This document shows positions 1 through 64,000 of a stretch of 64,000 bases of DNA, one piece after another. The notes below the pieces were generated by a model. The model did not search any database. It saw nothing but the letters and a program-made list of their open reading frames with translations, and had not been told where the DNA came from. The stretch lies in contig CAMZEO010000002.1 of NCBI GenBank assembly GCA_947305735.1, positions 1 to 64,000 on the forward strand. Direction: 5' to 3'. Position 1 is the first letter of the stretch, and each line of letters starts with the position of its first letter. Made by a program: the position numbers and the translations under genes. Origin of the DNA: an uncultured Planctomycetales bacterium. Lineage in GTDB: Bacteria > Planctomycetota > Planctomycetia > Pirellulales > Thermoguttaceae.

Positions 1-164
1 CGATTAAGTCGAACGTGATTGACAAACTATGTCCCAAACCGGCGCCGGCGGCGACCGTCGAGTCTTCGGAAGGTCAAACGGAGGATCTTTTTGACTTCGA
101 AGAACCCGAGGTCGAAGAACCCGCCGACTCCTCCGCGCGAGGAGGCGAAGACTTTGCGGAATAG
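1..164 (+). CDS. C-terminal end of an unknown acidic protein (partial)
   Basis: The window opens inside a gene. The frame starting at base 3 is open for 53 codons and ends at TAG 162-164. The visible tail is rich in Glu, Asp, Pro and Ala (for example EDLFDFEEPEVEEPAD) with no recognisable domain, so no function can be given. It uses the GAC/GTC/GCG-rich codons of the neighbouring genes. The next gene on the same strand starts 181 bases downstream. The intervening stretch has a TATAAT at 257-262 but no convincing -35 partner. Confidence 0.55.
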   Translation, partial: IKSNVIDKLCPKPAPAATVESSEGQTEDLFDFEEPEVEEPADSSARGGEDFAE

Positions 165-345
165 TTAAAGACGATCGCGACGAATTGGTTTTGAATTTTT
201 GCGCGGCTCGCGGGGAAGAACGCCCATCCCCGCCTAGCGCCCGATTTATTTTTCTCTATAATGAGTAGGCTGGGCGCGGCGCGAACGTTTCAAAGACGAC
301 GCGTCGGCGTTTGCGTTTCCGCGCGGTTGTTAAGGTTGCTGATAG

Positions 346-999
346 ATGGCGTTGTTTTATTTTGTCGTCGCAAGTTTTCCCTTTGCGTTGTACTTGTTGA
401 CGTTGGCGTATATTCATGGTCGAGGCGTTCCGTTTGTCGCGAGCGGTCGACGCGATTTTATCGCGCTGTGCCTTGCTCTATTCGGCGTTTTTTTTATAGG
501 ACCGGGACAACTTCTCGTCACGTGGGGCGCCGCCGCCGTCTGGGGAAAGTACGCGTGGGTTCTCATTGCCGCTCTGTGTTTTTTGGTCGTTCTTCTGATT
601 TCGTCGAATATGCGACCGAGAATTATCGTGTATAACGCCGCGCGCGAATCGTTGAGGAAAATATTGACGACCACGGCGATTTCGCTCGACGACGAAGCGC
701 GCTGGAGCGGTTCCGCGCTTAATATGCCCGGTTTGGGCGTTCAATTCTACCTTGACCCGAGCGGGATCGGGCGCGCCGCCGTTATCGTTAGGATCGACTC
801 GAATCCTTCTCAGGAAGGATGGACGCGCTTCGCCAAAGAGCTGAAAAACGCCGCGAACAACGCGGAACGCGCTCGAGGTCGCGCGTTGTGCGTCGCGTTC
901 GCGGCGCTGGGATTGGGGCTTTTGGTCGCCGACGCGTTTTGTTTCCTGCAACGTCGGGACGAGTTGCGCGACGCTCTTACGTTTTACTTGTCCGTTTGA
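346..999 (+). CDS. Hypothetical integral membrane protein (217 aa)
   Basis: Not recognised as a named family. The first ~90 residues hold three hydrophobic segments (about 2-22, 38-58 and 66-86). A soluble stretch of ~90 residues follows, then a fourth segment near 178-200 and a short polar tail. The ATG at 346 has AAGG at 332-335, a usable Shine-Dalgarno at ~10 nt. The gene ends 37 nt before the PP2C phosphatase on the same strand, so the two may be cotranscribed. The soluble part contains a short beta-like stretch (VQFYLDPSGIGRAAVIVRID) that could be a sensory or binding domain, which is speculation. Confidence 0.6.
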   Translation: MALFYFVVASFPFALYLLTLAYIHGRGVPFVASGRRDFIALCLALFGVFFIGPGQLLVTWGAAAVWGKYAWVLIAALCFLVVLLISSNMRPRIIVYNAARESLRKILTTTAISLDDEARWSGSALNMPGLGVQFYLDPSGIGRAAVIVRIDSNPSQEGWTRFAKELKNAANNAERARGRALCVAFAALGLGLLVADAFCFLQRRDELRDALTFYLSV

Positions 1000-1036
1000 G
1001 ACGCTATGAAAGGTTTTGATCCTAAGGTTGGTTAAA

Positions 1037-2374
1037 ATGAGCGACAATTGGCGGAGCGAATCGATCGCGTTTTCAGCGGGCACCGACGTCGGCATGCGAC
1101 GTTCGAATAATCAGGATCATTATTGCGTCGAACCCGCTTCATCGCTCCGACTTTGGAACGCGCGCGGACACCTTTTTATAGTCGCCGACGGCATGGGCGC
1201 CCATGCGGCCGGCGAGCGCGCAAGCGAGTTGGCGACGAAAATCGTTTCGCAGTCATATCTCAAAAGAACCAACGAAAATCCGCCCGAGGCGCTTAAAAAC
1301 GCCATTCTCGAGGCTCACGCCGTCATTAAAAAGCAAGGGGAAGTCGACCGCGCGTTTGAGAATATGGGAACTACGTGCGACGCGTTGGTTCTTTTGCCCG
1401 ACCGCGGATACATAGGACACGTCGGCGACTCGCGCGTTTACCGCGTTCGCGGCGGCGTCGTCGAACAGATGACGAGAGATCACAGTCTTGTTTGGGAAGT
1501 GCGACACGATCCGTACGCTCATCCCGATTTGCGTCGCGTCGCGCATATTCCCAAAAACGTCATTACGCGTTCGCTGGGGCCTACGGAAAATTTGAACGTC
1601 GACCTCGAGGGACCCTTTGTTCTCAAACCGGGGGACGTGTTTCTGCTGTGTAGCGACGGACTATCCGGGCAGGTTTCCGACGCGGAAATCGGTCAGATTC
1701 TCGAGATTTTTCAGCCGAGCGACGCCACGGAATCTCTTGTCAACCTCGCCAATCTTCGCGGGGGACCCGACAACGTGACGGTCGTTGTCGCGCGGATTAA
1801 ATCGGTTTCTAAAACCGAGAAAATCGACCAGGAAATTAAGAAGGTCGCGAAAATCTACGAAAAGCGCCCGCCGTTGAGCGCCGTCGCGTTGGCGTCGTCG
1901 ATCGCGGCGTTTGTGTTTTGGGCGCTCGCCGGCGTTCTCATGTTGGTCGATTCTTCCGACGCGCCCGGTCTTATGGGCGTCAAAATTGCCTCCGCCGCGC
2001 TCGCCGCAATTTGCACGACGCTCTTCTTTATTCTCGGTCGCGCGTCCATTTTTCGCGCGCCGCGTTTGGATCAGGACGATCGGCAACTTGTCAAAGAGCC
2101 TTACGCGCGCGCTTCCGCCGCGCCGACGAAGGAGTTTCACGAGAATATTTTCGCCGTGTGCGACGAACTTTGCCGCGTGATGAAAAACGATGAAATCAAC
2201 GCGAAAATTAAGCTTGAACCCGATTGTTGGAAAAAAATAGACGAGGCCAGAAGACAAGCGAAAAACGCCGCCGACAGAGGAGATTACGCAAGTTCCATCC
2301 GCGCCAACTTCAGCGTGGTCAATTACGCGATGGGGGAATATAAAAAGAACGCCCCTCCGCGGAGAAAAGGTTGA
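1037..2374 (+). CDS. PP2C-family Ser/Thr protein phosphatase with C-terminal membrane anchor
   Basis: A metal-dependent (PPM/PP2C) phosphatase, expected to reverse Hanks-type kinase phosphorylation. Motifs are in order: GMRRSNNQDH (residues 19-28), IVADGMGAHAAGERAS (metal Asp51), GTT, HVGDSRVYRV, QMTRDHSLV, FLLCSDGLS and GGPDNVTVVVARI. Two hydrophobic segments lie near residues 278-335, followed by a ~100-residue polar tail, so the catalytic domain should sit on the cytoplasmic face of a membrane. The start was placed at ATG 1037 because AAGG at 1024-1027 is well spaced and the PP2C homology begins just after it. An upstream in-frame TTG at 1016 would add seven residues. No kinase gene is visible in the window. 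Confidence 0.9.
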   Translation: MSDNWRSESIAFSAGTDVGMRRSNNQDHYCVEPASSLRLWNARGHLFIVADGMGAHAAGERASELATKIVSQSYLKRTNENPPEALKNAILEAHAVIKKQGEVDRAFENMGTTCDALVLLPDRGYIGHVGDSRVYRVRGGVVEQMTRDHSLVWEVRHDPYAHPDLRRVAHIPKNVITRSLGPTENLNVDLEGPFVLKPGDVFLLCSDGLSGQVSDAEIGQILEIFQPSDATESLVNLANLRGGPDNVTVVVARIKSVSKTEKIDQEIKKVAKIYEKRPPLSAVALASSIAAFVFWALAGVLMLVDSSDAPGLMGVKIASAALAAICTTLFFILGRASIFRAPRLDQDDRQLVKEPYARASAAPTKEFHENIFAVCDELCRVMKNDEINAKIKLEPDCWKKIDEARRQAKNAADRGDYASSIRANFSVVNYAMGEYKKNAPPRRKG

Positions 2375-2530
2375 TAAAATAACGTCGCGAAATTCTCGTC
2401 GACGTTCCCGCGCGGTTGACGGTTTGAGTTTTTTTTTTAAACTGTGACGCAGTTTCCCGTCGCGTCCGACTTTGGAACGTCGGCGCCGTTTCCAGACGGG
2501 AGGAACATAAACGAGAAAGATAGGCGCGCG

Positions 2531-3298
2531 ATGTTGGCGAAAAGGGTTATTCCTTGTTTGGACGTTTGCGGAGGACGCGTCGTAAAGGGCGTCAATTTCC
2601 TTAATTTACAAGACGCCGGCGATCCCGTCGAAGTCGCGAAACGATACGAGCGCGAAGGAGCCGACGAGCTTGTCTTTCTGGACATTACCGCCAGCCATGA
2701 ACAGCGCGACGTTATCGTCGACGTCGTGAGAAAAACCGCCGACGTCGTTTTCATGCCGTTGACGGTCGGCGGGGGTATTCGAACGGTCGAAGATTTCAGA
2801 AAGATCCTCAACGCGGGTTCCGACAAAGTCTCGATCAACTCCTCCGCCGTGAAGACTCCCGACCTTGTCAACGCCGCCGCCGCGCGGTTCGGCAGTCAGT
2901 GCGTCGTCGTCAATATCGACCCGAAGCGCGTCATGCGCGACGGAAAAGAGTTTTGGGAAGTCTTTATCCACGGAGGACGCGTTCCGACGGGGCTTGAAGC
3001 GGTCGCTTGGGCGCGCGAGGTTGAAGAACGCGGCGCGGGCGAGATTGTTTTAACTTCGATGGACGGCGACGGAACAAAAAACGGGTACGACCTTCCAATT
3101 TTAAAAGCGGTCGCCGAAGCCGTCCGCATACCTGTGGTGGCCAGCGGAGGCGCGGGCAAGCCGAAACATTTCGTCGAGGCGGTCGTCGAAGGAAAAGCCT
3201 CCGCCGTGTTGGCCGCGAGCGTCTTTCATTACGGTCTGTATTCGATCGCCGAAGTGAAGGAGGCGATGCGCGCCGCGGGGGTGCCCGTAAGAGTTTGA
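2531..3298 (+). CDS. hisF: Imidazole glycerol phosphate synthase, cyclase subunit HisF
   Basis: Catalyses the lyase/cyclase half-reaction of histidine synthesis, using ammonia from HisH to convert PRFAR to IGP and AICAR. The 255-residue protein is a standard (beta-alpha)8 barrel. [12 protein letters not shown] places the catalytic Asp at residue 11, and VVVNID places the second at residue 130, exactly as in the family. Phosphate-binding loops TVGGGIRT and VVASGGAG are present. The start is ATG 2531, since HisF proteins begin [12 protein letters not shown]; the open frame reaches back to 2444 but that extension is not family sequence. No other his gene is in the window, so it is detached from a his operon and sits 93 nt ahead of the pilT-type gene. 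Confidence 0.95.
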
Positions 3299-3391
3299 TA
3301 ATTAACGCGGCCTTGTCAACGAAGCCGTTAACGTCGCGCGTCGACTGAAAGTTCTCCGTCGATCGTCGCTTTGCCATAAAGGAGTCGTCTA

Positions 3392-4534
3392 ATGTCGTCA
3401 GTCGATCTGCCCGATCGCGTGTTTAGAAAGAAAAAGGATCTTGAAATCGATCCGCTGTTCCGCGCTCTCGTCAAGCTGTCCGGTTCCGACCTTCACCTGA
3501 AGGTCGACCGTCCTCCTTACGTGCGCGTTAAGGGCGCCTTGCGCACGCTGAACCGCGGACCTATTGACGACGACGAAATGAATCGCCTCATCTTCCCCAT
3601 GATGGACGAGCGCAACCGGAAAATCTATAACGACACCGGCGGCGCGGACTTCGCGCACACGTGCGTCGTCGACGGCGTTTCCTGGCGCTTCCGCGTCAAC
3701 GTTCTGACGCAAATGGGGCACGTCGGGCTTGTCGCGCGCCGCATTAACAACTTTATTCCCGAATTGGAAAAACTTCACATTCCGTCGGTTCTTTACGAGT
3801 TGTGCAAGTTCAGCCAGGGGATGATTCTTCTCGCGGGCGTGACGGGGTCCGGAAAGTCGACGACCATCGCGTCCATGTTGAACTGGATCAATAAGAATTA
3901 CAACAAACACATATTGACCCTCGAGGACCCGATCGAATTTATGTTCACCGAGGAAAAATGCCTGATTAATCAGCGCGAGATTGGTCAGGACGTCGTTGAC
4001 TTTGAAGTCGGCATGAAACACGCCGTCCGCGAAGACCCCGACGTCATGCTCGTAGGGGAAATGCGCGACCGCGAAACGTTCGAAACCGCTATTCACGCGG
4101 CGGAAACGGGGCACTTGGTGTTCGGAACTATTCACGCGTCCACGGCTCCGTCGACTATCGGGCGTATTCTCGACCTGTTTCCCGCCAATATGCACAAGGC
4201 GATTCGATCCGCCATCGCGATGAATATGAAAGGCATCGTCGCGCAAAAATTGCTTCCGTCGATTTTACCCGGCGTCCAGCGCGTGCCTACGTGCGAAATC
4301 ATGATCGTCAACAACGTTATCCGAAAGTTGATTCTCGAAGGCGAAGACGAAAAACTCGGCGACGCTATCCGTATTCAGGCGCAAGAAGGGATGCAAGACT
4401 TCACGATGTCTCTTAAGTCGCTCGTTCAGATGAAGAAAATCGACCGCGCGACCGCCTTTGAAGTCGCGCCTAATATCGAGTCCCTGAAAATGGCTCTCAA
4501 AGGCATCGAGGTCAAGGAGCCGGGTATTCTCTGA
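3392..4534 (+). CDS. PilT-type type IV pilus retraction ATPase
   Basis: A secretion-superfamily (GspE/PilT) ATPase of 380 residues, close to the usual PilT length. The N-terminal domain starts with the PilT-like SGSDLHLKVDRPPYVRVKG. Walker A GVTGSGKST is at residues 149-157, Asp box TLEDPIEF, Walker B DVMLVGEMRD, and the His box GHLVFGTIHAS. All catalytic residues are intact, so it should be an active hexameric ATPase powering pilus retraction. Start ATG 3392 has AAAGGAG at 3378-3384. It is followed 126 nt later by a PilB/GspE-like protein with degenerate motifs, so the only intact pilus motor ATPase here is the retraction type. Confidence 0.9.
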   Translation: MSSVDLPDRVFRKKKDLEIDPLFRALVKLSGSDLHLKVDRPPYVRVKGALRTLNRGPIDDDEMNRLIFPMMDERNRKIYNDTGGADFAHTCVVDGVSWRFRVNVLTQMGHVGLVARRINNFIPELEKLHIPSVLYELCKFSQGMILLAGVTGSGKSTTIASMLNWINKNYNKHILTLEDPIEFMFTEEKCLINQREIGQDVVDFEVGMKHAVREDPDVMLVGEMRDRETFETAIHAAETGHLVFGTIHASTAPSTIGRILDLFPANMHKAIRSAIAMNMKGIVAQKLLPSILPGVQRVPTCEIMIVNNVIRKLILEGEDEKLGDAIRIQAQEGMQDFTMSLKSLVQMKKIDRATAFEVAPNIESLKMALKGIEVKEPGIL

Positions 4535-4660
4535 GCGGCTTGAAAAAGTTCGCGGACGAATCTTTTTGGTCGTTCGCGAGCGTCGCGCGCAAACTGCGGG
4601 GCGTTTCGACGAACGCGTCGCTCACGTGGAAACGATTTTTTCGTTATAAGTTGGTAAGAT

Positions 4661-6517
4661 ATGAGATTAGAAAAGATTAAGAAGTGTTCGCGCTATGCGG
4701 CGATCGTCGCGCTCGCGACCGTCGTTTTATTGACGTTTGCCGACGTCTGCGCGGCGGGTCAATACGACGATTTGGCGAAAGAAGCGATGACCAACGGATG
4801 GCGCAACGACGGGATGACGATATGCCCCATTAAGTTGGGAATCTTGCTTATTATCTATCTTGCCTGGGTCGCGTCGACCGGATGGTGCAACAACGATTCC
4901 GAAAGACTTGGCGATCCGGATCAGTCGAAATGGAACGGAATCAATATGATCGTTTTCGCGAGCGCGTTTGTCGTCGCGCTCCTGATTCCGATCTTCTGGG
5001 CGGGGCTTCCGGTCGTGATTCTGGGATGGCTGGTTCCAGTATTTGTTTACGTCAAGGCGCGCAACAAAGGCATGCTGGACGCCGACAAGGTGATGACTCC
5101 TTCCCATCTTTCCTTCTGGTTTAAGACGAAAGTCCTTAAAATGAAGGTTAAGCCGAAGCCGTTGCCTTACGAGGGCGGTTCGCCTATTCAGATTGAAGCG
5201 ACTGGTTTGAACGTCGACGAACACGTGAAAATGCTGCGCACCGTCGAAGCGCGCAACTACGAAGACAGCGTCGGGTACAACTTTTTTCGCGAACTCCTTT
5301 ACCACGCGCTCCACGCTCGCGCGACCGAAGTTATTATCGATTTCGGAGCCGAGGAGACGAAGTTCCAGTACCAAATCGACGGCGTCTATCATTTGATTCC
5401 CGACGCCGTCAAAAAACCGTGGCTTCGCGAACAGGCCGACGTCGTGGCGGCGACCGCCAAAAAGCTCGTCGGCGCCAATCCCGACGATCGACGCAACCGT
5501 CAAGGCGGTTACATTAAGTTGCTCTACGACAAGAATAAAAAGGGCAAGCCGAAGACGTGCGACGCGCTTCTTCAAACGGCGGGAACGGCGACCGGCGAAG
5601 TCTTTAAGATCGTCTTTCAGTTCAAAACGGCGTCCTTCAAGAACGTCTCGGAGATCTGCGACGATCACGACCGACAAGAGAAGATGCGCGCGCTCATTAA
5701 CAGCGACAAAGGGCTCGTCGTTCTCGCGACCGCGCCTCATCAAGGTCTGAAAACTCTGACGACGGTTATGTTCAACACGGCGGATCGTTTCACGCGCGAC
5801 TTCTCGGGGGTGGAAGACGTGCAGCATCCCTACGAATTCATCGAGAATATCACGACGACAAAGTACGATTCCGCAAAAGGGCAAACCCCGATGGACGTTT
5901 TGCCCGACGTCTATTTCAGAGAGCCGAAAGTCGTCCTGATTCGCGATATGGTTACCCTTGACGCGTGGAAACTCGCGTGCGAGGAAGTGAAGAACGATCG
6001 TCTGATTATTTCGACGTTTCGCGCTCCCGATTCCGTGTCCGCGATTATTGGGCTCCTAAAATTCGGGGTCGAGCCTGAAAGTCTCGCTTCCGCGCTTACC
6101 GCGGTTCTTTCGCAACGTCTTGTCAGAAAGTTGTGCGAAACGTGCAAAGAAGAAATCAAGCCGGATCCGCGCGTTATTCAACAACTCGGACTGGATCCGG
6201 AAACGAAAAAGATCTATCGCAAGCGCGTTCATGAACCGGTCGAGCCCGGCCAACGAGACTATTACGTTCCGTGCGAAGACTGCCGCGACATTGGTTTTAA
6301 AAATCGCGTCGCCGTTTACGATATGTTGGAAATAACCGACGAGATGCGTCAGGTGATCGCCGCGAACGCCGATCTTGCCAAGAAGGAGCAGGCGTTGCGG
6401 CAACTCGCGTTCAAGAGCGGTCAGCGCGGTTTCCTCGTCGACGGCGCGAGACTCGTTCAAAAAGGCGTCACGTCTTACGAGGAACTCGTTCGTTGCCTTT
6501 CCGGTAAGACGAACTGA
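4661..6517 (+). CDS. Membrane-anchored PilB/GspE-like protein with degenerate ATPase motifs
   Basis: The C-terminal ~430 residues follow the GspE/PilB fold: an N2-like domain, the core, two CxxC pairs (Cys492/495 and Cys538/541) that would hold a structural zinc, and the usual C-terminal segment (VAVYDMLEITDEMR). The nucleotide site is damaged. Walker A reads APHQGLKT (358-365) instead of GPTGSGKT, the Walker B/Glu region reads LIRDMVT instead of IGEIRD, and the His box reads DRLIISTFRA with both His gone. The first ~140 residues carry a signal-like segment and three hydrophobic segments (roughly 12-33, 48-66 and 97-132), so it is probably membrane-bound, unlike the soluble family. It is likely a pseudo-ATPase or scaffold partnering an active motor such as the adjacent PilT. 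The Shine-Dalgarno is weak. Confidence 0.8.
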   Translation: MRLEKIKKCSRYAAIVALATVVLLTFADVCAAGQYDDLAKEAMTNGWRNDGMTICPIKLGILLIIYLAWVASTGWCNNDSERLGDPDQSKWNGINMIVFASAFVVALLIPIFWAGLPVVILGWLVPVFVYVKARNKGMLDADKVMTPSHLSFWFKTKVLKMKVKPKPLPYEGGSPIQIEATGLNVDEHVKMLRTVEARNYEDSVGYNFFRELLYHALHARATEVIIDFGAEETKFQYQIDGVYHLIPDAVKKPWLREQADVVAATAKKLVGANPDDRRNRQGGYIKLLYDKNKKGKPKTCDALLQTAGTATGEVFKIVFQFKTASFKNVSEICDDHDRQEKMRALINSDKGLVVLATAPHQGLKTLTTVMFNTADRFTRDFSGVEDVQHPYEFIENITTTKYDSAKGQTPMDVLPDVYFREPKVVLIRDMVTLDAWKLACEEVKNDRLIISTFRAPDSVSAIIGLLKFGVEPESLASALTAVLSQRLVRKLCETCKEEIKPDPRVIQQLGLDPETKKIYRKRVHEPVEPGQRDYYVPCEDCRDIGFKNRVAVYDMLEITDEMRQVIAANADLAKKEQALRQLAFKSGQRGFLVDGARLVQKGVTSYEELVRCLSGKTN

Positions 6518-6568
6518 ACGACGTCCGTTTTTCTCGAACAATTAACGTATTAAGCGCATAAAGGTGAT

Positions 6569-7165
6569 ATGATGGGCAAGGGGTTTTGGATCCTGAGCGT
6601 TTTGACGGCCGTGGGCTCCCTGGCGTTCTGGCACAAACTGAGGCTTTGGAGCATCGCGATCGTCGGGTTTAACGTTATATTCGCGACGCTTTTTGCGATC
6701 GGACTGTTTGAAATGTTCGCGACTTTTTTGGGCGGTTTTCTTTCCGCCTTTGCGTTCTACAACGACATGATCGCTTTTTTTCTGATCTTTGTCCTGACCC
6801 TGGCGATCCTGATGTTTCTCACGAGTCGTATATCGAAGGTCGATCTTTTCTTTTCGGATAAAACGAACACAATTGGAAAATGGATCGTTTCGCTTCTCGT
6901 CGTTGTTGGTTTCTCGAGCGTTACGACGTTTGTTTTCTACGAAATTATGCCGGAAAAACCGAAAGAGCCCGCGAAATTTGCGTCGATGGCGTTGATCGAT
7001 TTCGTCTCGAGAGGCTCGTTGTCCCCGATGATCGGCGATGCTCGGTGGAGCACCGACGAATTCGTTCGCGGACAGCAAAAACGCGACGCCGTGGTCTACA
7101 CGCAATCGGTAGCCGAGGGAAACGACGGGTGGAATTGCGAAGGCGACGATCCGAACGCGCATTGA
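6569..7165 (+). CDS. Hypothetical membrane protein (198 aa)
   Basis: Not recognised. Four hydrophobic segments fill the first ~130 residues (around 5-20, 24-46, 52-85 and 110-127), leaving a ~70-residue polar C-terminus. The start is the first of two adjacent ATGs, with AAGGTGAT at 6561-6568 immediately upstream; the second ATG at 6572 has the better spacing. It lies 51 nt after the degenerate PilB-like gene and 57 nt before the DUF4190-like gene on the same strand, so all three may form one transcription unit. A role in the pilus/secretion machinery is possible only by neighbourhood. Confidence 0.65.
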   Translation: MMGKGFWILSVLTAVGSLAFWHKLRLWSIAIVGFNVIFATLFAIGLFEMFATFLGGFLSAFAFYNDMIAFFLIFVLTLAILMFLTSRISKVDLFFSDKTNTIGKWIVSLLVVVGFSSVTTFVFYEIMPEKPKEPAKFASMALIDFVSRGSLSPMIGDARWSTDEFVRGQQKRDAVVYTQSVAEGNDGWNCEGDDPNAH

Positions 7166-7222
7166 CGGAACCGAAAAACGTCGAAAGAACGTTTGATTTA
7201 ACAAGAGCCAGGAGATATAGAA

Positions 7223-8065
7223 ATGGCTAAAAAAGAAGCGTTGCAAAAGACGAGCGGCTCCTTGTTCGATTCTTCGTTGAGCAATCTTGCATACGCGCGA
7301 TCGGAAGTTGACGAGCAGGTTTCTAAAAGGCTGTCTCCTCTGGCGGTCGCGTCGGTCGTCGTCGGAGTTTTGTCGCCGTTGGCGTTTGTGAACGTCGCGT
7401 GCGTCGCCTTTTCCGCGGTCGCGGCGCTCTTTGCCATTGCCGCGTTTGTTGGGATAGATCGTTCCGGCGGCGAGATTACCGGACGAAAATTGGCGAGTCT
7501 GGGACTTGCGCTCGCGGTGATTACGGCGGTCGGCGCGCCCGTTCGTCGCGCGGTATATCGCATGGAATTTGAACGTCAGGCTGCCGATTTTTGCGAAGTC
7601 TGGTTCGACGCCGCTAAAAACGGCGACGCGTGTCAAATCCGGCAGATGAGCAATCCGTATTGGAAGCGCGCGACGATTATGTCCCATCAGGACGAAGTCG
7701 ATTATTTCTACCGCGATATGGGAAACGACGAAGAGCCTCATTACATGACGCATAATTTCCTCGCGAATCCCACGTTGCTGACGCTTTACGCGCTGGGCGA
7801 CAGGGCGCGCCATTCGTTCTACGCGACGACCGGAACGTTGCTGACCGGAAATACGGAGAGCGCGTCGCGCGTTTACGCCGTCACCTGCGAGCCCGATCCG
7901 AGCGATCCCAACTCCAAAAAACAAACGTTCTTCATCAGACTCGTCTGCAGCCGCGTCCATGCGGAAACGGAGGAGGGCGAAAAACTTGTCGGATGGACGA
8001 TGGAGACCGCCGACTACGGCGCGATGAAATTGGATGAAAAAGGACTGCCCGTCTGGGAAGAATAA
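7223..8065 (+). CDS. DUF4190-like membrane protein (280 aa)
   Basis: Residues ~35-100 form a two-helix membrane hairpin of the DUF4190 kind (LSPLAVASVVVGVLSPLAF, then a small-residue-rich loop and GRKLASLGLALAVITAV). This domain is frequent in planctomycetes, where it often precedes a stress- or scaffold-type soluble region. The remaining ~170 residues look globular with no recognised fold. Start ATG 7223 has AGGAGA at 7210-7215. It sits 48 nt before the helicase gene. No specific function can be given. Confidence 0.75.
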   Translation: MAKKEALQKTSGSLFDSSLSNLAYARSEVDEQVSKRLSPLAVASVVVGVLSPLAFVNVACVAFSAVAALFAIAAFVGIDRSGGEITGRKLASLGLALAVITAVGAPVRRAVYRMEFERQAADFCEVWFDAAKNGDACQIRQMSNPYWKRATIMSHQDEVDYFYRDMGNDEEPHYMTHNFLANPTLLTLYALGDRARHSFYATTGTLLTGNTESASRVYAVTCEPDPSDPNSKKQTFFIRLVCSRVHAETEEGEKLVGWTMETADYGAMKLDEKGLPVWEE

Positions 8066-8113
8066 ACGACGCGCGGTTGTTTTTTCCGAGACTCTCGTTC
8101 TTAAAGATTTTTT

Positions 8114-10426
8114 ATGCTCACTTACCGCGACGTGTTGGATTCCGGCGGTCTCATCGCGAGAGGACGTCCTAATTACGAGCGTCGCGACGCCCAGTTGGCG
8201 ATGGCGGCGGAGGTCGACGCCGCGATTCGCGAACGACGTTGCGTCGCCGTCGAGGCGGGAACGGGGGTCGGAAAGAGCTTCGCGTATCTCGCGCCCGCGA
8301 TTTTGTACGTCGTCGAGGATCAAGTTCGCGCTTTCTCCGAGGACGAGAACGCGGCGTCTTCTGAGGAAACGCCGGAAAACCGATTGGAAGGAACCGTTTT
8401 AAACGACGGAGCCGATTATGAATCGGTCGACGACGATCCGCGGAGAAGCCGTTCTTTGTCGTCCGATTCTATTGACGACAGTCCGCTGGAGCGTCGTCGC
8501 GTCGTCGTCTCCACGCACACGATCAGCCTGCAAGAACAGCTTATTGAAAAAGACGTTCCCTTTCTCAATTCGGTTCTTCCCTTTGAGTTTACCGCCGCTC
8601 TGGCGAAGGGACGCTCGAATTACGTCTGTCTGCGTCGGTACGCGCAGGCGAAAAAAAGCGCCGTCAACGGATCCCTGTTCGAGACCGACGAGCAAGCCGA
8701 ATTCGCCAGGCTTGACGACTGGTTGAAACAGGCGGTCGACGGTTCCAAATCGGAAATATCGCCGGCTCCTTCTTACGACGTCTGGAACGAAATCTGTTGC
8801 GAACAGGGAAACTGCCTTGGAAGGAAGTGTTCGCGCTTCGACCGTTGTTTTTATCATCGCGCCCGTCGCCGACTCGAACAGGCGCAGATTATCGTGGTCA
8901 ATCACGCGCTGCTTTTCAGCGATTTGGCGATCCGACAGGGCGGCTACGGAATATTGCCCGACTACGACGCGTTGATTTTTGACGAAGCGCACACGATGGA
9001 GCAGGTCGCCGCCGAGCATTTGGGCGGCGAATTGACCCTCGTCGCGATCGATAGGCTTTTGACAAGGCTTTACAACGATCGAAACAACAGAGGAATTCTC
9101 GTTGAAGAACTTAGTCGAATCGCGGACAAAACTATCCGCGAAGCGTTTCTCGACGCCGAACGGTTGGTCGACGACTGCAGAGATCGCGCGGCGGTTTTTT
9201 TCGAGGAGCTTTGCGACTGGCTCGACGACCGTCCCGGCTCTTCGGGGCGCGTTTTGGAAACGAACATCGTCGGAAACGGACTGGGCGAAGGATTGAATTT
9301 GCTCGCCGCGCGGCTCCGACGGCTCGCCGAATTTCTGGAAGATCCCGAAAGAAGACAAGAGTACGCGTCGTCGCGCGCGAAAGTCGAAACGTTTGCCGAA
9401 GCGATTGACGCCTGGTTGAACCAGCGCGACGAAGGGTTCGCCTACTGGCTTGAGCGAACGGCTGGAAAAGCGCGAGCGCGAATAACGATGTGTTCGGCGC
9501 CCGTCGACGTCGCGCCGATTCTGCGCGCCAAACTATTCGACGTCGTTCCGACCGTCGTCGCGGCAAGCGCCACGCTTACGACGTCGTCGGGTCGCGCCAG
9601 AAAATCGAAGGGATTGCGGAAAAAGCGCGACGAAGTCGCGCCCGAGGAGCGCGCCGACGACGCGTCGGCGAAGAATCCCGACGAAGAATCCGAAGAGACG
9701 AAAGACGCGTTCGCGTTTTTTCGCGGACGCGTCGGGATGACCGGCGCGCGCGCGCGAGCGTTGGGAAGCCCGTTCGATTACCGTCGTCAAATGACGCTCG
9801 TCCTTGCGAAAGGGCTGGAACTCGACGATTTCGACGATCGCGTCCGCGAGCTTAACCCAGTTGAACGCGACGCTTTCAACGAACGTCGATTGTTTCTCGC
9901 GCTGCGCGAATATGTGGAAGAGACGCGCGGAGGCGCGTTCGCGCTCTTTACGAACGCCGCTCAGATGAAACGCGCGACAGACGCGATTTCGCCTTGGCTG
10001 GCTGAAAAGAACTATCCTTTTTTTTCGCAGGCGGACGGTTTTCCGCGTCGCCGCATGGTTCAAATGTTCAAGGAGAGTTCCAACAGCGTTCTCTTTGGCG
10101 TCGACAGTTTCTGGCAAGGCGTGGACGTTCCCGGCGCCGCCTTGCGCAACGTGATTATTGTGAAGTTGCCTTTTTTGTCTCCCGGTCAGCCGTTGGTTGA
10201 GGCAAGATTGGAGCTCGTTCAGGAAAGAGGGGGGAACCCCTTCAAGGATTACCTTCTTCCGACGGCGATTTTAAAATTTAAACAAGGCGTCGGTCGTCTT
10301 ATTCGCGCGAAGGACGACGAGGGGCAAGTGGTCGTTCTCGACGAACGCGTTCATACGAAGTCTTACGGTCGCGCCTTTTTAGGCGCTTTGCCGGACTGCA
10401 AGTTGCGCGTCGATTTTTTCGAATGA
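8114..10426 (+). CDS. dinG: DinG-type ATP-dependent DNA helicase (XPD-like, Fe-S)
   Basis: A superfamily 2 helicase of 770 residues. Motif I is VEAGTGVGKSFAYL, motif Ia is STHTISLQEQL, motif II is DALIFDEAHTMEQ. The iron-sulphur domain between I and II has four Cys in order: NYVCLRR, GNCLGRKC and DRCFYHR. Helicase domain 2 shows FALFTNAAQM, GVDSFWQGVDVPG and the arginine-finger motif GVGRLIRAKDDEG. DinG proteins unwind R-loops and forked DNA during repair. Two acidic, low-complexity insertions (near residues 75-125 and 495-540) lengthen it. No Shine-Dalgarno is evident before ATG 8114. Confidence 0.88.
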   Translation: MLTYRDVLDSGGLIARGRPNYERRDAQLAMAAEVDAAIRERRCVAVEAGTGVGKSFAYLAPAILYVVEDQVRAFSEDENAASSEETPENRLEGTVLNDGADYESVDDDPRRSRSLSSDSIDDSPLERRRVVVSTHTISLQEQLIEKDVPFLNSVLPFEFTAALAKGRSNYVCLRRYAQAKKSAVNGSLFETDEQAEFARLDDWLKQAVDGSKSEISPAPSYDVWNEICCEQGNCLGRKCSRFDRCFYHRARRRLEQAQIIVVNHALLFSDLAIRQGGYGILPDYDALIFDEAHTMEQVAAEHLGGELTLVAIDRLLTRLYNDRNNRGILVEELSRIADKTIREAFLDAERLVDDCRDRAAVFFEELCDWLDDRPGSSGRVLETNIVGNGLGEGLNLLAARLRRLAEFLEDPERRQEYASSRAKVETFAEAIDAWLNQRDEGFAYWLERTAGKARARITMCSAPVDVAPILRAKLFDVVPTVVAASATLTTSSGRARKSKGLRKKRDEVAPEERADDASAKNPDEESEETKDAFAFFRGRVGMTGARARALGSPFDYRRQMTLVLAKGLELDDFDDRVRELNPVERDAFNERRLFLALREYVEETRGGAFALFTNAAQMKRATDAISPWLAEKNYPFFSQADGFPRRRMVQMFKESSNSVLFGVDSFWQGVDVPGAALRNVIIVKLPFLSPGQPLVEARLELVQERGGNPFKDYLLPTAILKFKQGVGRLIRAKDDEGQVVVLDERVHTKSYGRAFLGALPDCKLRVDFFE

Positions 10427-10493
10427 ATTCAATTCGACCGCGTCGACGTCGCCGTCCGCGCGAACCTTTAAACCTAAAACTCAGGACGACAAG

Positions 10494-12011
10494 ATGAAAT
10501 TTTATATTGAAACGGTCGGCTGTCAAATGAACGCGCTCGATTCGGAACTGGCGGCGGCGGAATTGATCGCGTCGGGCTGGACTCGAACCGGTTCGCGCAA
10601 AAACGCCGATTTAATCGTGTTCAACACGTGCAGCGTTCGAGAACACGCCGAAGAAAAAATATACAGCGCCCTGGGAAGACTGAAATGCTGGAAGACGCAA
10701 AAACCGGGTTCGCTGATCGCCGTTATGGGGTGCATGGCGCAAAAGGATCAAACGACGATCTTTACGCGCGCTCCCCATGTCGACGTCGTTTGCGGCCCCG
10801 GTCAAATCGACCGGCTCGTAAAGCTCGTCGCGGACGCCGCCGCGACCGGGACGCGGCAAATCGCCGTAAGCGTCGACCGCTTTGAGAATAAAAACAATCC
10901 GCTCGCCGTTCGCGACTCCTTCCGGCTTTACGATCCGATCCGTCTGAAAGAAACGCGTCCGCGCTCTTTTCAGGCGATGGTTCGCATTATGTTTGGTTGC
11001 AATAAGTTTTGTTCCTATTGCGTCGTGCCGAGCGTGAGAGGTCCCGAACAGTCCAGACCTCCTAAGGATATTCTCAACGAGATTAGAACGCTTGCGGATC
11101 AGGGCGTCGTCGAAGTCGTCTTGCTGGGGCAGACCGTCAACAGCTATCGCTACGTCGAGGGGGAGAAGACGACGCGGCTGTCCGATTTGCTTGTCGAAAT
11201 CGACAAAATATCCGGCGTAAGACGCGTTCGATTCGTCAGCTCCTACCCGACCGACATGACCGACGACCTGTTGCAAGCGGTTCGCGATCTGCCCAGCTCG
11301 ACGCCTTTTCTTCACGTCCCCGCCCAACATGGCGCGAACTCCATGTTGAAGAGAATGAGGCGGCATTACACGCTCGAAGAATACAAAGATCTTGTCGATC
11401 GAATCTACCAAATCGTTCCGGGAGCGGCGATTACGAGCGACTTTATCGTCGGATTCTGCGGAGAGACGGAGGAGGAGTTCCAGCGGACGGTCGACTTAGT
11501 TCGCTATGCTCGATTCAAAAACAGCTTCATCTTCAAGTACTCGGAACGACCCGGCAACGAGGCGGCGCGAACGATGAAAGACGACGTGCCCGAGGACGTT
11601 AAAAAGCGCCGGAACAACGAACTCCTCGCCGTCCAAAACGAGATCAGCCTGGAACAAAGCAAGTCGTTTGTCGGCAAGACGGTCGAGATTCTCGTCGAAG
11701 GCCCGAGCAAACGCGAGACGAGAAGTTTCGCCGCCGACGCGCTTTACGAAGAAGCCGCGCCCGTCGAAGCGACGGTCGACGCGACGGGAAACGTCGCGCC
11801 TCTTCCGGCGCGGACCGTCGCGACCGTCGACGACCTGCTCGCGAACTCCGCGCCTTCCGCGTTCGGCCGCGACGTCGTTCAGATGACCGGACGAACCGTA
11901 TGCGATCGGATCGTCGTCTTCGACGGCGCGCGAAGTCTTGCGGGCGAGTTTCACAAAATCAAAATAACCGACGCGACCCCGTTTACGCTTTGCGGAGAAC
12001 TCGTCGAGTAG
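10494..12011 (+). CDS. miaB: tRNA-2-methylthio-N6-isopentenyladenosine37 synthase MiaB
   Basis: A radical-SAM methylthiotransferase that adds the 2-methylthio group to i6A37 of tRNAs reading UNN codons. The N-terminal MTTase domain (FYIETVGCQMNALDSE) carries its three cluster Cys. The radical-SAM cluster is CNKFCSYC at residues 169-176, followed by VVPSVRGPEQSR. The C-terminal TRAM domain (FVGKTVEILVEGPSKRE to GRTVCDRIVVFDG) is split by an insertion of roughly 65 Ala/Pro/Val-rich residues, which makes the protein longer (505 aa) than the usual ~440-475. AGGA at 10483-10486 supports the start. It is the last gene of the rightward block and ends near a hairpin shared with the converging tRNA-Ile unit. 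Confidence 0.93.
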   Translation: MKFYIETVGCQMNALDSELAAAELIASGWTRTGSRKNADLIVFNTCSVREHAEEKIYSALGRLKCWKTQKPGSLIAVMGCMAQKDQTTIFTRAPHVDVVCGPGQIDRLVKLVADAAATGTRQIAVSVDRFENKNNPLAVRDSFRLYDPIRLKETRPRSFQAMVRIMFGCNKFCSYCVVPSVRGPEQSRPPKDILNEIRTLADQGVVEVVLLGQTVNSYRYVEGEKTTRLSDLLVEIDKISGVRRVRFVSSYPTDMTDDLLQAVRDLPSSTPFLHVPAQHGANSMLKRMRRHYTLEEYKDLVDRIYQIVPGAAITSDFIVGFCGETEEEFQRTVDLVRYARFKNSFIFKYSERPGNEAARTMKDDVPEDVKKRRNNELLAVQNEISLEQSKSFVGKTVEILVEGPSKRETRSFAADALYEEAAPVEATVDATGNVAPLPARTVATVDDLLANSAPSAFGRDVVQMTGRTVCDRIVVFDGARSLAGEFHKIKITDATPFTLCGELVE

Positions 12012-12060
12012 GCGGCTAGACGCCCGCGACCTGATTTTTCGGCTGCCGAGGTCAAGAAAC

Positions 12061-12092
12061 AAAAAAACGGAGAAACTTAAAAAGTTCCTCCG
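12061..12092 (-). terminator. Rho-independent terminator of tRNA-Ile
   Basis: On the minus strand a CGGAGGAACTT / AAGTTTCTCCG stem with a TTT loop is followed by seven T residues, 23 nt past the tRNA 3' end. The stem is nearly symmetric, so it may also stop rightward miaB transcription, although there it lacks a T-run. Confidence 0.8.
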
Positions 12093-12114
12093 TCTTCCAA
12101 GGAAACGAAAACAG

Positions 12115-12189
12115 TGGGCGCACATGGATTCGGACCATGGACCTCAGCCTTATCAGGGCTGCGCTCTAACCAAACTGAGCTACGCGCCC
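12115..12189 (-). tRNA. tRNA-Ile (GAT)
   Basis: A full cloverleaf on the minus strand: acceptor GGGCGCG with TGCGCCC, D arm GCTCAG...GAGC, anticodon stem CAGCC/GGCTG around loop CTGATAA (anticodon GAT), T arm CATGG/CCATG with loop TCCGAAT, and discriminator A. No CCA is encoded. The T loop begins TCC rather than the usual TTC. Confidence 0.93.
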
Positions 12190-12219
12190 GCGCGACCGCT
12201 CTCTCCAAGCGACGAGGCT

Positions 12220-12247
12220 ATTCTAATACGGAACTTGAAAAACTCAA
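12220..12247 (-). promoter_or_regulatory. Sigma70-like promoter of tRNA-Ile
   Basis: Minus strand: -35 TTGAGT (12247-12242), 16-bp spacer, -10 TAGAAT (12225-12220), ending 31 nt before the tRNA. The -35 box abuts the pfp terminator hairpin. Confidence 0.6.
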
Positions 12248-12248
12248 G

Positions 12249-12284
12249 GGGCGGCGAAATTTTTTTTCAGATTATTCGCCGCCC
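12249..12284 (-). terminator. Hairpin terminator after pfp
   Basis: A 10-bp perfect stem GGGCGGCGAA / TTCGCCGCCC lies 41 nt past the pfp stop codon on the minus strand. The trailing sequence CTTGAGTTTTT is only weakly T-rich. It directly abuts the tRNA-Ile promoter, so it probably insulates the tRNA from pfp read-through. Confidence 0.6.
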
Positions 12285-12324
12285 TATTCTTTAGCCGTCC
12301 CTGGAAACGACAGTCAAACCGATT

Positions 12325-13686
12325 TCATTTCCACGCTTCGAGGTAGCGCGCGAGTTCGTGCATATCGCCGCCGACCTTGATCGGACGCGGATAAGCGCGA
12401 AGCTTGCTCATGTTGATGAGTTCTTCAAATTTTGGATACGAAAGCCCCATCGGATCGGAGCCGCTGTTGACGGAGATCATCACGCCGTTCATATTTTGCT
12501 CGCAAAGCGCCTTGTAGCATCCGACGCCAATCTGGCTGCCGACGCACACGTCGTAAGCGGTCGGAATATTGCAACGAACTTCGTAGCCGAATTGCAGACC
12601 GTTAAATTTCTGACTCTTGCCAGTCCGGCGTTTGTATTCTTCCGCCATCAGGCGTCCCAGGCGGGACGAGTACTTGAGTTGAGAGACGGGGAAGTGCCCG
12701 AAAGTGTCCGGCTTGAGAGAGACGTATTCGTCATGCGAAACGCATTTTTCGATTTCGGACAGGGGCAGGAATTCCGCGACTCCTTCGGAAATAACGGCGA
12801 CGAATCCCTTTTTGCCCTCGCGTTGACGCGCTTCAAAGACGTCGACGAGGTGTTTGACGATATGCGACATATCGACGATCGTTCGCATGACCGGCTTGCC
12901 GTCGGCGTCGAGAACCTCTTTGCCCGTTTCGGGATCGATGGTGACTTCGGTAGTTTTCCAGGACTCGTCGATGTCTTCGAGCCCGACGACCGCGCTCGCT
13001 TCGCCGGCGACCGCCGCGCCGTAGGCGAGCCACGCCGCCGCGCGACCCATGAGTTGGCATACGAATCCCGCGCCCGCCGCCTGACTGTCGGCGAGCAGGT
13101 TGCGCAACTGTTTCGCGAGCATTTCGACGGCGCTGAAATAGCCGAACGTAAACGGTATGCCTTCGTAGTCGTTGTCGATCGTTTTCGGAAGGTGGACGAC
13201 CTTGACGCGTTTGGAGCCTTCGGGTTTGCGATCCATGTAGAGCTTGAACTTGGCGGCCGTGGTCAGCGTGTCGTCGCCCCCGATCGAGACGAGCGCGTCG
13301 ATTCCGAGCGAGCAGAGCGCCTTGTACACGGTTTCCATGGGGGCGAGTTTTTCGGGATCTTCAAGGTCGGCGGGCGTTTTAAGAGCTTTGCCCGGATTCG
13401 CGCGCGCCGTGCCGATGCAGATGCCCTGTTGCGTGCGCAGACCGTCGAAGACGAACTTGTCCAAACGAATATACGCTTCGCCTTCTTTGAGAACGTCCCC
13501 GTCTTTGTAATCGACCAGGCGCGAATAACCGTTCAGCATGCCGTAGACTTCGACGCCGGCGCGCGCGAAGCACATCGCGGCGCCGCCGATGACGGCGTTC
13601 GCCGCCGGAGCGGGTCCGCCGGAGAAAAGAATGGCGACTTTTTTGACGTCTGTGTTCGGTTGGGAAGGGCTGGATAACGACGACAT
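12325..13686 (-). CDS. pfp: Pyrophosphate-type 6-phosphofructokinase
   Basis: Phosphorylates fructose 6-phosphate, the committing step of glycolysis. The phosphate-donor loop is FSGGPAPAAN (residues 21-30). The key SIGGDDT (134-140) carries the Asp that marks PPi-dependent enzymes, where ATP-dependent ones have Gly, and PKTIDND (167-173) follows as in the family. PPi use would save ATP and make the step reversible; the donor assignment is inferred from this residue. The length (453 aa) fits the short PPi clade. AAGG stands 6 nt ahead of ATG 13686. It is monocistronic, with its own terminator and a long empty stretch upstream. Confidence 0.9.
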   Translation of the reverse strand: MSSLSSPSQPNTDVKKVAILFSGGPAPAANAVIGGAAMCFARAGVEVYGMLNGYSRLVDYKDGDVLKEGEAYIRLDKFVFDGLRTQQGICIGTARANPGKALKTPADLEDPEKLAPMETVYKALCSLGIDALVSIGGDDTLTTAAKFKLYMDRKPEGSKRVKVVHLPKTIDNDYEGIPFTFGYFSAVEMLAKQLRNLLADSQAAGAGFVCQLMGRAAAWLAYGAAVAGEASAVVGLEDIDESWKTTEVTIDPETGKEVLDADGKPVMRTIVDMSHIVKHLVDVFEARQREGKKGFVAVISEGVAEFLPLSEIEKCVSHDEYVSLKPDTFGHFPVSQLKYSSRLGRLMAEEYKRRTGKSQKFNGLQFGYEVRCNIPTAYDVCVGSQIGVGCYKALCEQNMNGVMISVNSGSDPMGLSYPKFEELINMSKLRAYPRPIKVGGDMHELARYLEAWK

Positions 13687-14860
13687 GGACTACCTTCTTT
13701 CGTTAAAAGCTGGGAAGCGCGTGGAGACGCGCCGAACGTGAAAAAGCGAGGGCGCGCCGTTGAATGTTTAGTCGCGCGGAAACGTCGGCAACGGACGCGT
13801 TTGACCGGCGCGGCAGGAATATTCTAGTCCATTCGGAAAAAATTTCAATCGGGCGCCGCGCGACAAAAGAACTCCTTAGCGATAAACCCCGTTCGAGCGC
13901 GTCGGATTCCTCCGGTTGAAACGACTTGAAGCCGCTCGCGCGGTTTTTCTCTTTTATTCCTTCTTGTATTTAACGAATATTCCAATTTTTACCCGCCGGT
14001 TTTTTTTGACGGGAACAAAAAAGGGGGGAAATCGTCAAAAAAGTCGCGCGGGATTTTCGACGCGTTTCCGACGGAACGAACCGTGTCGGAGCGATTCGCC
14101 GGATTTCGAGAAAACTCGCGCGGCGTGATAAAATAATTGATTTTGGTAAAATAGCGAATGATCGCGCGTCGTTTTGTTTTCAGGTCGATAGATTGGTCAA
14201 AATTGGCGTTGTTAGAAACGTTTGTTTAATTTGTAGTTTTGTAACGATTCGCGCGACGCTTTTAATTGGATTTACTTTGTCGACTGATAAAATTAGAATA
14301 TCCTTACCAAATCATAGTCAAAAGGAACAGGTCTGCAAAATTTTTAAATTTTTTGTGGCATTTTCAGGCAATTTGTATTAAACTAGGTGAGAATTAGTCT
14401 CAATAGGCGGAGTCTGCGCTCGCGCGGGCGCGGACGCGTTTTGGGTTCTCGTTTTTAAGAGGAAACCGAGTCGCGTCGGCGTCTGTCGTCGACATTTAGA
14501 CCTCGCGCCGGGCGAGCGTCGAAGGCGTTTGTCCGGGACGCCGCGAAACGCGTCTTTTTCGATTAACGAAACAGGAACGCGCGAGCGCGGGTCGAACGCG
14601 GAGACGAGGGCGCTCGTCGTCCGCGATTGTGTTTCGTCGTCCGGATTTTTGGACGTCGAAGGTATGGCGACTTGCGCGAGGCGTCGCGCTTTTTCGTTTG
14701 GCCAATTTGACAAAAACAAGACGTCGCGTCGGCTCCGCCGACAAAAGAAAGAGACTCGCGATAGCGTCGTCGTCGACGCTCGCGCGCGGGCAACGCGAAA
14801 GTTGGATCCGCTTTCGCTCGCGCGCCGCGTTCGGTAAATATTAACGAAGGAATGAAAACT
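13687..14860. other. Long noncoding stretch between divergent pfp and the giant-protein gene
   Basis: About 1.17 kb without a supportable gene. 14110-14400 is clearly AT-rich and is the likely promoter zone for the giant gene. 14400-14850 is GC-rich and would be a 5' untranslated region of several hundred bases. The open frames here have arginine/serine-rich, non-protein-like translations. No known RNA family was recognised. GAAGGA at 14846-14851 is the ribosome binding site of the next gene. Confidence 0.6.
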
Positions 14861-17800
14861 ATGTCGCAATCAGGTAAGCGTTTTCTGTCCGGCCTTGTCA
14901 ATCGCGTTTTAAGTTCGAAGGAAGCGCGCGAGGAAAAGCGTCGCGAACGTTCTCTCACCGCAAAAAGACTCGGCATGGAGCCGTTGGAAGACAGGCAGTT
15001 GCTCGCCGTCGATCCCACTATCCTGAGCGCCGCCTCTATGGCGGAAGTCGGTCGTTCGGAAACCGACGGCGTTCAATCGATCGATCTTTCCGCGCTTGCC
15101 GCCGTCGACGTCGGCGCGACGATTTCCGTCGACGGAGCGTCGAACGCCGCCTCGGAAGACACGTCGGGAACGCGCTTGATCGACGCGAATCTCAACGCGA
15201 GCATCGTCGATCGTTACAGCCGCTCGCAAATGACTTGGGCCGCTTCGCTCGCTAACGCGCTAACCTACACGGGCTGGAGCGTGACGTCGATCGTCGATCC
15301 GAAGAGCGACGTTCCTCCCGAGCAACAGACGTTCGACTACTTTGCCAACTCCTTCACGAACGACCCGTCGAACGTGGCGCTCGCTTACGCCTGGTTTATG
15401 GGCGGGGCGAGCGAGTACACGCTTCAGGGCAACCTGGAATGGGCGCAGATTCAACCGAACAATGAAAACGGCGGTCTCTTCCCGGCGAGTTCGGGCGACT
15501 ATCAGGATCCGTCTTACTACTGCAAAGAATTCCGCGCCTCCGAAATCGCGTCTCCGCTGTACGGCATCACGACCGATTATCTCAACAAGAACTGGGGCGT
15601 CGTTTGCGAGGTTCATTTCATCGGCTCTTCCGGTTCCGACGTCCAGACCTATCCCGGTCAGGCGAAGGCGAAATGGTTTACCCTCTGGGGGTACGATTAC
15701 GACTCCTCGTATGATCCGCAAGACAAAGAATACTACACCGCCGTTTATATGTCCAACCCGGACACGGGAACGGTCGAGCGCATGGCGATCTCGTGGAGCA
15801 ACGCTCTCGATTCCTACGTCCTGACGAATTACGAGTCCGACGTCTATTATCAGGTTCCGTATATCCACTCCTTCACCGTCGTCGATCGTATGCCGGGTTA
15901 CGGCGTTCTTACGCCCGACGAATACGAGCCGAACAACGAGACCAACGATTTCGACGTTCCGAGCCCGAAAGCCGATCTTGGCAAGGTCGACGTCATTGTT
16001 CCGAGTTCCACCACGGGTTCGAGGACTAACGGAAAAGTCACCCATCTCGACGGCTTGACCTTATACGCGCAAGGATCCGAAGACGGCAAGGTCGTCCCCG
16101 ACCCGGTCGACTATTTCAAGTTCGAACTTGATCAAAACGCTTCCCATTCCGACTATATCCTCGTTTCCTACGGTTCCGGTTACCTGAATTCGCCTCTTAA
16201 GGCGACCTTGTACGTCTGCGGTTTGGACGGCGAAGCGTATCCGATCGATCCGACCGACTACGGCTATGTCGGCGACCACTTCGCCGCCGTTTCGTCGACG
16301 GACACTTCCTACTATGTCGGCGAGGACGGAAAGACCTATTCGGAGGTCGTCAATAAGTTGCGACTTGATCTTTCCGGATTGACTCCCGGCGAATATTACC
16401 TGAAGATCGAATTCGCGGACGACGTTTACGGCGGAATCAACAGCGGCTACTCGATCGACGTTTGCGCCGGTTTCGACGACCTCTATGAATCGAACAACTC
16501 TTTTGAAGAGGTCGCCGCCTTGCCGGTCGACGCGCCGAACAACCCGACCGCCAATTTCGGCGTCCTTTACGACAGAAAATTTGTCGACAATCTGGTCTTG
16601 AAGCAGTACGATCCCAATATCAGCGAAACCGACTGGTTCCGTTTTGAAATGACGGCGACCGGCACGGAAAAAAGCTTGATCAACGTCTATTACAACTCCA
16701 CGACCAACGACATTAACGACGCCGACCTCGACTTCGTTCTCTATCGCGAAAATCCGAACGATCCTTACGGGCGCGGTTACGAGATGGTCGATCGCAGTTG
16801 GGAAGTAATGACCGACGTCGAGACGGTTTCGCTCGAAGGGCTTGAAGCGGGCGTCTATTATATCAAGGTCGTCGGCAACCTGGCCGCCGAAGACGAAGTG
16901 TTCGTCAACGTCGAATATAAACTCGAAATTATCCCGGGCGTCGACGAAAATCTTCCGCCCGACCTCCGCGCAGAAGTTCTCGCCGGGAACAATTGGGAGG
17001 GACCGCTCGTCGTCGCCGTCGACCGTTACGTTCCGAGCGGCGTCGACCAATTTAAGAGCGAGTCGATCGTCGGCAAGGATGGAAACGTTTATTTGAACTA
17101 CTCGTTCGCCGTTTACGGACCGCGAAAGAACGGGGAACCCGCCAAGTATGAAAACGTCAAGCTGGCGATGTTTATCAACGGCGTTCAGGTTGATAAAGAT
17201 GATATCGTCGACGCGATTGACAACAACCTCGCCCAAAAGCCGCCTATGACGGACGCGAAAGCGACTCAACTTAAAGCGCTCTTCGGCGACGGCGTTACGA
17301 TGAAGGCCGGCGAGTCTTTCGAGGTGTTGAACTTCAATATTGGCAAAATTGCCGACAAGTCGCTCGCGGGCAAGTACTTCAACGACGACTTCCTGGCGCC
17401 TAACTCGGTCGTCTTCGTCATCAATCCAGACAACTACGTTTTCGAGGATACGTTCGGCAAAGTCGTCGACGAACAGACGACGACGGATCTTTCGCTAACA
17501 TACCGCGACCGCGTGTTTTACAATGGGTCGGTCGCGACGGAAATCGCGAAGGGCTCGACTGTTAAAGTATACAGAAACGGCGTCCTCGTTAAGGAAGATC
17601 TTGTCTACAACGGCGTCAGTTCCTACGGTTTCAAGAACGGCGACGTCGTCGTTACGCAGGTTGTCAACCATAACTACAAAGTCGACTTGACCAGCTACGC
17701 GGTTAAGTCCGGCGTCGAAGGCAAACGCGAGTACCTCGTCGACAATAACTTCGCGTCGGCGTTCTTTATTCTTGACAACCTGAGCGAAGACGTTTTCGCG

Positions 17801-20800
17801 CCGAACGCCAATATCACCGACGTCATGAACAATACGAATCAGGACTCGGAGAATCCAAATCTTGGCGTCGCCAATATCGAATATCTTGACAAGGGCGGAA
17901 TATGTCATATTGACAATCTCGTCATTACCGGCAAGAAAGACTCCAAAGGCGCTTATATTTCCGACTGGTTCCGGTTCGATCTTATCACGAGCCAGGAAGA
18001 CGCCGCCAACGGAAGATGCAATTACGACAACGCTTATGTCGAGATCAAGATGGACGAGCAGTTCACGTCCGTCAACGATCCGTCCAGTTCGGGCGACCTT
18101 GATCTCTATCTCTACAAAATCGTTTTGACGGACGATTCCATGTCGTTCGATCAGGCGTTCGAGGAAGGCGCGTATAAACTCGTTCTGGTTGGGAGCAGCA
18201 AGGACGTCGACGCGACTGAAAAAATCAGTTTCTCCGACTTTAGGAACCCCAACGTCGCCGACAAGAGCAAATACATCGACGACGGAACTTATTTCATCTG
18301 CGTTTCGGGATTCAACGGCGCCGCGAACAGGTACTCGCTCGATCTTGGCGGCTTCACTAATTCCGGCGATATTTTGCCGACCGATCCGAGTCTGTATTTC
18401 ACCGAGGATTCCGTCACGATTCTTAACTCCGTCGCGACCTTGGAATTGAATATTCCGGCGACCGATTACGTCTCTCGCGCGAAAGTCTCCTATCGTCCCG
18501 CCGGCGCGGGCGAAGACGCCTGGGTCGTCGTCGGCGAGTTCAAGCCGACCGTTTCCTCGTGCAAGATCGCGGGGCTCGATCCCAACACCGAATACGAATT
18601 CAAACTTGAGGTTACCAACTACTTCGTCAAAGATCATCCCCTGAGCGCGACCGTCGCGAAAAAGACCGACGATTTCCTCAACGAAGTCGTTTATCGCGCT
18701 ATTATCGTCGGCGTTTCCGACTATCCCGGAACGTCCGCGGATCTGGTGTGCGCCGTCAACGACGCCAACGCGTTCCGCGACGCGCTTCTTAAAGATCCGC
18801 AATGGGCGGAAGAGAACATCGCGGTTCTTCTCAACGACAACGCTACAAAATCGAACGTTCTTGACGCGATTTCGACCTTCGGAAGCGTCTCCGACGACAA
18901 CGACGTCCTCCTCTTCTACTTCGCCGGTTCCGGAACGTACTCCATGTCCGGAGGCGCGACCGTCGGTTGGCTGAAGACCTACGGAAGCGCGAGAACCGCT
19001 TATCTGTCAAGCTCGGAACTCGCCGCCGCCATGGAGAACGTCGCCGCCGGTTCCAAGCAGTTCATTCTGGACGCTGGACAAGTCGCCAACGGCGTCGAAG
19101 ACACGACGATCCATTACGGCGCTTTTATCGATAAACTTGTCGGAATGGAGAAGAACGGAGAGTCGTCGCGACCGGCGCAAGTCACCGTTCTGACGTCCGG
19201 CGAGAACTTCGTTATTTCTCCTAACGGGCAAAAGAGTCGCTCCATTTTCAGCACGGTTCTTTGCGACGCCATACGTCGAGGATCCCTGGTCGTTTCCGAA
19301 GAGAAAGCCGAGACGATTAACGACGGCAAAATCGATAAAGAAGAAGCCGGAGATTGGTCCGATATCGATTACGGGCATCCCGCCGTCGAATCGGACGGTC
19401 GCGTGGCCTTCGACGAACTTGCCTCCTATCTCAACGCGGATCTGCGCGCCTCCAGTTACGGAATTAAGGCGATGTGCGTCACGAACGACAAGAGCGAGCA
19501 GACGATTATGATGAACGGCGCGTGGTCCGAGTCCGAAGCCTTTGCCGAACGATGGCTTGAGAACGAGGCGATCGTCGTGACGACCACCGTCGACGTCGTC
19601 GACGATCACGACGGCAAGGTGTCGTTGCGCGAGGCGGCAAACCTGATCGGAACGCCCAAAGCGATCCTCGACCGATCGACCGCGCTTGAAAATGGAGACG
19701 AATTTACGCTCGCCAAAGGCTCGACCGTCGCGATGGGCAATTCGACGGGCAAGCTCGCCTACGACACGAAAGTCGTCTATTCGAACGGAACTTTTAAGAC
19801 CGTCGATCTGTGCGCGCTCGAGGTGGGAGCGAAGACCTTCGAATTTAAGAAAGGCTCTCTTGTCTCCTGGACCGCCGAAAACTGGGCGGAAGACAGCTTT
19901 AAGATGAGCGATTCCAACGATTTGGAGGTTGCCGACGTCGAATTCAATCTTCGCGCCACCATCGGTTCGACGATCGTCGACAAAGAGGAGTTTGCCACGA
20001 AGATCGATCTCAAGGAGGGCGACGTTCTCTACACCGCCGCCGAAAACGGCAAAGAAGCGGTCGTGAGAAAGGTCGGTCAGAGTTACAAGCTGTTTGTCGA
20101 CAACGCCGTCTACAACAAGACGACGGGGCTTTACTACAAATCGACTACCGACGACGGCGAAGAAGTTTTCGACGCCGCGACGATCAGTTCGTTCGTTACG
20201 ATGAGTCAGAAGATCGTCCTGAAGAAGATTATTTTCGACAAATCGCTCGAGGGGCAGTCGGTTACCGTCAACGAGGGCAAAGGCGTCATTACTTTTGAAA
20301 ACGGCGCTATTGTCGACGCGTCGAGTCTCAAGGGCGGAATGGGATTCGACGGTCAGAATCAAAACAAGTTGATTCAGGTGAAGAGCGGCCAGTTCGTCTC
20401 CCTGATCGGAGCGAGGATTACGAACGCCAACGGTCCCGCGGTCGTCGTCGAAACGGGAGCGGACTTCGAGCTCGCGAACTCCCTTGTTTACCGCAACAAT
20501 AACGAGAGCGGGAATCTGTTTGACGTCGACGGCAACTTGACGCTCGTAAGCGTCACCGTCGCGAACAACAAGGTTAGCGGCGCGATTTTCGGCGGCGCCG
20601 GCGTCGCGCAGGCGACCAATACGATCGTCGCGCTCAACGACGGCGCTCTTGCCGGTCTGATTTCCGATTCCACGTCGGTCGTCGTCGGTGCCGCCGACGA
20701 TCCCGGCTTTGTCGACGCGGCAAAAGACGATTATAGGCTTCTCAAGACGTCCGTCGCCGTCGATATCGGCGAAAACTCCGCCGTCGAGTTGCGTTGCGGC

Positions 20801-23800
20801 GTCGTGCTCGATTTCGACCTCGCGGGCGAAACGCGTTACGCGATTGGCGGAACGATCGACGCGGGAGCTTACGAGTTTGCCGTCCCCGAAGAGGATCGCG
20901 AAACTCCTTCGACCGTCGTTACCATTCTCGACGATATTATCGACCCGACCGACGGCGAAATCTCGTTGCGCGAAGCGATCGCCTACGCGGGAACGACTTA
21001 CCGCGTCGAATACCAGCTTTCCGAAGGCGAGATCGTCGTCGACGCCAACGGCGTCGAGTATGAAGTCAAGAACGGAAAACTCGTCTCGTTCGAGGGAGTC
21101 ACAGGCGTTCAATACGGAATGTATTACGTCGTCGAAGGCGTCTATCTCGTCGACTCCTACGGGGAATCGACGCTGCTTGAGGACGGCGAGATCGTGACTC
21201 TTGCCGGCGGAGGAAAAGCGACCGTCTCCGGCAAGAAGCTCCTGTACGCTTCCGGCGTTCCGGTCGAGCAAGGCGCGACCATTACGCGCGACGACGATTC
21301 GACGGGCTCTCTTTCATACGGCGCGGTCGTCGACTTCTACCGCAACGATCGGATCGTCCTCAACCTGACGTCTTCCCTGATCGATCCGACCACTCCGGTC
21401 GCCGCGTTCGACGAAGGAGCTTACGTCCTGACCTTCCAGCCGAACGGAACGTTTAAAGCGAATCTCCATATCACGACCACCGAGAACAACCAGACGACGA
21501 CGGAATATTTTGAAGCGAGCTTCAAACTCGTCGCCGACGCGCCGTTCTATTTCGTCGAAGAGAACGGCGATATCGGATCGGAAGCAAAAATCGCGACCTC
21601 GCGCGTCGTCGATCTTGAAGACGGCAAATATGTTTTGCTCAACGACTTGACTGAAACGGTCGAGGGCAAGCAGGTGGTCAGATACGCCGCGGGCGCTCAG
21701 CTTACGCTTACGCGCGGAGTCTTCGCCGACGTCGACGGTTATACGGTCAAAGTTCCGAAGGGAACGAGATTTACGTCCCCGACCGGCGCGACCGTCGTCT
21801 ACCAGGTCTCGAACTTTGCGCCGGCCAAGCTCGAAAAAGACGCCGAACTTGTTTCCAAAGAAGACGGCGGCGCGAGGCAGTACAAAGAAGGGCTCACGCT
21901 CTACGAACAGGTCAAACTCGGGACGACGATCGGATTCAAGAAAGGGCTCGAAGGAGGAACCATCACGCTCGACAAGGGCGCTATTCCCGTCGAACGCGGG
22001 CTTACTCTCGACGCCGATCTGAACTCCGGACTGACGATCGACGCCCATAACGGCAGCCGCGTCTTCACCGTCAACGCATACCGCGACTCGAAGACTCCGG
22101 TCGTCATGAACGGTCTGACGCTTCTCAACGGCAACGCCGAAGAAGGCGGTTTGATTTACGTCGCGAAGGGAACGGAACTGAGATTGACGGATTCCACGCT
22201 TTCCTCCTCGACGGCGACGCGCGGCGGCGCGATTTACAACGTCGGCAAGCTGACATTTGAAGCGTCGACGAAGCAGTCGACCATCGAAGACGTCGCGGCC
22301 GACCAGGGCGGCGCGATCTACAACCTCGGAACCCTGAACGTCAACGTCGCGACCATTCAAAACTTCGCGGCGACGGGAGAGGGCGGCGCGATCTACAACG
22401 ACGGCGTTTTGAATCTGTCGGGCGCGAAAATCGACGGTTCGAAGAACGTCGGCGCGGCCGCCGTTTCCGGCGGCGCCGTCTACAACCTTGGAACGTTTAC
22501 GGCTTCCAAGGGAGCCGAAATCTCGAACGTCCAGGCGTCCGGTCAGGGCGGCGCGATCTACAACGCCAACACGCTGACTTTTGTCAACGCGACGATCAGC
22601 GGCAATAAGGCCCAATCCGGCGGCGCGATCTACAACGCCTCTGGAAAGGCGTCTATGACCAACGTAAAAGCGACCGGCAACTCCGCGACTTACGGCGGCG
22701 CGGTCTACGACGCCGCTCAGTTCTTCGCGACGCGATCCATCTTCGCCGACAACTCCGCTTCTTCGGGCGGCGCCGCCGTCTACTCGATCGGAAAAACGAC
22801 GGTCGTCAGCTCGCTCGCGCTCGCCAATAAATCGGATCGAACGGCGACGGCTTACGCCTTCTACGGCGCGAGCGGCGCCGAGCTTACGCTGGTCAACGAC
22901 ACGATCGTCGGCAACGCCGTCAACGGAGTCTTCGCCAACGGCTCGAAAGCGACGATTTACAACTCGATCATAGGCGACAACGTCGGAACCGACCTTGCCG
23001 GAACCGGCGCGACGTTCGACGTCGAATACAGTATGATCAATACGACGAACCAGGCTCTTTCCGCCACGAATCTCGCCTACGCGCCCGGTTTCAAAAACTT
23101 CGATCCCGCCGCTGAGTGGACGACGTGGTCGCTCTTGTTGTCGAGCGATTCCGACGCGATCGACTCGGGTTCCGTCGAAAAAGCGGTCTATACCAATTTC
23201 AACGGATCGACGGTCGCGTTGACCGTCGATTTTAGCGGCAACCCGCGCATGAACGGCGAGGGCGTCGATATCGGAGCTTACGAACTCAGCAACGTCTCCG
23301 AAGACCTTTCCACCGTCGTCACCACGTTCCTGGACGTCGTCGATCCAACCGACGGGCTCGTTTCGCTCCGCGAAGCGATTCGCTACGCGTCGACGGGCAA
23401 GACGGTCGCCGAGCGCACCGTCACGTTCTCGCCCGATCTCTTCCCAGTCTCGAACGAAGGAAAGATCGAACTCGACCCCAACCTGCAAACGATCGTCGTT
23501 GGATCGTCCGTGATCGTCACCTCCGCTTATGAGAACGAGTTTGGCGAGACGGCTTATCGGGATATCACCGTCGACGGTTCGAAATCCGACGCGACGTTGT
23601 TCCTGCTCGTCGACGGAGCCGACGCCGAAATGCGCGGCTTGACCTTCGCCAACGGTCATGCTACCGGAGAAAATCCCAACGGCGGCGCGTTCGTCGTTCG
23701 CGGCGGACGTCTGAGCGTCGTCGACTCCAAGTTCGTGGACAACGCGGCCGATCGTCATGGCGGCGCGATTTACCAGGAAGGCGGCGCGGTCTTTATCGTC

Positions 23801-26800
23801 AACTCGTTGATGGCGGGCAACCAAACCGACGGGACGTTCGGTTACGGCGGCGCTTATTGTCAGACCGGCGGTCAGGCGTATATTTACAACACGACGATTA
23901 CGAACAACGTCGCGGCCGTCTACGGCGGTATTTTCGCCAGCGACGGTCTGCTCGTGCTGGCCAACTCGATCGTCGCGAAAAACGGAGGCGCCCAAAACGT
24001 CGACGTCTACGCGACCAATCCCGAATTTACCGCCAACCTTATCGGCGCGATGGACGCATGGCGCACTGAAAACGGCTACAACGGCAATATCGTCGGTTCG
24101 CCGCTGTCCGTTATCGATCCGTTGTTTAAGGACTTTGAAAACGGAGACTACGCCCTCGCCAACAATTCGCTGGCCGTCAATTCGGGCGTCAACGCTTACG
24201 CTTACGGACCCGACGGCGTTCGTCTCAAGCTCGATCTTGACGCCAAGGAGCGCATCGTCGGCGGCGTCGTCGACATGGGGTGCTACGAATCCGCCATGGC
24301 CGACGTTCCCTCGACGGTCGTCACCACGCTTCGCGACGTTGTCGATCAGGAAGACGGGCTTGTCTCGTTCCGCGAAGCGATCGAATACTCGAAGCAGTAC
24401 GGAACTCCGATTACCTTTGACCTTGGCGAAGAGTACGACGGCGATTCCACGCTCCGCCTCGATCCCGCGGCCGGCGCCATCGACGTTACCGGCAAAATCG
24501 TGATCGACGCGTCAGGCGTGCAGGGCGGCCTGACCATCGAAGGAGACGGCGATCGTCTGTTCTTCGTCCATAAGAGCGGCTCGATTCTTAAGGACGGCAA
24601 ACAAACGAGCGAAGACGGCGTTCTCGTCCTGAAAAACGTCGCGCTTACCGGCGGGACGGCGGCGCGCGGCGCGGCGATCTATATGGACGGCGGCGAAATC
24701 AACTTCACCAACGTGCTGATCTACGGCAACGAAGCCGACGAACTCGGCGGCGCCATCTACGCGACCGCAGGCAAAGCGACTTTGCTCAACACGACCGTCG
24801 CCGGAAACTCCGCCGAAAACTATCCGGGCGTCTACTTCAACGGAACTCTCTCGTTGCAGAACACGATCATCGCGGACAACGCGAGCGAGAGTTCCATCGC
24901 GGACTACAACTACGATCTGTATTGCGGCGGCAAGTTGACCTCGATCGCGAGCATCGTCGGATCCGCCGACGACGCGACCGCCAAGGCTTACGACGCGTAT
25001 AACGGCAACTCGTTTGGAACGACCGCCGCGATGGTCGACGCGGGATTTGTCGATCCGGCCTCGAACGACTTTACCTTGAAGCGCGATTCGATCGCCATTA
25101 ACGCCGGCTCGAATCGACTTGTCGGTCAGCCGGGCTACTACGCTTCGATTTTGCAAACGGCCTCGAACGTTCGCGTCATTCAAACCGACTTTGTAGGCGC
25201 CGAGCGTATCGTCGGCGGAACCGTCGACATTGGCGCTTACGAGTTCCAGACGGAGACTGAAGCGCCGTCGGTCGTCGTTACCACGCTCGACGACGTCGTC
25301 GATCCGTTCGACGGACTGATCTCTCTGCGCGAAGCGGTCGATTACGCAGGCTCGTCCTACTTCGTCGACGGAGTCGTTACGAAAGTCGGTCGAACGATAA
25401 CCTTCGCGCCCGAACTTGTCGACGGCGTGATCGAGCTCCAATCGACGCTGACTATTTCCAAGTGCGTCACCGTCGACGCGACCGACTTGCCGGGGACGCT
25501 TACGGTCGACGCGGCGGGCGAATTTGGCGCGTTTGTCCTCGACGGCAAGCCCGATTCGGTTCAGGATGAAATCTTTATATGCGGCGTTACCATTAAAGGC
25601 GGCGCGGCTGAATACGGCGCAGGCGTCTATCATCAAGACGGCGCGGCGACCCTGTTCAACTGCCTCGTAACGGGCAATAACGGCGTTTACGGCGCCGGAG
25701 TCGCTTCGGTCGCGCGTTCTTCCAGCAATTCCGATAATAAGCTCTCTCTGATCAATTGCACGATCGCCGGCAACGACGCTACCGGCGGTTACGCGGGCGT
25801 GTGGAGCATTGGCGGCCCCGTTTATATCGCGAATACGATTATCGCCGAAAACACCACGAACGGCGAGCTTGGCACCGACGTCTCCGTCTCGAACGTCGAT
25901 AAAGTCGAGTACTCGATTATCGCGGTCGGACCGGCGTCGTTCGCCTACGCCTATAACGGAGTTAATTTCAGCTACGTCGGTCGGTCGGATTCGCCGGTTG
26001 ATCCCGCGTTCGTCGACTCGGCGAACGGCGACTACTCGCTTACGCGCGGCGAAGACGGTTTCGTTTCGTTGGCGATCAACGGCGGGAACAATTCGCTGGC
26101 CGTCCTGCCCGACGGTTCGGTTCCCGCCACGGACGCCGCCGCAAGCGTCCGTATTATCGGCAGTCAGGTCGATATGGGCGCCTTCGAGTCCCCGATGGGA
26201 CCGTCGGAATTGCCCAGCCTCATGGTTACGACCCTGGACGACGTGATCGACCCGTACGACGGTCTTATCTCGTTGCGAGAAGCCGTTCGGTACGCGAACA
26301 ACTACGGTCTAAAGCAGACGATTACTTTCGCGCAACGGCTCAGCGGCGGGACGATTTACCTTAAGGAAGCGCTTAACCTTTCGAACGACATTACGATCGA
26401 CGGTCTGGCTAACAACGTCGTCGGTATCACGCTAACCACCGCCGACGACGTGGAAGATCAAAGCGTCGTTTACGCCAACGCGGGCGACTCGGTTATCAAC
26501 GGTTTGACGATTACGAACCGTTACACCGAACGTCGGCGCGCCGGCGGCGAGCTTAAGGTCGAAAAAGGCGGCGCGATCTTCGCGCGTTCCGGATCGATTT
26601 CGCTGTACAACTGCCTCCTTTGCGACAACGCGGCGGCCGTTGGTTCGGCGATCTATATCAATCCCGACGTCGACGGCGCGACGGTCAATCTCGTCAATAC
26701 GACGGTCGTCTCCAACGTCGGTCAAACGACAAACGCGAACGAAGGCGCGGCGATTTACGGCGAGAAGGGCGGTCTCAATTTGTGGAATACGATCGTCGCG

Positions 26801-29800
26801 TCGACGTCGCTGGCTTCCGGCGGCGTCGCCCAGGACGTCTATAAAGGCGCCGGACAGCTCGCGAACGACACGGTCGTTACGCGAGACAGCGACTCGGTTG
26901 TGATGCCGCTCTACGATACGTCCAAGGTCTATACCCCGTCTTCCGCCGACAAGCTCAAGTATTACACTTCGAACTCCTTGACGTTTGACTACGACATGGT
27001 TTATGAAAACGGAGTGTTCTACCGCGTTTACGCTTCCGGCTCGCGAGTTGAACACGAGTTTTCCAACGACGAATGTTTGTCCGTTGGAAAAGATAAGACG
27101 GTTCAATACGCCAACGGAGGTTGGTACGCCGAAGGCGCGGCTTACGAACTGAGTCTGGACGCCGGCGAACGCGCGACGTGGTACGACGCTTCGACCAACA
27201 GCTCACAGGAGGTTATTTACTATTACGGCACGTTCTACACGGCGTCGGCGTACCGAATCGTCGAGTTCGCCGACGGCGACGCGTTGACGTTTAGCGAGCC
27301 TCGGTACTATATTTACCGAGATGGAACGTTCTACGGACTCAATATTTCCGGCGGGTACGGACGTATGACCGTCACCAACGCGGTCGTTGAGGAGTACGCG
27401 GGACAGCTGACTCAGAAGTTGCAAGAACAACTTGACAACCAGACGGAATACGAGAAGGAGGTTAACGGCGTGGTCGTCGCTTATCCCGTCGTTTCCGGAA
27501 CGGCGACCGTGACCAATTTGAACACGAGCGTTTCGAGGAACCAGTCCGCTGAAGAAACGACGAACTACGACGTTACGTTCACGTACACGGTGACTTACAA
27601 CTACGTGACCCGCGTTTCGTCAAACGTTTTCAATACGTTTGTCGGTTTCTCCGACACTCTCGCCGCGCAAACGTCCGGCAACGGCTCGTACATCGGGAGC
27701 AGCGATCTGGATCTTTCCGGAGAAGTCGCTTCGATGTTCGTCGACGTCGACAACGCGGATTACTCGTTGCGCGACGGCTCGCTTGCGACTAACGGCGGCA
27801 ACAATACGTACATCAACCAGGGAACGATTAACGGCACCTTCGATTCGTTTGACCTCCTGGGCAATAAACGTATTTACTATACGACGATCGATATGGGCGC
27901 CTTCGAAAACCAGTCGGCGCGCGACTCGGCGATTACGTCTGTTTCGGGCGATTCCGCGACGTTGACCGTGTCGACGTTCCGCGACGTCGTGGATCCGACC
28001 GACGGCGTGACCTCGTTCCGCGAAGCGCTCCAGATGGCCGATAAGATGTACTCGCTGGGTTACTCCAACGTGATCGTCGAATTTGCCGACGATTACACCA
28101 TCTTCGTCGACAATACGCTCGGAACGCTTACGATTAACTCGCCGATGACGATTAATGGACGCGGCGCGACGATCGACGCCGACCATGCCGGTTGCGCGTT
28201 GAACGTCGCCGCAGACGGCGACGTCCTGCTCAGAAGGCTGATCATTGCCAACGGCACGAGCGGAGACGGCGCGGGCGTCAATTTCACGCGCGGCAACCTG
28301 ACGCTGGACGACTGCCTGATTTACAACTGCGAAGCGTCCGGCAAAGGCGGCGCGATCTACGACGCTTCGACCGGAACGTTGAATCTCTACAACACGACGA
28401 TTGCTAAGAACACGTCCGTCGAAGGGAACGGCGTTTACTCCGCGAAGGGATCGAACGTTAATTTCTTCAACTCGATCGTCGCGACGAACCGCTCGTCCGT
28501 CGTCGGCGCCGACTCCTACGACGTCGCCTTGAACGGAACGTTCTCGATCAACAATTCGTTGATTGGGAACGCGGGCACGAAAACTTACGCGGGCGCGCTG
28601 TCAAAGAACGCGGTTAATTCCAAGATCGGATACGGTATCGACAACTCGATCGATCCGCTCTTCATCAACGCCACCGGCGGGAATTTCCGCATCTCCGCGA
28701 CGCAGAGTCCCGCTAAGAACGCCGGAGCGGCGGGATACGTCTACAACGGCGCGAGGGACTTGGATGGAAACGACTTGACGAGTCGTATGTTCGTTTCGAT
28801 GGGAGCGTATCAGATCGGCGTTGAAGCCCCGTCCCGTGTGGTGACGACGCTTGAAGATATTGTCGACGCGACCGACGGCCTGATTTCATTGCGCGAGGCG
28901 CTCGAATACGCGGCCAACTGGGGCGACAATATTTATGGAAACTACATTTCCACGAAGATGTACAATTCCGCGTACAACGCCGTCAACGCGATGAACAACG
29001 GGGGGAATTACAGCGCGACGTATTACTCGCCCGTTACCTTTGATCCGAGCTTGGCCGGCGGGACGATTTACCTGACCAGCCCGATCACCTTGAATTACGG
29101 CTCGGCGGGCGTCAACAACACGTACGATTACATGATCGACGCGTCCGCGTTGAACGGTCTCGGCGGAATTACGATCGACACGACTCGCATGCAGAACTCG
29201 GGGTATATCGGTTCCAACGGCGCGTTCAATATCATCGGTCGCTACAGCACCGTTCCGTATTATTACATCACGCACCTTGACGTTCGCAACATTCACTTCG
29301 TCGGCTCGGGCAATCAGACCGCTCTCTACGCCAACGATTGCGGTTTGATAACCGTTCGCAACTGTCTCTTCGAAGGATATGGAAATTCTGTCACCGCCGC
29401 TATCGACACGCAAAACGACAACTGCGGTTGCGTCCATGTGTACAGTTCGACGATTGTCGGAAGCGAGTCGATTCCCGGTCTCGGATACTTCTACAACACG
29501 ATCGTAACCGGTTCCATTACGGGAACGTACACGGATTCGGCGAATTACTCCCAGATTCACTGCTATTCGACGATCGCGGTCGGCGGTTTTTACACGCGAG
29601 TCTCGACGGACGCCAAGTGTATTTCCGGCGGATATATTAGAGACCTGTTCGTCGATTACGACAACGGCGATTACCGCTTGGGCGACGCGTCTCTTGCGAT
29701 TAATATGGGCGACAACGCGTATCTGTTCACGCTCGCGCCCACGCATGCCGACGCCGAAGTCGACCTCAACGGGAACACGCGTCTCCTTAACGCGGTCGTC

Positions 29801-30712
29801 GACATGGGGTGCTACGAACGCGTTAATTTCGTCGATATTCCCTCGGCGACCGTCACGACGTTCGACGACGTGGTCGATCCGACCGACGGCTACATCTCGA
29901 TTCGCGAAGCGCTTGCCTACGCGCAACAACGTTCTTCGCGCGTCGGCGGAACCGTTCGTTTCAGCTCCGATTTCGACGGTATGACCCTGAATCTCGACGG
30001 CGCGTTAAAGTTGACCAGAAACGTCAACTTCGACGGCGGCGACGTGGCGGTCACGCTCGACTGCGGCGGGAACGATACGATATTCGATATCAACATTCCC
30101 GGCGTTCAGGCCAACGTTCCGAACGTTTACCTCCGCAATATGACGCTGACCGGCGGCTCCACGACGACGGACGGCGGCGCGATTTGCATCCAGAGCGGCA
30201 ACGTTTACCTCGGAGCGCTCGAGATTTACGGCAACGAGGCGCGGCGTTACGGCGGCGCGGTGTACGCCTACGACAGCGAGCTGACGGTGACCGACTGCCG
30301 TATCGGCGGCAACACGGCCGGATATTACGGCGGTATCGTCAACGAATTCGGCAAGACGGTTCTCACCAGAAGCTACGTCGCCGAAAACGTTTCCACGAAT
30401 CCGAACGCGACCGCGGATATCTGGGGTAAGGCGGCGGTCAATTACGTCAACAGCAGGAACAACGTCGTTGGTTCGGTCGCCGACAACATTACGCTGTACG
30501 ACGGCGTCGACGGCAACCGCGTCGGAACCGCCGCGAATCCGATCAGACCGTTCGTCGGCGCGGCCGTCGGCAATTTGACCGTCAGGAACGAATGGGCGAT
30601 CGACGCCGCGGGCGCCGTCCTCGACGAGGCGTTCGCCGATCTTGCCGACGAACTGGACGTCGACTTAAACGAAGATCTCGACGTTCTCGACGACGATTGG
30701 TTTGAATTTTGA
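14861..30712 (+). CDS. Giant exported multi-domain protein with dead protease domains and beta-helix modules
   Basis: 5283 residues. The start is placed at the second ATG (14861) because GAAGGA at 14846-14851 touches the first ATG (14852) but is 9 nt from the second. Order of parts: basic N-terminus ending MEPLEDRQLLAVDP, the planctomycete export-type motif; a papain-like cysteine-protease fold (about 60-330) whose active-site segment reads QMTWAASLANAL, Thr125 standing where Cys is expected, with no His in KWFTLWGYDYD; several PPC-like repeats (EPNNETND, YESNNSF); a CARDB-like part; an FnIII-like part; a caspase-like domain (about 1273-1470) with AGSG instead of SGHG (Ser1357) and LDAGQ with Gly1406 where Cys is expected; then nine CSLREA/choice-of-anchor modules with GGAIYN-type beta-helix turns; and an acidic tail. 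It is probably a cell-surface or secreted binding protein. A terminator follows. Confidence 0.88.
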   Translation: MSQSGKRFLSGLVNRVLSSKEAREEKRRERSLTAKRLGMEPLEDRQLLAVDPTILSAASMAEVGRSETDGVQSIDLSALAAVDVGATISVDGASNAASEDTSGTRLIDANLNASIVDRYSRSQMTWAASLANALTYTGWSVTSIVDPKSDVPPEQQTFDYFANSFTNDPSNVALAYAWFMGGASEYTLQGNLEWAQIQPNNENGGLFPASSGDYQDPSYYCKEFRASEIASPLYGITTDYLNKNWGVVCEVHFIGSSGSDVQTYPGQAKAKWFTLWGYDYDSSYDPQDKEYYTAVYMSNPDTGTVERMAISWSNALDSYVLTNYESDVYYQVPYIHSFTVVDRMPGYGVLTPDEYEPNNETNDFDVPSPKADLGKVDVIVPSSTTGSRTNGKVTHLDGLTLYAQGSEDGKVVPDPVDYFKFELDQNASHSDYILVSYGSGYLNSPLKATLYVCGLDGEAYPIDPTDYGYVGDHFAAVSSTDTSYYVGEDGKTYSEVVNKLRLDLSGLTPGEYYLKIEFADDVYGGINSGYSIDVCAGFDDLYESNNSFEEVAALPVDAPNNPTANFGVLYDRKFVDNLVLKQYDPNISETDWFRFEMTATGTEKSLINVYYNSTTNDINDADLDFVLYRENPNDPYGRGYEMVDRSWEVMTDVETVSLEGLEAGVYYIKVVGNLAAEDEVFVNVEYKLEIIPGVDENLPPDLRAEVLAGNNWEGPLVVAVDRYVPSGVDQFKSESIVGKDGNVYLNYSFAVYGPRKNGEPAKYENVKLAMFINGVQVDKDDIVDAIDNNLAQKPPMTDAKATQLKALFGDGVTMKAGESFEVLNFNIGKIADKSLAGKYFNDDFLAPNSVVFVINPDNYVFEDTFGKVVDEQTTTDLSLTYRDRVFYNGSVATEIAKGSTVKVYRNGVLVKEDLVYNGVSSYGFKNGDVVVTQVVNHNYKVDLTSYAVKSGVEGKREYLVDNNFASAFFILDNLSEDVFAPNANITDVMNNTNQDSENPNLGVANIEYLDKGGICHIDNLVITGKKDSKGAYISDWFRFDLITSQEDAANGRCNYDNAYVEIKMDEQFTSVNDPSSSGDLDLYLYKIVLTDDSMSFDQAFEEGAYKLVLVGSSKDVDATEKISFSDFRNPNVADKSKYIDDGTYFICVSGFNGAANRYSLDLGGFTNSGDILPTDPSLYFTEDSVTILNSVATLELNIPATDYVSRAKVSYRPAGAGEDAWVVVGEFKPTVSSCKIAGLDPNTEYEFKLEVTNYFVKDHPLSATVAKKTDDFLNEVVYRAIIVGVSDYPGTSADLVCAVNDANAFRDALLKDPQWAEENIAVLLNDNATKSNVLDAISTFGSVSDDNDVLLFYFAGSGTYSMSGGATVGWLKTYGSARTAYLSSSELAAAMENVAAGSKQFILDAGQVANGVEDTTIHYGAFIDKLVGMEKNGESSRPAQVTVLTSGENFVISPNGQKSRSIFSTVLCDAIRRGSLVVSEEKAETINDGKIDKEEAGDWSDIDYGHPAVESDGRVAFDELASYLNADLRASSYGIKAMCVTNDKSEQTIMMNGAWSESEAFAERWLENEAIVVTTTVDVVDDHDGKVSLREAANLIGTPKAILDRSTALENGDEFTLAKGSTVAMGNSTGKLAYDTKVVYSNGTFKTVDLCALEVGAKTFEFKKGSLVSWTAENWAEDSFKMSDSNDLEVADVEFNLRATIGSTIVDKEEFATKIDLKEGDVLYTAAENGKEAVVRKVGQSYKLFVDNAVYNKTTGLYYKSTTDDGEEVFDAATISSFVTMSQKIVLKKIIFDKSLEGQSVTVNEGKGVITFENGAIVDASSLKGGMGFDGQNQNKLIQVKSGQFVSLIGARITNANGPAVVVETGADFELANSLVYRNNNESGNLFDVDGNLTLVSVTVANNKVSGAIFGGAGVAQATNTIVALNDGALAGLISDSTSVVVGAADDPGFVDAAKDDYRLLKTSVAVDIGENSAVELRCGVVLDFDLAGETRYAIGGTIDAGAYEFAVPEEDRETPSTVVTILDDIIDPTDGEISLREAIAYAGTTYRVEYQLSEGEIVVDANGVEYEVKNGKLVSFEGVTGVQYGMYYVVEGVYLVDSYGESTLLEDGEIVTLAGGGKATVSGKKLLYASGVPVEQGATITRDDDSTGSLSYGAVVDFYRNDRIVLNLTSSLIDPTTPVAAFDEGAYVLTFQPNGTFKANLHITTTENNQTTTEYFEASFKLVADAPFYFVEENGDIGSEAKIATSRVVDLEDGKYVLLNDLTETVEGKQVVRYAAGAQLTLTRGVFADVDGYTVKVPKGTRFTSPTGATVVYQVSNFAPAKLEKDAELVSKEDGGARQYKEGLTLYEQVKLGTTIGFKKGLEGGTITLDKGAIPVERGLTLDADLNSGLTIDAHNGSRVFTVNAYRDSKTPVVMNGLTLLNGNAEEGGLIYVAKGTELRLTDSTLSSSTATRGGAIYNVGKLTFEASTKQSTIEDVAADQGGAIYNLGTLNVNVATIQNFAATGEGGAIYNDGVLNLSGAKIDGSKNVGAAAVSGGAVYNLGTFTASKGAEISNVQASGQGGAIYNANTLTFVNATISGNKAQSGGAIYNASGKASMTNVKATGNSATYGGAVYDAAQFFATRSIFADNSASSGGAAVYSIGKTTVVSSLALANKSDRTATAYAFYGASGAELTLVNDTIVGNAVNGVFANGSKATIYNSIIGDNVGTDLAGTGATFDVEYSMINTTNQALSATNLAYAPGFKNFDPAAEWTTWSLLLSSDSDAIDSGSVEKAVYTNFNGSTVALTVDFSGNPRMNGEGVDIGAYELSNVSEDLSTVVTTFLDVVDPTDGLVSLREAIRYASTGKTVAERTVTFSPDLFPVSNEGKIELDPNLQTIVVGSSVIVTSAYENEFGETAYRDITVDGSKSDATLFLLVDGADAEMRGLTFANGHATGENPNGGAFVVRGGRLSVVDSKFVDNAADRHGGAIYQEGGAVFIVNSLMAGNQTDGTFGYGGAYCQTGGQAYIYNTTITNNVAAVYGGIFASDGLLVLANSIVAKNGGAQNVDVYATNPEFTANLIGAMDAWRTENGYNGNIVGSPLSVIDPLFKDFENGDYALANNSLAVNSGVNAYAYGPDGVRLKLDLDAKERIVGGVVDMGCYESAMADVPSTVVTTLRDVVDQEDGLVSFREAIEYSKQYGTPITFDLGEEYDGDSTLRLDPAAGAIDVTGKIVIDASGVQGGLTIEGDGDRLFFVHKSGSILKDGKQTSEDGVLVLKNVALTGGTAARGAAIYMDGGEINFTNVLIYGNEADELGGAIYATAGKATLLNTTVAGNSAENYPGVYFNGTLSLQNTIIADNASESSIADYNYDLYCGGKLTSIASIVGSADDATAKAYDAYNGNSFGTTAAMVDAGFVDPASNDFTLKRDSIAINAGSNRLVGQPGYYASILQTASNVRVIQTDFVGAERIVGGTVDIGAYEFQTETEAPSVVVTTLDDVVDPFDGLISLREAVDYAGSSYFVDGVVTKVGRTITFAPELVDGVIELQSTLTISKCVTVDATDLPGTLTVDAAGEFGAFVLDGKPDSVQDEIFICGVTIKGGAAEYGAGVYHQDGAATLFNCLVTGNNGVYGAGVASVARSSSNSDNKLSLINCTIAGNDATGGYAGVWSIGGPVYIANTIIAENTTNGELGTDVSVSNVDKVEYSIIAVGPASFAYAYNGVNFSYVGRSDSPVDPAFVDSANGDYSLTRGEDGFVSLAINGGNNSLAVLPDGSVPATDAAASVRIIGSQVDMGAFESPMGPSELPSLMVTTLDDVIDPYDGLISLREAVRYANNYGLKQTITFAQRLSGGTIYLKEALNLSNDITIDGLANNVVGITLTTADDVEDQSVVYANAGDSVINGLTITNRYTERRRAGGELKVEKGGAIFARSGSISLYNCLLCDNAAAVGSAIYINPDVDGATVNLVNTTVVSNVGQTTNANEGAAIYGEKGGLNLWNTIVASTSLASGGVAQDVYKGAGQLANDTVVTRDSDSVVMPLYDTSKVYTPSSADKLKYYTSNSLTFDYDMVYENGVFYRVYASGSRVEHEFSNDECLSVGKDKTVQYANGGWYAEGAAYELSLDAGERATWYDASTNSSQEVIYYYGTFYTASAYRIVEFADGDALTFSEPRYYIYRDGTFYGLNISGGYGRMTVTNAVVEEYAGQLTQKLQEQLDNQTEYEKEVNGVVVAYPVVSGTATVTNLNTSVSRNQSAEETTNYDVTFTYTVTYNYVTRVSSNVFNTFVGFSDTLAAQTSGNGSYIGSSDLDLSGEVASMFVDVDNADYSLRDGSLATNGGNNTYINQGTINGTFDSFDLLGNKRIYYTTIDMGAFENQSARDSAITSVSGDSATLTVSTFRDVVDPTDGVTSFREALQMADKMYSLGYSNVIVEFADDYTIFVDNTLGTLTINSPMTINGRGATIDADHAGCALNVAADGDVLLRRLIIANGTSGDGAGVNFTRGNLTLDDCLIYNCEASGKGGAIYDASTGTLNLYNTTIAKNTSVEGNGVYSAKGSNVNFFNSIVATNRSSVVGADSYDVALNGTFSINNSLIGNAGTKTYAGALSKNAVNSKIGYGIDNSIDPLFINATGGNFRISATQSPAKNAGAAGYVYNGARDLDGNDLTSRMFVSMGAYQIGVEAPSRVVTTLEDIVDATDGLISLREALEYAANWGDNIYGNYISTKMYNSAYNAVNAMNNGGNYSATYYSPVTFDPSLAGGTIYLTSPITLNYGSAGVNNTYDYMIDASALNGLGGITIDTTRMQNSGYIGSNGAFNIIGRYSTVPYYYITHLDVRNIHFVGSGNQTALYANDCGLITVRNCLFEGYGNSVTAAIDTQNDNCGCVHVYSSTIVGSESIPGLGYFYNTIVTGSITGTYTDSANYSQIHCYSTIAVGGFYTRVSTDAKCISGGYIRDLFVDYDNGDYRLGDASLAINMGDNAYLFTLAPTHADAEVDLNGNTRLLNAVVDMGCYERVNFVDIPSATVTTFDDVVDPTDGYISIREALAYAQQRSSRVGGTVRFSSDFDGMTLNLDGALKLTRNVNFDGGDVAVTLDCGGNDTIFDINIPGVQANVPNVYLRNMTLTGGSTTTDGGAICIQSGNVYLGALEIYGNEARRYGGAVYAYDSELTVTDCRIGGNTAGYYGGIVNEFGKTVLTRSYVAENVSTNPNATADIWGKAAVNYVNSRNNVVGSVADNITLYDGVDGNRVGTAANPIRPFVGAAVGNLTVRNEWAIDAAGAVLDEAFADLADELDVDLNEDLDVLDDDWFEF
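19588..29911 (+). repeat. Nine CSLREA-type module heads within the giant gene
   Basis: Each module opens with T-x-x-D-V-V-D-x-x-D-G-x-x-S-[LFI]-R-E-A. The REA codons end near 19636, 20977, 23376, 24379, 25336, 26283, 28027, 28900 and 29911, giving spacings of mostly 0.87-1.0 kb, with three long modules (1.3, 2.4 and 1.7 kb). Each closes with a G-x-V-D-[MI]-G-[AC]-Y-E type end. The first copy is divergent (VDDHDGKVSLREA). The 2.4-kb module is expanded by tandem GGAIYN turns at about 22210-22800. Confidence 0.85.
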
Positions 30713-30763
30713 ACTTAACGAACGCGTCGGGGCTTAAGTAGTCCCGACGAACGTTGAATTAGA

Positions 30764-30800
30764 GCCCGGAGCGTTCTTCTGAGCGTTCCGGGCGCTTTTT
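30764..30800 (+). terminator. Rho-independent terminator of the giant gene
   Basis: A GCCCGGAGCGTTC / GAGCGTTCCGGGC stem (two G-T pairs) with a TTCT loop is followed by GCTTTTT, 51 nt after the stop codon. Confidence 0.8.
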
Positions 30801-31244
30801 GTTCGAACGCGCGATACGGACCATTTTTTTTCGAAGGGGCGCGGACTCGGTTATTCGGTAAAATCAGGCTCAAACCGCGTTTTATCAGTGGAATTCGCGG
30901 GATAATTTTTAAAAAGTTTAAAAAGATAAAGACGCGATTAAAGCGCGTAATCGGATTAGACGATATACTTAATACGAGAGGGAAATGGAGAACGTCGAAG
31001 CGAAGCGGGGCGTTCGGCGCGCGGTGAAAAGGATTTCCAGTCGCGTATTTCCCGATTCCAGTCGGAACGGATTCCGACGAACTCACTATAGATAACGCGC
31101 GGCGGGCTTGAGGAAGGAACGGATTCCGCTTCTCTCCGCCGCGACAAGGACGTCCAGATTTCCTTGTTTGTCGCACGTTCCCAGGGGGGGAATAGTCCGG
31201 CGTTGCGATTTATTCGCGCGTCGGACTTTTTTTATTGGCGTTTT
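30801..31244. other. Noncoding stretch with two strong hairpins
   Basis: No gene is supported here. 31061-31078 forms GTCGGAA/TTCCGAC around CGGA. 31098-31143 forms CGCGGCGG/CCGCCGCG with partial inner pairing. Both contain the 13-mer GGAACGGATTCCG (31064 and 31116). The stretch lies between the giant-gene terminator and the 3' end of queG, so the hairpins could end queG transcription or belong to an unrecognised RNA. Confidence 0.4.
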
Positions 31245-32303
31245 TTAATCGTTAGCGTCTTCGTTTGCGGTCTTGAGCGCCGAAGCGACTCGTTTGAGAC
31301 CGTCGAGCGTGGCGCGGAAGACGGGCGTCTTTTTGAACAGGCGTCGGAATGTCGCGTCGTCGAGCCGTTCGATCGCCTCGATCGGCACGAGACGCTCTTC
31401 GACGCGCGTCAGATCCGCGTTCCGAGGGCACGCGCGTTGACAACGGTCGCATCCGAAGAGCAGACCGTCCAACTTCTCCGCGATATCTTCCGGGATATCC
31501 GCGCGGTTCTCGATCGTCCAGAAATTCAAACAGCGTCGCGAGTCGAGCGTTTGATCGCCCGCGAGCGCGCGCGTCGGACACGCCTCCACGCATTTCCGGC
31601 ACGATTGGCAACGTCGCTCCGCCTCGTCGGGATCGAACGGTCGTCCGCGTTCGCGTTCGCGCAATTTAGCGAGCGCCGCGAGGTAATCCGGCGAATTGGC
31701 GAATCCGGTCGCGTCTTGAAACGGAACGGAGACGAGCAACTCGCCCAGAAAGACGCGCGATCCCGCCGAAGGGGTGATTAGGAGCGAGTGCAAGCCGACG
31801 AAGCCCAGACCCGCCGCGCGCGCCCAGTCTTTTTCCAGTATGGGAGCCGTGTCGACGGCGCGCCGCGTCGACGCGCCCGGGAATCGTTCGCGGACAAGCG
31901 TTTCGAGCGCTTTGAGTTTCTTGCGCAAGACGTCGTGATAATCGAAGCACGACGCGTAGCCGACGATCGCGCCGCTTTTCTTTGATTCGAGCGCGTTTTG
32001 CAACTCGCGCGCGCCGTCGAGCGCTTCGATCATAGGGGCGGATTCTTCGAGAAGCCGCTTTTCGGGCAACGCGACGACGAAGATCGTTTGAACGTCGGAC
32101 AGAACGGACGTCAAGTCGCGTCGTTTTTCCGGAGAGTCGGTCAAATACGAAAGATTGGCGCAGAAGCCTTGCCGGACGCGCTCGAGAAACAGGTCGTAAG
32201 TTTTCGCGTCGCGCGCGGGCGCGGCGCCCAGTTCCGCCAGCCCAAGCTCGAGCGCCAGAGCGCGCAATTCGACGAAGAACGGAGAGAAGCCGAGCGACGT
32301 CAT
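31245..32303 (-). CDS. queG: Epoxyqueuosine reductase QueG
   Basis: Catalyses the last step of queuosine synthesis, reducing epoxyqueuosine to queuosine in tRNA, using cobalamin and two 4Fe-4S clusters. The N-terminal cobalamin-binding half shows GYASCFDYHDVLRKK and DTAPILEKDWARAAGLGFVG. The ferredoxin-like motifs are CQSCRKCVEACPTRAL and FGCDRCQRACPRN. Its 352 residues fit the short bacterial form without the HEAT-repeat tail. The frame also allows a TTG start at 32312, but ATG 32303 is the ordinary choice; no Shine-Dalgarno is clear. queF and queD lie elsewhere in the window. Confidence 0.92.
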   Translation of the reverse strand: MTSLGFSPFFVELRALALELGLAELGAAPARDAKTYDLFLERVRQGFCANLSYLTDSPEKRRDLTSVLSDVQTIFVVALPEKRLLEESAPMIEALDGARELQNALESKKSGAIVGYASCFDYHDVLRKKLKALETLVRERFPGASTRRAVDTAPILEKDWARAAGLGFVGLHSLLITPSAGSRVFLGELLVSVPFQDATGFANSPDYLAALAKLRERERGRPFDPDEAERRCQSCRKCVEACPTRALAGDQTLDSRRCLNFWTIENRADIPEDIAEKLDGLLFGCDRCQRACPRNADLTRVEERLVPIEAIERLDDATFRRLFKKTPVFRATLDGLKRVASALKTANEDAND

Positions 32304-32403
32304 GCCGGACAAGAATCAAGAAACGACGACGCCGTTCCCGACGCGCTCTTCGGCGCGACGACAACGGCGTCTTGAAGTAAGAAACAGGGATCGGTCAACG
32401 GCT

Positions 32404-32943
32404 TTACTCTCGGTTGTAGGACGCGGGAACCGTTTGAGGAACGACCGCTCGCGTCGCGCTGATCACTCTGTCGGAGTAAGGCGATCCCTCCGGACGATGG
32501 AACGCGTCCATTTCGACCGACGGGATGGAAACGTATTTTCCGCCTTGCGCTCTTCCGCTTTCTTTGATGGCGTCTTCAGCGTCGTTTCCGGCGCTTTTCG
32601 GAAGGGTCGGCAAATCGACCGCCAACGACGCGTCCGCGTATTTTCTGGAACTTCCGGAGAAGTCGCCGTCTTCCGGCGAAGGCGAATCGGAAGATTCCTG
32701 GGAAGCGGTTTCCGCCGATTCCTGATCCTGAACGACCGGCGACTCTCGCGCGGGTTCCGTTTCGGGAACGTCGGGTTCGCTCGAAAACGCGTCGACGTCG
32801 GCCTCGGAGGACGCCCTTGCCGTCGTCGATAACGATTCGGGCAGAACGCCGGGCTGAATGACGTTGGGGAAGGATGAGACGCTCAACCAAAGGCAAAGAA
32901 CGACAAGGATCGCCGACAAGATAAAACCTGAAAATTTATCCAT
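32404..32943 (-). CDS. Single-pass membrane protein with acidic Ser/Pro/Glu-rich region (179 aa)
   Basis: Not recognised. After MDKFSG comes one hydrophobic segment (residues ~7-25), then ~150 polar residues rich in Ser, Glu, Asp and Pro, ending SYNRE, which looks disordered and extracytoplasmic. It precedes queG on the same strand by 100 nt. An in-frame TTG at 32982 would add 13 charged residues. ATG 32943 was chosen because the membrane segment starts right after it. The gene is supported only by composition and a membrane segment, so it is moderately uncertain. Confidence 0.5.
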   Translation of the reverse strand: MDKFSGFILSAILVVLCLWLSVSSFPNVIQPGVLPESLSTTARASSEADVDAFSSEPDVPETEPARESPVVQDQESAETASQESSDSPSPEDGDFSGSSRKYADASLAVDLPTLPKSAGNDAEDAIKESGRAQGGKYVSIPSVEMDAFHRPEGSPYSDRVISATRAVVPQTVPASYNRE

Positions 32944-33326
32944 TTTCTCATCTCGCTCTTGCGCATGCTCTCGCTCTTTCAACGTTCGACCGCCGCGCCG
33001 CTTCGTGAAACGACCCGGACTGCGGATAAAACGTCGGTTTCATGTTGCTGGAAGGTGAACGACGTCTGGTAAGAACCAAGGCGGACAAGGGATAAAAGCG
33101 TTTCAAAGCCCGCTTTTTAAACCTTTTATCTTGCCAAAAGTCCTTATCTTTACTAATCGACCATTTTATCGCCGTTCGACGCAAGGTCAACTCAGAATTT
33201 AACATTTATACGATAAAATTAGATAATAAACGAGAATATTACAATTATAACAATTGTGCGAATTAACGTTTAGCAATTCTTAAAGAGCGACCGACGAATC
33301 CGCGCGATATTTTTTTGTTTAAGACA
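32944..33326. other. AT-rich intergenic stretch
   Basis: 383 bases between the leftward membrane-protein gene and the tRNA-Gln promoter. 33180-33290 is strongly AT-rich. I see no gene or known RNA; it most likely holds the promoter of the leftward genes. Confidence 0.5.
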
Positions 33327-33354
33327 TTGACGCCGACGAGAATCGCGCTACAAT
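33327..33354 (+). promoter_or_regulatory. Sigma70-like promoter of tRNA-Gln(CTG)
   Basis: -35 TTGACG (33327-33332), 16-bp spacer, -10 TACAAT (33349-33354). The tRNA begins 15 nt after the -10 box, so the 5' leader would be only about 8 nt. Confidence 0.7.
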
Positions 33355-33368
33355 AAGGGCAACCGAAC

Positions 33369-33440
33369 TGGGGTATAGCGTAATGGTTAGCGCAACGGAC
33401 TCTGACTCCGTTGGTCGGGGTTCGAATCCCTGTACCCCAG
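33369..33440 (+). tRNA. tRNA-Gln (CTG)
   Basis: Cloverleaf with acceptor TGGGGTA/TACCCCA, D arm GCGTAATGGTTAGCGC, anticodon stem ACGGA/TCCGT around CTCTGAC (anticodon CTG), T arm GGGGTTCGAATCCC and discriminator G. The 5' end TGGGGTAT is typical of bacterial tRNA-Gln. No CCA is encoded. Confidence 0.95.
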
Positions 33441-33459
33441 CTTTTTTGTTTCTTGTCGT

Positions 33460-33482
33460 CCGCGCGTAGTCGCGGTTTTTTT
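33460..33482 (+). terminator. Terminator after tRNA-Gln(CTG)
   Basis: A short CCGCG/CGCGG stem with a CGTAGT loop followed by seven T residues, 20 nt past the tRNA. A separate run of six T residues immediately after the tRNA (CTTTTTTG) precedes it. Confidence 0.65.
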
Positions 33483-34338
33483 GTCGAACGATCGGCGCTC
33501 GGCTTGCCGAGTCGCGATTCGGGTAGAAAAGTTCCGGCTTCGCGTTAAAACGCGCTCGAGCGTTTCGGAAGCGGTCGTTCGCAACGCTTTTATCGGTCCC
33601 GAAACAGGCGAAGTCGTCGAATTACAAGTCGTCGAGAACGAACGACGTCGCGGCGTTTCCTTTGGCGGATTCAAGGGCTTGCTTCTTGTTCGGGCGAGCG
33701 TCTGAGAAATAACCGAATGAACGTTTGATCGTCGCGATTTTTCGAAGCTCGCGTCGTTTCGCGAAACTTGGAGATAATCGGAACGCCGGACCCTCGTCCC
33801 GTCGACGCGTTGACGATTGTCGCGCTCCAGGACTCCCGCGGCGGAGAATACGCCAAAGATCGGAAGGTCGACATTTGCCAACGCGGCGAGCGTCCCCGTT
33901 TGAACGAGACGGAATTTTTACATTTTGACGAAAGAAGAACTCTCCGTCGGCAACCCCCGGCGGGGCGTTCGCTTGTTCGAGCGAATTACGAATTTCCGGA
34001 ATCGTCGACGTCCCCCGGTAAGCTTTTTTCGGCGGTCGATTGACGTCGGTTCGCTCATATCGTTGTTGTAAAGTCGACGACGACCGAAACGCTCGGCGGA
34101 CTTAAATCTTGAGCCGAATAGGATTCGGTTGAACGCTCCGCGTTGAAAAGACCTCCGGAGCCGGACTTTCGCGCCATTTTCAGTATTTTTTCCTCTTGCG
34201 CGTAATTTTTTGCGTTTCATACGTTATAAGCGACGAGGCCGAAGTTTGTCGACGTTTGAATATTGTCGTTGAAAACGACGACGGATAGGGACGCCGCGCG
34301 GGATTTTTGCGTTTCCGCGCGGAAAAGACTGAATCATT
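33483..34338. other. Noncoding stretch upstream of the LRR-protein gene
   Basis: About 0.86 kb with no gene I can support. Short frames at 33481-33705 and 33768-34043 (+) have partly protein-like ends (ETGEVVELQVVENERR and VDALTIVALQDSRGGEY) but no Shine-Dalgarno and no family match, so they may be gene remnants. 34040-34260 is AT-richer and is the likely promoter area for the next gene. Confidence 0.4.
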
Positions 34339-34351
34339 GGAGGATGAGACG

Positions 34352-36709
34352 ATGGTTTCAAACCATAAAAAGCTCTACGGGGGCGTTTTATTCGCTTTAT
34401 CGGTCGCGGCGGCTCTGGGACAGTCGCTCTTTGTCGGCGCCCCGCTTGCCGCCGGACAGACTTCGGAGACAAGCGACTATCGGCTTGGTTCCGACGGAAA
34501 AACCCTGGACGTATATTCGGGAAAGGGGGAGACGTTTTTCATACCCGACGGAATCGAAACGATCGGTTCCTCCGCGTTTGGAACAGCGGCGACGCTGAAG
34601 TCGGTCGTTATTCCGGCGAGCGTTTTTGAAATAAGAGTCGGCGCGTTTGACGGCGCGACGTCGTTGACGGCGTTTGAAGTCGCCGAGGACAACGAGTTTT
34701 TCGTCTCAAAAGACGGGGTTCTTTTCTCGAAAGACGAGCGAACGCTTGTTCGATATCCGGCCGGACTCGACAAGGAAAGCTATATCGTTCCGTCGAACGT
34801 CGTTAAGATCGCGGATCGCGCGTTTGCGCTCTGTTCCTCGCCGAAAGAAATCGTTCTTCCCGACGGTCTTGTTTCCATTGGCGATCGCGCGTTTTCCGGA
34901 TGTTCTTCGCTTGAAGCGCTCGCGATACCCGGCGGCGTTTCGTCTTTGGGAGAGAATCCGTTCGGAGGTTCTTCGCTCGCGTCGATTGAAGTCGCGGAAG
35001 ACAACCCCTCCTTCGGTTCGCTCGACGGCGTTCTCTTTTCCAAAGATCGTAAAACGCTTATCCGACGACCGCATAATAAGAAAGGCGATTCTTACGTCGC
35101 GCCCGACGGCGTGGAAACGATCGCGCCTTTTGCGTTTGCCGACTGCGACTCGCTCAAATCGATCGTTCTTCCCGAAGGACTGAAGTCCGTCGGCAAAACG
35201 GCGTTTGTCAACTGCGCGGCTCTTGAGACGATCCGCGTTCCGCAAAGCGTTGAAAGAATTGAAGAGTTGGCGTTTGATTCTTGTCGCGCGTTGAAAACGA
35301 TCGACGTCGCCGCCGACAATTCCGCGTATTTTTCAGTCGACGGCGTTCTCTTTACGAAGGATGGAACGACGCTTGTTAAGTGTCCGGAAGGAATAGAAAA
35401 AGAGAATTACGTCGTGCCCGAGGGCGTGACGACGATCGCCGCCATGGCGTTTTCGCGTTGCGCCCGACTTCGGTCAATAGTCGTTTCCGAAGGGGTTAAA
35501 GAGTTCAAACCGTTCGCGTTTCAGGCCTGCGAGTCGTTGAAATCGGTTGAAGTTCCCGAAAGCGTCGCGGTTATCGCGTTTGATTGTTTTCCGGGGCAGT
35601 CTCCCGAATTTACCGTTCGCGGCGCGAAGGGCTCCTATGCCGAAGAGTACGCCGCGAGTCGTCAGTTGCGGTTCGAGGCGGTTGAAAAAAACGAAGACGG
35701 CGCGGAAGAAGTCGTCCTTAAAGACGACAAAAAAGAAGACGACGGAAAAGCCGGGGTTCACATCGTCGTCGTCGTTTCCGCAGCTCCGGAATTTCAGGAG
35801 GCCGCGTTGAAATGGCGCCAAAAGGTCGAAGGCGCGCTCGACGGCTCGCTCGACGTCGTCTCGTCCGCTTTGTCTCTGTCAAATTTCCAGACGAATATGC
35901 CCGTCGCGAATCGCGGAGGTCTGGGAATTGGCGACGTCGCGTCGTATCAAGTTCTTGAAGGAGAGAACGTCGAGCCGAGCGCCGTCGTTCAGGCATGTCG
36001 CAAGATTTCGGAAGAAGCGAAATGGCGCGACGCGATCGCCGTCTTTGTTTTCGCGCCCGACGACGCCGGACGACTTGCGTTTCCGCGTTTGGATATCGGC
36101 CTTCTGGCGGACGCGCTTAAAGCGAAGGAGCATCGTCTGGTCGTCGTCCTGGAAGACCTTTATTCGACGTCCGTCGACAATTTCAAAGGTTTGCGCCCGA
36201 CGACGGGCGTTCGGACGCGCGTTCCGGAATTCCTTCCGAAAAAGGAGTCTTATCTGAAGCGGTTCCTGACGGAGGCGAAAGGCGAATTGTTCTTCAGATC
36301 GACAAACTTCGAACAAAAGGCGTTGATCGAAACGTCGGTCAAGTCGGGGCATTTTGACGGGTCAAGGTTTGCCGCCGCGTTCGCGCGCTTTGCGTCGAAC
36401 GGATGCTACCTGGACTCGGAATTAAATCCCGTCGGTTTTTACAACTTATTGAGCGTCGAGCTTTGCCGGGAAATCCTGAATTATAATCGCTGGTCGCGCG
36501 ATACGGACGTTCAGCAGTCGTTGACGCAAGTCGACGCGTCCAATCAAGCCGTCGCGATCGCGCCGCTCGTTTATAAATCGCTCGACGATCTTTGGAAAGC
36601 CGACGCCGCGCGCTACGCGCTTCTCAAGAAGAACGCGGAATTCTCCGAAAACGTCGCGAAAATCGAGAAGCCTGTGATTACGGAAGATTTTATTTTCAGT
36701 TCAAGGTAG
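34352..36709 (+). CDS. Exported BspA-type leucine-rich-repeat protein with unknown C-terminal domain
   Basis: 785 residues. GGAGG at 34339-34343 is 8 nt from ATG 34352. A signal peptide (residues ~1-36, ending PLAAGQ) leads to BspA-type (LRR_5) repeats over about 45-415, with the usual cores IPDGIETIGSSAF, LPDGLVSIGDRAF, VPEGVTTIAAMAF and ECxSLKSI-like turns. These typically mediate surface binding. After an acidic Lys/Glu/Asp linker, the last ~320 residues start VHIVVVVSAAPEFQEAAL and contain AIAVFVFAPDD and RLVVVLEDLYS; this alternating strand-helix pattern is globular but unrecognised. It is likely a cell-surface protein. It is followed by the tRNA-Gln(TTG) terminator region on the opposite strand. 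Confidence 0.8.
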   Translation: MVSNHKKLYGGVLFALSVAAALGQSLFVGAPLAAGQTSETSDYRLGSDGKTLDVYSGKGETFFIPDGIETIGSSAFGTAATLKSVVIPASVFEIRVGAFDGATSLTAFEVAEDNEFFVSKDGVLFSKDERTLVRYPAGLDKESYIVPSNVVKIADRAFALCSSPKEIVLPDGLVSIGDRAFSGCSSLEALAIPGGVSSLGENPFGGSSLASIEVAEDNPSFGSLDGVLFSKDRKTLIRRPHNKKGDSYVAPDGVETIAPFAFADCDSLKSIVLPEGLKSVGKTAFVNCAALETIRVPQSVERIEELAFDSCRALKTIDVAADNSAYFSVDGVLFTKDGTTLVKCPEGIEKENYVVPEGVTTIAAMAFSRCARLRSIVVSEGVKEFKPFAFQACESLKSVEVPESVAVIAFDCFPGQSPEFTVRGAKGSYAEEYAASRQLRFEAVEKNEDGAEEVVLKDDKKEDDGKAGVHIVVVVSAAPEFQEAALKWRQKVEGALDGSLDVVSSALSLSNFQTNMPVANRGGLGIGDVASYQVLEGENVEPSAVVQACRKISEEAKWRDAIAVFVFAPDDAGRLAFPRLDIGLLADALKAKEHRLVVVLEDLYSTSVDNFKGLRPTTGVRTRVPEFLPKKESYLKRFLTEAKGELFFRSTNFEQKALIETSVKSGHFDGSRFAAAFARFASNGCYLDSELNPVGFYNLLSVELCREILNYNRWSRDTDVQQSLTQVDASNQAVAIAPLVYKSLDDLWKADAARYALLKKNAEFSENVAKIEKPVITEDFIFSSR

Positions 36710-36780
36710 ACGTCGTTTAAAGCCGCGCGTTCAAGAGCGATGAAAAGGCGCCGCGACGGGAGCCCGGAGAATCTCCGTCG

Positions 36781-36851
36781 CCGCGCAAGACTCGCAAAAC
36801 GCCGAAGATTCTATAAAAAAAGGGCTCTAATGGGAAACCCCAAAAGAGCCC
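36781..36851 (-). terminator. tRNA-Gln(TTG) terminator, copy 1 of the conserved tRNA-tail element
   Basis: On the minus strand GGGCTCT (36851-36845) pairs with AGAGCCC (36828-36822) and seven T residues follow (36821-36815). Conservation with the copies after tRNA-Arg and tRNA-Gly continues another ~30 nt as TATAG, TCTTCGGCGTTTTGCG and TCTTGCGCGG, down to 36781. The functional terminator is 36815-36851. Confidence 0.85.
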
Positions 36852-36855
36852 GGCA

Positions 36856-36926
36856 CAACGCTGCAAGGACTCGAACCTTGAATGAGGGAACCAAAATCCC
36901 TAGTGTTACCATTACACTACAGCGTT
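36856..36926 (-). tRNA. tRNA-Gln (TTG)
   Basis: Minus-strand cloverleaf: acceptor AACGCTG/CAGCGTT, D arm GTGTAATGGTAACAC, anticodon stem AGGGA/TCCCT around TTTTGGT (anticodon TTG), T arm AAGG TTCGAGT CCTT and discriminator G. With the CTG isoacceptor at 33369 it covers both Gln codons. No CCA is encoded. Confidence 0.93.
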
Positions 36927-36937
36927 AGCGTTGGACA

Positions 36938-36965
36938 AGTATAACTAAAGACGGCCGTCGCGCAA
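36938..36965 (-). promoter_or_regulatory. Sigma70-like promoter of tRNA-Gln(TTG)
   Basis: Minus strand: -35 TTGCGC (36965-36960), 16-bp spacer, -10 TATACT (36943-36938), ending 11 nt before the tRNA, so the 5' leader would be only a few nucleotides. Confidence 0.65.
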
Positions 36966-36988
36966 GGGGTCTTTTGAAAAAACGGTTA

Positions 36989-39226
36989 TTATTTTTTCAC
37001 GATAACGACGGTGGCGTCGGAGTCTAAATCGTCTTCTTCCGCGTTCGGATCGATTCTGTTTCCGCTGTCGTCGTACCGAACGTCGGCGAGCGCGGTTCGT
37101 TTGCCGGCGGCCGCCATGAGTTTTAAGTAGATTTCGTTTTTACTCCGCGAACGCTCGATTTCCGTCCGACGTTCCTCTTCGGTCGGCGGTTCTCCGAGCG
37201 CCGCGTCGCGTCGCGCCAACTTGTCGGCGGTCAACTTTTCGGAGAATTCGCCCGAATAGATCTCGGCGATCGCTTCCGCGATTTCCGGAAGGTACCGCAT
37301 GAACACGGCGCGGCGGGATCCTTCCTGCTTGACGCGTTCGCGACGCTTTAGGAAGAGCCCGAGCTTGCGACCGACCGTTTGAAGCGCGAGTCGGAGTTCC
37401 TTTTGAATTTCCGGATAGGCGGCGAGAGCTTCTTTCGACTCGCTCGTATAGGGCGCCCAGACGCTCGCGAAGTGCGCGATGATCGTCAGTTGACCTCGCG
37501 GAAGCTGACCGCGCGTCTGCTGGAGACCGTAGGAACGCCAGTTCATCTGCATAATCGTTTGCGTTATCGCGCACGCGCCCGCTTGGAATTGAAGCGGAAC
37601 GCGATTGGCGTATCGATAGACGGACGTCGTTTGCCCTTCTGACAAATTCAGCGTCTGCAGCGCTTTAAGCAGGTTTTCAAATTCTCTCGGCGTCAGTTTG
37701 CCCGGCGAGACGCGCGGACGGATATTCGCCGCCTTAATAATCTTGTCGGCGTTGTCGGAACCGATTCCGTCGAACGACGCGGTAAGGAACTGACGGATTG
37801 TTCTCGAATCGCTTTCGGAGAGGTATTCCTGCAACGATTCGCGCGTGACTTTTTGCGTGGAAGGACCGCCCCCGTAAGCGAGACCAACTTCGATTTGGAA
37901 AGGATTGCCGCGATAGACCGCGGGCGGTCGCGTCGCCGCCGTAAAGAACTCGCCGGGCACGATCTTGCGCAGCCCCGCCAGAATGTTTTGTTCTCCGATG
38001 GGCACGACGCAGTCGCTCGAAGGCGCGGGTATTTTCGTATTGTTGATCGCGTGGAAGAGTTTGGAAACGTCTTCGCGCTCGAGCGTATGAGGATCGGTTC
38101 TTTTACCGATTCCCGCCTTTTCGCAAATAGCGGTCGCGACGGAGTTGGAGACGCGGCAGAACGATTCCTTAAGGAATTTGTTCATCGTCGTAAAAGGCGT
38201 GTCTCGCGTCATTTCGAGCAATTTTCCCAATTCGACGCCGTAGGGGTGGGGCTGAATTTCGATCGGCTCGGGCGGGAGCTGATCGACGGAGGCCTCGTAA
38301 TGAAAGACGTTTCCGTCGGGATCCGTATAGTGAAACGTCGCGTGCGGATTCGCCAGCGCCGTCTGTTCGAGGTATTCGTCGACGCTTCCGCGTCCGCGTT
38401 GGTATTTCGCCTCGAGTTCGATCGTCACTCGCGTGCCGCTGACGACCTCTTCCCAGTCGAGCGAGTGATCGACAAGATATTGCCGTCCCTCGGCGTTCGC
38501 GGGAATCGCTTCGCCCGCGCCCTTGCCGTTGAGGACGTTCGGTTTGTTTGTTTTCGAATCGATTCTTACGACAAAATACATCGTCGGGCGGCGAATCGAC
38601 GTTTTGGAAAGAACTTCGAGCGGTTTTCCCGTCGTGAGCAGACCGTACATACCCGCCGCGCTGATTCCGATGCCTTGCTGACCGCGACTCATGCGGAGCC
38701 TGTGAAACTTTGATCCGTACAGGAGTTTGCCGTAAATCAACGGGATCTGTTTCGGCTCGATGCCGGGACCGGCGTCCTGAACGGCGACGCGGAAACGGTT
38801 GTCCGCGACGCGGTCGACTTTGACCCAGATTTCGGGGAGGATACCCGCCTCTTCGCACGCGTCGAGCGAGTTGTCGACCGCTTCTTTGACGGTCGTCAGG
38901 AGCGCCTTGCGAGGGTTGTCGAATCCGAGCAGATGTCTGTTTTTGGCGAAAAATTCGCTGACGGAAATCTCTTTCTGCGCCTTGGCCATTGAAGCGGCGT
39001 CCGCGCGTTTGCGTTTCGGAGCTTTGGACGGCGTCTGTTCGCGGGCGACGCGCGTCGAATCGGCGGGGTCTTGCGCGGAGCCGGCGTTTTCGACGTTTTC
39101 GTCGTCATTGTCGAATTCGCGCGCGACGTCGGGAGAAGAGACCGGCGTCGAATCGTCGATTTGAGCGGCGGCGAATAGCGGCGCGGAGTCTTGAGGGGCG
39201 TTCGGAACGGAGTCTGAGAAATTCAA
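36989..39226 (-). CDS. top6B: DNA topoisomerase VI subunit B (type IIB, archaeal type)
   Basis: ATPase subunit of topoisomerase VI, a GHKL enzyme that works as an A2B2 heterotetramer to relax and decatenate DNA. GHKL motifs are intact: KEAVDNSLDACEEAG (Glu115, Asn119), VQDAGPGIEP (Asp151) and RGQQGIGISAAGMYG (181-195). The transducer domain shows HFASVWAPYTSESKEALA and the conserved EIQKELRLALQTVGRKL. At 745 residues it is longer than typical archaeal subunits (~530), mostly through an ~80-residue acidic N-terminus and C-terminal additions. The start is TTG 39226, supported by GAAAGGA ~9 nt upstream; the first ATG is only at residue 80. The catalytic A subunit, usually adjacent, is not in this window. 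Confidence 0.88.
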   Translation of the reverse strand: MNFSDSVPNAPQDSAPLFAAAQIDDSTPVSSPDVAREFDNDDENVENAGSAQDPADSTRVAREQTPSKAPKRKRADAASMAKAQKEISVSEFFAKNRHLLGFDNPRKALLTTVKEAVDNSLDACEEAGILPEIWVKVDRVADNRFRVAVQDAGPGIEPKQIPLIYGKLLYGSKFHRLRMSRGQQGIGISAAGMYGLLTTGKPLEVLSKTSIRRPTMYFVVRIDSKTNKPNVLNGKGAGEAIPANAEGRQYLVDHSLDWEEVVSGTRVTIELEAKYQRGRGSVDEYLEQTALANPHATFHYTDPDGNVFHYEASVDQLPPEPIEIQPHPYGVELGKLLEMTRDTPFTTMNKFLKESFCRVSNSVATAICEKAGIGKRTDPHTLEREDVSKLFHAINNTKIPAPSSDCVVPIGEQNILAGLRKIVPGEFFTAATRPPAVYRGNPFQIEVGLAYGGGPSTQKVTRESLQEYLSESDSRTIRQFLTASFDGIGSDNADKIIKAANIRPRVSPGKLTPREFENLLKALQTLNLSEGQTTSVYRYANRVPLQFQAGACAITQTIMQMNWRSYGLQQTRGQLPRGQLTIIAHFASVWAPYTSESKEALAAYPEIQKELRLALQTVGRKLGLFLKRRERVKQEGSRRAVFMRYLPEIAEAIAEIYSGEFSEKLTADKLARRDAALGEPPTEEERRTEIERSRSKNEIYLKLMAAAGKRTALADVRYDDSGNRIDPNAEEDDLDSDATVVIVKK

Positions 39227-39321
39227 AGGGTCGTCCTTTCGTGGAACCCGGCGCGCGCGTCGGGTTCAATAACGAAACAATCCGCGCGGAGACGCCGAGG
39301 CGAATTTCGCGCGGTCAAAAA

Positions 39322-40161
39322 CTACTGGGAAATCCGCGAATGCCATTCGAGAATAGCGTCGGCGAACGCGTCCGGATTTTCAAGAGGAGGCACGTGTCCC
39401 GCGTCCGGGATCGTGGCGCGCGAACCGTTGGGCAACGCCTCGGCGATCGCGTCGAGCGATTCGACGGAAGACAATTTATCGTCGGCTCCTCCGAGCACGA
39501 GAATCGGCGCCTCGACGGTTGGGAGCAAATCGACCAGATTGCGCCTGACCGCCATTCCCCTGGATCCGGCGGCGACGCCTTCCGGCGACTGCGACGTGAT
39601 AATATCGCTTAACAAGGCCGCGATTTCCGGCTTGTCTTTCGTCGTTTTCGGCGAAACGAGACTTGGAATCATGTTGTCGGCGAGCGTATGGACGCCGAAG
39701 GAGTCGATCGTGTCGGCGAGGTAATTGCGTCCGGCCGCTTTTTCTTCGGGGTCGGCGGACGCGTTCGAATCGCAAAATATCCCGCCGGCAATGATTTGGG
39801 GTCGACGTCGCAGAAGTTCAAGGAGAATATATCCGCCCATCGACAGCCCGCAAACGAAAATCTTTTCGCCTTTGTTTCCGCGTTCGCAGGCAATTTCCGA
39901 GCCGAGAATCGCCAAATCGTCGGCGAAACGCCCCATTTTGACGCGCGGGGCGCCGAGAGAATTGTGGCCGTTCGAGCCGAGCGGCGTTTTGCCAAAACCT
40001 CTCAGATCGGGAACGACGCAATGAAAGCGCGCGGCCAGTTTATCGATCACGGGCTCGAAAAGCCGACCGTCGAACGGGAAGCCGTGCGCAAAGATTAAAA
40101 TGGGGCCCGAACCCTTGGCGTTGACGAAATAAGCGGTGTCGTCGACTAAGTACTTTTTCAT
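39322..40161 (-). CDS. Alpha/beta-hydrolase fold enzyme
   Basis: 279 residues of the classical alpha/beta hydrolase pattern: oxyanion segment FAHGFPFDGR, PDLRGFGKT, nucleophile elbow CGLSMGGY, acid residue after LVLGGADDK, and catalytic His in DAGHVPPLE. The sequence resembles the small esterase/3-oxoadipate enol-lactonase-like group, but the substrate cannot be told. AGGAACG sits ~6 nt ahead of ATG 40161. It precedes top6B on the same strand with a 95-nt gap, so cotranscription is possible, without an obvious functional link. Confidence 0.85.
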   Translation of the reverse strand: MKKYLVDDTAYFVNAKGSGPILIFAHGFPFDGRLFEPVIDKLAARFHCVVPDLRGFGKTPLGSNGHNSLGAPRVKMGRFADDLAILGSEIACERGNKGEKIFVCGLSMGGYILLELLRRRPQIIAGGIFCDSNASADPEEKAAGRNYLADTIDSFGVHTLADNMIPSLVSPKTTKDKPEIAALLSDIITSQSPEGVAAGSRGMAVRRNLVDLLPTVEAPILVLGGADDKLSSVESLDAIAEALPNGSRATIPDAGHVPPLENPDAFADAILEWHSRISQ

Positions 40162-40603
40162 GAAAGCGTTCCTAAACGCGGGTTTCGCGGCGTCGACGAG
40201 AGAACGAGCGCGCGTCGCCGTCGCGAGAAGCTGGAATGTCGTTCGCGCGGCTCCGCGCGAAACGAGCGCGCGGACCCCGCGCGGTTATTATACCGAATTT
40301 TTCAAGGAGTCGCCCCGATTTATCTTTTTTTTTGCGACTTTTTAACAGTCTGGATAAAAAAGCGCTAAAATAGGAAAAGGCGGAGACGGCTTATCATACA
40401 AAAACGCTCGCTCGACGTCAATATCGGACGCGTTGACCGGGTTGACGACGCCGACGTCATTATATCCGGTAAAAAAACCTTTCCTCTAAAAAAAAAGCCT
40501 TGATTTGACGAAACCGACGATTGGGAGGCGCGTTTGGTCGGCGACGCGGATTCTCGCGCTTGCGTTGTCCGTCGTCCCGAATTTTTGTCAGGGAGATATT
40601 TTG
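40162..40603. other. Divergent intergenic region
   Basis: 442 bases between the leftward hydrolase and the rightward transglutaminase-like gene. It must hold both promoters but I can name neither. A T-rich tract lies at 40319-40345. GGGAG at 40591-40595 is the ribosome binding site of the next gene. Confidence 0.5.
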
Positions 40604-41905
40604 ATGTTGTTCGATCGGATTGGTCGCCCGGCGGCGTTGGCGCTCGCGGCGATTCTCGTCGCGGTCTTCCCCGCCGCGCAAGACGCCAACGCGCAAATCA
40701 GCTTCGGAAAGATGCGCGACGCCGCGGAAAAATCGAACGGCGCGCCAAAAGTTGAGGACGACGACGAAAGCGAAGCCTTCGACGTCAAGCCGGACGAAAA
40801 AAAGAAGAATCAGGCGCCGTCGAAGACTTCCCCTAAACGTTCGACCGCGCGACCGCAAACTTCGCTTCCGCCGACCGACTCGGCGGGTTCGAACGCCGAC
40901 GTCGAGGAGAACGATTCGGAGGAATCGCCGACGTCCGCGCCGGTTAAGCCGTCCGCGCGTTCTAAAACCGGCGCGCCCGAGAAAGACGCGTCAGGCGCTT
41001 CCGCGGACGGCAAACGCGGACCGATACTCGGCAAAGCGACGTCTCACAAATACCGCGCCGGCATGATCTTTCGCGCGGCGGCGAACGGAACGTGCTCGAA
41101 CGTGATCGGAACCGCGCCCGTGCCGATGGATTTTCCAGAACAGAAAGTTCGAACGCTCGAAGAGGAATTCCCTCGCGACGCGAAAGTCGAGTACAGGGAC
41201 GTTAAAGAAGGCGGCGCGCGACAACTCGTCTTCAAGAAGCGCGAGTTGAGGGCGGGTCAGGCGGCGCAAGCGACCGCGCTCTACGAAGTCGTTCGGTATC
41301 CGTTGCTTCCTCCGACGGATCCTGAAATTTATGAAATTCCCAAAAAACCGACGCCGGAAATTCGCCGCTACTTGAAAAACGGACCGTACGTCGAGTCGAC
41401 GTCGAAAACTATTCGCGCGATCGCGAAACAGACGACGGACGGAGTCGGCGGCGCGTGGAACAAAGTCGACGCGATTCTCAAATACGCGCGCGACAACGTT
41501 CAGTACAAAGAGGTTCTTATTGAAAAGCCGATGCGCGGAGCGCTTGCCGCCGTCAAGAGTCGGGAAGGGGATTGCGAAGACTTGTGCGCGCTCTTCATCG
41601 CGATGTGCCGCGCTTCCGAAATTCCCGCGAGATTGGTGCGCGTTCCCGGACATTGCTGGGCGGAATTCTATTTAGTCGACGACAAAAAAGAAGGGTACTG
41701 GTTCCCGGCTCAGGTCGCGGGAACCGAACCGCTCGGTTCTCTCCAGGACACGCGCGTTATTTTGCAAAAAGGAGACAGCTTCCATCTTCCGGAAACTCCG
41801 AAAGAGGAATCGCTCTACGTGAAAGAACTCTTCATGGGCAACGTCAAGGACGGGGGAGGCGATCCCGAATATCAGTTCGTCCAGGAGACCGATCCTCGCG
41901 ACTGA
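40604..41905 (+). CDS. Exported transglutaminase-like protein
   Basis: 433 residues. ATG 40604 follows GGGAG and opens a signal peptide (about 1-31, ending DANAQ); the frame is open upstream to 40505 but without signal-like sequence. Residues ~40-145 are a Lys/Glu/Ser/Pro-rich disordered region. The C-terminal part has the transglutaminase-like (papain fold) core: ILKYARDNVQYKE, then GDCEDLCALFIAMCR with Cys324, and PGHCWAEFYLVDD with His350, both catalytic-type residues in place. Bacterial members act as peptidases or cross-linking enzymes, so an envelope-associated hydrolase is likely. It converges on queF. Confidence 0.8.
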   Translation: MLFDRIGRPAALALAAILVAVFPAAQDANAQISFGKMRDAAEKSNGAPKVEDDDESEAFDVKPDEKKKNQAPSKTSPKRSTARPQTSLPPTDSAGSNADVEENDSEESPTSAPVKPSARSKTGAPEKDASGASADGKRGPILGKATSHKYRAGMIFRAAANGTCSNVIGTAPVPMDFPEQKVRTLEEEFPRDAKVEYRDVKEGGARQLVFKKRELRAGQAAQATALYEVVRYPLLPPTDPEIYEIPKKPTPEIRRYLKNGPYVESTSKTIRAIAKQTTDGVGGAWNKVDAILKYARDNVQYKEVLIEKPMRGALAAVKSREGDCEDLCALFIAMCRASEIPARLVRVPGHCWAEFYLVDDKKEGYWFPAQVAGTEPLGSLQDTRVILQKGDSFHLPETPKEESLYVKELFMGNVKDGGGDPEYQFVQETDPRD

Positions 41906-41951
41906 CCGACGGGACGATCGACCGCCGCGCGAAGCGACGGACGATCCGCGT

Positions 41952-42362
41952 TCATTCGCCGCGGCAAGCGCAATCTCGGCTTCCCGTCCAGCCGGGCGCG
42001 GCGCGTTCGACGACGATTTTCGAATGCAACCCGCCTCTTGGCGTGAATTCGGCGACGACCTTAATGTACCTCGGCTGCATGACGGCGACCATATCGTCGA
42101 GAATCTGATTCGTGAGCCGTTCGTAGAAAACGCCTTCGTTGCGATACGCCTGCAAGTAGAATTTCAGGCTTTTGAGTTCGACGCAAGTTTTGTCGGCGAC
42201 GTACTCGAACGTGATCGCGCCGTAGTCGGGCTGACCGGTTTTAGGGCACAACGACGTGAATTCGGGGCAGACGTGCTTGATGAGATAATCGCGGTCGGGA
42301 TACGGATTCTCAAACGTTTCAAGGATATCGGGAGTCGGTTTCCTGGCGATGACGTCGGGCAT
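41952..42362 (-). CDS. queF: NADPH-dependent 7-cyano-7-deazaguanine (preQ0) reductase QueF
   Basis: Reduces the nitrile of preQ0 to preQ1, the base inserted into tRNA on the way to queuosine. 136 residues, the short unimodular (YkvM-like) type. The catalytic Cys39 is in EFTSLCPKTGQPD, and the NADPH-site motif follows as ELKSLKFYLQAYRNEG. ATG 42362 is supported by GAGGAAA ~8 nt upstream; the frame extends to 42392 only through a non-ATG codon. It lies 48 nt after parA on the same strand. Confidence 0.93.
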   Translation of the reverse strand: MPDVIARKPTPDILETFENPYPDRDYLIKHVCPEFTSLCPKTGQPDYGAITFEYVADKTCVELKSLKFYLQAYRNEGVFYERLTNQILDDMVAVMQPRYIKVVAEFTPRGGLHSKIVVERAAPGWTGSRDCACRGE

Positions 42363-42410
42363 TGGCTTTTCCTCGCTGTCAGTAAAAATCAATAAATCGC
42401 GTCGCGTTTT

Positions 42411-43205
42411 TTAAGACGGTCGTTCCATCCGCGCGACTTCCTCGGCGAAGGCGACATAGTCCTCGGCGCCGTTTGATTTCGGGTCGTACTTCAGAATCGA
42501 TTGACCGTAACTGGGAGCCTCGGCCAAACGAATGTTTTTACGAATGTTCGTTTCAAAGACTTTCACGTTGTTCCAGGACTTGGGACGTCCCTCGCTTTCG
42601 CTGAAAAACGTTTCGACGTCGTTGCGAACGTCGCTCGAAAGCGTCGTTCGCTCGAACATGCACAGGACGACTCCGGAAACGCGCAGACGCGGGTTCAGGC
42701 GGCGCGAAACCAAATCGATCGTTTGGAGCAATTTGCTCAAGCCGTGAAGCGCCAGGAAATGGGGCTGAAGAGGGATGAAGACTTCTTCGACCGCCGCGAG
42801 AGCGTTTAACGTCAAGACGCCGAGGGACGGCGGGCAATCGACGATAATATAGTCGAATTCCATCGAGTCGGCGGCGATTTTGTCCCGCAGGATGAGTTCG
42901 CGTCCGACGACGCTCGCAAGCTCGAAGTCGGCGGACGCCAAATCGAGATGCGCGGGCGCGAGCCAAAGGTTTTCCGAGACTTCGCGTCGGATTGATTCAA
43001 GCGTCTCGTTGCACACGAGCACGTCGTAGACGGACGGGAATTCTTTTTCGAACGTTAGACCGAGGTGCAACGAGGCGTGCGCCTGAGGATCAAGGTCGAT
43101 CAACAAGACTTTTTTGCCTGAGGCGGCGAGGGCTGAGCTGAGGTTGACGGACGTCGTCGTTTTGCCGACGCCTCCTTTTTGATTCATGACCGCGATCGTT
43201 CGCAT
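42411..43205 (-). CDS. ParA/Soj-family ATPase
   Basis: 264 residues of the ParA type, an ATP-dependent dynamic DNA- or surface-binding ATPase used for chromosome, plasmid or cargo positioning. The deviant Walker A KGGVGKTTT (residues 10-18) has its signature Lys10, followed by LLIDLDPQAHAS and DYIIVDCPPSLG. The tail NIRKNIRLAEAPSYGQSI is typical of chromosomal Soj. AAAGGAG lies 6 nt ahead of ATG 43205. No parB or parS is visible next to it; the downstream neighbour is queF, so the role in segregation is an inference from the family. Confidence 0.9.
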   Translation of the reverse strand: MRTIAVMNQKGGVGKTTTSVNLSSALAASGKKVLLIDLDPQAHASLHLGLTFEKEFPSVYDVLVCNETLESIRREVSENLWLAPAHLDLASADFELASVVGRELILRDKIAADSMEFDYIIVDCPPSLGVLTLNALAAVEEVFIPLQPHFLALHGLSKLLQTIDLVSRRLNPRLRVSGVVLCMFERTTLSSDVRNDVETFFSESEGRPKSWNNVKVFETNIRKNIRLAEAPSYGQSILKYDPKSNGAEDYVAFAEEVARMERPS

Positions 43206-43475
43206 TGATTACTCCTTTGTCGCAACGCGTCCGCGACTTCCCGCAAGGACTGGCGCCTCGACCGCGCGGACGCAAGAGTATAAACGAAAGAACGCGACGG
43301 CGCAAGACGAACAAAATAAAAATTTTTTACGATTAGAATAATTGATTTTATTGATGGAATCGTTGTTTTTGCGTTTATAAGTCAATAAAATTGTCAAAAT
43401 GGTTAAAATTTTTAAATTATACTTGTTAAAAAATACCCATTTTTACTTTAACTATCTACTCTATTTTGTCAAAGT

Positions 43476-43484
43476 TGTTATAAT
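43476..43484 (+). promoter_or_regulatory. Extended -10 promoter for the YTV-protein gene
   Basis: TGT-TATAAT (43476-43484) matches an extended -10 box, with no clear -35. The predicted start at ~43491 coincides with the first base of a perfect hairpin. The surrounding 43320-43480 is strongly AT-rich. Confidence 0.5.
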
Positions 43485-43490
43485 GTGAGA

Positions 43491-43534
43491 GTCGGGGGTT
43501 ATTTCCCCGACCGAAATCGCGGCGCCTAAGGCGC
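43491..43534 (+). other. Hairpins at the presumed 5' end of the YTV-protein mRNA
   Basis: GTCGGGG/CCCCGAC with a GTTATTT loop (43491-43511), then GCGCC/GGCGC with a TAA loop (43522-43534). The remaining leader to 43851 (about 320 nt) shows no other feature I recognise. Confidence 0.5.
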
Positions 43535-43861
43535 GTTCGCGCGGTTACTCCGCCTCGCGTTTTACGCTATGGAGTCGCGGTTTTGTATGGAAGACAAGCC
43601 AGAGTCTTCTCCTTATGCGGACGCCTTGCCTTTTATATTCGCCGGTTCCCGACTATTTTAACAAGATTTCGCGTAAAGCGAAAAAAGAATCAAGCGGAAA
43701 AAGGCGACTCGCCGATAATGGCAGAGAAACGTTTAGGCGTATTCTCTGGTCGTTTCGTCATATTCGACGTTCCCCGACGGTTGGAAGCGGCCGTCGAGGG
43801 CTGACGCGTTCACAATATGAATAAGGAGACGGTTCATCCGTTAGAGTTATTGGAGGATAAA

Positions 43862-45415
43862 ATGAAGAAGATTTTTGGGGCGGCGGTTCTCGCTGTTGCG
43901 GCGTTCATGGCGTTCTCGCTTGAACAGGCGCAAGCGGCTTACTGCGGCGCGTGCTCGTACGCTTGTTGCCGACCTTGCGCGACCGAGTTTACGACGCAGT
44001 GCAACGTCGTGATGAAGACTTGTCGCAAAGTCGTATGCGAGAATCAGCAAGTGACTTGCTATCGCACGCAAGTTGAACGCATTCCGGTGACGCGTCAGTG
44101 CACTTTCACGAAGTACGTTCCCGAACGTCAAGCGCGTCAGGTTACCTACACCGTCAACCGCATGGTTTGGGAGAATTGCCAGAAAACGGTCAATCGCGAG
44201 GTTCGCCGCACCGTTTGGGAAAACGTCCAAAAACAGGTTCCGTACACCGTGATGGTTCCGGTCACCGAGCAGAAGACGCGGACGTACACCGTCAATCGTC
44301 GCGTTTGGACCGAAGTTCCGCAACAGGTTTGCTACACGCAAATGGTTCCGGTCACCGAGCAGAAGACGCGTTGCTACACGGTTAACCGCGTCGTCTACGA
44401 AGACGTCGAGAAACAGGTTCCCTGCACGACGATGGTTCCGCAAACCTATACGAAGCAGGTTCCGGTTCAATCCGGTTGCTGGCAGGATCAATGCTACACG
44501 ATTCCGGGCAAAGTCGTCTATCGCCGCGTCGCCTGTTGCGATCCGTGCGACCCCTGCGCCTGCATGCGCACGAAGATTTGCGCGGTTCAGTGCCCTCCGC
44601 AGACCTGCACGCGAAAAGTTTGGGTTCCCCAAACGTGCATGAAGGAAGTGACCTGCACTCGTATGGTTCCCTGCACGACCTATCGAACGGTTACATGCAA
44701 AGTCGCGAGATGCGTCCCGGAAACGAAGACCTGCGCGTACAACGTCTGCCGTATGGTTCCGCAGCAATGCACCCGCACGGTCATGAAGAAATGCTGCCAG
44801 ATCGTTCCCGAACAGAAGACCTGCACGTATAACGTTTGCCGCATGGTTCCGCAACAATGCGTTCGCACTTGCACCTACTGCGTCGCGAAGTGCGTTCCGG
44901 AAACGAAGACCTGCACGTACAACGTCTGCCGCCTGGTTCCGCAGCAATGCACCCGCACGGTCATGAAGAAATGCTGCCAGATCGTTCCCGAACAGAAGAC
45001 CTGCACGTATAACGTTTGCCGTATGGTTCCGCAACAATGCGTCCGAACGGTCAACTGCAAAGTCTGCAGGGTCGTTTGCGAAGTCGTTCCTCAAACGGTC
45101 AACTATCGCGTCGCGAAGTGCGTTCCGCAAACCTGCACGCGCACCTGCTACACGACGGTCATGAAGCCGGTTCAGTGCACTCGCAACGTCACCACGTATC
45201 AGCTTTCCTGCAAGCAGGTTCCTTACACGGTCACCCGTTGCGTCCCGCGCGTCGTAACCTATCAGGTTCCGGTTCAAGTCAACGTTTGCGCGCCTTGCCA
45301 ACCCGCTTGCGCTCCTTGCGCCAGCCTCGGTCGCATTCGCGCCGCCCTTGGTTGCCAGGCTTGCGATCCCTGCGCCGTGACTTCGACGGTCGCGGATCCC
45401 GCCTCCTGCAACTGA
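43862..45415 (+). CDS. Secreted Cys-rich YTV-repeat protein
   Basis: 517 residues. GGAGG at 43852-43856 and a signal peptide (MKKIFGAAVLAVAAFMAFS, cleaved near AQA) fix the start at 43862; an in-frame ATG at 43817 lacks signal-like sequence. The mature protein is rich in Cys, Val, Thr and Gln, with repeats such as VPYTVMVPVTEQKTRTYTVN and MVPQQCTRTVMKKCC. The YTV repeats (Pfam YTV) were described from Rhodopirellula, where such proteins are found in the cell wall, so a disulphide-linked envelope role is likely. Two copies of a 180-bp unit lie at 44701-45040. The 5' hairpin and good ribosome site suggest strong expression. Confidence 0.88.
   Translation: MKKIFGAAVLAVAAFMAFSLEQAQAAYCGACSYACCRPCATEFTTQCNVVMKTCRKVVCENQQVTCYRTQVERIPVTRQCTFTKYVPERQARQVTYTVNRMVWENCQKTVNREVRRTVWENVQKQVPYTVMVPVTEQKTRTYTVNRRVWTEVPQQVCYTQMVPVTEQKTRCYTVNRVVYEDVEKQVPCTTMVPQTYTKQVPVQSGCWQDQCYTIPGKVVYRRVACCDPCDPCACMRTKICAVQCPPQTCTRKVWVPQTCMKEVTCTRMVPCTTYRTVTCKVARCVPETKTCAYNVCRMVPQQCTRTVMKKCCQIVPEQKTCTYNVCRMVPQQCVRTCTYCVAKCVPETKTCTYNVCRLVPQQCTRTVMKKCCQIVPEQKTCTYNVCRMVPQQCVRTVNCKVCRVVCEVVPQTVNYRVAKCVPQTCTRTCYTTVMKPVQCTRNVTTYQLSCKQVPYTVTRCVPRVVTYQVPVQVNVCAPCQPACAPCASLGRIRAALGCQACDPCAVTSTVADPASCN
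44701..45040 (+). repeat. Two near-identical 180-bp units within the YTV gene
   Basis: Sequence at 44711-44860 recurs at 44891-45040, offset exactly 180 bp, with only a few differences (for example GTCCCGG versus GTTCCGG and CGTATGG versus CGCCTGG). It encodes a 60-residue unit with VPETKTC, VPQQCTRTVMKKCCQIVPEQ and VPQQCVRT. Confidence 0.9.
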
Positions 45416-45507
45416 TTTTTAGTCCAAAAGCTCGACCGACGGGTCTCCCTGCGGTTTCTCGAAGGTCGGGCGTCCCATGCTTCTAACGGTGAAAGCCGTC
45501 TTCCGAG

Positions 45508-45535
45508 CGCCTCGCGCCTTTTTTCGCGCGGGGCG
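45508..45535 (+). terminator. Possible terminator after the YTV gene
   Basis: A 10-bp stem CGCCTCGCGC / GCGCGGGGCG (one T-G pair) with a T-rich loop, ~95 nt past the stop. What follows (TTTGGCG) is a weak T-run, so the call is tentative. Confidence 0.4.
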
Positions 45536-45629
45536 TTTGGCGTTTCTTGCGCGGCTCTTGAGAAAAATCCCTTTTCGATTACAATTCGCGTAGTTGTTTA
45601 GCGTTGTTTTTACGTTGGAAAGGCAAGAT

Positions 45630-46514
45630 ATGGCGACTTCGCTCGATTGCATGCTTTGCATTCTCCGTCAATCTCTGGAAGCGGCGAGATTCGCGACCCC
45701 GGACGTCGAACTACAGACGAAGATTCTCGAAAGAACGATGCGCGCGACGTTGGACTCCGGACTTGATTCCGATCCCCCTCTTCTCGGCACGATCGTGCAT
45801 CGTATCGTTCGAGACGTCGCGCGAGACGCGGATCCGTACTATAAGGAGAAAAGACGATTTAACAAAATGGCGCTCGGTCAGTTGCCGAAAGTTCGACGGT
45901 GGATTGAAGACGCCGAGGACAAATTTGAGACGATCGTCCGTTTGGCGATCGCGGGCAATTCGATTGATTTCGCGCTTGGCATGATCGACGAGAAACTTAT
46001 CGACGAATCGATCCGCAAAGCGATCGATCAGCCTTTTGTCGGCTCGATCGACGACTTTCGAGCCGCCGTCGACGCCTCGCGAACGATCCTTTATTTGACC
46101 GACAACGCCGGCGAGATCGTTTACGACCGTCTTCTTCTTGAACTCCTTGTTTCAGAAGAGTTTAAGAAAGACGCGACCGTCGCGGTTCGCGGCGAGCCGA
46201 TTCTTAACGACGCGCTCCTTGAAGACGCCGCGGAAGCCGGAATCGACGAAATTGTTCCCGTGATCGGCAACGGGGGCGACGGACTCGGCGTTTTGTTCGA
46301 CCTGACGTCTCCCGAGTTCAACGAACTTTTCGCGAACGCCGATCTGGTGATCGCCAAAGGGCTGGCCAACTACGAAACGCTCGGCGTCGGTCCGACAAAA
46401 ATCGAGCCGAAAAAAATAGCGTTTCTCTTCAAAGCGAAATGTCCGTTCATCGCCGGACGCGTCGGCGCCAGACTCGGCGATCTTGTCGTGAAGGTTCAGC
46501 GACGGCGCGAGTGA
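45630..46514 (+). CDS. DUF89 (ARMT1-like) metal-dependent phosphatase
   Basis: 294 residues. The family hydrolyses phosphate from damaged or unwanted sugar and cofactor phosphates in a metal-dependent way. The bacterial N-terminal CxxC is present (SLDCMLCILRQ, Cys7 and Cys10). The metal-site motif is TDNAGEIVYD (Asp158, Asn159), and later AKGLANYETLG. ATG 45630 has GGAAAGG upstream; the open frame starts 36 nt earlier without support. It stands alone between the YTV gene and the converging parvulin gene. The substrate cannot be told from sequence. Confidence 0.85.
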   Translation: MATSLDCMLCILRQSLEAARFATPDVELQTKILERTMRATLDSGLDSDPPLLGTIVHRIVRDVARDADPYYKEKRRFNKMALGQLPKVRRWIEDAEDKFETIVRLAIAGNSIDFALGMIDEKLIDESIRKAIDQPFVGSIDDFRAAVDASRTILYLTDNAGEIVYDRLLLELLVSEEFKKDATVAVRGEPILNDALLEDAAEAGIDEIVPVIGNGGDGLGVLFDLTSPEFNELFANADLVIAKGLANYETLGVGPTKIEPKKIAFLFKAKCPFIAGRVGARLGDLVVKVQRRRE

Positions 46515-46773
46515 AGAAACTCGCGTTCAGTTCGATTAGGGCGTCTTTTACGCTTTGTTTTTCCCTGTTGACTTTTTCGCGCGCCGACTCTTTAGCAAAC
46601 GTCTCGTTTCTATTTCCGTAAAAACGTCTTGAAAATTATCGGGCGGAACGCGGCGACGCAATCCGGGAAATAAAAAACGACGCGCGACGCTTGGGGAAGA
46701 CCCGAATCTTTCGATTCGAGCGCGTCGCGCGTCGAGTTTCGATATGTCGACGCGACAAGGATCGGCGTTTTGA

Positions 46774-48696
46774 TCAGCGTCTGCTGGTCGTCGGGTTCGG
46801 CGCGGCGGTTCTCGCTTCGCGGCTCGCTCGCGATTCGGCGGTCGCGCTTGCGGGCGAAATCGTTTGGCGCGTCAGATTGTCGACGATCGTCGAGCGTTTG
46901 ACGGCGTTGGCGTAATATTCGCCGGCGGCCGCGACTTCGCGCATCTTGCGAAGCTGGGAAACGATCGTGTCGCGGACGTCGTCCAAAGCGACCTCGCGCG
47001 CGGGAACGCGTTCCTGACAGTACAAGATGACGAACGTCGACGGGTCGACCTGAATAATCTGGGACATTTCTCCCGGCTTAAGCGCGAACGCTTCTTCTTC
47101 AAGTTGCGGATATCCTCCGTTTTTCACGATCGGCGCGATTCGTCCGCGCATCTGCTTGCCGTCCGGCTCGATCGAATAACTCGCCGCCAATTCCCCGAAG
47201 ACGTCTTCGAGCGTTCTGTTTTCTTCTTTGGGCATAGTTCTGGCTTTTTGCCAGACCTCTCTCGCGCGCCGCTCGTCGCCGAGGACGATTCCCAGACATT
47301 GAACGCGCTCGCCGTAGTTCGCTTCGAAACTCTTTTGAATGTCTTCGTCCGTGACTTTGACCATTCCTTCGGACAACTTGCGCAACGCGACGCTTGGCCA
47401 AACGATCGTTCTTTTATAGTTTTCCTCGGTAGTGTTGTACTTTGCGAGTTCCGAACGCATATACTCTTTAATGTTCGGGGAGCCGTCCTGGAGCGGGAAA
47501 GTTGTTTCGGCGGCATGAATCCAGACGTCGGTGGCGACGTCCTGATCGGTCACTTTCAAGCCGACTTTTTTGCACTCCTGTCGAACGAGCGCGATGGAGA
47601 TCATCGTCGCCAAATCCTGTTCGGCGTAGAGTTTCATGCACATTTCAACGACGGCGTCCAGATAGACGGGCGCTCCGTTGATCGTCGCCGCGACGTTCGG
47701 ATACTGTTTCGTCAGGTCGGGATTACCGAGAATATTGACGACGTTCGCCTCGCGTCCGAGCCTCGTGAAAAGATCGTTGGCGGCCGACTTAAGTTTCGCC
47801 GCGCTCGCCTGAACCTGAATTCGTTCTTTAACCGAGTCGATTTGATCCTGCGCGACAATCGGATCGTATTTGTTTTCGCAACGGAACAACACGAATTGAT
47901 TTTGAGGTCCGTAGGGACCGATTACCTCCGAGACTTCGTCGACGTCGAGCGCGAAGAGAAGGTCTTCCATATTTTTATCGGCGAGCGTTCCATGAAAGAT
48001 CGGCTGCATGCGTCCTTTGTTCGAAGCGGTCGCGACGTCGAGCGACTCGTCTTTCGCGACGACTCCAAAATCTTCGCCGCCGTCGACGACGCGGGCGCGA
48101 AGATCGTCGGCCTTTTCTTTCGATTCGCAGACGATCATTTGGAGCGAAATTGAAGGCCCGTAAGACTTTAAGTACGCGGCTTCAAGTTCTTCGTCGGTCA
48201 GCTTGATTTCGTCGGCGACGAGCGCCTGCAACGCGAGCCTCGGCCAGACGACCTCTTCGGCGTATTCCTGATAACTCATCGAAGAGTCTTTTTGAACGAC
48301 GTCAAGATACTGGGATTTCGTGAGGCGGAACGATTTCGCGAGCCGTTCGATTTCGGCGTCGACGTCCGATCGCGTGATCGCGATTCCCTGACGCTTGCAT
48401 TCGGCGAGGACGAGCGCGCGGTTCAATATGCGCGAAAGAACGTCTTCGCCGTGCGCTTTGAGCGATTCGTCCTGAAGTTGCGCGAGCGTGATTTGCTCCC
48501 CGTTGACTTCCGCGACGATTTCAGGATACGGCTTCATGGCGTTTTGACGAATCGGGTTTTCCGACGCCACGTTGTTGACCGCGCGGTTGGCGGATTGTCT
48601 TACGGAACTCTTTTCAGCCGCGCTCGCGACCGCGACGATCAACGTCAGCGCGATCGCGGCGCTCGCGCCCAACATATGCTTGTTCAAACGATTCAT
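46774..48696 (-). CDS. Exported peptidyl-prolyl isomerase (parvulin/SurA-like), duplicated
   Basis: 640 residues. A signal peptide (MNRLNKHMLGASAAIALTLI, ending ASA) is followed by two similar halves. Each has a SurA-N-like helical part that opens with a substrate-type phrase (EIVAEVNGEQITLAQLQDE; NVAATINGAPVYLDAVVEM) and a parvulin-like domain (ISLQMIVCESKEKADDLRA; VQCLGIVLGDERRAREVWQ). Both parvulin parts end with a FxLxxxExSxxI-like segment (FALDVDEVSEVIGPYG and FALKPGEMSQIIQVD). It is probably a periplasmic chaperone/foldase for exported proteins. It is the most downstream gene of the leftward block, but 245 nt separate it from ndk, so it may have its own promoter. Confidence 0.85.
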   Translation of the reverse strand: MNRLNKHMLGASAAIALTLIVAVASAAEKSSVRQSANRAVNNVASENPIRQNAMKPYPEIVAEVNGEQITLAQLQDESLKAHGEDVLSRILNRALVLAECKRQGIAITRSDVDAEIERLAKSFRLTKSQYLDVVQKDSSMSYQEYAEEVVWPRLALQALVADEIKLTDEELEAAYLKSYGPSISLQMIVCESKEKADDLRARVVDGGEDFGVVAKDESLDVATASNKGRMQPIFHGTLADKNMEDLLFALDVDEVSEVIGPYGPQNQFVLFRCENKYDPIVAQDQIDSVKERIQVQASAAKLKSAANDLFTRLGREANVVNILGNPDLTKQYPNVAATINGAPVYLDAVVEMCMKLYAEQDLATMISIALVRQECKKVGLKVTDQDVATDVWIHAAETTFPLQDGSPNIKEYMRSELAKYNTTEENYKRTIVWPSVALRKLSEGMVKVTDEDIQKSFEANYGERVQCLGIVLGDERRAREVWQKARTMPKEENRTLEDVFGELAASYSIEPDGKQMRGRIAPIVKNGGYPQLEEEAFALKPGEMSQIIQVDPSTFVILYCQERVPAREVALDDVRDTIVSQLRKMREVAAAGEYYANAVKRSTIVDNLTRQTISPASATAESRASREARTAAPNPTTSRR

Positions 48697-48941
48697 AGGA
48701 CTCGTCTCTCGAATGGATCCCGATTACGATTTACTGTTTTTTATTGCGTCGAGCCGATTAAAACCGACCCTTTTCGGGACTATAACGTTTATTGACGGAG
48801 CGCGTCAAGAGAGGTTTTGTTTTTTCGAGAGTCGCGTCGGGGTCGGTTCCCGCCGTCGGAGCGCAAGACGCTCCGGTAGAAAGCGCGAAAGAAGATCGAC
48901 GCGAGGGCTGATTCGGCGCCGATCAAAAGAACGCGTCGGCG

Positions 48942-49349
48942 CTAGTTGAAGAACAATTCGATTTCTCTTCGCGCGGCTTCGACGGAATCGGACGCGTGAA
49001 CGAGGTTTTCCGTCTGATCGTTTCCAAAATCGCCGCGAATCGTTCCCGGCTCGGCGTCCGCGCCGTCGGTCGCGCCGACAAGTTTCCTGACGACCGCGAC
49101 GGCGTCGCGTCCTTCCCAGATTGACGCCAGAACCGGACCTCGCGTTATATACGCGGCGATTTTCGGGAAAAACGGCTTGTCGACGAGACGCTCGTAATGC
49201 TTCTCGGCAAGCTCGCGAGAGACGTCGCGCCAAAGGAATTTTACGGGCTTAAGCCCTTTGCGTTCCAATCTTTCGACGATCTTTCCGATCAATCCGCGCT
49301 CTATCGCGTCCGGCTTGAGCATGACGAACGTTCGTTCGATTGTTTTCAT
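48942..49349 (-). CDS. ndk: Nucleoside diphosphate kinase
   Basis: Balances NTP and dNTP pools by ping-pong phosphate transfer from ATP to NDPs. 135 residues, close to the family's ~140. It starts KTIERTFVMLKPDAIERGL; the phospho-histidine is His118 in NLVHASDS. GGAAAGAA precedes ATG 49349. It is 33 nt after the DUF1080 gene in the leftward operon. Confidence 0.95.
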   Translation of the reverse strand: MKTIERTFVMLKPDAIERGLIGKIVERLERKGLKPVKFLWRDVSRELAEKHYERLVDKPFFPKIAAYITRGPVLASIWEGRDAVAVVRKLVGATDGADAEPGTIRGDFGNDQTENLVHASDSVEAARREIELFFN

Positions 49350-49382
49350 ACTGTTCTTTCCAGCCGACGAAAGGCGCGGCGT

Positions 49383-50144
49383 TCAATGAAAGCTAAACTT
49401 TGAGTCTCTTTCGGCTCGCTTGTCGATTTCTTTGATTTCCTCTTCGCTCAGCGTTCGAAAGCGAACCGTCTTAAGCTCGCCTTCGCTGACCCAGCTCGCG
49501 AATCCCAGCGGCTCGCACCGCGACACTTCAAAGCGCGTCTTCAAGGAATGTCCTTCGACGACGTAGTCGATCGTCTTTTCGTCGTTGATCCAGACGCGAA
49601 CCGTTCGTCCTGTGACCTGGACGCGGAACCGATACCACTGATTCGTCTTGAAATTCATAAACGACGAGGTCGAATTTTCCGACGCGTCCATATCGTCGAT
49701 ACTCGAGATTCCCACGACGAAGCCGCCCCAGCCGCCGTTGACGAACGTGACGTATTTGTCCTTAATGGGGAACGTCAAGGCCGAGAAAAAGTCCGTTCCG
49801 GAGGTTCGGCGCGACACGTACTCGATTTCATAATTCTCGCGCGGAATCTTGATTCCCGAGCCTTCTTCGTCGAATCGGATCGACGTCGTCGTCGGGCCCA
49901 TGCCCAAAACGAGAACGTCGTCTCTGACTTTGACGACGAAATCGCCCGCGTCTTTAATATCGATCCAGCCGTCGAGCGATTTGCCGTCGAACAAATTTGT
50001 CCATTCGTATTTGTCGTCGTCCGCGCGCGACGCGGCGAGCGCGTCGAAAACGGGTTTTTTCTCGTCGTCCGCCGCCGACGCCGGCTTGGCGAAAAAAGAA
50101 AGGAAAATCGTCAGACATACCGTTGCGTAAAGCGCTCGTTTCAT
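49383..50144 (-). CDS. Exported DUF1080 (3-keto-disaccharide hydrolase-like) protein
   Basis: 253 residues. A signal peptide (MKRALYATVCLTIFLSFFAK, ending ASA) followed by one DUF1080 jelly-roll domain: WTNLFDGKSLDGWIDI near the start, then VVKVRDDVLVL, FKTNQWYRFRVQVTGRTVRV and GFASWVSEGELKTVRFR. The fold is concanavalin-like. Some members cleave 3-keto-glycosides, and many in planctomycetes have unknown carbohydrate substrates. ATG 50144 was chosen for the signal peptide and GAGG upstream; the open frame to 50201 would overlap apgM. It sits 43 nt after apgM. Confidence 0.85.
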   Translation of the reverse strand: MKRALYATVCLTIFLSFFAKPASAADDEKKPVFDALAASRADDDKYEWTNLFDGKSLDGWIDIKDAGDFVVKVRDDVLVLGMGPTTTSIRFDEEGSGIKIPRENYEIEYVSRRTSGTDFFSALTFPIKDKYVTFVNGGWGGFVVGISSIDDMDASENSTSSFMNFKTNQWYRFRVQVTGRTVRVWINDEKTIDYVVEGHSLKTRFEVSRCEPLGFASWVSEGELKTVRFRTLSEEEIKEIDKRAERDSKFSFH

Positions 50145-50187
50145 CTCAAAATACCTCGCGCGCAAATTAAATTCCTGTTCTCTTTGT

Positions 50188-51444
50188 TCAAAACGTTCCA
50201 TGAAGGAACCGTTCCATGAGTTCGCAGCCGCGCTCGTAGAATCGCGCCGACGCTTCGCCGGTCGTTTCGTCGTAAGACGCCAAGCCGTCTCCGCGAACGT
50301 CCGAACCGACGATCATCCACGGAACGCGACCGCGCGAATGGGTTTTCGTCGCGACGGGCGTCGGATGGTCGGGCGAAATCAGAAGCCGCCATTCGGGGAA
50401 CGTTTGCAATTTGTCTAAAATGGGGGGCAGCGTTTCCTGATCGATCCTTTCGAGCGAACGGATCTTTTTCTCGACGCTTCCTTCATGACCCGACTCGTCG
50501 GGCGCTTCGACGTGGACGACCACGACGTCGTATTCGTCGAGCGCTTTGGCGGCGTATTCGCCTTTGCCCGAGAAGTTTGTGTCGACGTATCCGGTCGCGC
50601 CGGGAACTTCGATCGCGTCCCAGCCGACGATTTTCGCGATTCCGCGCAAAAGGTCGACGGCGGTGATCATCGCGCCTTCGCCCCAGCGGTATTTTTGCGA
50701 GAACGGCTCCGCCGCCGGACGCTTGCCCTGCCCCCAGAGCCAGCAGTCGGTGGCGGGCAATTTGCCCTCGGCGACGCGTCTGAGGTTCGTTTTGGCGGTC
50801 TTCAGATAATCGGCGCACGCGGTCGTTAGTTTGCGGACGTATTCGGCGCCCGGCCCTTGGGGACGAACGTCGGCGATCGACCTGTCGGAGTAATCGTGCG
50901 GCGGAACGGTCTTCGTTTCGGCGTCGAACGGGAAGGGTCTGTCGTCGGACTCGGGTCTGAAGACGACCGCGTTGCGATAGCTCACTCCGGGCGCAAATTC
51001 GATCGTTCCGCCAAGTTCGGGCGCCATTTCCTTCCAGAGCGGCGCGACTTCGCGCTGAAGCCCGGCGAGGAGTTCGGCTCCGTCTTCGCTGGAAATATGC
51101 CCGGCTGTAAACGATTTCATCACCTCGTCTTCCAGACAGACGAGATTGCAGCGCCACGCCCAGTCGTTGGGACCAAGTTCGATTCCCTGCGCGACGACTT
51201 CAAGCGGCGAACGTCCCGTGTAGATTTCAAGAGGATCGTAGCCCAGCAGGGAGAGCGTCGCGACGTCGGAGCCCGGAGAAAGCGAATCCGGCACGTTGCG
51301 CGAACAACCCTGGACGCCCTCGGGCGCCCAACGATCGAGCGTCGGCGTATGAGCCGCGCGCATCGGCGTGAGACCTCCGAGCGAATCGATTTTATCGTCG
51401 GCGAAACCGTCGGGAATCACGACGACTCGTTTGGGATGATTCAT
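50188..51444 (-). CDS. apgM: Cofactor-independent phosphoglycerate mutase, archaeal type (ApgM family)
   Basis: 418 residues of the alkaline-phosphatase superfamily. Metal-site Asp12 is in VVIPDGFADD and the phosphorylated Ser59 in SLSPGSDVATLSLLGYDP. The rest of the metal site includes VHVEAPDESGHEG and SPDHPTPV. The family interconverts 3- and 2-phosphoglycerate. A close bacterial subgroup has been proposed as homoserine kinase, and sequence alone does not exclude that. It starts 11 nt after the DUF1667 gene ends and precedes the DUF1080 gene, in a run of close-set leftward genes. Confidence 0.85.
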   Translation of the reverse strand: MNHPKRVVVIPDGFADDKIDSLGGLTPMRAAHTPTLDRWAPEGVQGCSRNVPDSLSPGSDVATLSLLGYDPLEIYTGRSPLEVVAQGIELGPNDWAWRCNLVCLEDEVMKSFTAGHISSEDGAELLAGLQREVAPLWKEMAPELGGTIEFAPGVSYRNAVVFRPESDDRPFPFDAETKTVPPHDYSDRSIADVRPQGPGAEYVRKLTTACADYLKTAKTNLRRVAEGKLPATDCWLWGQGKRPAAEPFSQKYRWGEGAMITAVDLLRGIAKIVGWDAIEVPGATGYVDTNFSGKGEYAAKALDEYDVVVVHVEAPDESGHEGSVEKKIRSLERIDQETLPPILDKLQTFPEWRLLISPDHPTPVATKTHSRGRVPWMIVGSDVRGDGLASYDETTGEASARFYERGCELMERFLHGTF

Positions 51445-51455
51445 GTCGGACGCCC

Positions 51456-51818
51456 TTATCGCGGAATATCGCGCGTCGCGACGACGTCGACGCCCGTGTT
51501 CAGGATATTCGGGACGATCACGTCGCCGCGTTTAATCGGCTTGACGACGCGAACGGCGTTTACGACCTTCATAGCGTCGAAAATAACGCCTTTGGGAATT
51601 GGCGCGGCGGTTCTCACGGGCGCGACTTCGAGCGTTTCGCCTTTGTCGTCGACGACGCGGACGGTCGTCGTCAGGGTTCGCGTCGGACGGGTCGCCTCGG
51701 CGATTCCGTACTCCGCGCCGCGTTTGCAGGAGTTGCCCGTTACCGTTCCGGTTCGCGCGTCGACTTCCAACGCGCAGCCTCTCGGGCAGACGATGCATGT
51801 GATCTGTTGGACGCTCAT
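51456..51818 (-). CDS. DUF1667 protein with Cys-rich N-terminus
   Basis: 120 residues. The N-terminal CIVCPRGC and a further Cys in NSCKRGAEYG resemble a metal or Fe-S binding cluster, followed by the conserved VRTAAPIPKGVIFDAMK and IKRGDVIVPNIL. In other bacteria DUF1667 is usually encoded with a glycerol-3-phosphate-dehydrogenase-like flavoprotein and an NAD(P)-oxidoreductase. Neither is here; instead it lies between queD and apgM. GGAGACGG precedes ATG 51818. Function unknown. Confidence 0.85.
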   Translation of the reverse strand: MSVQQITCIVCPRGCALEVDARTGTVTGNSCKRGAEYGIAEATRPTRTLTTTVRVVDDKGETLEVAPVRTAAPIPKGVIFDAMKVVNAVRVVKPIKRGDVIVPNILNTGVDVVATRDIPR

Positions 51819-51846
51819 TTGTTCCGTCTCCTCTATTGGGACCGCG

Positions 51847-52248
51847 TTATTGGGAGTAAGTCGCGCGGCAGTTTTTCGTCTCCCAGAAATCGACGCGTTC
51901 GACGTTTAAACCTCTGGATTTCGCGTATTCGTAAATCATGAGGGCGAATCGTTCGGCGGTCGGATTTCCCTCGACGAGAACGACGGGCTCGCCCGCGTCG
52001 AGCAGGATTCGCGCGAGCGGGTCGTCGTCGGCGAGAAAAACGCGGTGATCGAGTTGGTCGTCGATCCATTGACCGACGATCGCCTTCAAATTAACGAAGT
52101 CGAGCGCCATGCCGCGTTCGTCGAGGGAATCGACGGCGATGACGACGCGCGCCTCGGCGTTGTGTCCGTGAAGACGCTTGCATTTCCCGTCGTAGCGATA
52201 GAGACGATGCCCGTATGAAAAAGAAAAATCCCGCGCTACGGTAAACAT
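51847..52248 (-). CDS. queD: 6-carboxy-5,6,7,8-tetrahydropterin synthase QueD
   Basis: Converts 7,8-dihydroneopterin triphosphate to 6-carboxytetrahydropterin, the second step toward preQ0 and queuosine. 133 residues of the PTPS fold. Zinc ligands are His14 (SYGHRLYRY), His27 and His29 (RLHGHN), with catalytic Cys23 in GKCKRLHGH, the spacing of QueD rather than eukaryotic PTPS. GGAGAA 6 nt ahead supports ATG 52248. It is the first gene of the leftward block and diverges from a secreted-protein gene. queC and queE are not in the window. Confidence 0.93.
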   Translation of the reverse strand: MFTVARDFSFSYGHRLYRYDGKCKRLHGHNAEARVVIAVDSLDERGMALDFVNLKAIVGQWIDDQLDHRVFLADDDPLARILLDAGEPVVLVEGNPTAERFALMIYEYAKSRGLNVERVDFWETKNCRATYSQ

Positions 52249-52650
52249 TGGCGTTCTCCAAGGTTCCAGCAAACGGCTCCGAAACGCGACGTTTCCCTTC
52301 GTCGGGGCGAATGGAGCTTTCCGACTCGAGTTGGCATTATAACGTCTTTTTCGATTTTGGGAAGCGAAGAGGAATTTTCCGCAAATTACTTGCTTTTTTT
52401 TCGCGATTTTTTTCGCTTGGGGACGATAAAAGAGATAAGATAGATAAAAGAGATAATTAAACGCGAAGATTAATCGGTCAAGACGCGGCCTTTGGGTTCG
52501 ATCGTCGTCTTGACGAGGGGCGTTTTCCCCGAGCTTTGCGCGACGCGAATAGTTACGTACGATCGATGGAAACCTGGTTTTCGCCGCGCGTCCAATAGGC
52601 GGCGCGAGTTTTATCGACGTGTTTGGGTCGCTTTGTTGCGGCGAATTCCT
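52249..52650. other. Divergent intergenic region with short repeats
   Basis: Contains a direct repeat GATAAAAGAGATAA at 52425-52438 and 52443-52456 (18-bp period), then an inverted repeat GTCAAGACG (52477-52485) / CGTCTTGAC (52506-52514) around a 20-base loop. Both lie on the leader side of the rightward gene. No known riboswitch was recognised. Confidence 0.5.
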
Positions 52651-52662
52651 AAGGAGGATGTT

Positions 52663-53130
52663 ATGAAATCGAAATTGGCTCTTTGTTTTATAGCGGCGTT
52701 TGGATTCGTCGTCGCGAACGTTTCCGCGCAAGATTCCGTCGACGTCGCGGCTCCCGCGCCGGCGGTCGTCGCTTCTCAGACGACCGTCCAGCCCTTGGGC
52801 GATTGCGACGAGTGCGCCCAGGGAGGCTTCGTTGGATTCGGACGGTTCGGCGGTTTGGGCAGTCCTCGCGCCTACTGGGAGCAACGCGACGCCGAGCGCC
52901 GCGACGAAATCGGTCGACGTCGCCAGATCGTCCAAAGGTCTCCTTACGCGTATCCGACCGGAGAGCTTCAGGACTGGGCGCGTTTCCGCAACTATCCGTA
53001 CGTGTATTACGATCACAATTTTGGAACGCGCGATATGCGCATTCCCGGATACAACCCCGCGTGGCAAAACTACTATCCCTCCGGACGACGTTATCATCAG
53101 GGCAATCATTTCAATCTTGACGTGTTCTGA
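52663..53130 (+). CDS. Small secreted Tyr/Arg-rich protein (155 aa)
   Basis: Not recognised as a named family. AAGGAGG at 52651-52657 fixes ATG 52663. A signal peptide (MKSKLALCFIAAFGFVVANV, ending SAQ) is followed by a short Ala/Pro/Val stretch, a DCDECAQGGFVGFGRFGG segment with two Cys, and an aromatic, Arg-rich second half (RSPYAYPTGELQDW, NYPYVYYDHNFGTRD, NPAWQNYYPSGRR). The composition suggests an envelope or surface protein, and small proteins of this kind are known in planctomycetes. It is followed by a terminator, so it is its own unit. Confidence 0.75.
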   Translation: MKSKLALCFIAAFGFVVANVSAQDSVDVAAPAPAVVASQTTVQPLGDCDECAQGGFVGFGRFGGLGSPRAYWEQRDAERRDEIGRRRQIVQRSPYAYPTGELQDWARFRNYPYVYYDHNFGTRDMRIPGYNPAWQNYYPSGRRYHQGNHFNLDVF

Positions 53131-53161
53131 TCGACCGGGTTGTTCGGGAATATAACTTTGG

Positions 53162-53194
53162 ACGCCGCCGTTTTTTGGATCGACGGCGTTTTTT
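53162..53194 (+). terminator. Rho-independent terminator of the small secreted protein gene
   Basis: ACGCCGCCG / CGACGGCGT stem with one mismatch, T-rich loop, and TTTTTTC after it, 32 nt past the stop. Confidence 0.75.
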
Positions 53195-53299
53195 CTTTTC
53201 CTGTTCCATAAATCGTGTTGTTTTAACTTATTGAAAAATAGAAAGTTGAGATTGTTTATACACAATAAATTTTTTTAAAAAGAATTGTGTGAAATCCGC

Positions 53300-53327
53300 T
53301 TGTCGAGTTCGCGATTTGTGTTATATT
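53300..53327 (+). promoter_or_regulatory. Sigma70-like promoter of the tiny-ORF unit
   Basis: -35 TTGTCG (53300-53305), 16-bp spacer, -10 TATATT (53322-53327), also reading as an extended -10 (TGT-TATATT). The predicted start is ~53334, giving a leader of only ~17 nt before the first tiny ORF. Confidence 0.6.
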
Positions 53328-53350
53328 GGATTTCGGTTTCAGGAGAATAT

Positions 53351-53443
53351 ATGAAATTCCCCGCCTGCAGGCGCGTTCGCGTCGTTTTACCCGGTCCCGC
53401 GGGATCCCCAATGAAGGAGTCTTTGTATGTCGAAACGCAGTAA
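53351..53443 (+). CDS. Tiny ORF 1 (30 aa), possible leader peptide
   Basis: ATG 53351 stands 5 nt after AGGAGA (53341-53346). It encodes a 30-residue peptide starting MKFPACRRVRVVLPGPAGSP and ends at TAA 53441-53443. It overlaps tiny ORF 2 by 17 nt, and the ribosome site of ORF 2 lies inside it, so translation could be coupled. The peptide itself is not recognised. Its reality depends on the good ribosome site and promoter; alternatively the unit is an RNA gene. Confidence 0.4.
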   Translation: MKFPACRRVRVVLPGPAGSPMKESLYVETQ

Positions 53444-53489
53444 ACGTCGTCAGTGGTGGAGAGAAGAGATCTTAGCGACCGCCGCGTAA
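53427..53489 (+). CDS. Tiny ORF 2 (20 aa), basic Trp-containing peptide
   Basis: AAGGAG (53414-53419) lies 7 nt ahead of ATG 53427. The peptide is MSKRSKRRQWWREEILATAA, with a strongly basic N-terminal half, a Trp pair and a helical-looking end. A small hairpin (53496-53511) and a 14-bp terminator follow directly. Too short for family assignment. It could be a small functional peptide or a by-product of a structured RNA. Confidence 0.45.
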   Translation: MSKRSKRRQWWREEILATAA

Positions 53490-53517
53490 CGCGCGGTTCT
53501 TTCGCAAGAACTTGATA

Positions 53518-53559
53518 AAGAGCTTTGATTCAGGAGAGAATCAAAGCTCTTCTTGTTTT
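53518..53559 (+). terminator. Strong terminator of the tiny-ORF unit
   Basis: Perfect 14-bp stem AAGAGCTTTGATTC / GAATCAAAGCTCTT around the 6-base loop AGGAGA, then CTTGTTTT. The loop equals the ribosome-site sequence AGGAGA used by tiny ORF 1. From here to 53754 (about 195 nt) I see no further feature. Confidence 0.85.
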
Positions 53560-53754
53560 CCGTCGGGGAACGATCCGCGCGAGGAGTCTCTCCGCTTCCC
53601 CCATTGGGACGGACTGCAAATCAACGCGCCGCAATCGTCCAACCGTCCCGTCGGCGTCGACGTTAGATTTGCGCAAGCAAATTTTAAAATCAAGACTTTA
53701 AGAAAAGCCGAAGCCGTGTTTTAGTTCTAAAACACGGCTGTGATCGGCGAATAA

Positions 53755-54318
53755 TTACGACTTTTCTTCAAGCGTAATTATTTCTCTTTCGCATTCCGCA
53801 GTTACGCCTTCGTCCCAATCGTTATTGACAAACGCGTCGACGCTCGAAAATTTTCTGGAAAGGTCGTAACCCTTATGGATATAAATGTCTTCTGAAAACC
53901 ATATCGCTTTTTCGAAAGACAGTTGACGATTTCCAAAATCGAAAACGAGGCCCCTTGTGAGCCAGACGTCGTACGTCTGGTCGCCGTTTTTGAATAACCG
54001 TTGGTTTTCCTGAATTACCGATACGCTTTTTATCTTTTCTTTGATTGGCGTTTCGATAAATACTTTACGATCGACAACCTGATAACGTTCGGTTTCAATT
54101 GTCCATACCGCTACGTCCTCTTTTGTTCCAAAATAGTCGAGCGGTTCTGTGAAACTGTACAGGTAAAACAGACCGTTTTCCGCTTCTATTTGCACAACTT
54201 GCGAAGACGAATTAATGTAATTGAACGAATCGCGTCTTATTGCGACAAGTTCCTTTCCAACAAGAGATTGAAGTATCAAAATCTCTTGTTCTTTTAAACG
54301 AATATCTATTTTAACCAT
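53755..54318 (-). CDS. Hypothetical protein, possible immunity-type (187 aa)
   Basis: Not recognised. Soluble, rich in beta-type residues and aromatics (VKIDIRLKEQEILILQSLVG at the start, VWLTRGLVFDFGNRQLSFEK in the middle, acidic end). No signal or membrane segment. Codon use is more AT-rich than in the core genes, as in the rest of the block to its right. It is the last leftward gene behind the toxin-associated cluster, 88 nt from the next. An immunity or accessory role is suggested by position only. Confidence 0.6.
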   Translation of the reverse strand: MVKIDIRLKEQEILILQSLVGKELVAIRRDSFNYINSSSQVVQIEAENGLFYLYSFTEPLDYFGTKEDVAVWTIETERYQVVDRKVFIETPIKEKIKSVSVIQENQRLFKNGDQTYDVWLTRGLVFDFGNRQLSFEKAIWFSEDIYIHKGYDLSRKFSSVDAFVNNDWDEGVTAECEREIITLEEKS

Positions 54319-54406
54319 ATTAAATTTGCGCGCGCCTTCCCAACTCTATATGTTGCAAGCCCGCGTCATATTGCGCTTCTCTTGGCTCTATTAGAAAGCG
54401 CGTCGT

Positions 54407-54955
54407 CTAATCAACTTGATAATGTTGGTCAGAAACGTCTTTAGCCTCAAAACTACCCGCGCGCCGGGATAGTATTTTATCCGTAAACAGAGCGAGATAT
54501 TCGCCTTGGGCAACCGCGTAATAAGTCGGCGGATAAAGTCGTTCAATTTCCGTGTTTGGGACGGGATGTTCGGCGACCTCAAACCATGTTAAATCGTCAT
54601 AGATTACGCTCGAATATCCGCAAGACAGGTCGACGTTGACTTGCCTTTTTGTCGGAATGTAGGTCTTTATGACGTTGATATTACGTTCTCTGTCAAAAAC
54701 ATGAAGGGTTCCGCATTGGGGACGTCGCCACATATAATTGAACAACCCCATAAAATCCTCGTAGACGGAGTCTGATTGATATAGATACGGACTTGGAACG
54801 AGATATTCCGAGCGCATCTTTTCATTATTGGGGTCGTATTTCGATTCCGTAATATTTTTCCAGGTTTCAATGGGAAAAAGAATGAGTTCTATTCCGTTAG
54901 GTTCGTCATGATAGCGTATTCCTTTTCCGCAACCTCCGCATTGTAATCCTGCCAT
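54407..54955 (-). CDS. Zinc-ribbon-like protein, possible immunity protein (182 aa)
   Basis: Begins MAGLQCGGCGKGIRYHDEPN, with a CxxC that, with CG at ~82 (RRPQCGTLHVF), may bind zinc. The layout parallels the protein at 55462-55953: Cys motif, ELILFPIETWKNI versus DIVLWAYPDKQWKDI, then a Cys-x-x-hydrophobic strand, then a mixed C-terminus. The two are probably distant paralogues. AAGGAGAA precedes ATG 54955, directly after a decayed ORF. Likely an orphan immunity-type gene whose toxin partner has been lost. Confidence 0.65.
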   Translation of the reverse strand: MAGLQCGGCGKGIRYHDEPNGIELILFPIETWKNITESKYDPNNEKMRSEYLVPSPYLYQSDSVYEDFMGLFNYMWRRPQCGTLHVFDRERNINVIKTYIPTKRQVNVDLSCGYSSVIYDDLTWFEVAEHPVPNTEIERLYPPTYYAVAQGEYLALFTDKILSRRAGSFEAKDVSDQHYQVD

Positions 54956-54965
54956 AGTATTCTCC

Positions 54966-55185
54966 TTAATTCATGTCGTACATAACGCCGTTGTGGAATA
55001 ATTTTACCTTACCCTTAATCCAATTTTTTCGCTTTCCTTCCTGAATCGCTTTGCTTACAATCCTATAGGCTTCCTGGTAAGACGAATATGCGGACGCTAT
55101 AACCACGATTCCCTCCCGGTGTGTTTCAGGAGGATAACGATAGGCGTCCGCTGTTTTCTGTAAAATGTATTTTTTGTCGTTTCAT
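54966..55185 (-). pseudogene. Frameshifted small ORF upstream of the zinc-ribbon gene
   Basis: ATG 55185 opens MKRQKIHFTENSG, and the frame stops after 19 residues. A +1 shift near 55150 (around GAAAACAGCGG) gives a continuous protein-like tail: ADAYRYPPETHREGIVVIAS, then AYSSYQEAYRIVSKAIQEGK and KLFHNGVMYDMN, ending at TAA 54968-54966. The intact ancestor would have had ~73 residues. Its stop sits in the ribosome site of the next gene, as expected for a coupled pair. A GTG at 55106 could still express the last 46 residues. Confidence 0.5.
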
Positions 55186-55406
55186 TCAGCCGTCGTCTGA
55201 ACCGCGTTCAACGTTGACGTCAACCGCCGGACTTCCGTCGGAACTTGACGCGTTGCCCCAACTTATAACGCTACCGTCTGAGAGACCGCGCCGACGACCC
55301 TTTTCCCGCCCCGTTTTTTATCATAAACAGGTATTTCAATACCGCCATGGGCTAATTAATCATATAATTCTTTGGCGGTCTTTTCAGGATCGTCTGACTC
55401 GAACAT
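55186..55406 (-). pseudogene. Small ORF broken by a nonsense codon and a 1-base deletion
   Basis: ATG 55406 opens MFESDDPEKTAKELYD, then TAA, then in the same frame LAHGGIEIPVYDKK. At the A6 run that follows (GATAAAAAACGG) a shift of one base continues as TGREKGRRRGLSDGSVIS, WGNASSSDGSPAVDVN and VERGSDDG to TGA at 55186. The length (221 nt) is one short of a multiple of three, consistent with a single lost base. The stop codon abuts the ATG of the next remnant (TGAATG). Function unknown; probably debris of toxin-immunity turnover. Confidence 0.5.
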
Positions 55407-55461
55407 GGCGCAAGAGTCCGTCGAAGCTTTTTTAAAACGGCGATTTTGAATTCTCGTTCGC

Positions 55462-55953
55462 TTATTCGTCTTCCAATGGATTCATAATAAGAGGTTTTGG
55501 TCGCGTTGGAGAAGGAACAAAACGGTATTCGAGGGTTTTCTTCGTCGTTGAATCGCGCAACAGTAATCGAGTATAGTCTCCGTAAATCTCGATTTTTATC
55601 GATGAGGAAGGAATGGTCGACGCGTCAATTTCGTTCGGAAAAATGATTTCGTCCCATTCGACGTCGGTAAACACGTGCCAGAGTTCTCTGGACGGATCCC
55701 CGGCGAAGATGGAGTCGTCGACTATTTCGTACATTGACCCCTTATTGGACGGATAACGAAATATGTACAAACGCTCGCATTTTGGACAACGCCATATTTC
55801 GAACGTTGCGTCGGGAATCAACACGGGATCAGTCTTTCCTATCTTTTGTATATCTTTCCATTGTTTATCGGGATACGCCCACAATACAATATCGCTGGGG
55901 CTCATAGAATCGGTCAAGTATTCGCCGCATTCGCATTCCATATGCATTTTCAT
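55462..55953 (-). CDS. Probable immunity protein for the adjacent nuclease toxin (163 aa)
   Basis: Begins MKMHMECECGEYLTDSMSPS; CxC and CPKC (WRCPKCERLYIF, residues ~55) could form a zinc site. Soluble, acidic, ending PLEDE. Its ATG overlaps the stop codon of the toxin gene by 4 nt (ATGA, 55953-55950), the usual arrangement for translationally coupled toxin and immunity genes. No family name can be given, but it resembles the 54407-54955 protein in layout. The immunity role is inference from position, overlap and acidity. Confidence 0.7.
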   Translation of the reverse strand: MKMHMECECGEYLTDSMSPSDIVLWAYPDKQWKDIQKIGKTDPVLIPDATFEIWRCPKCERLYIFRYPSNKGSMYEIVDDSIFAGDPSRELWHVFTDVEWDEIIFPNEIDASTIPSSSIKIEIYGDYTRLLLRDSTTKKTLEYRFVPSPTRPKPLIMNPLEDE

Positions 55954-56393
55954 ACGTCCTTTCTGTAATAGAAGTAACCTTCGTTTGTTAAAATTTCGAC
56001 GTTAATAGGTAGTTTTTTATCTGAAAACGATCCACGAGCCCGGTTGACGATTTCATCAGCCTGTTTCTTGGTGATGTCCGCTTTTCTAGCGTCTAAAATC
56101 ACATTCTGAGCTTTTTGTTTGACCGCTTTTTGAACGTCTTTGCTTCCCGTATTGGCGTTTGGTTTGTTTAGCGTTTTTACTTCGGTAATTGTATCATTAA
56201 CCTTCAAATCTGGCGCGCGGTCTTTTTCTATTTTGGATTTGGGAATTCTTCTAACGTTATACCCCCTTTCCAAAAGTTCTCCAATAACTGGGAGTTCGTG
56301 TTGTCTAAGACCGTCTGGTTTTCCAGAAAGAGAGCCTCGAGATCTTGAACCAACAGTTCTTGAATAAAACCGCATTGGCGATTTCCGCCCCAT
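55950..56393 (-). CDS. CdiA-type C-terminal nuclease toxin domain, stand-alone
   Basis: 147 residues. The pattern HELPVIGELLERGYNVRRI, APDLKVNDTITEVKTLN, SKDVQKAVKQKAQNVILDAR and INVEILTNEGYFYY fits the tRNase/PD-(D/E)xK-like toxin tips found at the ends of CdiA and related polymorphic toxins. The P-D-x7-E-x-K arrangement supplies acidic and Lys residues typical of nuclease sites. ATG 56393 has AAAGGAAA just upstream; the frame runs back to 56534 without a better start. No secretion carrier, filament or pre-toxin region is attached, so it may be a captured toxin tip acting inside the cell, or a leftover module. It overlaps the immunity gene by 4 nt. Confidence 0.65.
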   Translation of the reverse strand: MGRKSPMRFYSRTVGSRSRGSLSGKPDGLRQHELPVIGELLERGYNVRRIPKSKIEKDRAPDLKVNDTITEVKTLNKPNANTGSKDVQKAVKQKAQNVILDARKADITKKQADEIVNRARGSFSDKKLPINVEILTNEGYFYYRKDV

Positions 56394-56755
56394 ATGGTTT
56401 CCTTTATTATACGATTCCAACTTCATGGGTAGAGAAACTGAAATCTGGTAAATTTCACGCTGAATTTCACGAGAAAACAAAAGGGACGACTGGAGAGCGG
56501 GAGAATGCGTCCATGTGAGCAGGCGTTTGTTCATCCGTATTTCTCGAAACGACGAGCGTTTGACATAACGAACGTCGTTTTGCTATCCGAGTCCAGATAT
56601 TGGGGACTTTTAAAGAATGGTCTGACAATCCATTAAACCCGCGCGGTTCCGATAAATCGCCACGCATGAGTCGGCGTTCTCGGCGCAAGCCGAAATAAAT
56701 CGGTCGGTTAACGAAAACGACGCCAAAAGAACGACGGCTCGCAATCGCAAAACGA
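56394..56755. other. Intergenic stretch between hsdS and the toxin gene
   Basis: 362 bases. Short frames exist but none has a ribosome site or recognisable product. No terminator for hsdS is obvious. Confidence 0.45.
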
Positions 56756-58102
56756 CTATGAGTTAATTTGCGCTAAACGCTCGCAAAGAGGCAAAAGCTC
56801 CTCGATCTTCGCTACGATTCGCTTTTGTTCCGATAAGGGAGGAACGGGAACTAATAGTGAATGCAATACTCTAGAAGACAACCCTTGAATTGATATCCCT
56901 TTTCCTGTTATCAAACCTGCATTTTTGTAATAGAAGAAAATATAGTAGAAGAAGGAAATTATCAGACTTCCAAATGGTCTCAATCTATGAATATGATTTT
57001 GAATTCGCATACTGTAATCAAAGTTCCAAATTGCGGATCTTCCGACATCTCCACCTTCAAGAACTAAAAGGTCTCCTTTTTGTACAGAACATTTTTCAAT
57101 TTCCGTATCGGTAAAAAGCATCGTTTTAAGTTTATCAAGTTCAAAACGATTCCAGAATACGTTTGACGTTGTAATGTACTCGTATGGCTTCCCCAACTTG
57201 TCCGACGAATTTAGAGCCTTTCCTGTGTTATGTTGAAATAAATCTCCTATACGAACCCACTTCCACCCGTCCGGGATCTCAAACGGAATCTCGTCTTCTT
57301 TAATCTCGGGCAAGGGCTTTTCTTTTTTAATCTTTCCTTCTTTGACGAGTCGTTGTTTCTCGCGTTGAATCTCGCGATAGAGTTCTTCCGCAGTTCCTTC
57401 GTCGGGGCGTTGTTCGACGAGTTTGCCCTGAATTGCCAGCTGCAAAACGCTCTTTTGAAGATCGCCGGGAAATCGCTTGTCGAGCTCCCCAAGTCGATTC
57501 CACGCTTCCTCGTAACGCTCGACATAAGGCAAAAGTTCCTCGATCTTCGCCACGATTCGCTTTTGTTCCGATAACGGCGGGAGAGGAACCATGCAGTTAG
57601 ATATTTGATTAACCGTTATTTGTGGAATTGCGGACCCTGAATACGCGAACCATATTGGTTTAAAAGCGTAACAACAATAATATAAATATTCAGGTAAGAT
57701 ATCATGAAGCTTGGTCGCACAAATTGTAGTTTGAGTACACGTTGCAACTTCGTCTTTAACTAACGTTACATATCCAATAGAATTGCCTCGTGCAGGAATT
57801 ACTAAATCGTCTTTATGTAATTCTAACTCGGCGCATTTCACGTAACCGAGAACTGTATCAGATTGAGTTGCGCTGTAAACAGGAATTCCCTCGTCGAACA
57901 AGTCTTTTTTTAGAATGGTTTTGCCCATTCTTATATTAGCGAAAAATCCAAATCTTTTCCAAATCCAGTTATCTGGAATTGGGAATATTTCATCTTCCCA
58001 AACTTCACCCTTTAATGAGATACCTTCGTTTTTGTTTTGTTCAACCAGTTTCCCCTGAATCGCCAGCTGTAAAATACTGTTCCTCAACTCCTGCGGCGTC
58101 AT
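56756..58102 (-). CDS. hsdS: Type I restriction-modification specificity subunit HsdS
   Basis: 448 residues; sets the DNA target of the type I complex. Two target-recognition domains (about 30-200 and 250-425) are separated and followed by the conserved helical repeats. PLPPLSEQKRIVAKIEELLP and its second copy PVPPLSEQKRIVAKIEELLP end each half, and SILQLAIQGKLVEQNKNEG and SVLQLAIQGKLVEQRPDEG begin each half. The DNA repeats that encode them lie at 56776-56840 / 57516-57583 and 57416-57470 / 58041-58102, allowing domain exchange. Its ATG would overlap the stop codon of an in-frame hsdM (ATGA), but hsdM is now out of frame there. Confidence 0.93.
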   Translation of the reverse strand: MTPQELRNSILQLAIQGKLVEQNKNEGISLKGEVWEDEIFPIPDNWIWKRFGFFANIRMGKTILKKDLFDEGIPVYSATQSDTVLGYVKCAELELHKDDLVIPARGNSIGYVTLVKDEVATCTQTTICATKLHDILPEYLYYCCYAFKPIWFAYSGSAIPQITVNQISNCMVPLPPLSEQKRIVAKIEELLPYVERYEEAWNRLGELDKRFPGDLQKSVLQLAIQGKLVEQRPDEGTAEELYREIQREKQRLVKEGKIKKEKPLPEIKEDEIPFEIPDGWKWVRIGDLFQHNTGKALNSSDKLGKPYEYITTSNVFWNRFELDKLKTMLFTDTEIEKCSVQKGDLLVLEGGDVGRSAIWNFDYSMRIQNHIHRLRPFGSLIISFFYYIFFYYKNAGLITGKGISIQGLSSRVLHSLLVPVPPLSEQKRIVAKIEELLPLCERLAQINS

Positions 58103-58190
58103 TGGTTCCCCCCAAGCAAGTTCTGAATCGTATCGAGAACTTGGTCGATTTCGGCGTTAAGACTCGCTCGTTGCTCCTGATAGCGCAGTA

Positions 58191-59588
58191 TCAAATCGCC
58201 GGGGTCGAGAATTTCGTCTTCCTGATGCGGGAACCCACACTGGTCGAGATTGTACCAAGTTCTTCGCTCAACTGCTTATAGGAATATTTCTTCGCCTTGT
58301 CGAACCCGTCGACGACGATCTCCTTTCGGTCGTTCCACCATTCCGCAACGGGCTGGAAATGTTCGAGTTTCATCGGCTTGGTCTTGCTGAAATGCTTATA
58401 CCCTTCGGGCATGTCGAGCCGATAGAACCACGTTTCCTTCGTTTGACCCGTCCTGTCGAAGAAGAGAATGTTTGTCGTAATGGACGTGTACGGCGAAAAG
58501 ACGCTGCCGGGCAGTCGGACGATCGTGTGAAGATTGAACTCGTTGAGCAGCTTCTTTTTAAGCGCGACTTTGGCGCCGTCGGTTCCGAACAGGAACCCGT
58601 CGGGCAAGACGACGGCGGCGCGTCCGTTTTGTTTGAGCCGTTCAATGATGATTGCCATAAAAAGGTCGGCGGTTTCGCTTGACGCAAGATCGGCGGGGAA
58701 AAAGTTTTTGATTTCCTTTTGTTCAGAACCTCCGTAGGGAGGATTCATTAAAATGACGTCGAATTGATCGCTTGGCGTATAGTCGAGCAATTTCTTGACA
58801 CTTAGCGAATTGTTCCGAAAGATTTGGGGATTGTCCAACTTGTGAAGGAACAAATTTGTAACGCAAAGCAGATAAGGAAGTTGTTTTTTTTCGATACCGT
58901 AAAACGAATTGCGCCACAAATCGTCGTCTTCTGTTCTTTTGATTTTCTTTTTGAGTTCCTTAAGCCACGAGACGATAAACCCTCCGGTGCCGCAGGCAAA
59001 ATCCGCCATCGTTTCTCCAATTTGCGGATTAATCGTTTGCGCCATGAAATCAGTTACGGCGCGCGGGGTGTAGAATTCTCCCGCCGACCCCGCGCTCTGA
59101 AGTTCTTGGAGAAAAGACTCATAAATACCGCTGAAAGCTTGTGATTCTTTGTAATCCTCAAGTTCAATTCCGTCGACAATGCCGACGACTTGCTTTAATA
59201 AATGACCTTCTTTCATATAATTGTTGACGTCGCTAAACGTTTCGCCAACAATGCGTTCGCGAATTGGTCGGTTTTCTTCGGCTGAGATCCTTTTTAGAGT
59301 CGGAAATAATCGATCATTAACGAATTTTAGAAACTCCGAACCGGACATTCCGTCGTTCTTGAGCTTTTCTCCCTCTTTTTTTACGCGCGCCCAGTTTTTC
59401 CATCGGCAATCTTCGGGAATGACCGGTTGATAATCGTCTTCAAGTTCCCAGTCGGCTTCTCTTGAATCGTAGGCTTTCAGAAACAGAATCCATGCGATTT
59501 GTTCAATGCGTTGAGCGTCGCCGTTAATGCCCGGATCGTTACGCATAACGTCGCGTATTTTTTTAACAAAACTTCCCACATTGCTCAT
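58191..59588 (-). CDS. hsdM: Type I DNA methyltransferase subunit HsdM, C-terminus frameshifted
   Basis: 465 residues; N6-adenine methyltransferase subunit. SAM-binding motif FACGTGGF, catalytic NPPY in LMNPPYGGSEQ, and the HsdM N-terminal helical domain are intact. The end is abnormal. After KQLSEELG the frame runs into TISTSVGSRIRKTKFSTPAI and stops at 58191. In the next frame the family tail is intact: YNLDQCGFPHQEDEILDPGD, LILRYQEQRASLNAEIDQVL and NLLGGNQ, ending at TGA 58101-58099, which overlaps the hsdS start. A single base is missing near 58253-58258. The lost ~50 residues normally help bind HsdS. It follows hsdR after 2 nt. Confidence 0.9.
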   Translation of the reverse strand: MSNVGSFVKKIRDVMRNDPGINGDAQRIEQIAWILFLKAYDSREADWELEDDYQPVIPEDCRWKNWARVKKEGEKLKNDGMSGSEFLKFVNDRLFPTLKRISAEENRPIRERIVGETFSDVNNYMKEGHLLKQVVGIVDGIELEDYKESQAFSGIYESFLQELQSAGSAGEFYTPRAVTDFMAQTINPQIGETMADFACGTGGFIVSWLKELKKKIKRTEDDDLWRNSFYGIEKKQLPYLLCVTNLFLHKLDNPQIFRNNSLSVKKLLDYTPSDQFDVILMNPPYGGSEQKEIKNFFPADLASSETADLFMAIIIERLKQNGRAAVVLPDGFLFGTDGAKVALKKKLLNEFNLHTIVRLPGSVFSPYTSITTNILFFDRTGQTKETWFYRLDMPEGYKHFSKTKPMKLEHFQPVAEWWNDRKEIVVDGFDKAKKYSYKQLSEELGTISTSVGSRIRKTKFSTPAI

Positions 59589-59590
59589 AG

Positions 59591-61945
59591 TTACGCCGCC
59601 TTTCCCTGGTAAATCGCATTTTCAAGTTCATGAACCGCTTCGAGATAATTTTCTTTTCCGCCGAAATACCCGACAATTTTGACGGGTTGTCCCAGTTTTT
59701 GGAACGGATCGATTTTCAAAACGGCGATTTCTTCAATTTCGTAAACGCCGTGATCCGTATATTTATCGAGAAGCGCTTCGAGGACTTCGCGCGCTTTGCC
59801 GGAGTATTTGTCGAATAGACCGCTTTGTTTGGCTTTTTGAGCGCGTTCGCGCCGTGTGAGCGGCTTTTGATCAAACGCCAAATGACAGATGAAATCGAAA
59901 TCGTCGTAGTTCGCCATATTTTCACGCGCTTTGAGCGCATCGAGGTCGATTCCCCAGTTTTTAAAGATCTCTCGAAAGAAATCTTTTTTGGAGGAGGCTC
60001 GCCATTCGGCAATGAACTTTTCAAGAGAACCAAAATGACCGAGGATATTGTATTTAGTGTAGTCGACGAGGTTTTCGACGCGCGTTGAGTTGGTTTCCGC
60101 GTCAAAAACGGAAAATCGCTCGCCGACAATTTCGACGCGGCACCCGTTGACGTCGACGACCGGCTTGACCTTTTTTTCCGGTTCCGGGTTTTCTTTCTCT
60201 TCCGATTTCGGCTTAGGTTCTGCTTCTTTGTCTGGGGCGAAGTCGTCGTCGATTTGAACGGGCCCGTCCCACGATTCGTCGGCGAACAGGCGCGTAACGT
60301 TGCGGAAGTCCATGACGACAAACGACTCTTTTCTCTTTATTTCCGGTATGTCGTCGCTATTGACGAGCCTCGTTCCGCGTCCGATGATCTGCTTGAACTC
60401 AGTCATCGAGCCGATATTTTGGTCAAGAATGATCAATTTCGTCGTCTTACAGTCGACGCCCGTTGAAAGAAGTTTAGAGGTCGTGGCAATTACGGGATAG
60501 GGCGCCGTTTTTGAGATGAAGTACTCCAGTTTGCTCTGACCGTATTTATCGTGTCCGGTGATTCTTACGACGTAGTCGGGGTTCTCCTTGACCATGTCGG
60601 CGTTCAAATTAACAAGTTCCATGCGCATACGATCGGCGGCGTCTTCGTCTTGACAAAAGACAATCGTTCTGGCCATGCGGTCGTTCTGTTGGAGATATTT
60701 GGTTACGCATTCGGCGACTTTTTTCGTTCGATGTTCCAAAACGATCCTACTGTCGAAGTCGGAGTTGTTGTAGACGCGGTCTTCAATGTCGTTGCCGTAT
60801 TTGTCGACTTGTCCTTTATAAGGTTTCCATCCTTCGCCGACGTCGAACGTTACGTTAATAACGCGAAAGGGAGCAAGGAATCCGTCTTCAATTCCCTGTC
60901 GGAGCGAATAGGTGTAAAGGGGTTCGCCGAAGTAGTTGACGTTCGAGACGTATTTCGTCTCTTTCGGCGTGGCGGTCATGCCGATTTGCGACGCGGAGCT
61001 GAAATATTCGAGGATTCGCCGCCAGCGGCTCTCCTCTTTAGCGGAGCCGCGATGACATTCGTCGACGATGATCAAGTCGAAGTAGTCGGGCGCGAACAGC
61101 TCGCTGTAATGTTCCTGATCGTCGTCCCCGACAAGTTGCTGATAGAGCGCGAAATAGACTTCGTAAGACTGCAAAATGGAAAGGTCGTCTTTGGAGAGAT
61201 CGATTTTGTGGATTTTCTTCTCCAAAGGACTGAAATCTTGCCGAATCGATTGATCGACAAGAACATTTCGATCGGCGAGGTAGAGAACTTTGCGTTTGAG
61301 TCCGCTTTCGAGAAGCCGCCAGACAATTTGAAACGCCGCGTACGTCTTGCCCGTGCCTGTCGCCATGACGAGCAAGACGCGGTCTCGACCGCCAGCGATC
61401 GCGTCGACGGTTCGATTGATCGCTACGCGTTGATAATAGCGCGGCTCTCTGCCGTTTGCCTTCATTCCCGTGTAATACGGCTGATTAAGCGCGCGTTCTT
61501 CATTTTGCGAAAGCGTTTTTCTCGACCTTAAACGCGCGACAAGTTCCTCCTCTGACGGAAATTCGTCGAGAGAAAGTTCACGTTCCTGCCCCGTGAGATA
61601 ATCGTGTTCGACGAAAAAATCGCCGTTGGAACTGTACGCAAACTTGACGTCGAGCGCTTCCGCATACGCCATTGCTTGTTGAATTCCGTAGCCCGACCCA
61701 TGTTTATTCGATTTCGCCTCAACGACCGCCAAAGGAACGTGCGCGTTTAGAAACAGGACGTAGTCGGCGAATTTTGGCGGTTTCTTGACTGTTTTGGAGC
61801 CTTGAAGAACAATAGGCTCGTCGGTGATCTTATATTCCAGACGTATTTTCCTCTTCGGCCATTTCTTCAGGATCGCGGGCGTTATGTATTGGTTTTTGAC
61901 GTCCTCTTCGGACATTTCGTTTTTTGAAAACAGGGACTCGGTCAT
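59591..61945 (-). CDS. hsdR: Type I restriction enzyme subunit HsdR
   Basis: 784 residues; the motor and nuclease subunit that translocates and cuts unmethylated DNA. The N-terminal nuclease core has FADYVLFLNAHVPLAVVEAK (D...ExK). The helicase motor shows VMATGTGKTYAAF (I), IIVDECHRGS (II), QIGMTATPKE (III), ATTSKLLSTGVDC and QIIGRGTRL (V-VI). A Pro/Glu/Lys-rich linker leads to a C-terminal helical domain (KFIAEWRASSKKDFFREIF). Its frame is complete. It is first in the order hsdR-hsdM-hsdS. No Shine-Dalgarno is clear before ATG 61945, and a palindrome cluster lies 180-420 nt upstream. Confidence 0.93.
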   Translation of the reverse strand: MTESLFSKNEMSEEDVKNQYITPAILKKWPKRKIRLEYKITDEPIVLQGSKTVKKPPKFADYVLFLNAHVPLAVVEAKSNKHGSGYGIQQAMAYAEALDVKFAYSSNGDFFVEHDYLTGQERELSLDEFPSEEELVARLRSRKTLSQNEERALNQPYYTGMKANGREPRYYQRVAINRTVDAIAGGRDRVLLVMATGTGKTYAAFQIVWRLLESGLKRKVLYLADRNVLVDQSIRQDFSPLEKKIHKIDLSKDDLSILQSYEVYFALYQQLVGDDDQEHYSELFAPDYFDLIIVDECHRGSAKEESRWRRILEYFSSASQIGMTATPKETKYVSNVNYFGEPLYTYSLRQGIEDGFLAPFRVINVTFDVGEGWKPYKGQVDKYGNDIEDRVYNNSDFDSRIVLEHRTKKVAECVTKYLQQNDRMARTIVFCQDEDAADRMRMELVNLNADMVKENPDYVVRITGHDKYGQSKLEYFISKTAPYPVIATTSKLLSTGVDCKTTKLIILDQNIGSMTEFKQIIGRGTRLVNSDDIPEIKRKESFVVMDFRNVTRLFADESWDGPVQIDDDFAPDKEAEPKPKSEEKENPEPEKKVKPVVDVNGCRVEIVGERFSVFDAETNSTRVENLVDYTKYNILGHFGSLEKFIAEWRASSKKDFFREIFKNWGIDLDALKARENMANYDDFDFICHLAFDQKPLTRRERAQKAKQSGLFDKYSGKAREVLEALLDKYTDHGVYEIEEIAVLKIDPFQKLGQPVKIVGYFGGKENYLEAVHELENAIYQGKAA

Positions 61946-62126
61946 GGCGGGCGCTCAATCGTCGCGAATTTCCGGTTCCGGTGGGCGGAGGCGTCGACGC
62001 GACGGCGGTGTTCGTTTCGTTTATTGGAGTTTGACGGTCGTTTTGCGACGATCTTTTTGTCTTTTAATCGCGCTGTTTCGTTTCTGTTAAACGCCCGCGA
62101 ATCGACGGGACCGCTTGGTTGAAACG

Positions 62127-62369
62127 AGACAAATTATTTTGTCTATGTCCTTGTCATTAAAATAGTTCGGTACGGGATCAATCGAGCGGACGCGACGCGA
62201 AAAAGTATAGTTTTTCGCAACGTCTAAAATGTCGTTTTTTTTAGAGAAAAACTACCTTTTTTAGTCAAAAAAGGTATGTTCTACTTGCGAAAAAGTCCAG
62301 AAAGCGTAAAATTATGACGAAAAGGACGTTTGGGTGACAAATTGCGAAAAACTATGGTTTTTCGCAATT
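62127..62369. promoter_or_regulatory. Cluster of four AT-rich palindromes upstream of hsdR
   Basis: 62127-62144: AGACAAA/TTTGTCT around TTAT. 62197-62218: GCGAAAAA/TTTTTCGC around GTATAG. 62253-62276: TACCTTTTTT/AAAAAAGGTA around AGTC. 62340-62369: AATTGCGAAAAAC/GTTTTTCGCAATT around TATG. The second and fourth share the same arms and an extra half-site GCGAAAAAGT is at 62287-62296. They look like operator sites for a dimeric regulator or strong hairpins. 62370-62727 holds no gene I can support. Confidence 0.6.
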
Positions 62370-62695
62370 TTTGCGCGTTCTGAGAGAGCGACTTTTTGGC
62401 AATTCCATTTGTTAGACGCGAATATGAACGAAAGATAAAGGGCGCGAAAAGCGGGGTAAAGAGCTCTAAAAAAAGAAGCGCGGAACACTAGCCCCCCGAA
62501 TCCTCGGCGCGGTCGTTCTATCCTATCGGGCGCGGCGATCGTTCAGAAGTCGCCGCCAATCTCTTGACAAGGAGCCCGCGCCGGAACGCTGGGAAGCGCC
62601 TTGAAAATGTCGCCAAAAAAATCGGCGACACAATTAGCGACAAAAAAGCGACGTATTAAAGAAAAAATAAGAAACATTAAAGAAAGCTCAAAAAC

Positions 62696-62764
62696 GCGCG
62701 GAGCCCGTAAAACGCCGAAGAGTCTATAAAAAATGGGCTCTAAGGGGAACGCCCGAAAGAGCCC
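62696..62764 (-). terminator. tRNA-Arg terminator, copy 2 of the conserved tRNA-tail element
   Basis: On the minus strand GGGCTCT (62764-62758) pairs with AGAGCCC (62741-62735), then A and six T residues (to 62728). The homology goes on as TATAGACTCTTCGGCG, TTTTACGGGC and GCGCG down to 62696. The functional terminator is 62728-62764. Confidence 0.85.
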
Positions 62765-62768
62765 GAAG

Positions 62769-62842
62769 CACGCCCGAAGGGATTCGAACCCCCAACCCTC
62801 GGTTCCGAAGACCGATGCGCTATCCAATTGAGCCACGGGCGC
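62769..62842 (-). tRNA. tRNA-Arg (TCG)
   Basis: Minus-strand cloverleaf: acceptor GCGCCCG with CGGGCGT (terminal G-T pair), D arm GGCTCAATTGGATAGCGC, anticodon stem TCGGT/ACCGA around CTTCGGA (anticodon TCG), T arm GGGGGTTCGAATCCC and discriminator G. No CCA is encoded. Confidence 0.93.
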
Positions 62843-62852
62843 AACGCGGGTC

Positions 62853-62880
62853 ATTATAGACCGGTTTTCTAATTTTGCAA
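62853..62880 (-). promoter_or_regulatory. Sigma70-like promoter of tRNA-Arg
   Basis: Minus strand: -35 TTGCAA (62880-62875), 16-bp spacer, perfect -10 TATAAT (62858-62853), ending 10 nt before the tRNA. It lies in the 70-nt gap after rex. Confidence 0.7.
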
Positions 62881-62912
62881 TAGGCGAAAGAGCAGTTTTT
62901 TTGACGCGGCGA

Positions 62913-63563
62913 TTAAGAATCCCTGTTGCGCATTCTGCTGGTCAGGACGGCGAAACTTTCGGATAATTTGACGTTTTCGCACACGACATGATCCGGCAGT
63001 TCGAGCACGGTCGGGGCGTAGTTCCAGATTCCCCGGACGCCGGACTTCACGAGTTTGTCCGCGACTTCCTGCGCGGCGACCGCCGGAACGGTGATCACGC
63101 CCATTTGGACGGACGCCCCGTACCCGTTGAGCATCTTGACGTAGTCGAGCATTTCGGCGAACGGGATGATTTTATGCCCGTTGACCATTTTGCCGCATAG
63201 CGTCGGATTGGAATCGAAGACTCCGACGACATTCAGACCGTGAGCGACAAATCCGCCGTAATTGAGAATCGCGGAGCCTAAATTGCCGACGCCGACGAGA
63301 AACGCGTTCGTCGTCTGATTCCAGCCGAGGAAATTACGAATCGCCTCGACGAGTTCGTCGATCCGATACCCGACCTTGGGGCGTCCGGTAACGCCCGTAA
63401 TCGCGAGATCTTTTCGGACTTGAACGCTCAACTGCCCCAAATCCTCGGCAATTCGCGTGCAAGAAACGACGCGTTCGCCCCTGGCCTTCGCTTCTTCAAG
63501 CAGGCGAAGGTAGCGCGGCAGGCGTTGTATGCTCGGAATTGGCAGGTTTTTAGGATTAATCAT
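62913..63563 (-). CDS. rex: Redox-sensing transcriptional repressor Rex
   Basis: 216 residues, the family's usual size. The N-terminal winged helix (about 1-80) includes RLPRYLRLLEEAKARGERVV and the DNA-contact phrase SVQVRKDLAITG. The Rossmann domain starts FLVGVGNLGSAI (GxGxxG from Gly91) and ends in the domain-swapped helix. Rex represses fermentation and respiration genes until NADH/NAD+ rises, so its presence argues for switching between aerobic and anaerobic metabolism. I saw no Rex operator (TTGTGAA-n4-TTCACAA) in front of any gene here. tRNA-Arg follows on the same strand with its own promoter. Confidence 0.94.
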   Translation of the reverse strand: MINPKNLPIPSIQRLPRYLRLLEEAKARGERVVSCTRIAEDLGQLSVQVRKDLAITGVTGRPKVGYRIDELVEAIRNFLGWNQTTNAFLVGVGNLGSAILNYGGFVAHGLNVVGVFDSNPTLCGKMVNGHKIIPFAEMLDYVKMLNGYGASVQMGVITVPAVAAQEVADKLVKSGVRGIWNYAPTVLELPDHVVCENVKLSESFAVLTSRMRNRDS

Positions 63564-63646
63564 AACGTTCTATTGTATCGAAAGTCTTAAAAATGGCAAG
63601 CGGGGATTATTTTCGGAGGAAAAATGGATAAAACGTTAAAAGACGC

Positions 63647-63674
63647 TTGAAATTGAAAAAACGTCTGTTATAAT
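63647..63674 (+). promoter_or_regulatory. Sigma70-like promoter of tRNA-Gly
   Basis: -35 TTGAAA (63647-63652), 16-bp spacer, perfect -10 TATAAT (63669-63674) with an extended TGT. It ends 33 nt before the tRNA. Confidence 0.7.
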
Positions 63675-63707
63675 CTGCAAAACGTCCGCGAGGCGGACGA
63701 GATTCAC

Positions 63708-63778
63708 GCGCCCGTAGTGTAGCGGCAACACGGTAGCTTCCCAAGCTCCAGTTGTGGGTTCGACTCCCATCGGGCGCT
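63708..63778 (+). tRNA. tRNA-Gly (CCC)
   Basis: Cloverleaf: acceptor GCGCCCG/CGGGCGC, D arm GTGTAGCGGCAACAC, anticodon loop TTCCCAA (anticodon CCC) on stem GTAGC/GCTCC, T arm TGGGTTCGACTCCCA and discriminator T. The anticodon stem has one T-C mismatch. No CCA is encoded. Confidence 0.88.
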
Positions 63779-63782
63779 CTGA

Positions 63783-63853
63783 GGCTCTTTCGGCGGTCTT
63801 GTCGTTAGAGCCCTTTTTTATAGGTTTTTCGGCGTTTTGCGGGTCTTGCGCGG
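63783..63853 (+). terminator. tRNA-Gly terminator, copy 3 of the conserved tRNA-tail element
   Basis: GGCTCT (63783-63788) pairs with AGAGCC (63807-63812), followed by C and six T residues (to 63819). The conserved downstream arm continues TATAGGTTTTTCGGCG, TTTTGCGGGTC and TTGCGCGG to 63853. The functional terminator is 63783-63819. From 63854 to the window end nothing was recognised. Confidence 0.85.
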
Positions 63854-64000
63854 TTTGGGGCTGTTCGTTATTGTCTCTTATTACCCCTCTTTTCCTCTTT
63901 TTTTTAGCTTTTCTTTTAGCTTCTTGTTTGAACTAAAAACGCGCCCGTTTTCGTAGCGTTTCCGGCGCGGGTTCAACGTTATAAAGTTGGCGGCGGCTCC

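Follow-up and report, generated by a model that had tools for sequence, protein, structure and literature searches.

A very small, conserved peptide gene with its own predicted control region in gut Thermoguttaceae

Proteins of fewer than about 30 residues are usually missed by routine gene calling, and confirming them by similarity is very difficult. SpoVM, which has 26 amino acids, is a small membrane-associated bacterial protein, and proteins of its kind are believed to be non-catalytic and to act at the membrane. YohP, with 27 amino acids, is likewise small and membrane-associated (PMC7549839). A further short peptide, peTrpL of Sinorhizobium (peTrpL/rnTrpL), is a leader peptide that acts in trans (PMC7298713). 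Families of small ORFs have been assembled by comparison of genomes and metagenomes in GMSC (PMC11364881) and sORFdb (PMC11796252), and the gene described here is an object of the same kind. GMSC predicts ORFs of at least 30 nt, so copies of this gene may be present there, and its authors state that the recovery of homologues drops sharply at 20 amino acids (PMC11364881). A literature search on planctomycetes combined with small proteins and ribosome profiling brought up Sinorhizobium work only.

The window is the whole stretch of 64,000 nucleotides that was analysed. The unit studied here (53300-53559) is found on a contig of 72.7 kb in genome G000, the assembly of which has 4.4 Mb, and the following elements are seen in it and directly in front of it:

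53260-53290, + strand: spaced inverted repeat ACACAAT-N17-ATTGTGT with perfect arms, directly 5' of the promoter; probable operator
53300-53327, + strand: predicted promoter TTGTCG-16 nt-TATATT with extended TG, 9 of 12 consensus matches
53300-53305, + strand: -35-like TTGTCG
53322-53327, + strand: -10-like TATATT
53341-53346, + strand: AGGAGA, read directly
53351-53443, + strand: ORF1, 30 amino acids, judged not to be a gene
53414-53419, + strand: ribosome-binding site AAGGAG, 7 nt 5' of the ORF2 ATG
53427-53489, + strand: ORF2, 20 amino acids, MSKRSKRRQWWREEILATAA, 63 bases; the gene
53427-53443, + strand: overlap of ORF1 and ORF2, 17 nt
53496-53511, + strand: small hairpin GTTCTT-TCGC-AAGAAC, 3' of the ORF2 stop, judged incidental
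53518-53558, + strand: intrinsic terminator, with a perfect 14-bp stem (53518-53551), loop AGGAGA and a T-rich tail

An earlier note on this DNA had listed the promoter, the AGGAGA and AAGGAG sites, the 30- and 20-codon ORFs with their 17-nt overlap, the hairpin and the 14-bp terminator, and all of these are present at the coordinates above. The spaced inverted repeat had been overlooked. Within the region such signals are not denser than in shuffled sequence (8 promoter-like matches versus 5.1 ± 2.6, and 16 terminator-like matches versus 12.8 ± 3.5), and the G000 transcript folds mildly more stably than its shuffles (z -2.5). Single promoter and terminator matches and the fold do not decide whether the unit is more than chance; it is regarded as such because ORF2 is conserved.

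Comparison of the relatives makes it almost certain that ORF2 is under selection as a protein, and that several genera of gut Thermoguttaceae carry it as a single-copy gene that has its own promoter and, within the genus of the window (g1), its own terminator. The common form of the peptide has 18-21 residues, comprising a basic stretch, a Trp pair and a short hydrophobic tail. Its core motif is (K/R)RxWW(K/R)xxxLxTAA followed by the stop codon, and R8, W10, W11, and A19 are invariant in an alignment of 25 peptides. The N-terminus is basic, of the MSKRxKRR kind, and the net charge lies between +2 and +6. Third codon positions are the most variable ones in ORF2, and among close relatives, compared group by group, pN/pS is 0.27 when the DNA is read in the ORF2 frame and 1.23 and 1.69 when it is read in the other two. 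G000 and G007 are 97% identical in the ORF and 70% in the leader, while for G000 and G014 the values are 83% in the ORF, 62% in the leader, and 46% in the 3' flank. When 40 genomes were searched at the DNA level six matched, the own genome included, and in the three most distant matches the aligned part corresponds almost exactly to ORF2 (query 136-199). Conservation as a protein with frame-specific purifying selection is seen over 37 genomes from five genera, and expression signals of its own are predicted for the gene, namely a promoter with a dyad, a ribosome site, and in g1 a terminator. In the g1 relatives that were aligned, an AGGAG-type site is found 5' of the ATG.

The ORF2 peptide gave no significant match in Pfam, NCBIfam, PHROGs or PDB, searches whose power is low at 20 residues. 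As far as these tools show, ORF2 would represent a new family of sORF-encoded small proteins when judged against those collections, and standard annotation would probably skip a gene of 63 bases. Like SpoVM and YohP the peptide is very short and has a gene of its own. Unlike them it has a common form of only 18-21 amino acids, a basic-WW-basic core and a tail too short to span the membrane, and no sequence relation to either protein was detected. The interest of ORF2 lies in its shortness in combination with its clear conservation and with a control region kept with the gene in different surroundings. It is a good example of the small size at which a free-standing bacterial protein can still be under selection, and it gives an experimental handle in a phylum in which small proteins seem to have received little study.

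The earlier note had left the choice between a small-peptide gene and a structured small RNA. It is the gene that stands, as the conservation of the ORF2 protein with mostly synonymous change picks it, and a structured RNA with an incidental ORF is now very improbable. The mild excess in fold stability mentioned above would agree with such an RNA, but the substitution pattern is of the protein type, and many of the predicted pairs are broken among G000, G007, and G014, with an unfavourable covariation term in this comparison of three sequences of unequal extent. There is also no Rfam match for the unit; the Rfam covariance models matched only tRNAs within the window. The leader and the 3' sequence diverge between relatives while ORF2 stays.

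Other parts of the unit have changed among the relatives. ORF1 was considered as a gene or a coupled cistron and was rejected, as its place is held by other sequence in G007 and it has no start codon in G014. The small hairpin at 53496-53511 has lost one pair in G007 (GTTCAT against AAGAAC), and its sequence is absent in G014. The repeat of AGGAGA in the terminator loop, claimed in the earlier note, is present in the window. As a functional repeat it was rejected; it looks incidental because only the nearest relative, G007, shares it, and the loops of the other relatives differ.

The 20-residue peptide was searched for in other planctomycete genomes, as had been suggested from the sequence, and one copy each was found in 37 of the 119 family genomes. 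This count was obtained with a peptide profile (A1) that was built from 16 peptides after a protein search, and which detected exactly one copy per carrier genome. The carriers belong to five genera, with 17 of the 20 genomes of g1 and further members in g44, g50, g53, and g54, while the profile did not detect the peptide in many related genera of the family. Among the g1 genomes that were negative with the profile, G004 has a diverged 38th copy, MAKRIRRRRLWWKNQWQTLAA (reverse strand, translated by eye), which is syntenic, inverted, and located beside the same neighbour gene. In G011 the contig stops 79 nt past the stop codon of the neighbour gene, and in G003, at 65% completeness, no copy of the neighbour gene was detected. 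The peptide gene is present in 18 of the 20 g1 genomes, and the other two are explained by gaps.

Outside the family, no convincing relative came up when 247 order-level and 392 phylum-level genomes, both sets including some family members, were searched with the profile; the matches there are weak and mostly lie within longer reading frames. In a DNA pattern scan of named genomes, true copies were found only in planctomycete MAGs among the matches listed. They comprise MAGs of Thermoguttaceae recovered from the gut of deer, goat, and buffalo, as well as RUG13182 and the Planctomycetaceae MAGs Im510, Cd354, Pcl387, Kf353, and Lab288. The isolate names suggest that the latter five are termite-gut samples. 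The named carriers among the matches listed are labelled Thermoguttaceae or Planctomycetaceae, and most come from animal guts. Viral contigs were also scanned, with no true copy among the matches listed. Genus g54 has longer forms of the peptide, one of 31 and six of 35 residues (e.g., MSKRRRHWWKGPHLSTAAIWMLFIPFSILILRFMV). Short (18-19 amino acids) and long (31-35 amino acids) forms are thus seen in one genus (L019, L024, L038, L039), and several g54 genomes have no detected copy.

This distribution bears on whether the product could be the small toxin of a type I toxin-antitoxin system or a Trp/Arg-rich peptide of the antimicrobial type. The peptide is short, cationic and Trp-rich, and its long forms have one predicted membrane helix, as such a toxin might. 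Its occurrence as one copy per genome and its near-universal presence in g1 nevertheless disfavour the idea. In addition, a simple consensus scan revealed no antisense promoter-like site over the gene, and there is no constant partner gene. A toxin is accordingly considered improbable.

The spaced inverted repeat has counterparts in the relatives, where the consensus of the dyad 5' of the promoter is CACA-N17..21-TTGTG. In g1, g53, and g54 its arms are altered and still match each other (CACAGT..ACTGTG, TCTCACA..TGTGAGA, CCACAA..TTGTGG, ACCACAA..TTGTGGT), and one g44 genome has CCACA..TTGTGG. Several g1 members have arms that match in part only, and the dyad is not clear in g50. A CTTG[TC]C element and a TATA box follow 3' of the dyad; they can be aligned across the g1 relatives and are recognisable in other genera. 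The layout of dyad and promoter can be made out in g1 and g54, and also in one genome each of g44 and g53. A dimeric DNA-binding regulator may act at this dyad. The control region has stayed with the gene across genera despite changed surroundings, and the unit looks autonomous because the neighbour genes differ between genera. A wider regulon was not apparent in the family, since the dyad patterns recovered the orthologues plus scattered sites, with a family-wide count about equal to that of the reversed control, and four further dyad-pattern sites that were inspected had no clear target. In the own genome, the sole other match to the dyad-plus-TTGNC pattern (L244 1515-1545, G000:C209) may be due to chance; it is flanked by an elongation-factor-G-like gene and a metal-dependent-hydrolase-like gene.

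At the other end of the unit, a stem resembling an intrinsic terminator, followed by a T-run, is found 3' of the stop codon in 17 of the 17 g1 copies detected with the profile, while the stem sequences differ. A small ORF with a WW pair that is followed by a terminator is reminiscent of a leader peptide, either in a tryptophan-sensing attenuator that uses the tandem Trp codons, or as a trans-acting product of the kind that peTrpL shows to be feasible (PMC7298713). The likeness to peTrpL/TrpL extends to the length of about 20 amino acids or less. ORF2 differs from these systems in that no attenuated gene is found 3' of it and in that its conservation covers the full peptide, RR and TAA included. 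The window contains no plausible plus-strand gene 3' of the unit that could be regulated, in other g1 genomes about 550-1,450 nt separate the unit from the next gene on the same strand, which is no trp gene, and no amino-acid biosynthesis gene directly follows the unit in the window or in the inspected relatives. The RR, L, and TAA positions are as conserved as WW, with synonymous change. A leader hairpin of C-runs with the UGG-UGG codons was raised by the three-sequence fold comparison and was rejected, as pairing between the Trp codons and the leader is not above that of shuffled leaders in most members. Structures involving the 3' part were covered by the three-sequence comparison alone. 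Given the lack of a suitable gene 3' of the unit and the conservation over the full peptide, a leader peptide appears improbable, and the statement in the earlier note that the unit is not an attenuator holds for the window locus and for g1, with terminators after all the profile-detected copies.

The surroundings of the gene are as follows. In g1 its 5' neighbour encodes a secreted protein, and a 6-pyruvoyl-tetrahydropterin-synthase/QueD-like gene is found farther 5'. On the 3' side are a gene of unknown function and a QueG-like gene (all names are from sequence reading). In the window the secreted protein just 5' of the unit is Gly- and Tyr-rich and ends in HFNLDVF (52664-53130, + strand); genomes of g44, g50, and g54 contain segments related to its C-terminus. 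The next genes 3' of the unit in the window are on the minus strand and belong to an island (53755-61945) in which type I restriction-modification genes are accompanied by small hypothetical genes that may be toxin/immunity-like; the island occupies the place of the relatives' gene of unknown function and QueG-like gene.

The properties of the peptide are compatible with a role at the membrane, and we consider the chances about even that the product acts at the cytoplasmic membrane, on its inner face, as a membrane-surface microprotein. The Lys/Arg cluster would lie on the lipid head groups and the two Trp residues would occupy the interface; LLxTAA, the short hydrophobic tail, could reach into the bilayer or occupy a membrane-protein groove. 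The peptide might then be a small accessory subunit or a regulator of a membrane complex, and in some species the tail may have become a full transmembrane helix. Four features favour this placement: the basic-WW-basic core with its hydrophobic tail, the helix of the g54 forms, a sequence pattern that recurs elsewhere, and an adjoining gene for a multi-TM protein in two genera. The six 35-residue g54 forms add a hydrophobic stretch, for which one helix is predicted (residues 13-34, mean pLDDT 77, with a two-sequence alignment). The recurring pattern, RRxWW[KR/I] followed by a membrane-type segment, is found among unrelated weak profile matches (L051, L257, L258, L259, L260, L262). Points against it are that the short forms have a hydrophobic tail of 6-8 residues only, too short to span the membrane, that the peptide is not amphipathic, that the multi-TM protein occurs mostly in genomes where no peptide was detected, and that adjacency to its gene is not universal, with gaps of 162 and 581 nt in G074 and G073.

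The tiny ribosomal proteins bTHX and bL37 are comparable to the ORF2 peptide in size and charge. The main rival to a membrane-surface role is a lineage-specific small ribosome- or RNA-binding protein, with which the positive charge, the single copy and the basic N-terminus would fit. Conservation of the hydrophobic tail, the membrane-type helix of the g54 extension, and the absence of the peptide from many related genera of the family argue against it, and it is considered rather unlikely.

A possible partner at the membrane is the multi-TM protein. In g44 and g50 the peptide gene lies just 5' of the gene for this conserved protein, which starts 31-56 nt past the peptide stop in g50, and 32, 162 (G074) or 581 (G073) nt past it in g44; in G074 a terminator-like hairpin separates the two genes. 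A PP2C-type phosphatase gene follows 3' of the multi-TM gene in the g44 genomes and in G094 and G093 of g50. The multi-TM protein has about 200-250 amino acids and no Pfam match, and it is found in 106 of the 119 family genomes, in most of which no peptide was detected. In g1 its gene is not adjacent to the peptide gene, and the homologue in the window is located at 352-990 (+ strand). No convincing tiny ORF was seen 5' of the multi-TM gene in other genera. In an unrooted tree of the multi-TM protein 16 genera that lack the peptide form one strongly supported group, while g1, g44, g50, and g54, together with the peptide-negative g55, fall outside it. A single origin of the peptide is suggested by this tree, and not more than suggested, because the tree is unrooted and has long branches, and three changes of the peptide label are needed.

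Taken to its full extent, a tentative proposal would be that the ORF2 peptides are the founding family of a core protein with about 20 residues in one gut Thermoguttaceae branch, which may bind the membrane face by its basic-WW-basic core and control a membrane complex, perhaps one that includes the multi-TM protein, under a dedicated dyad-binding regulator.

Three of the weak profile matches mentioned above (L258, L259, L262; g55) are exosortase-like proteins in which, near locus position 1501, RRPWWINVLLF precedes a membrane segment. The resemblance to RRPWWKDTLLF of the g50 peptides probably reflects a convergent interface motif.
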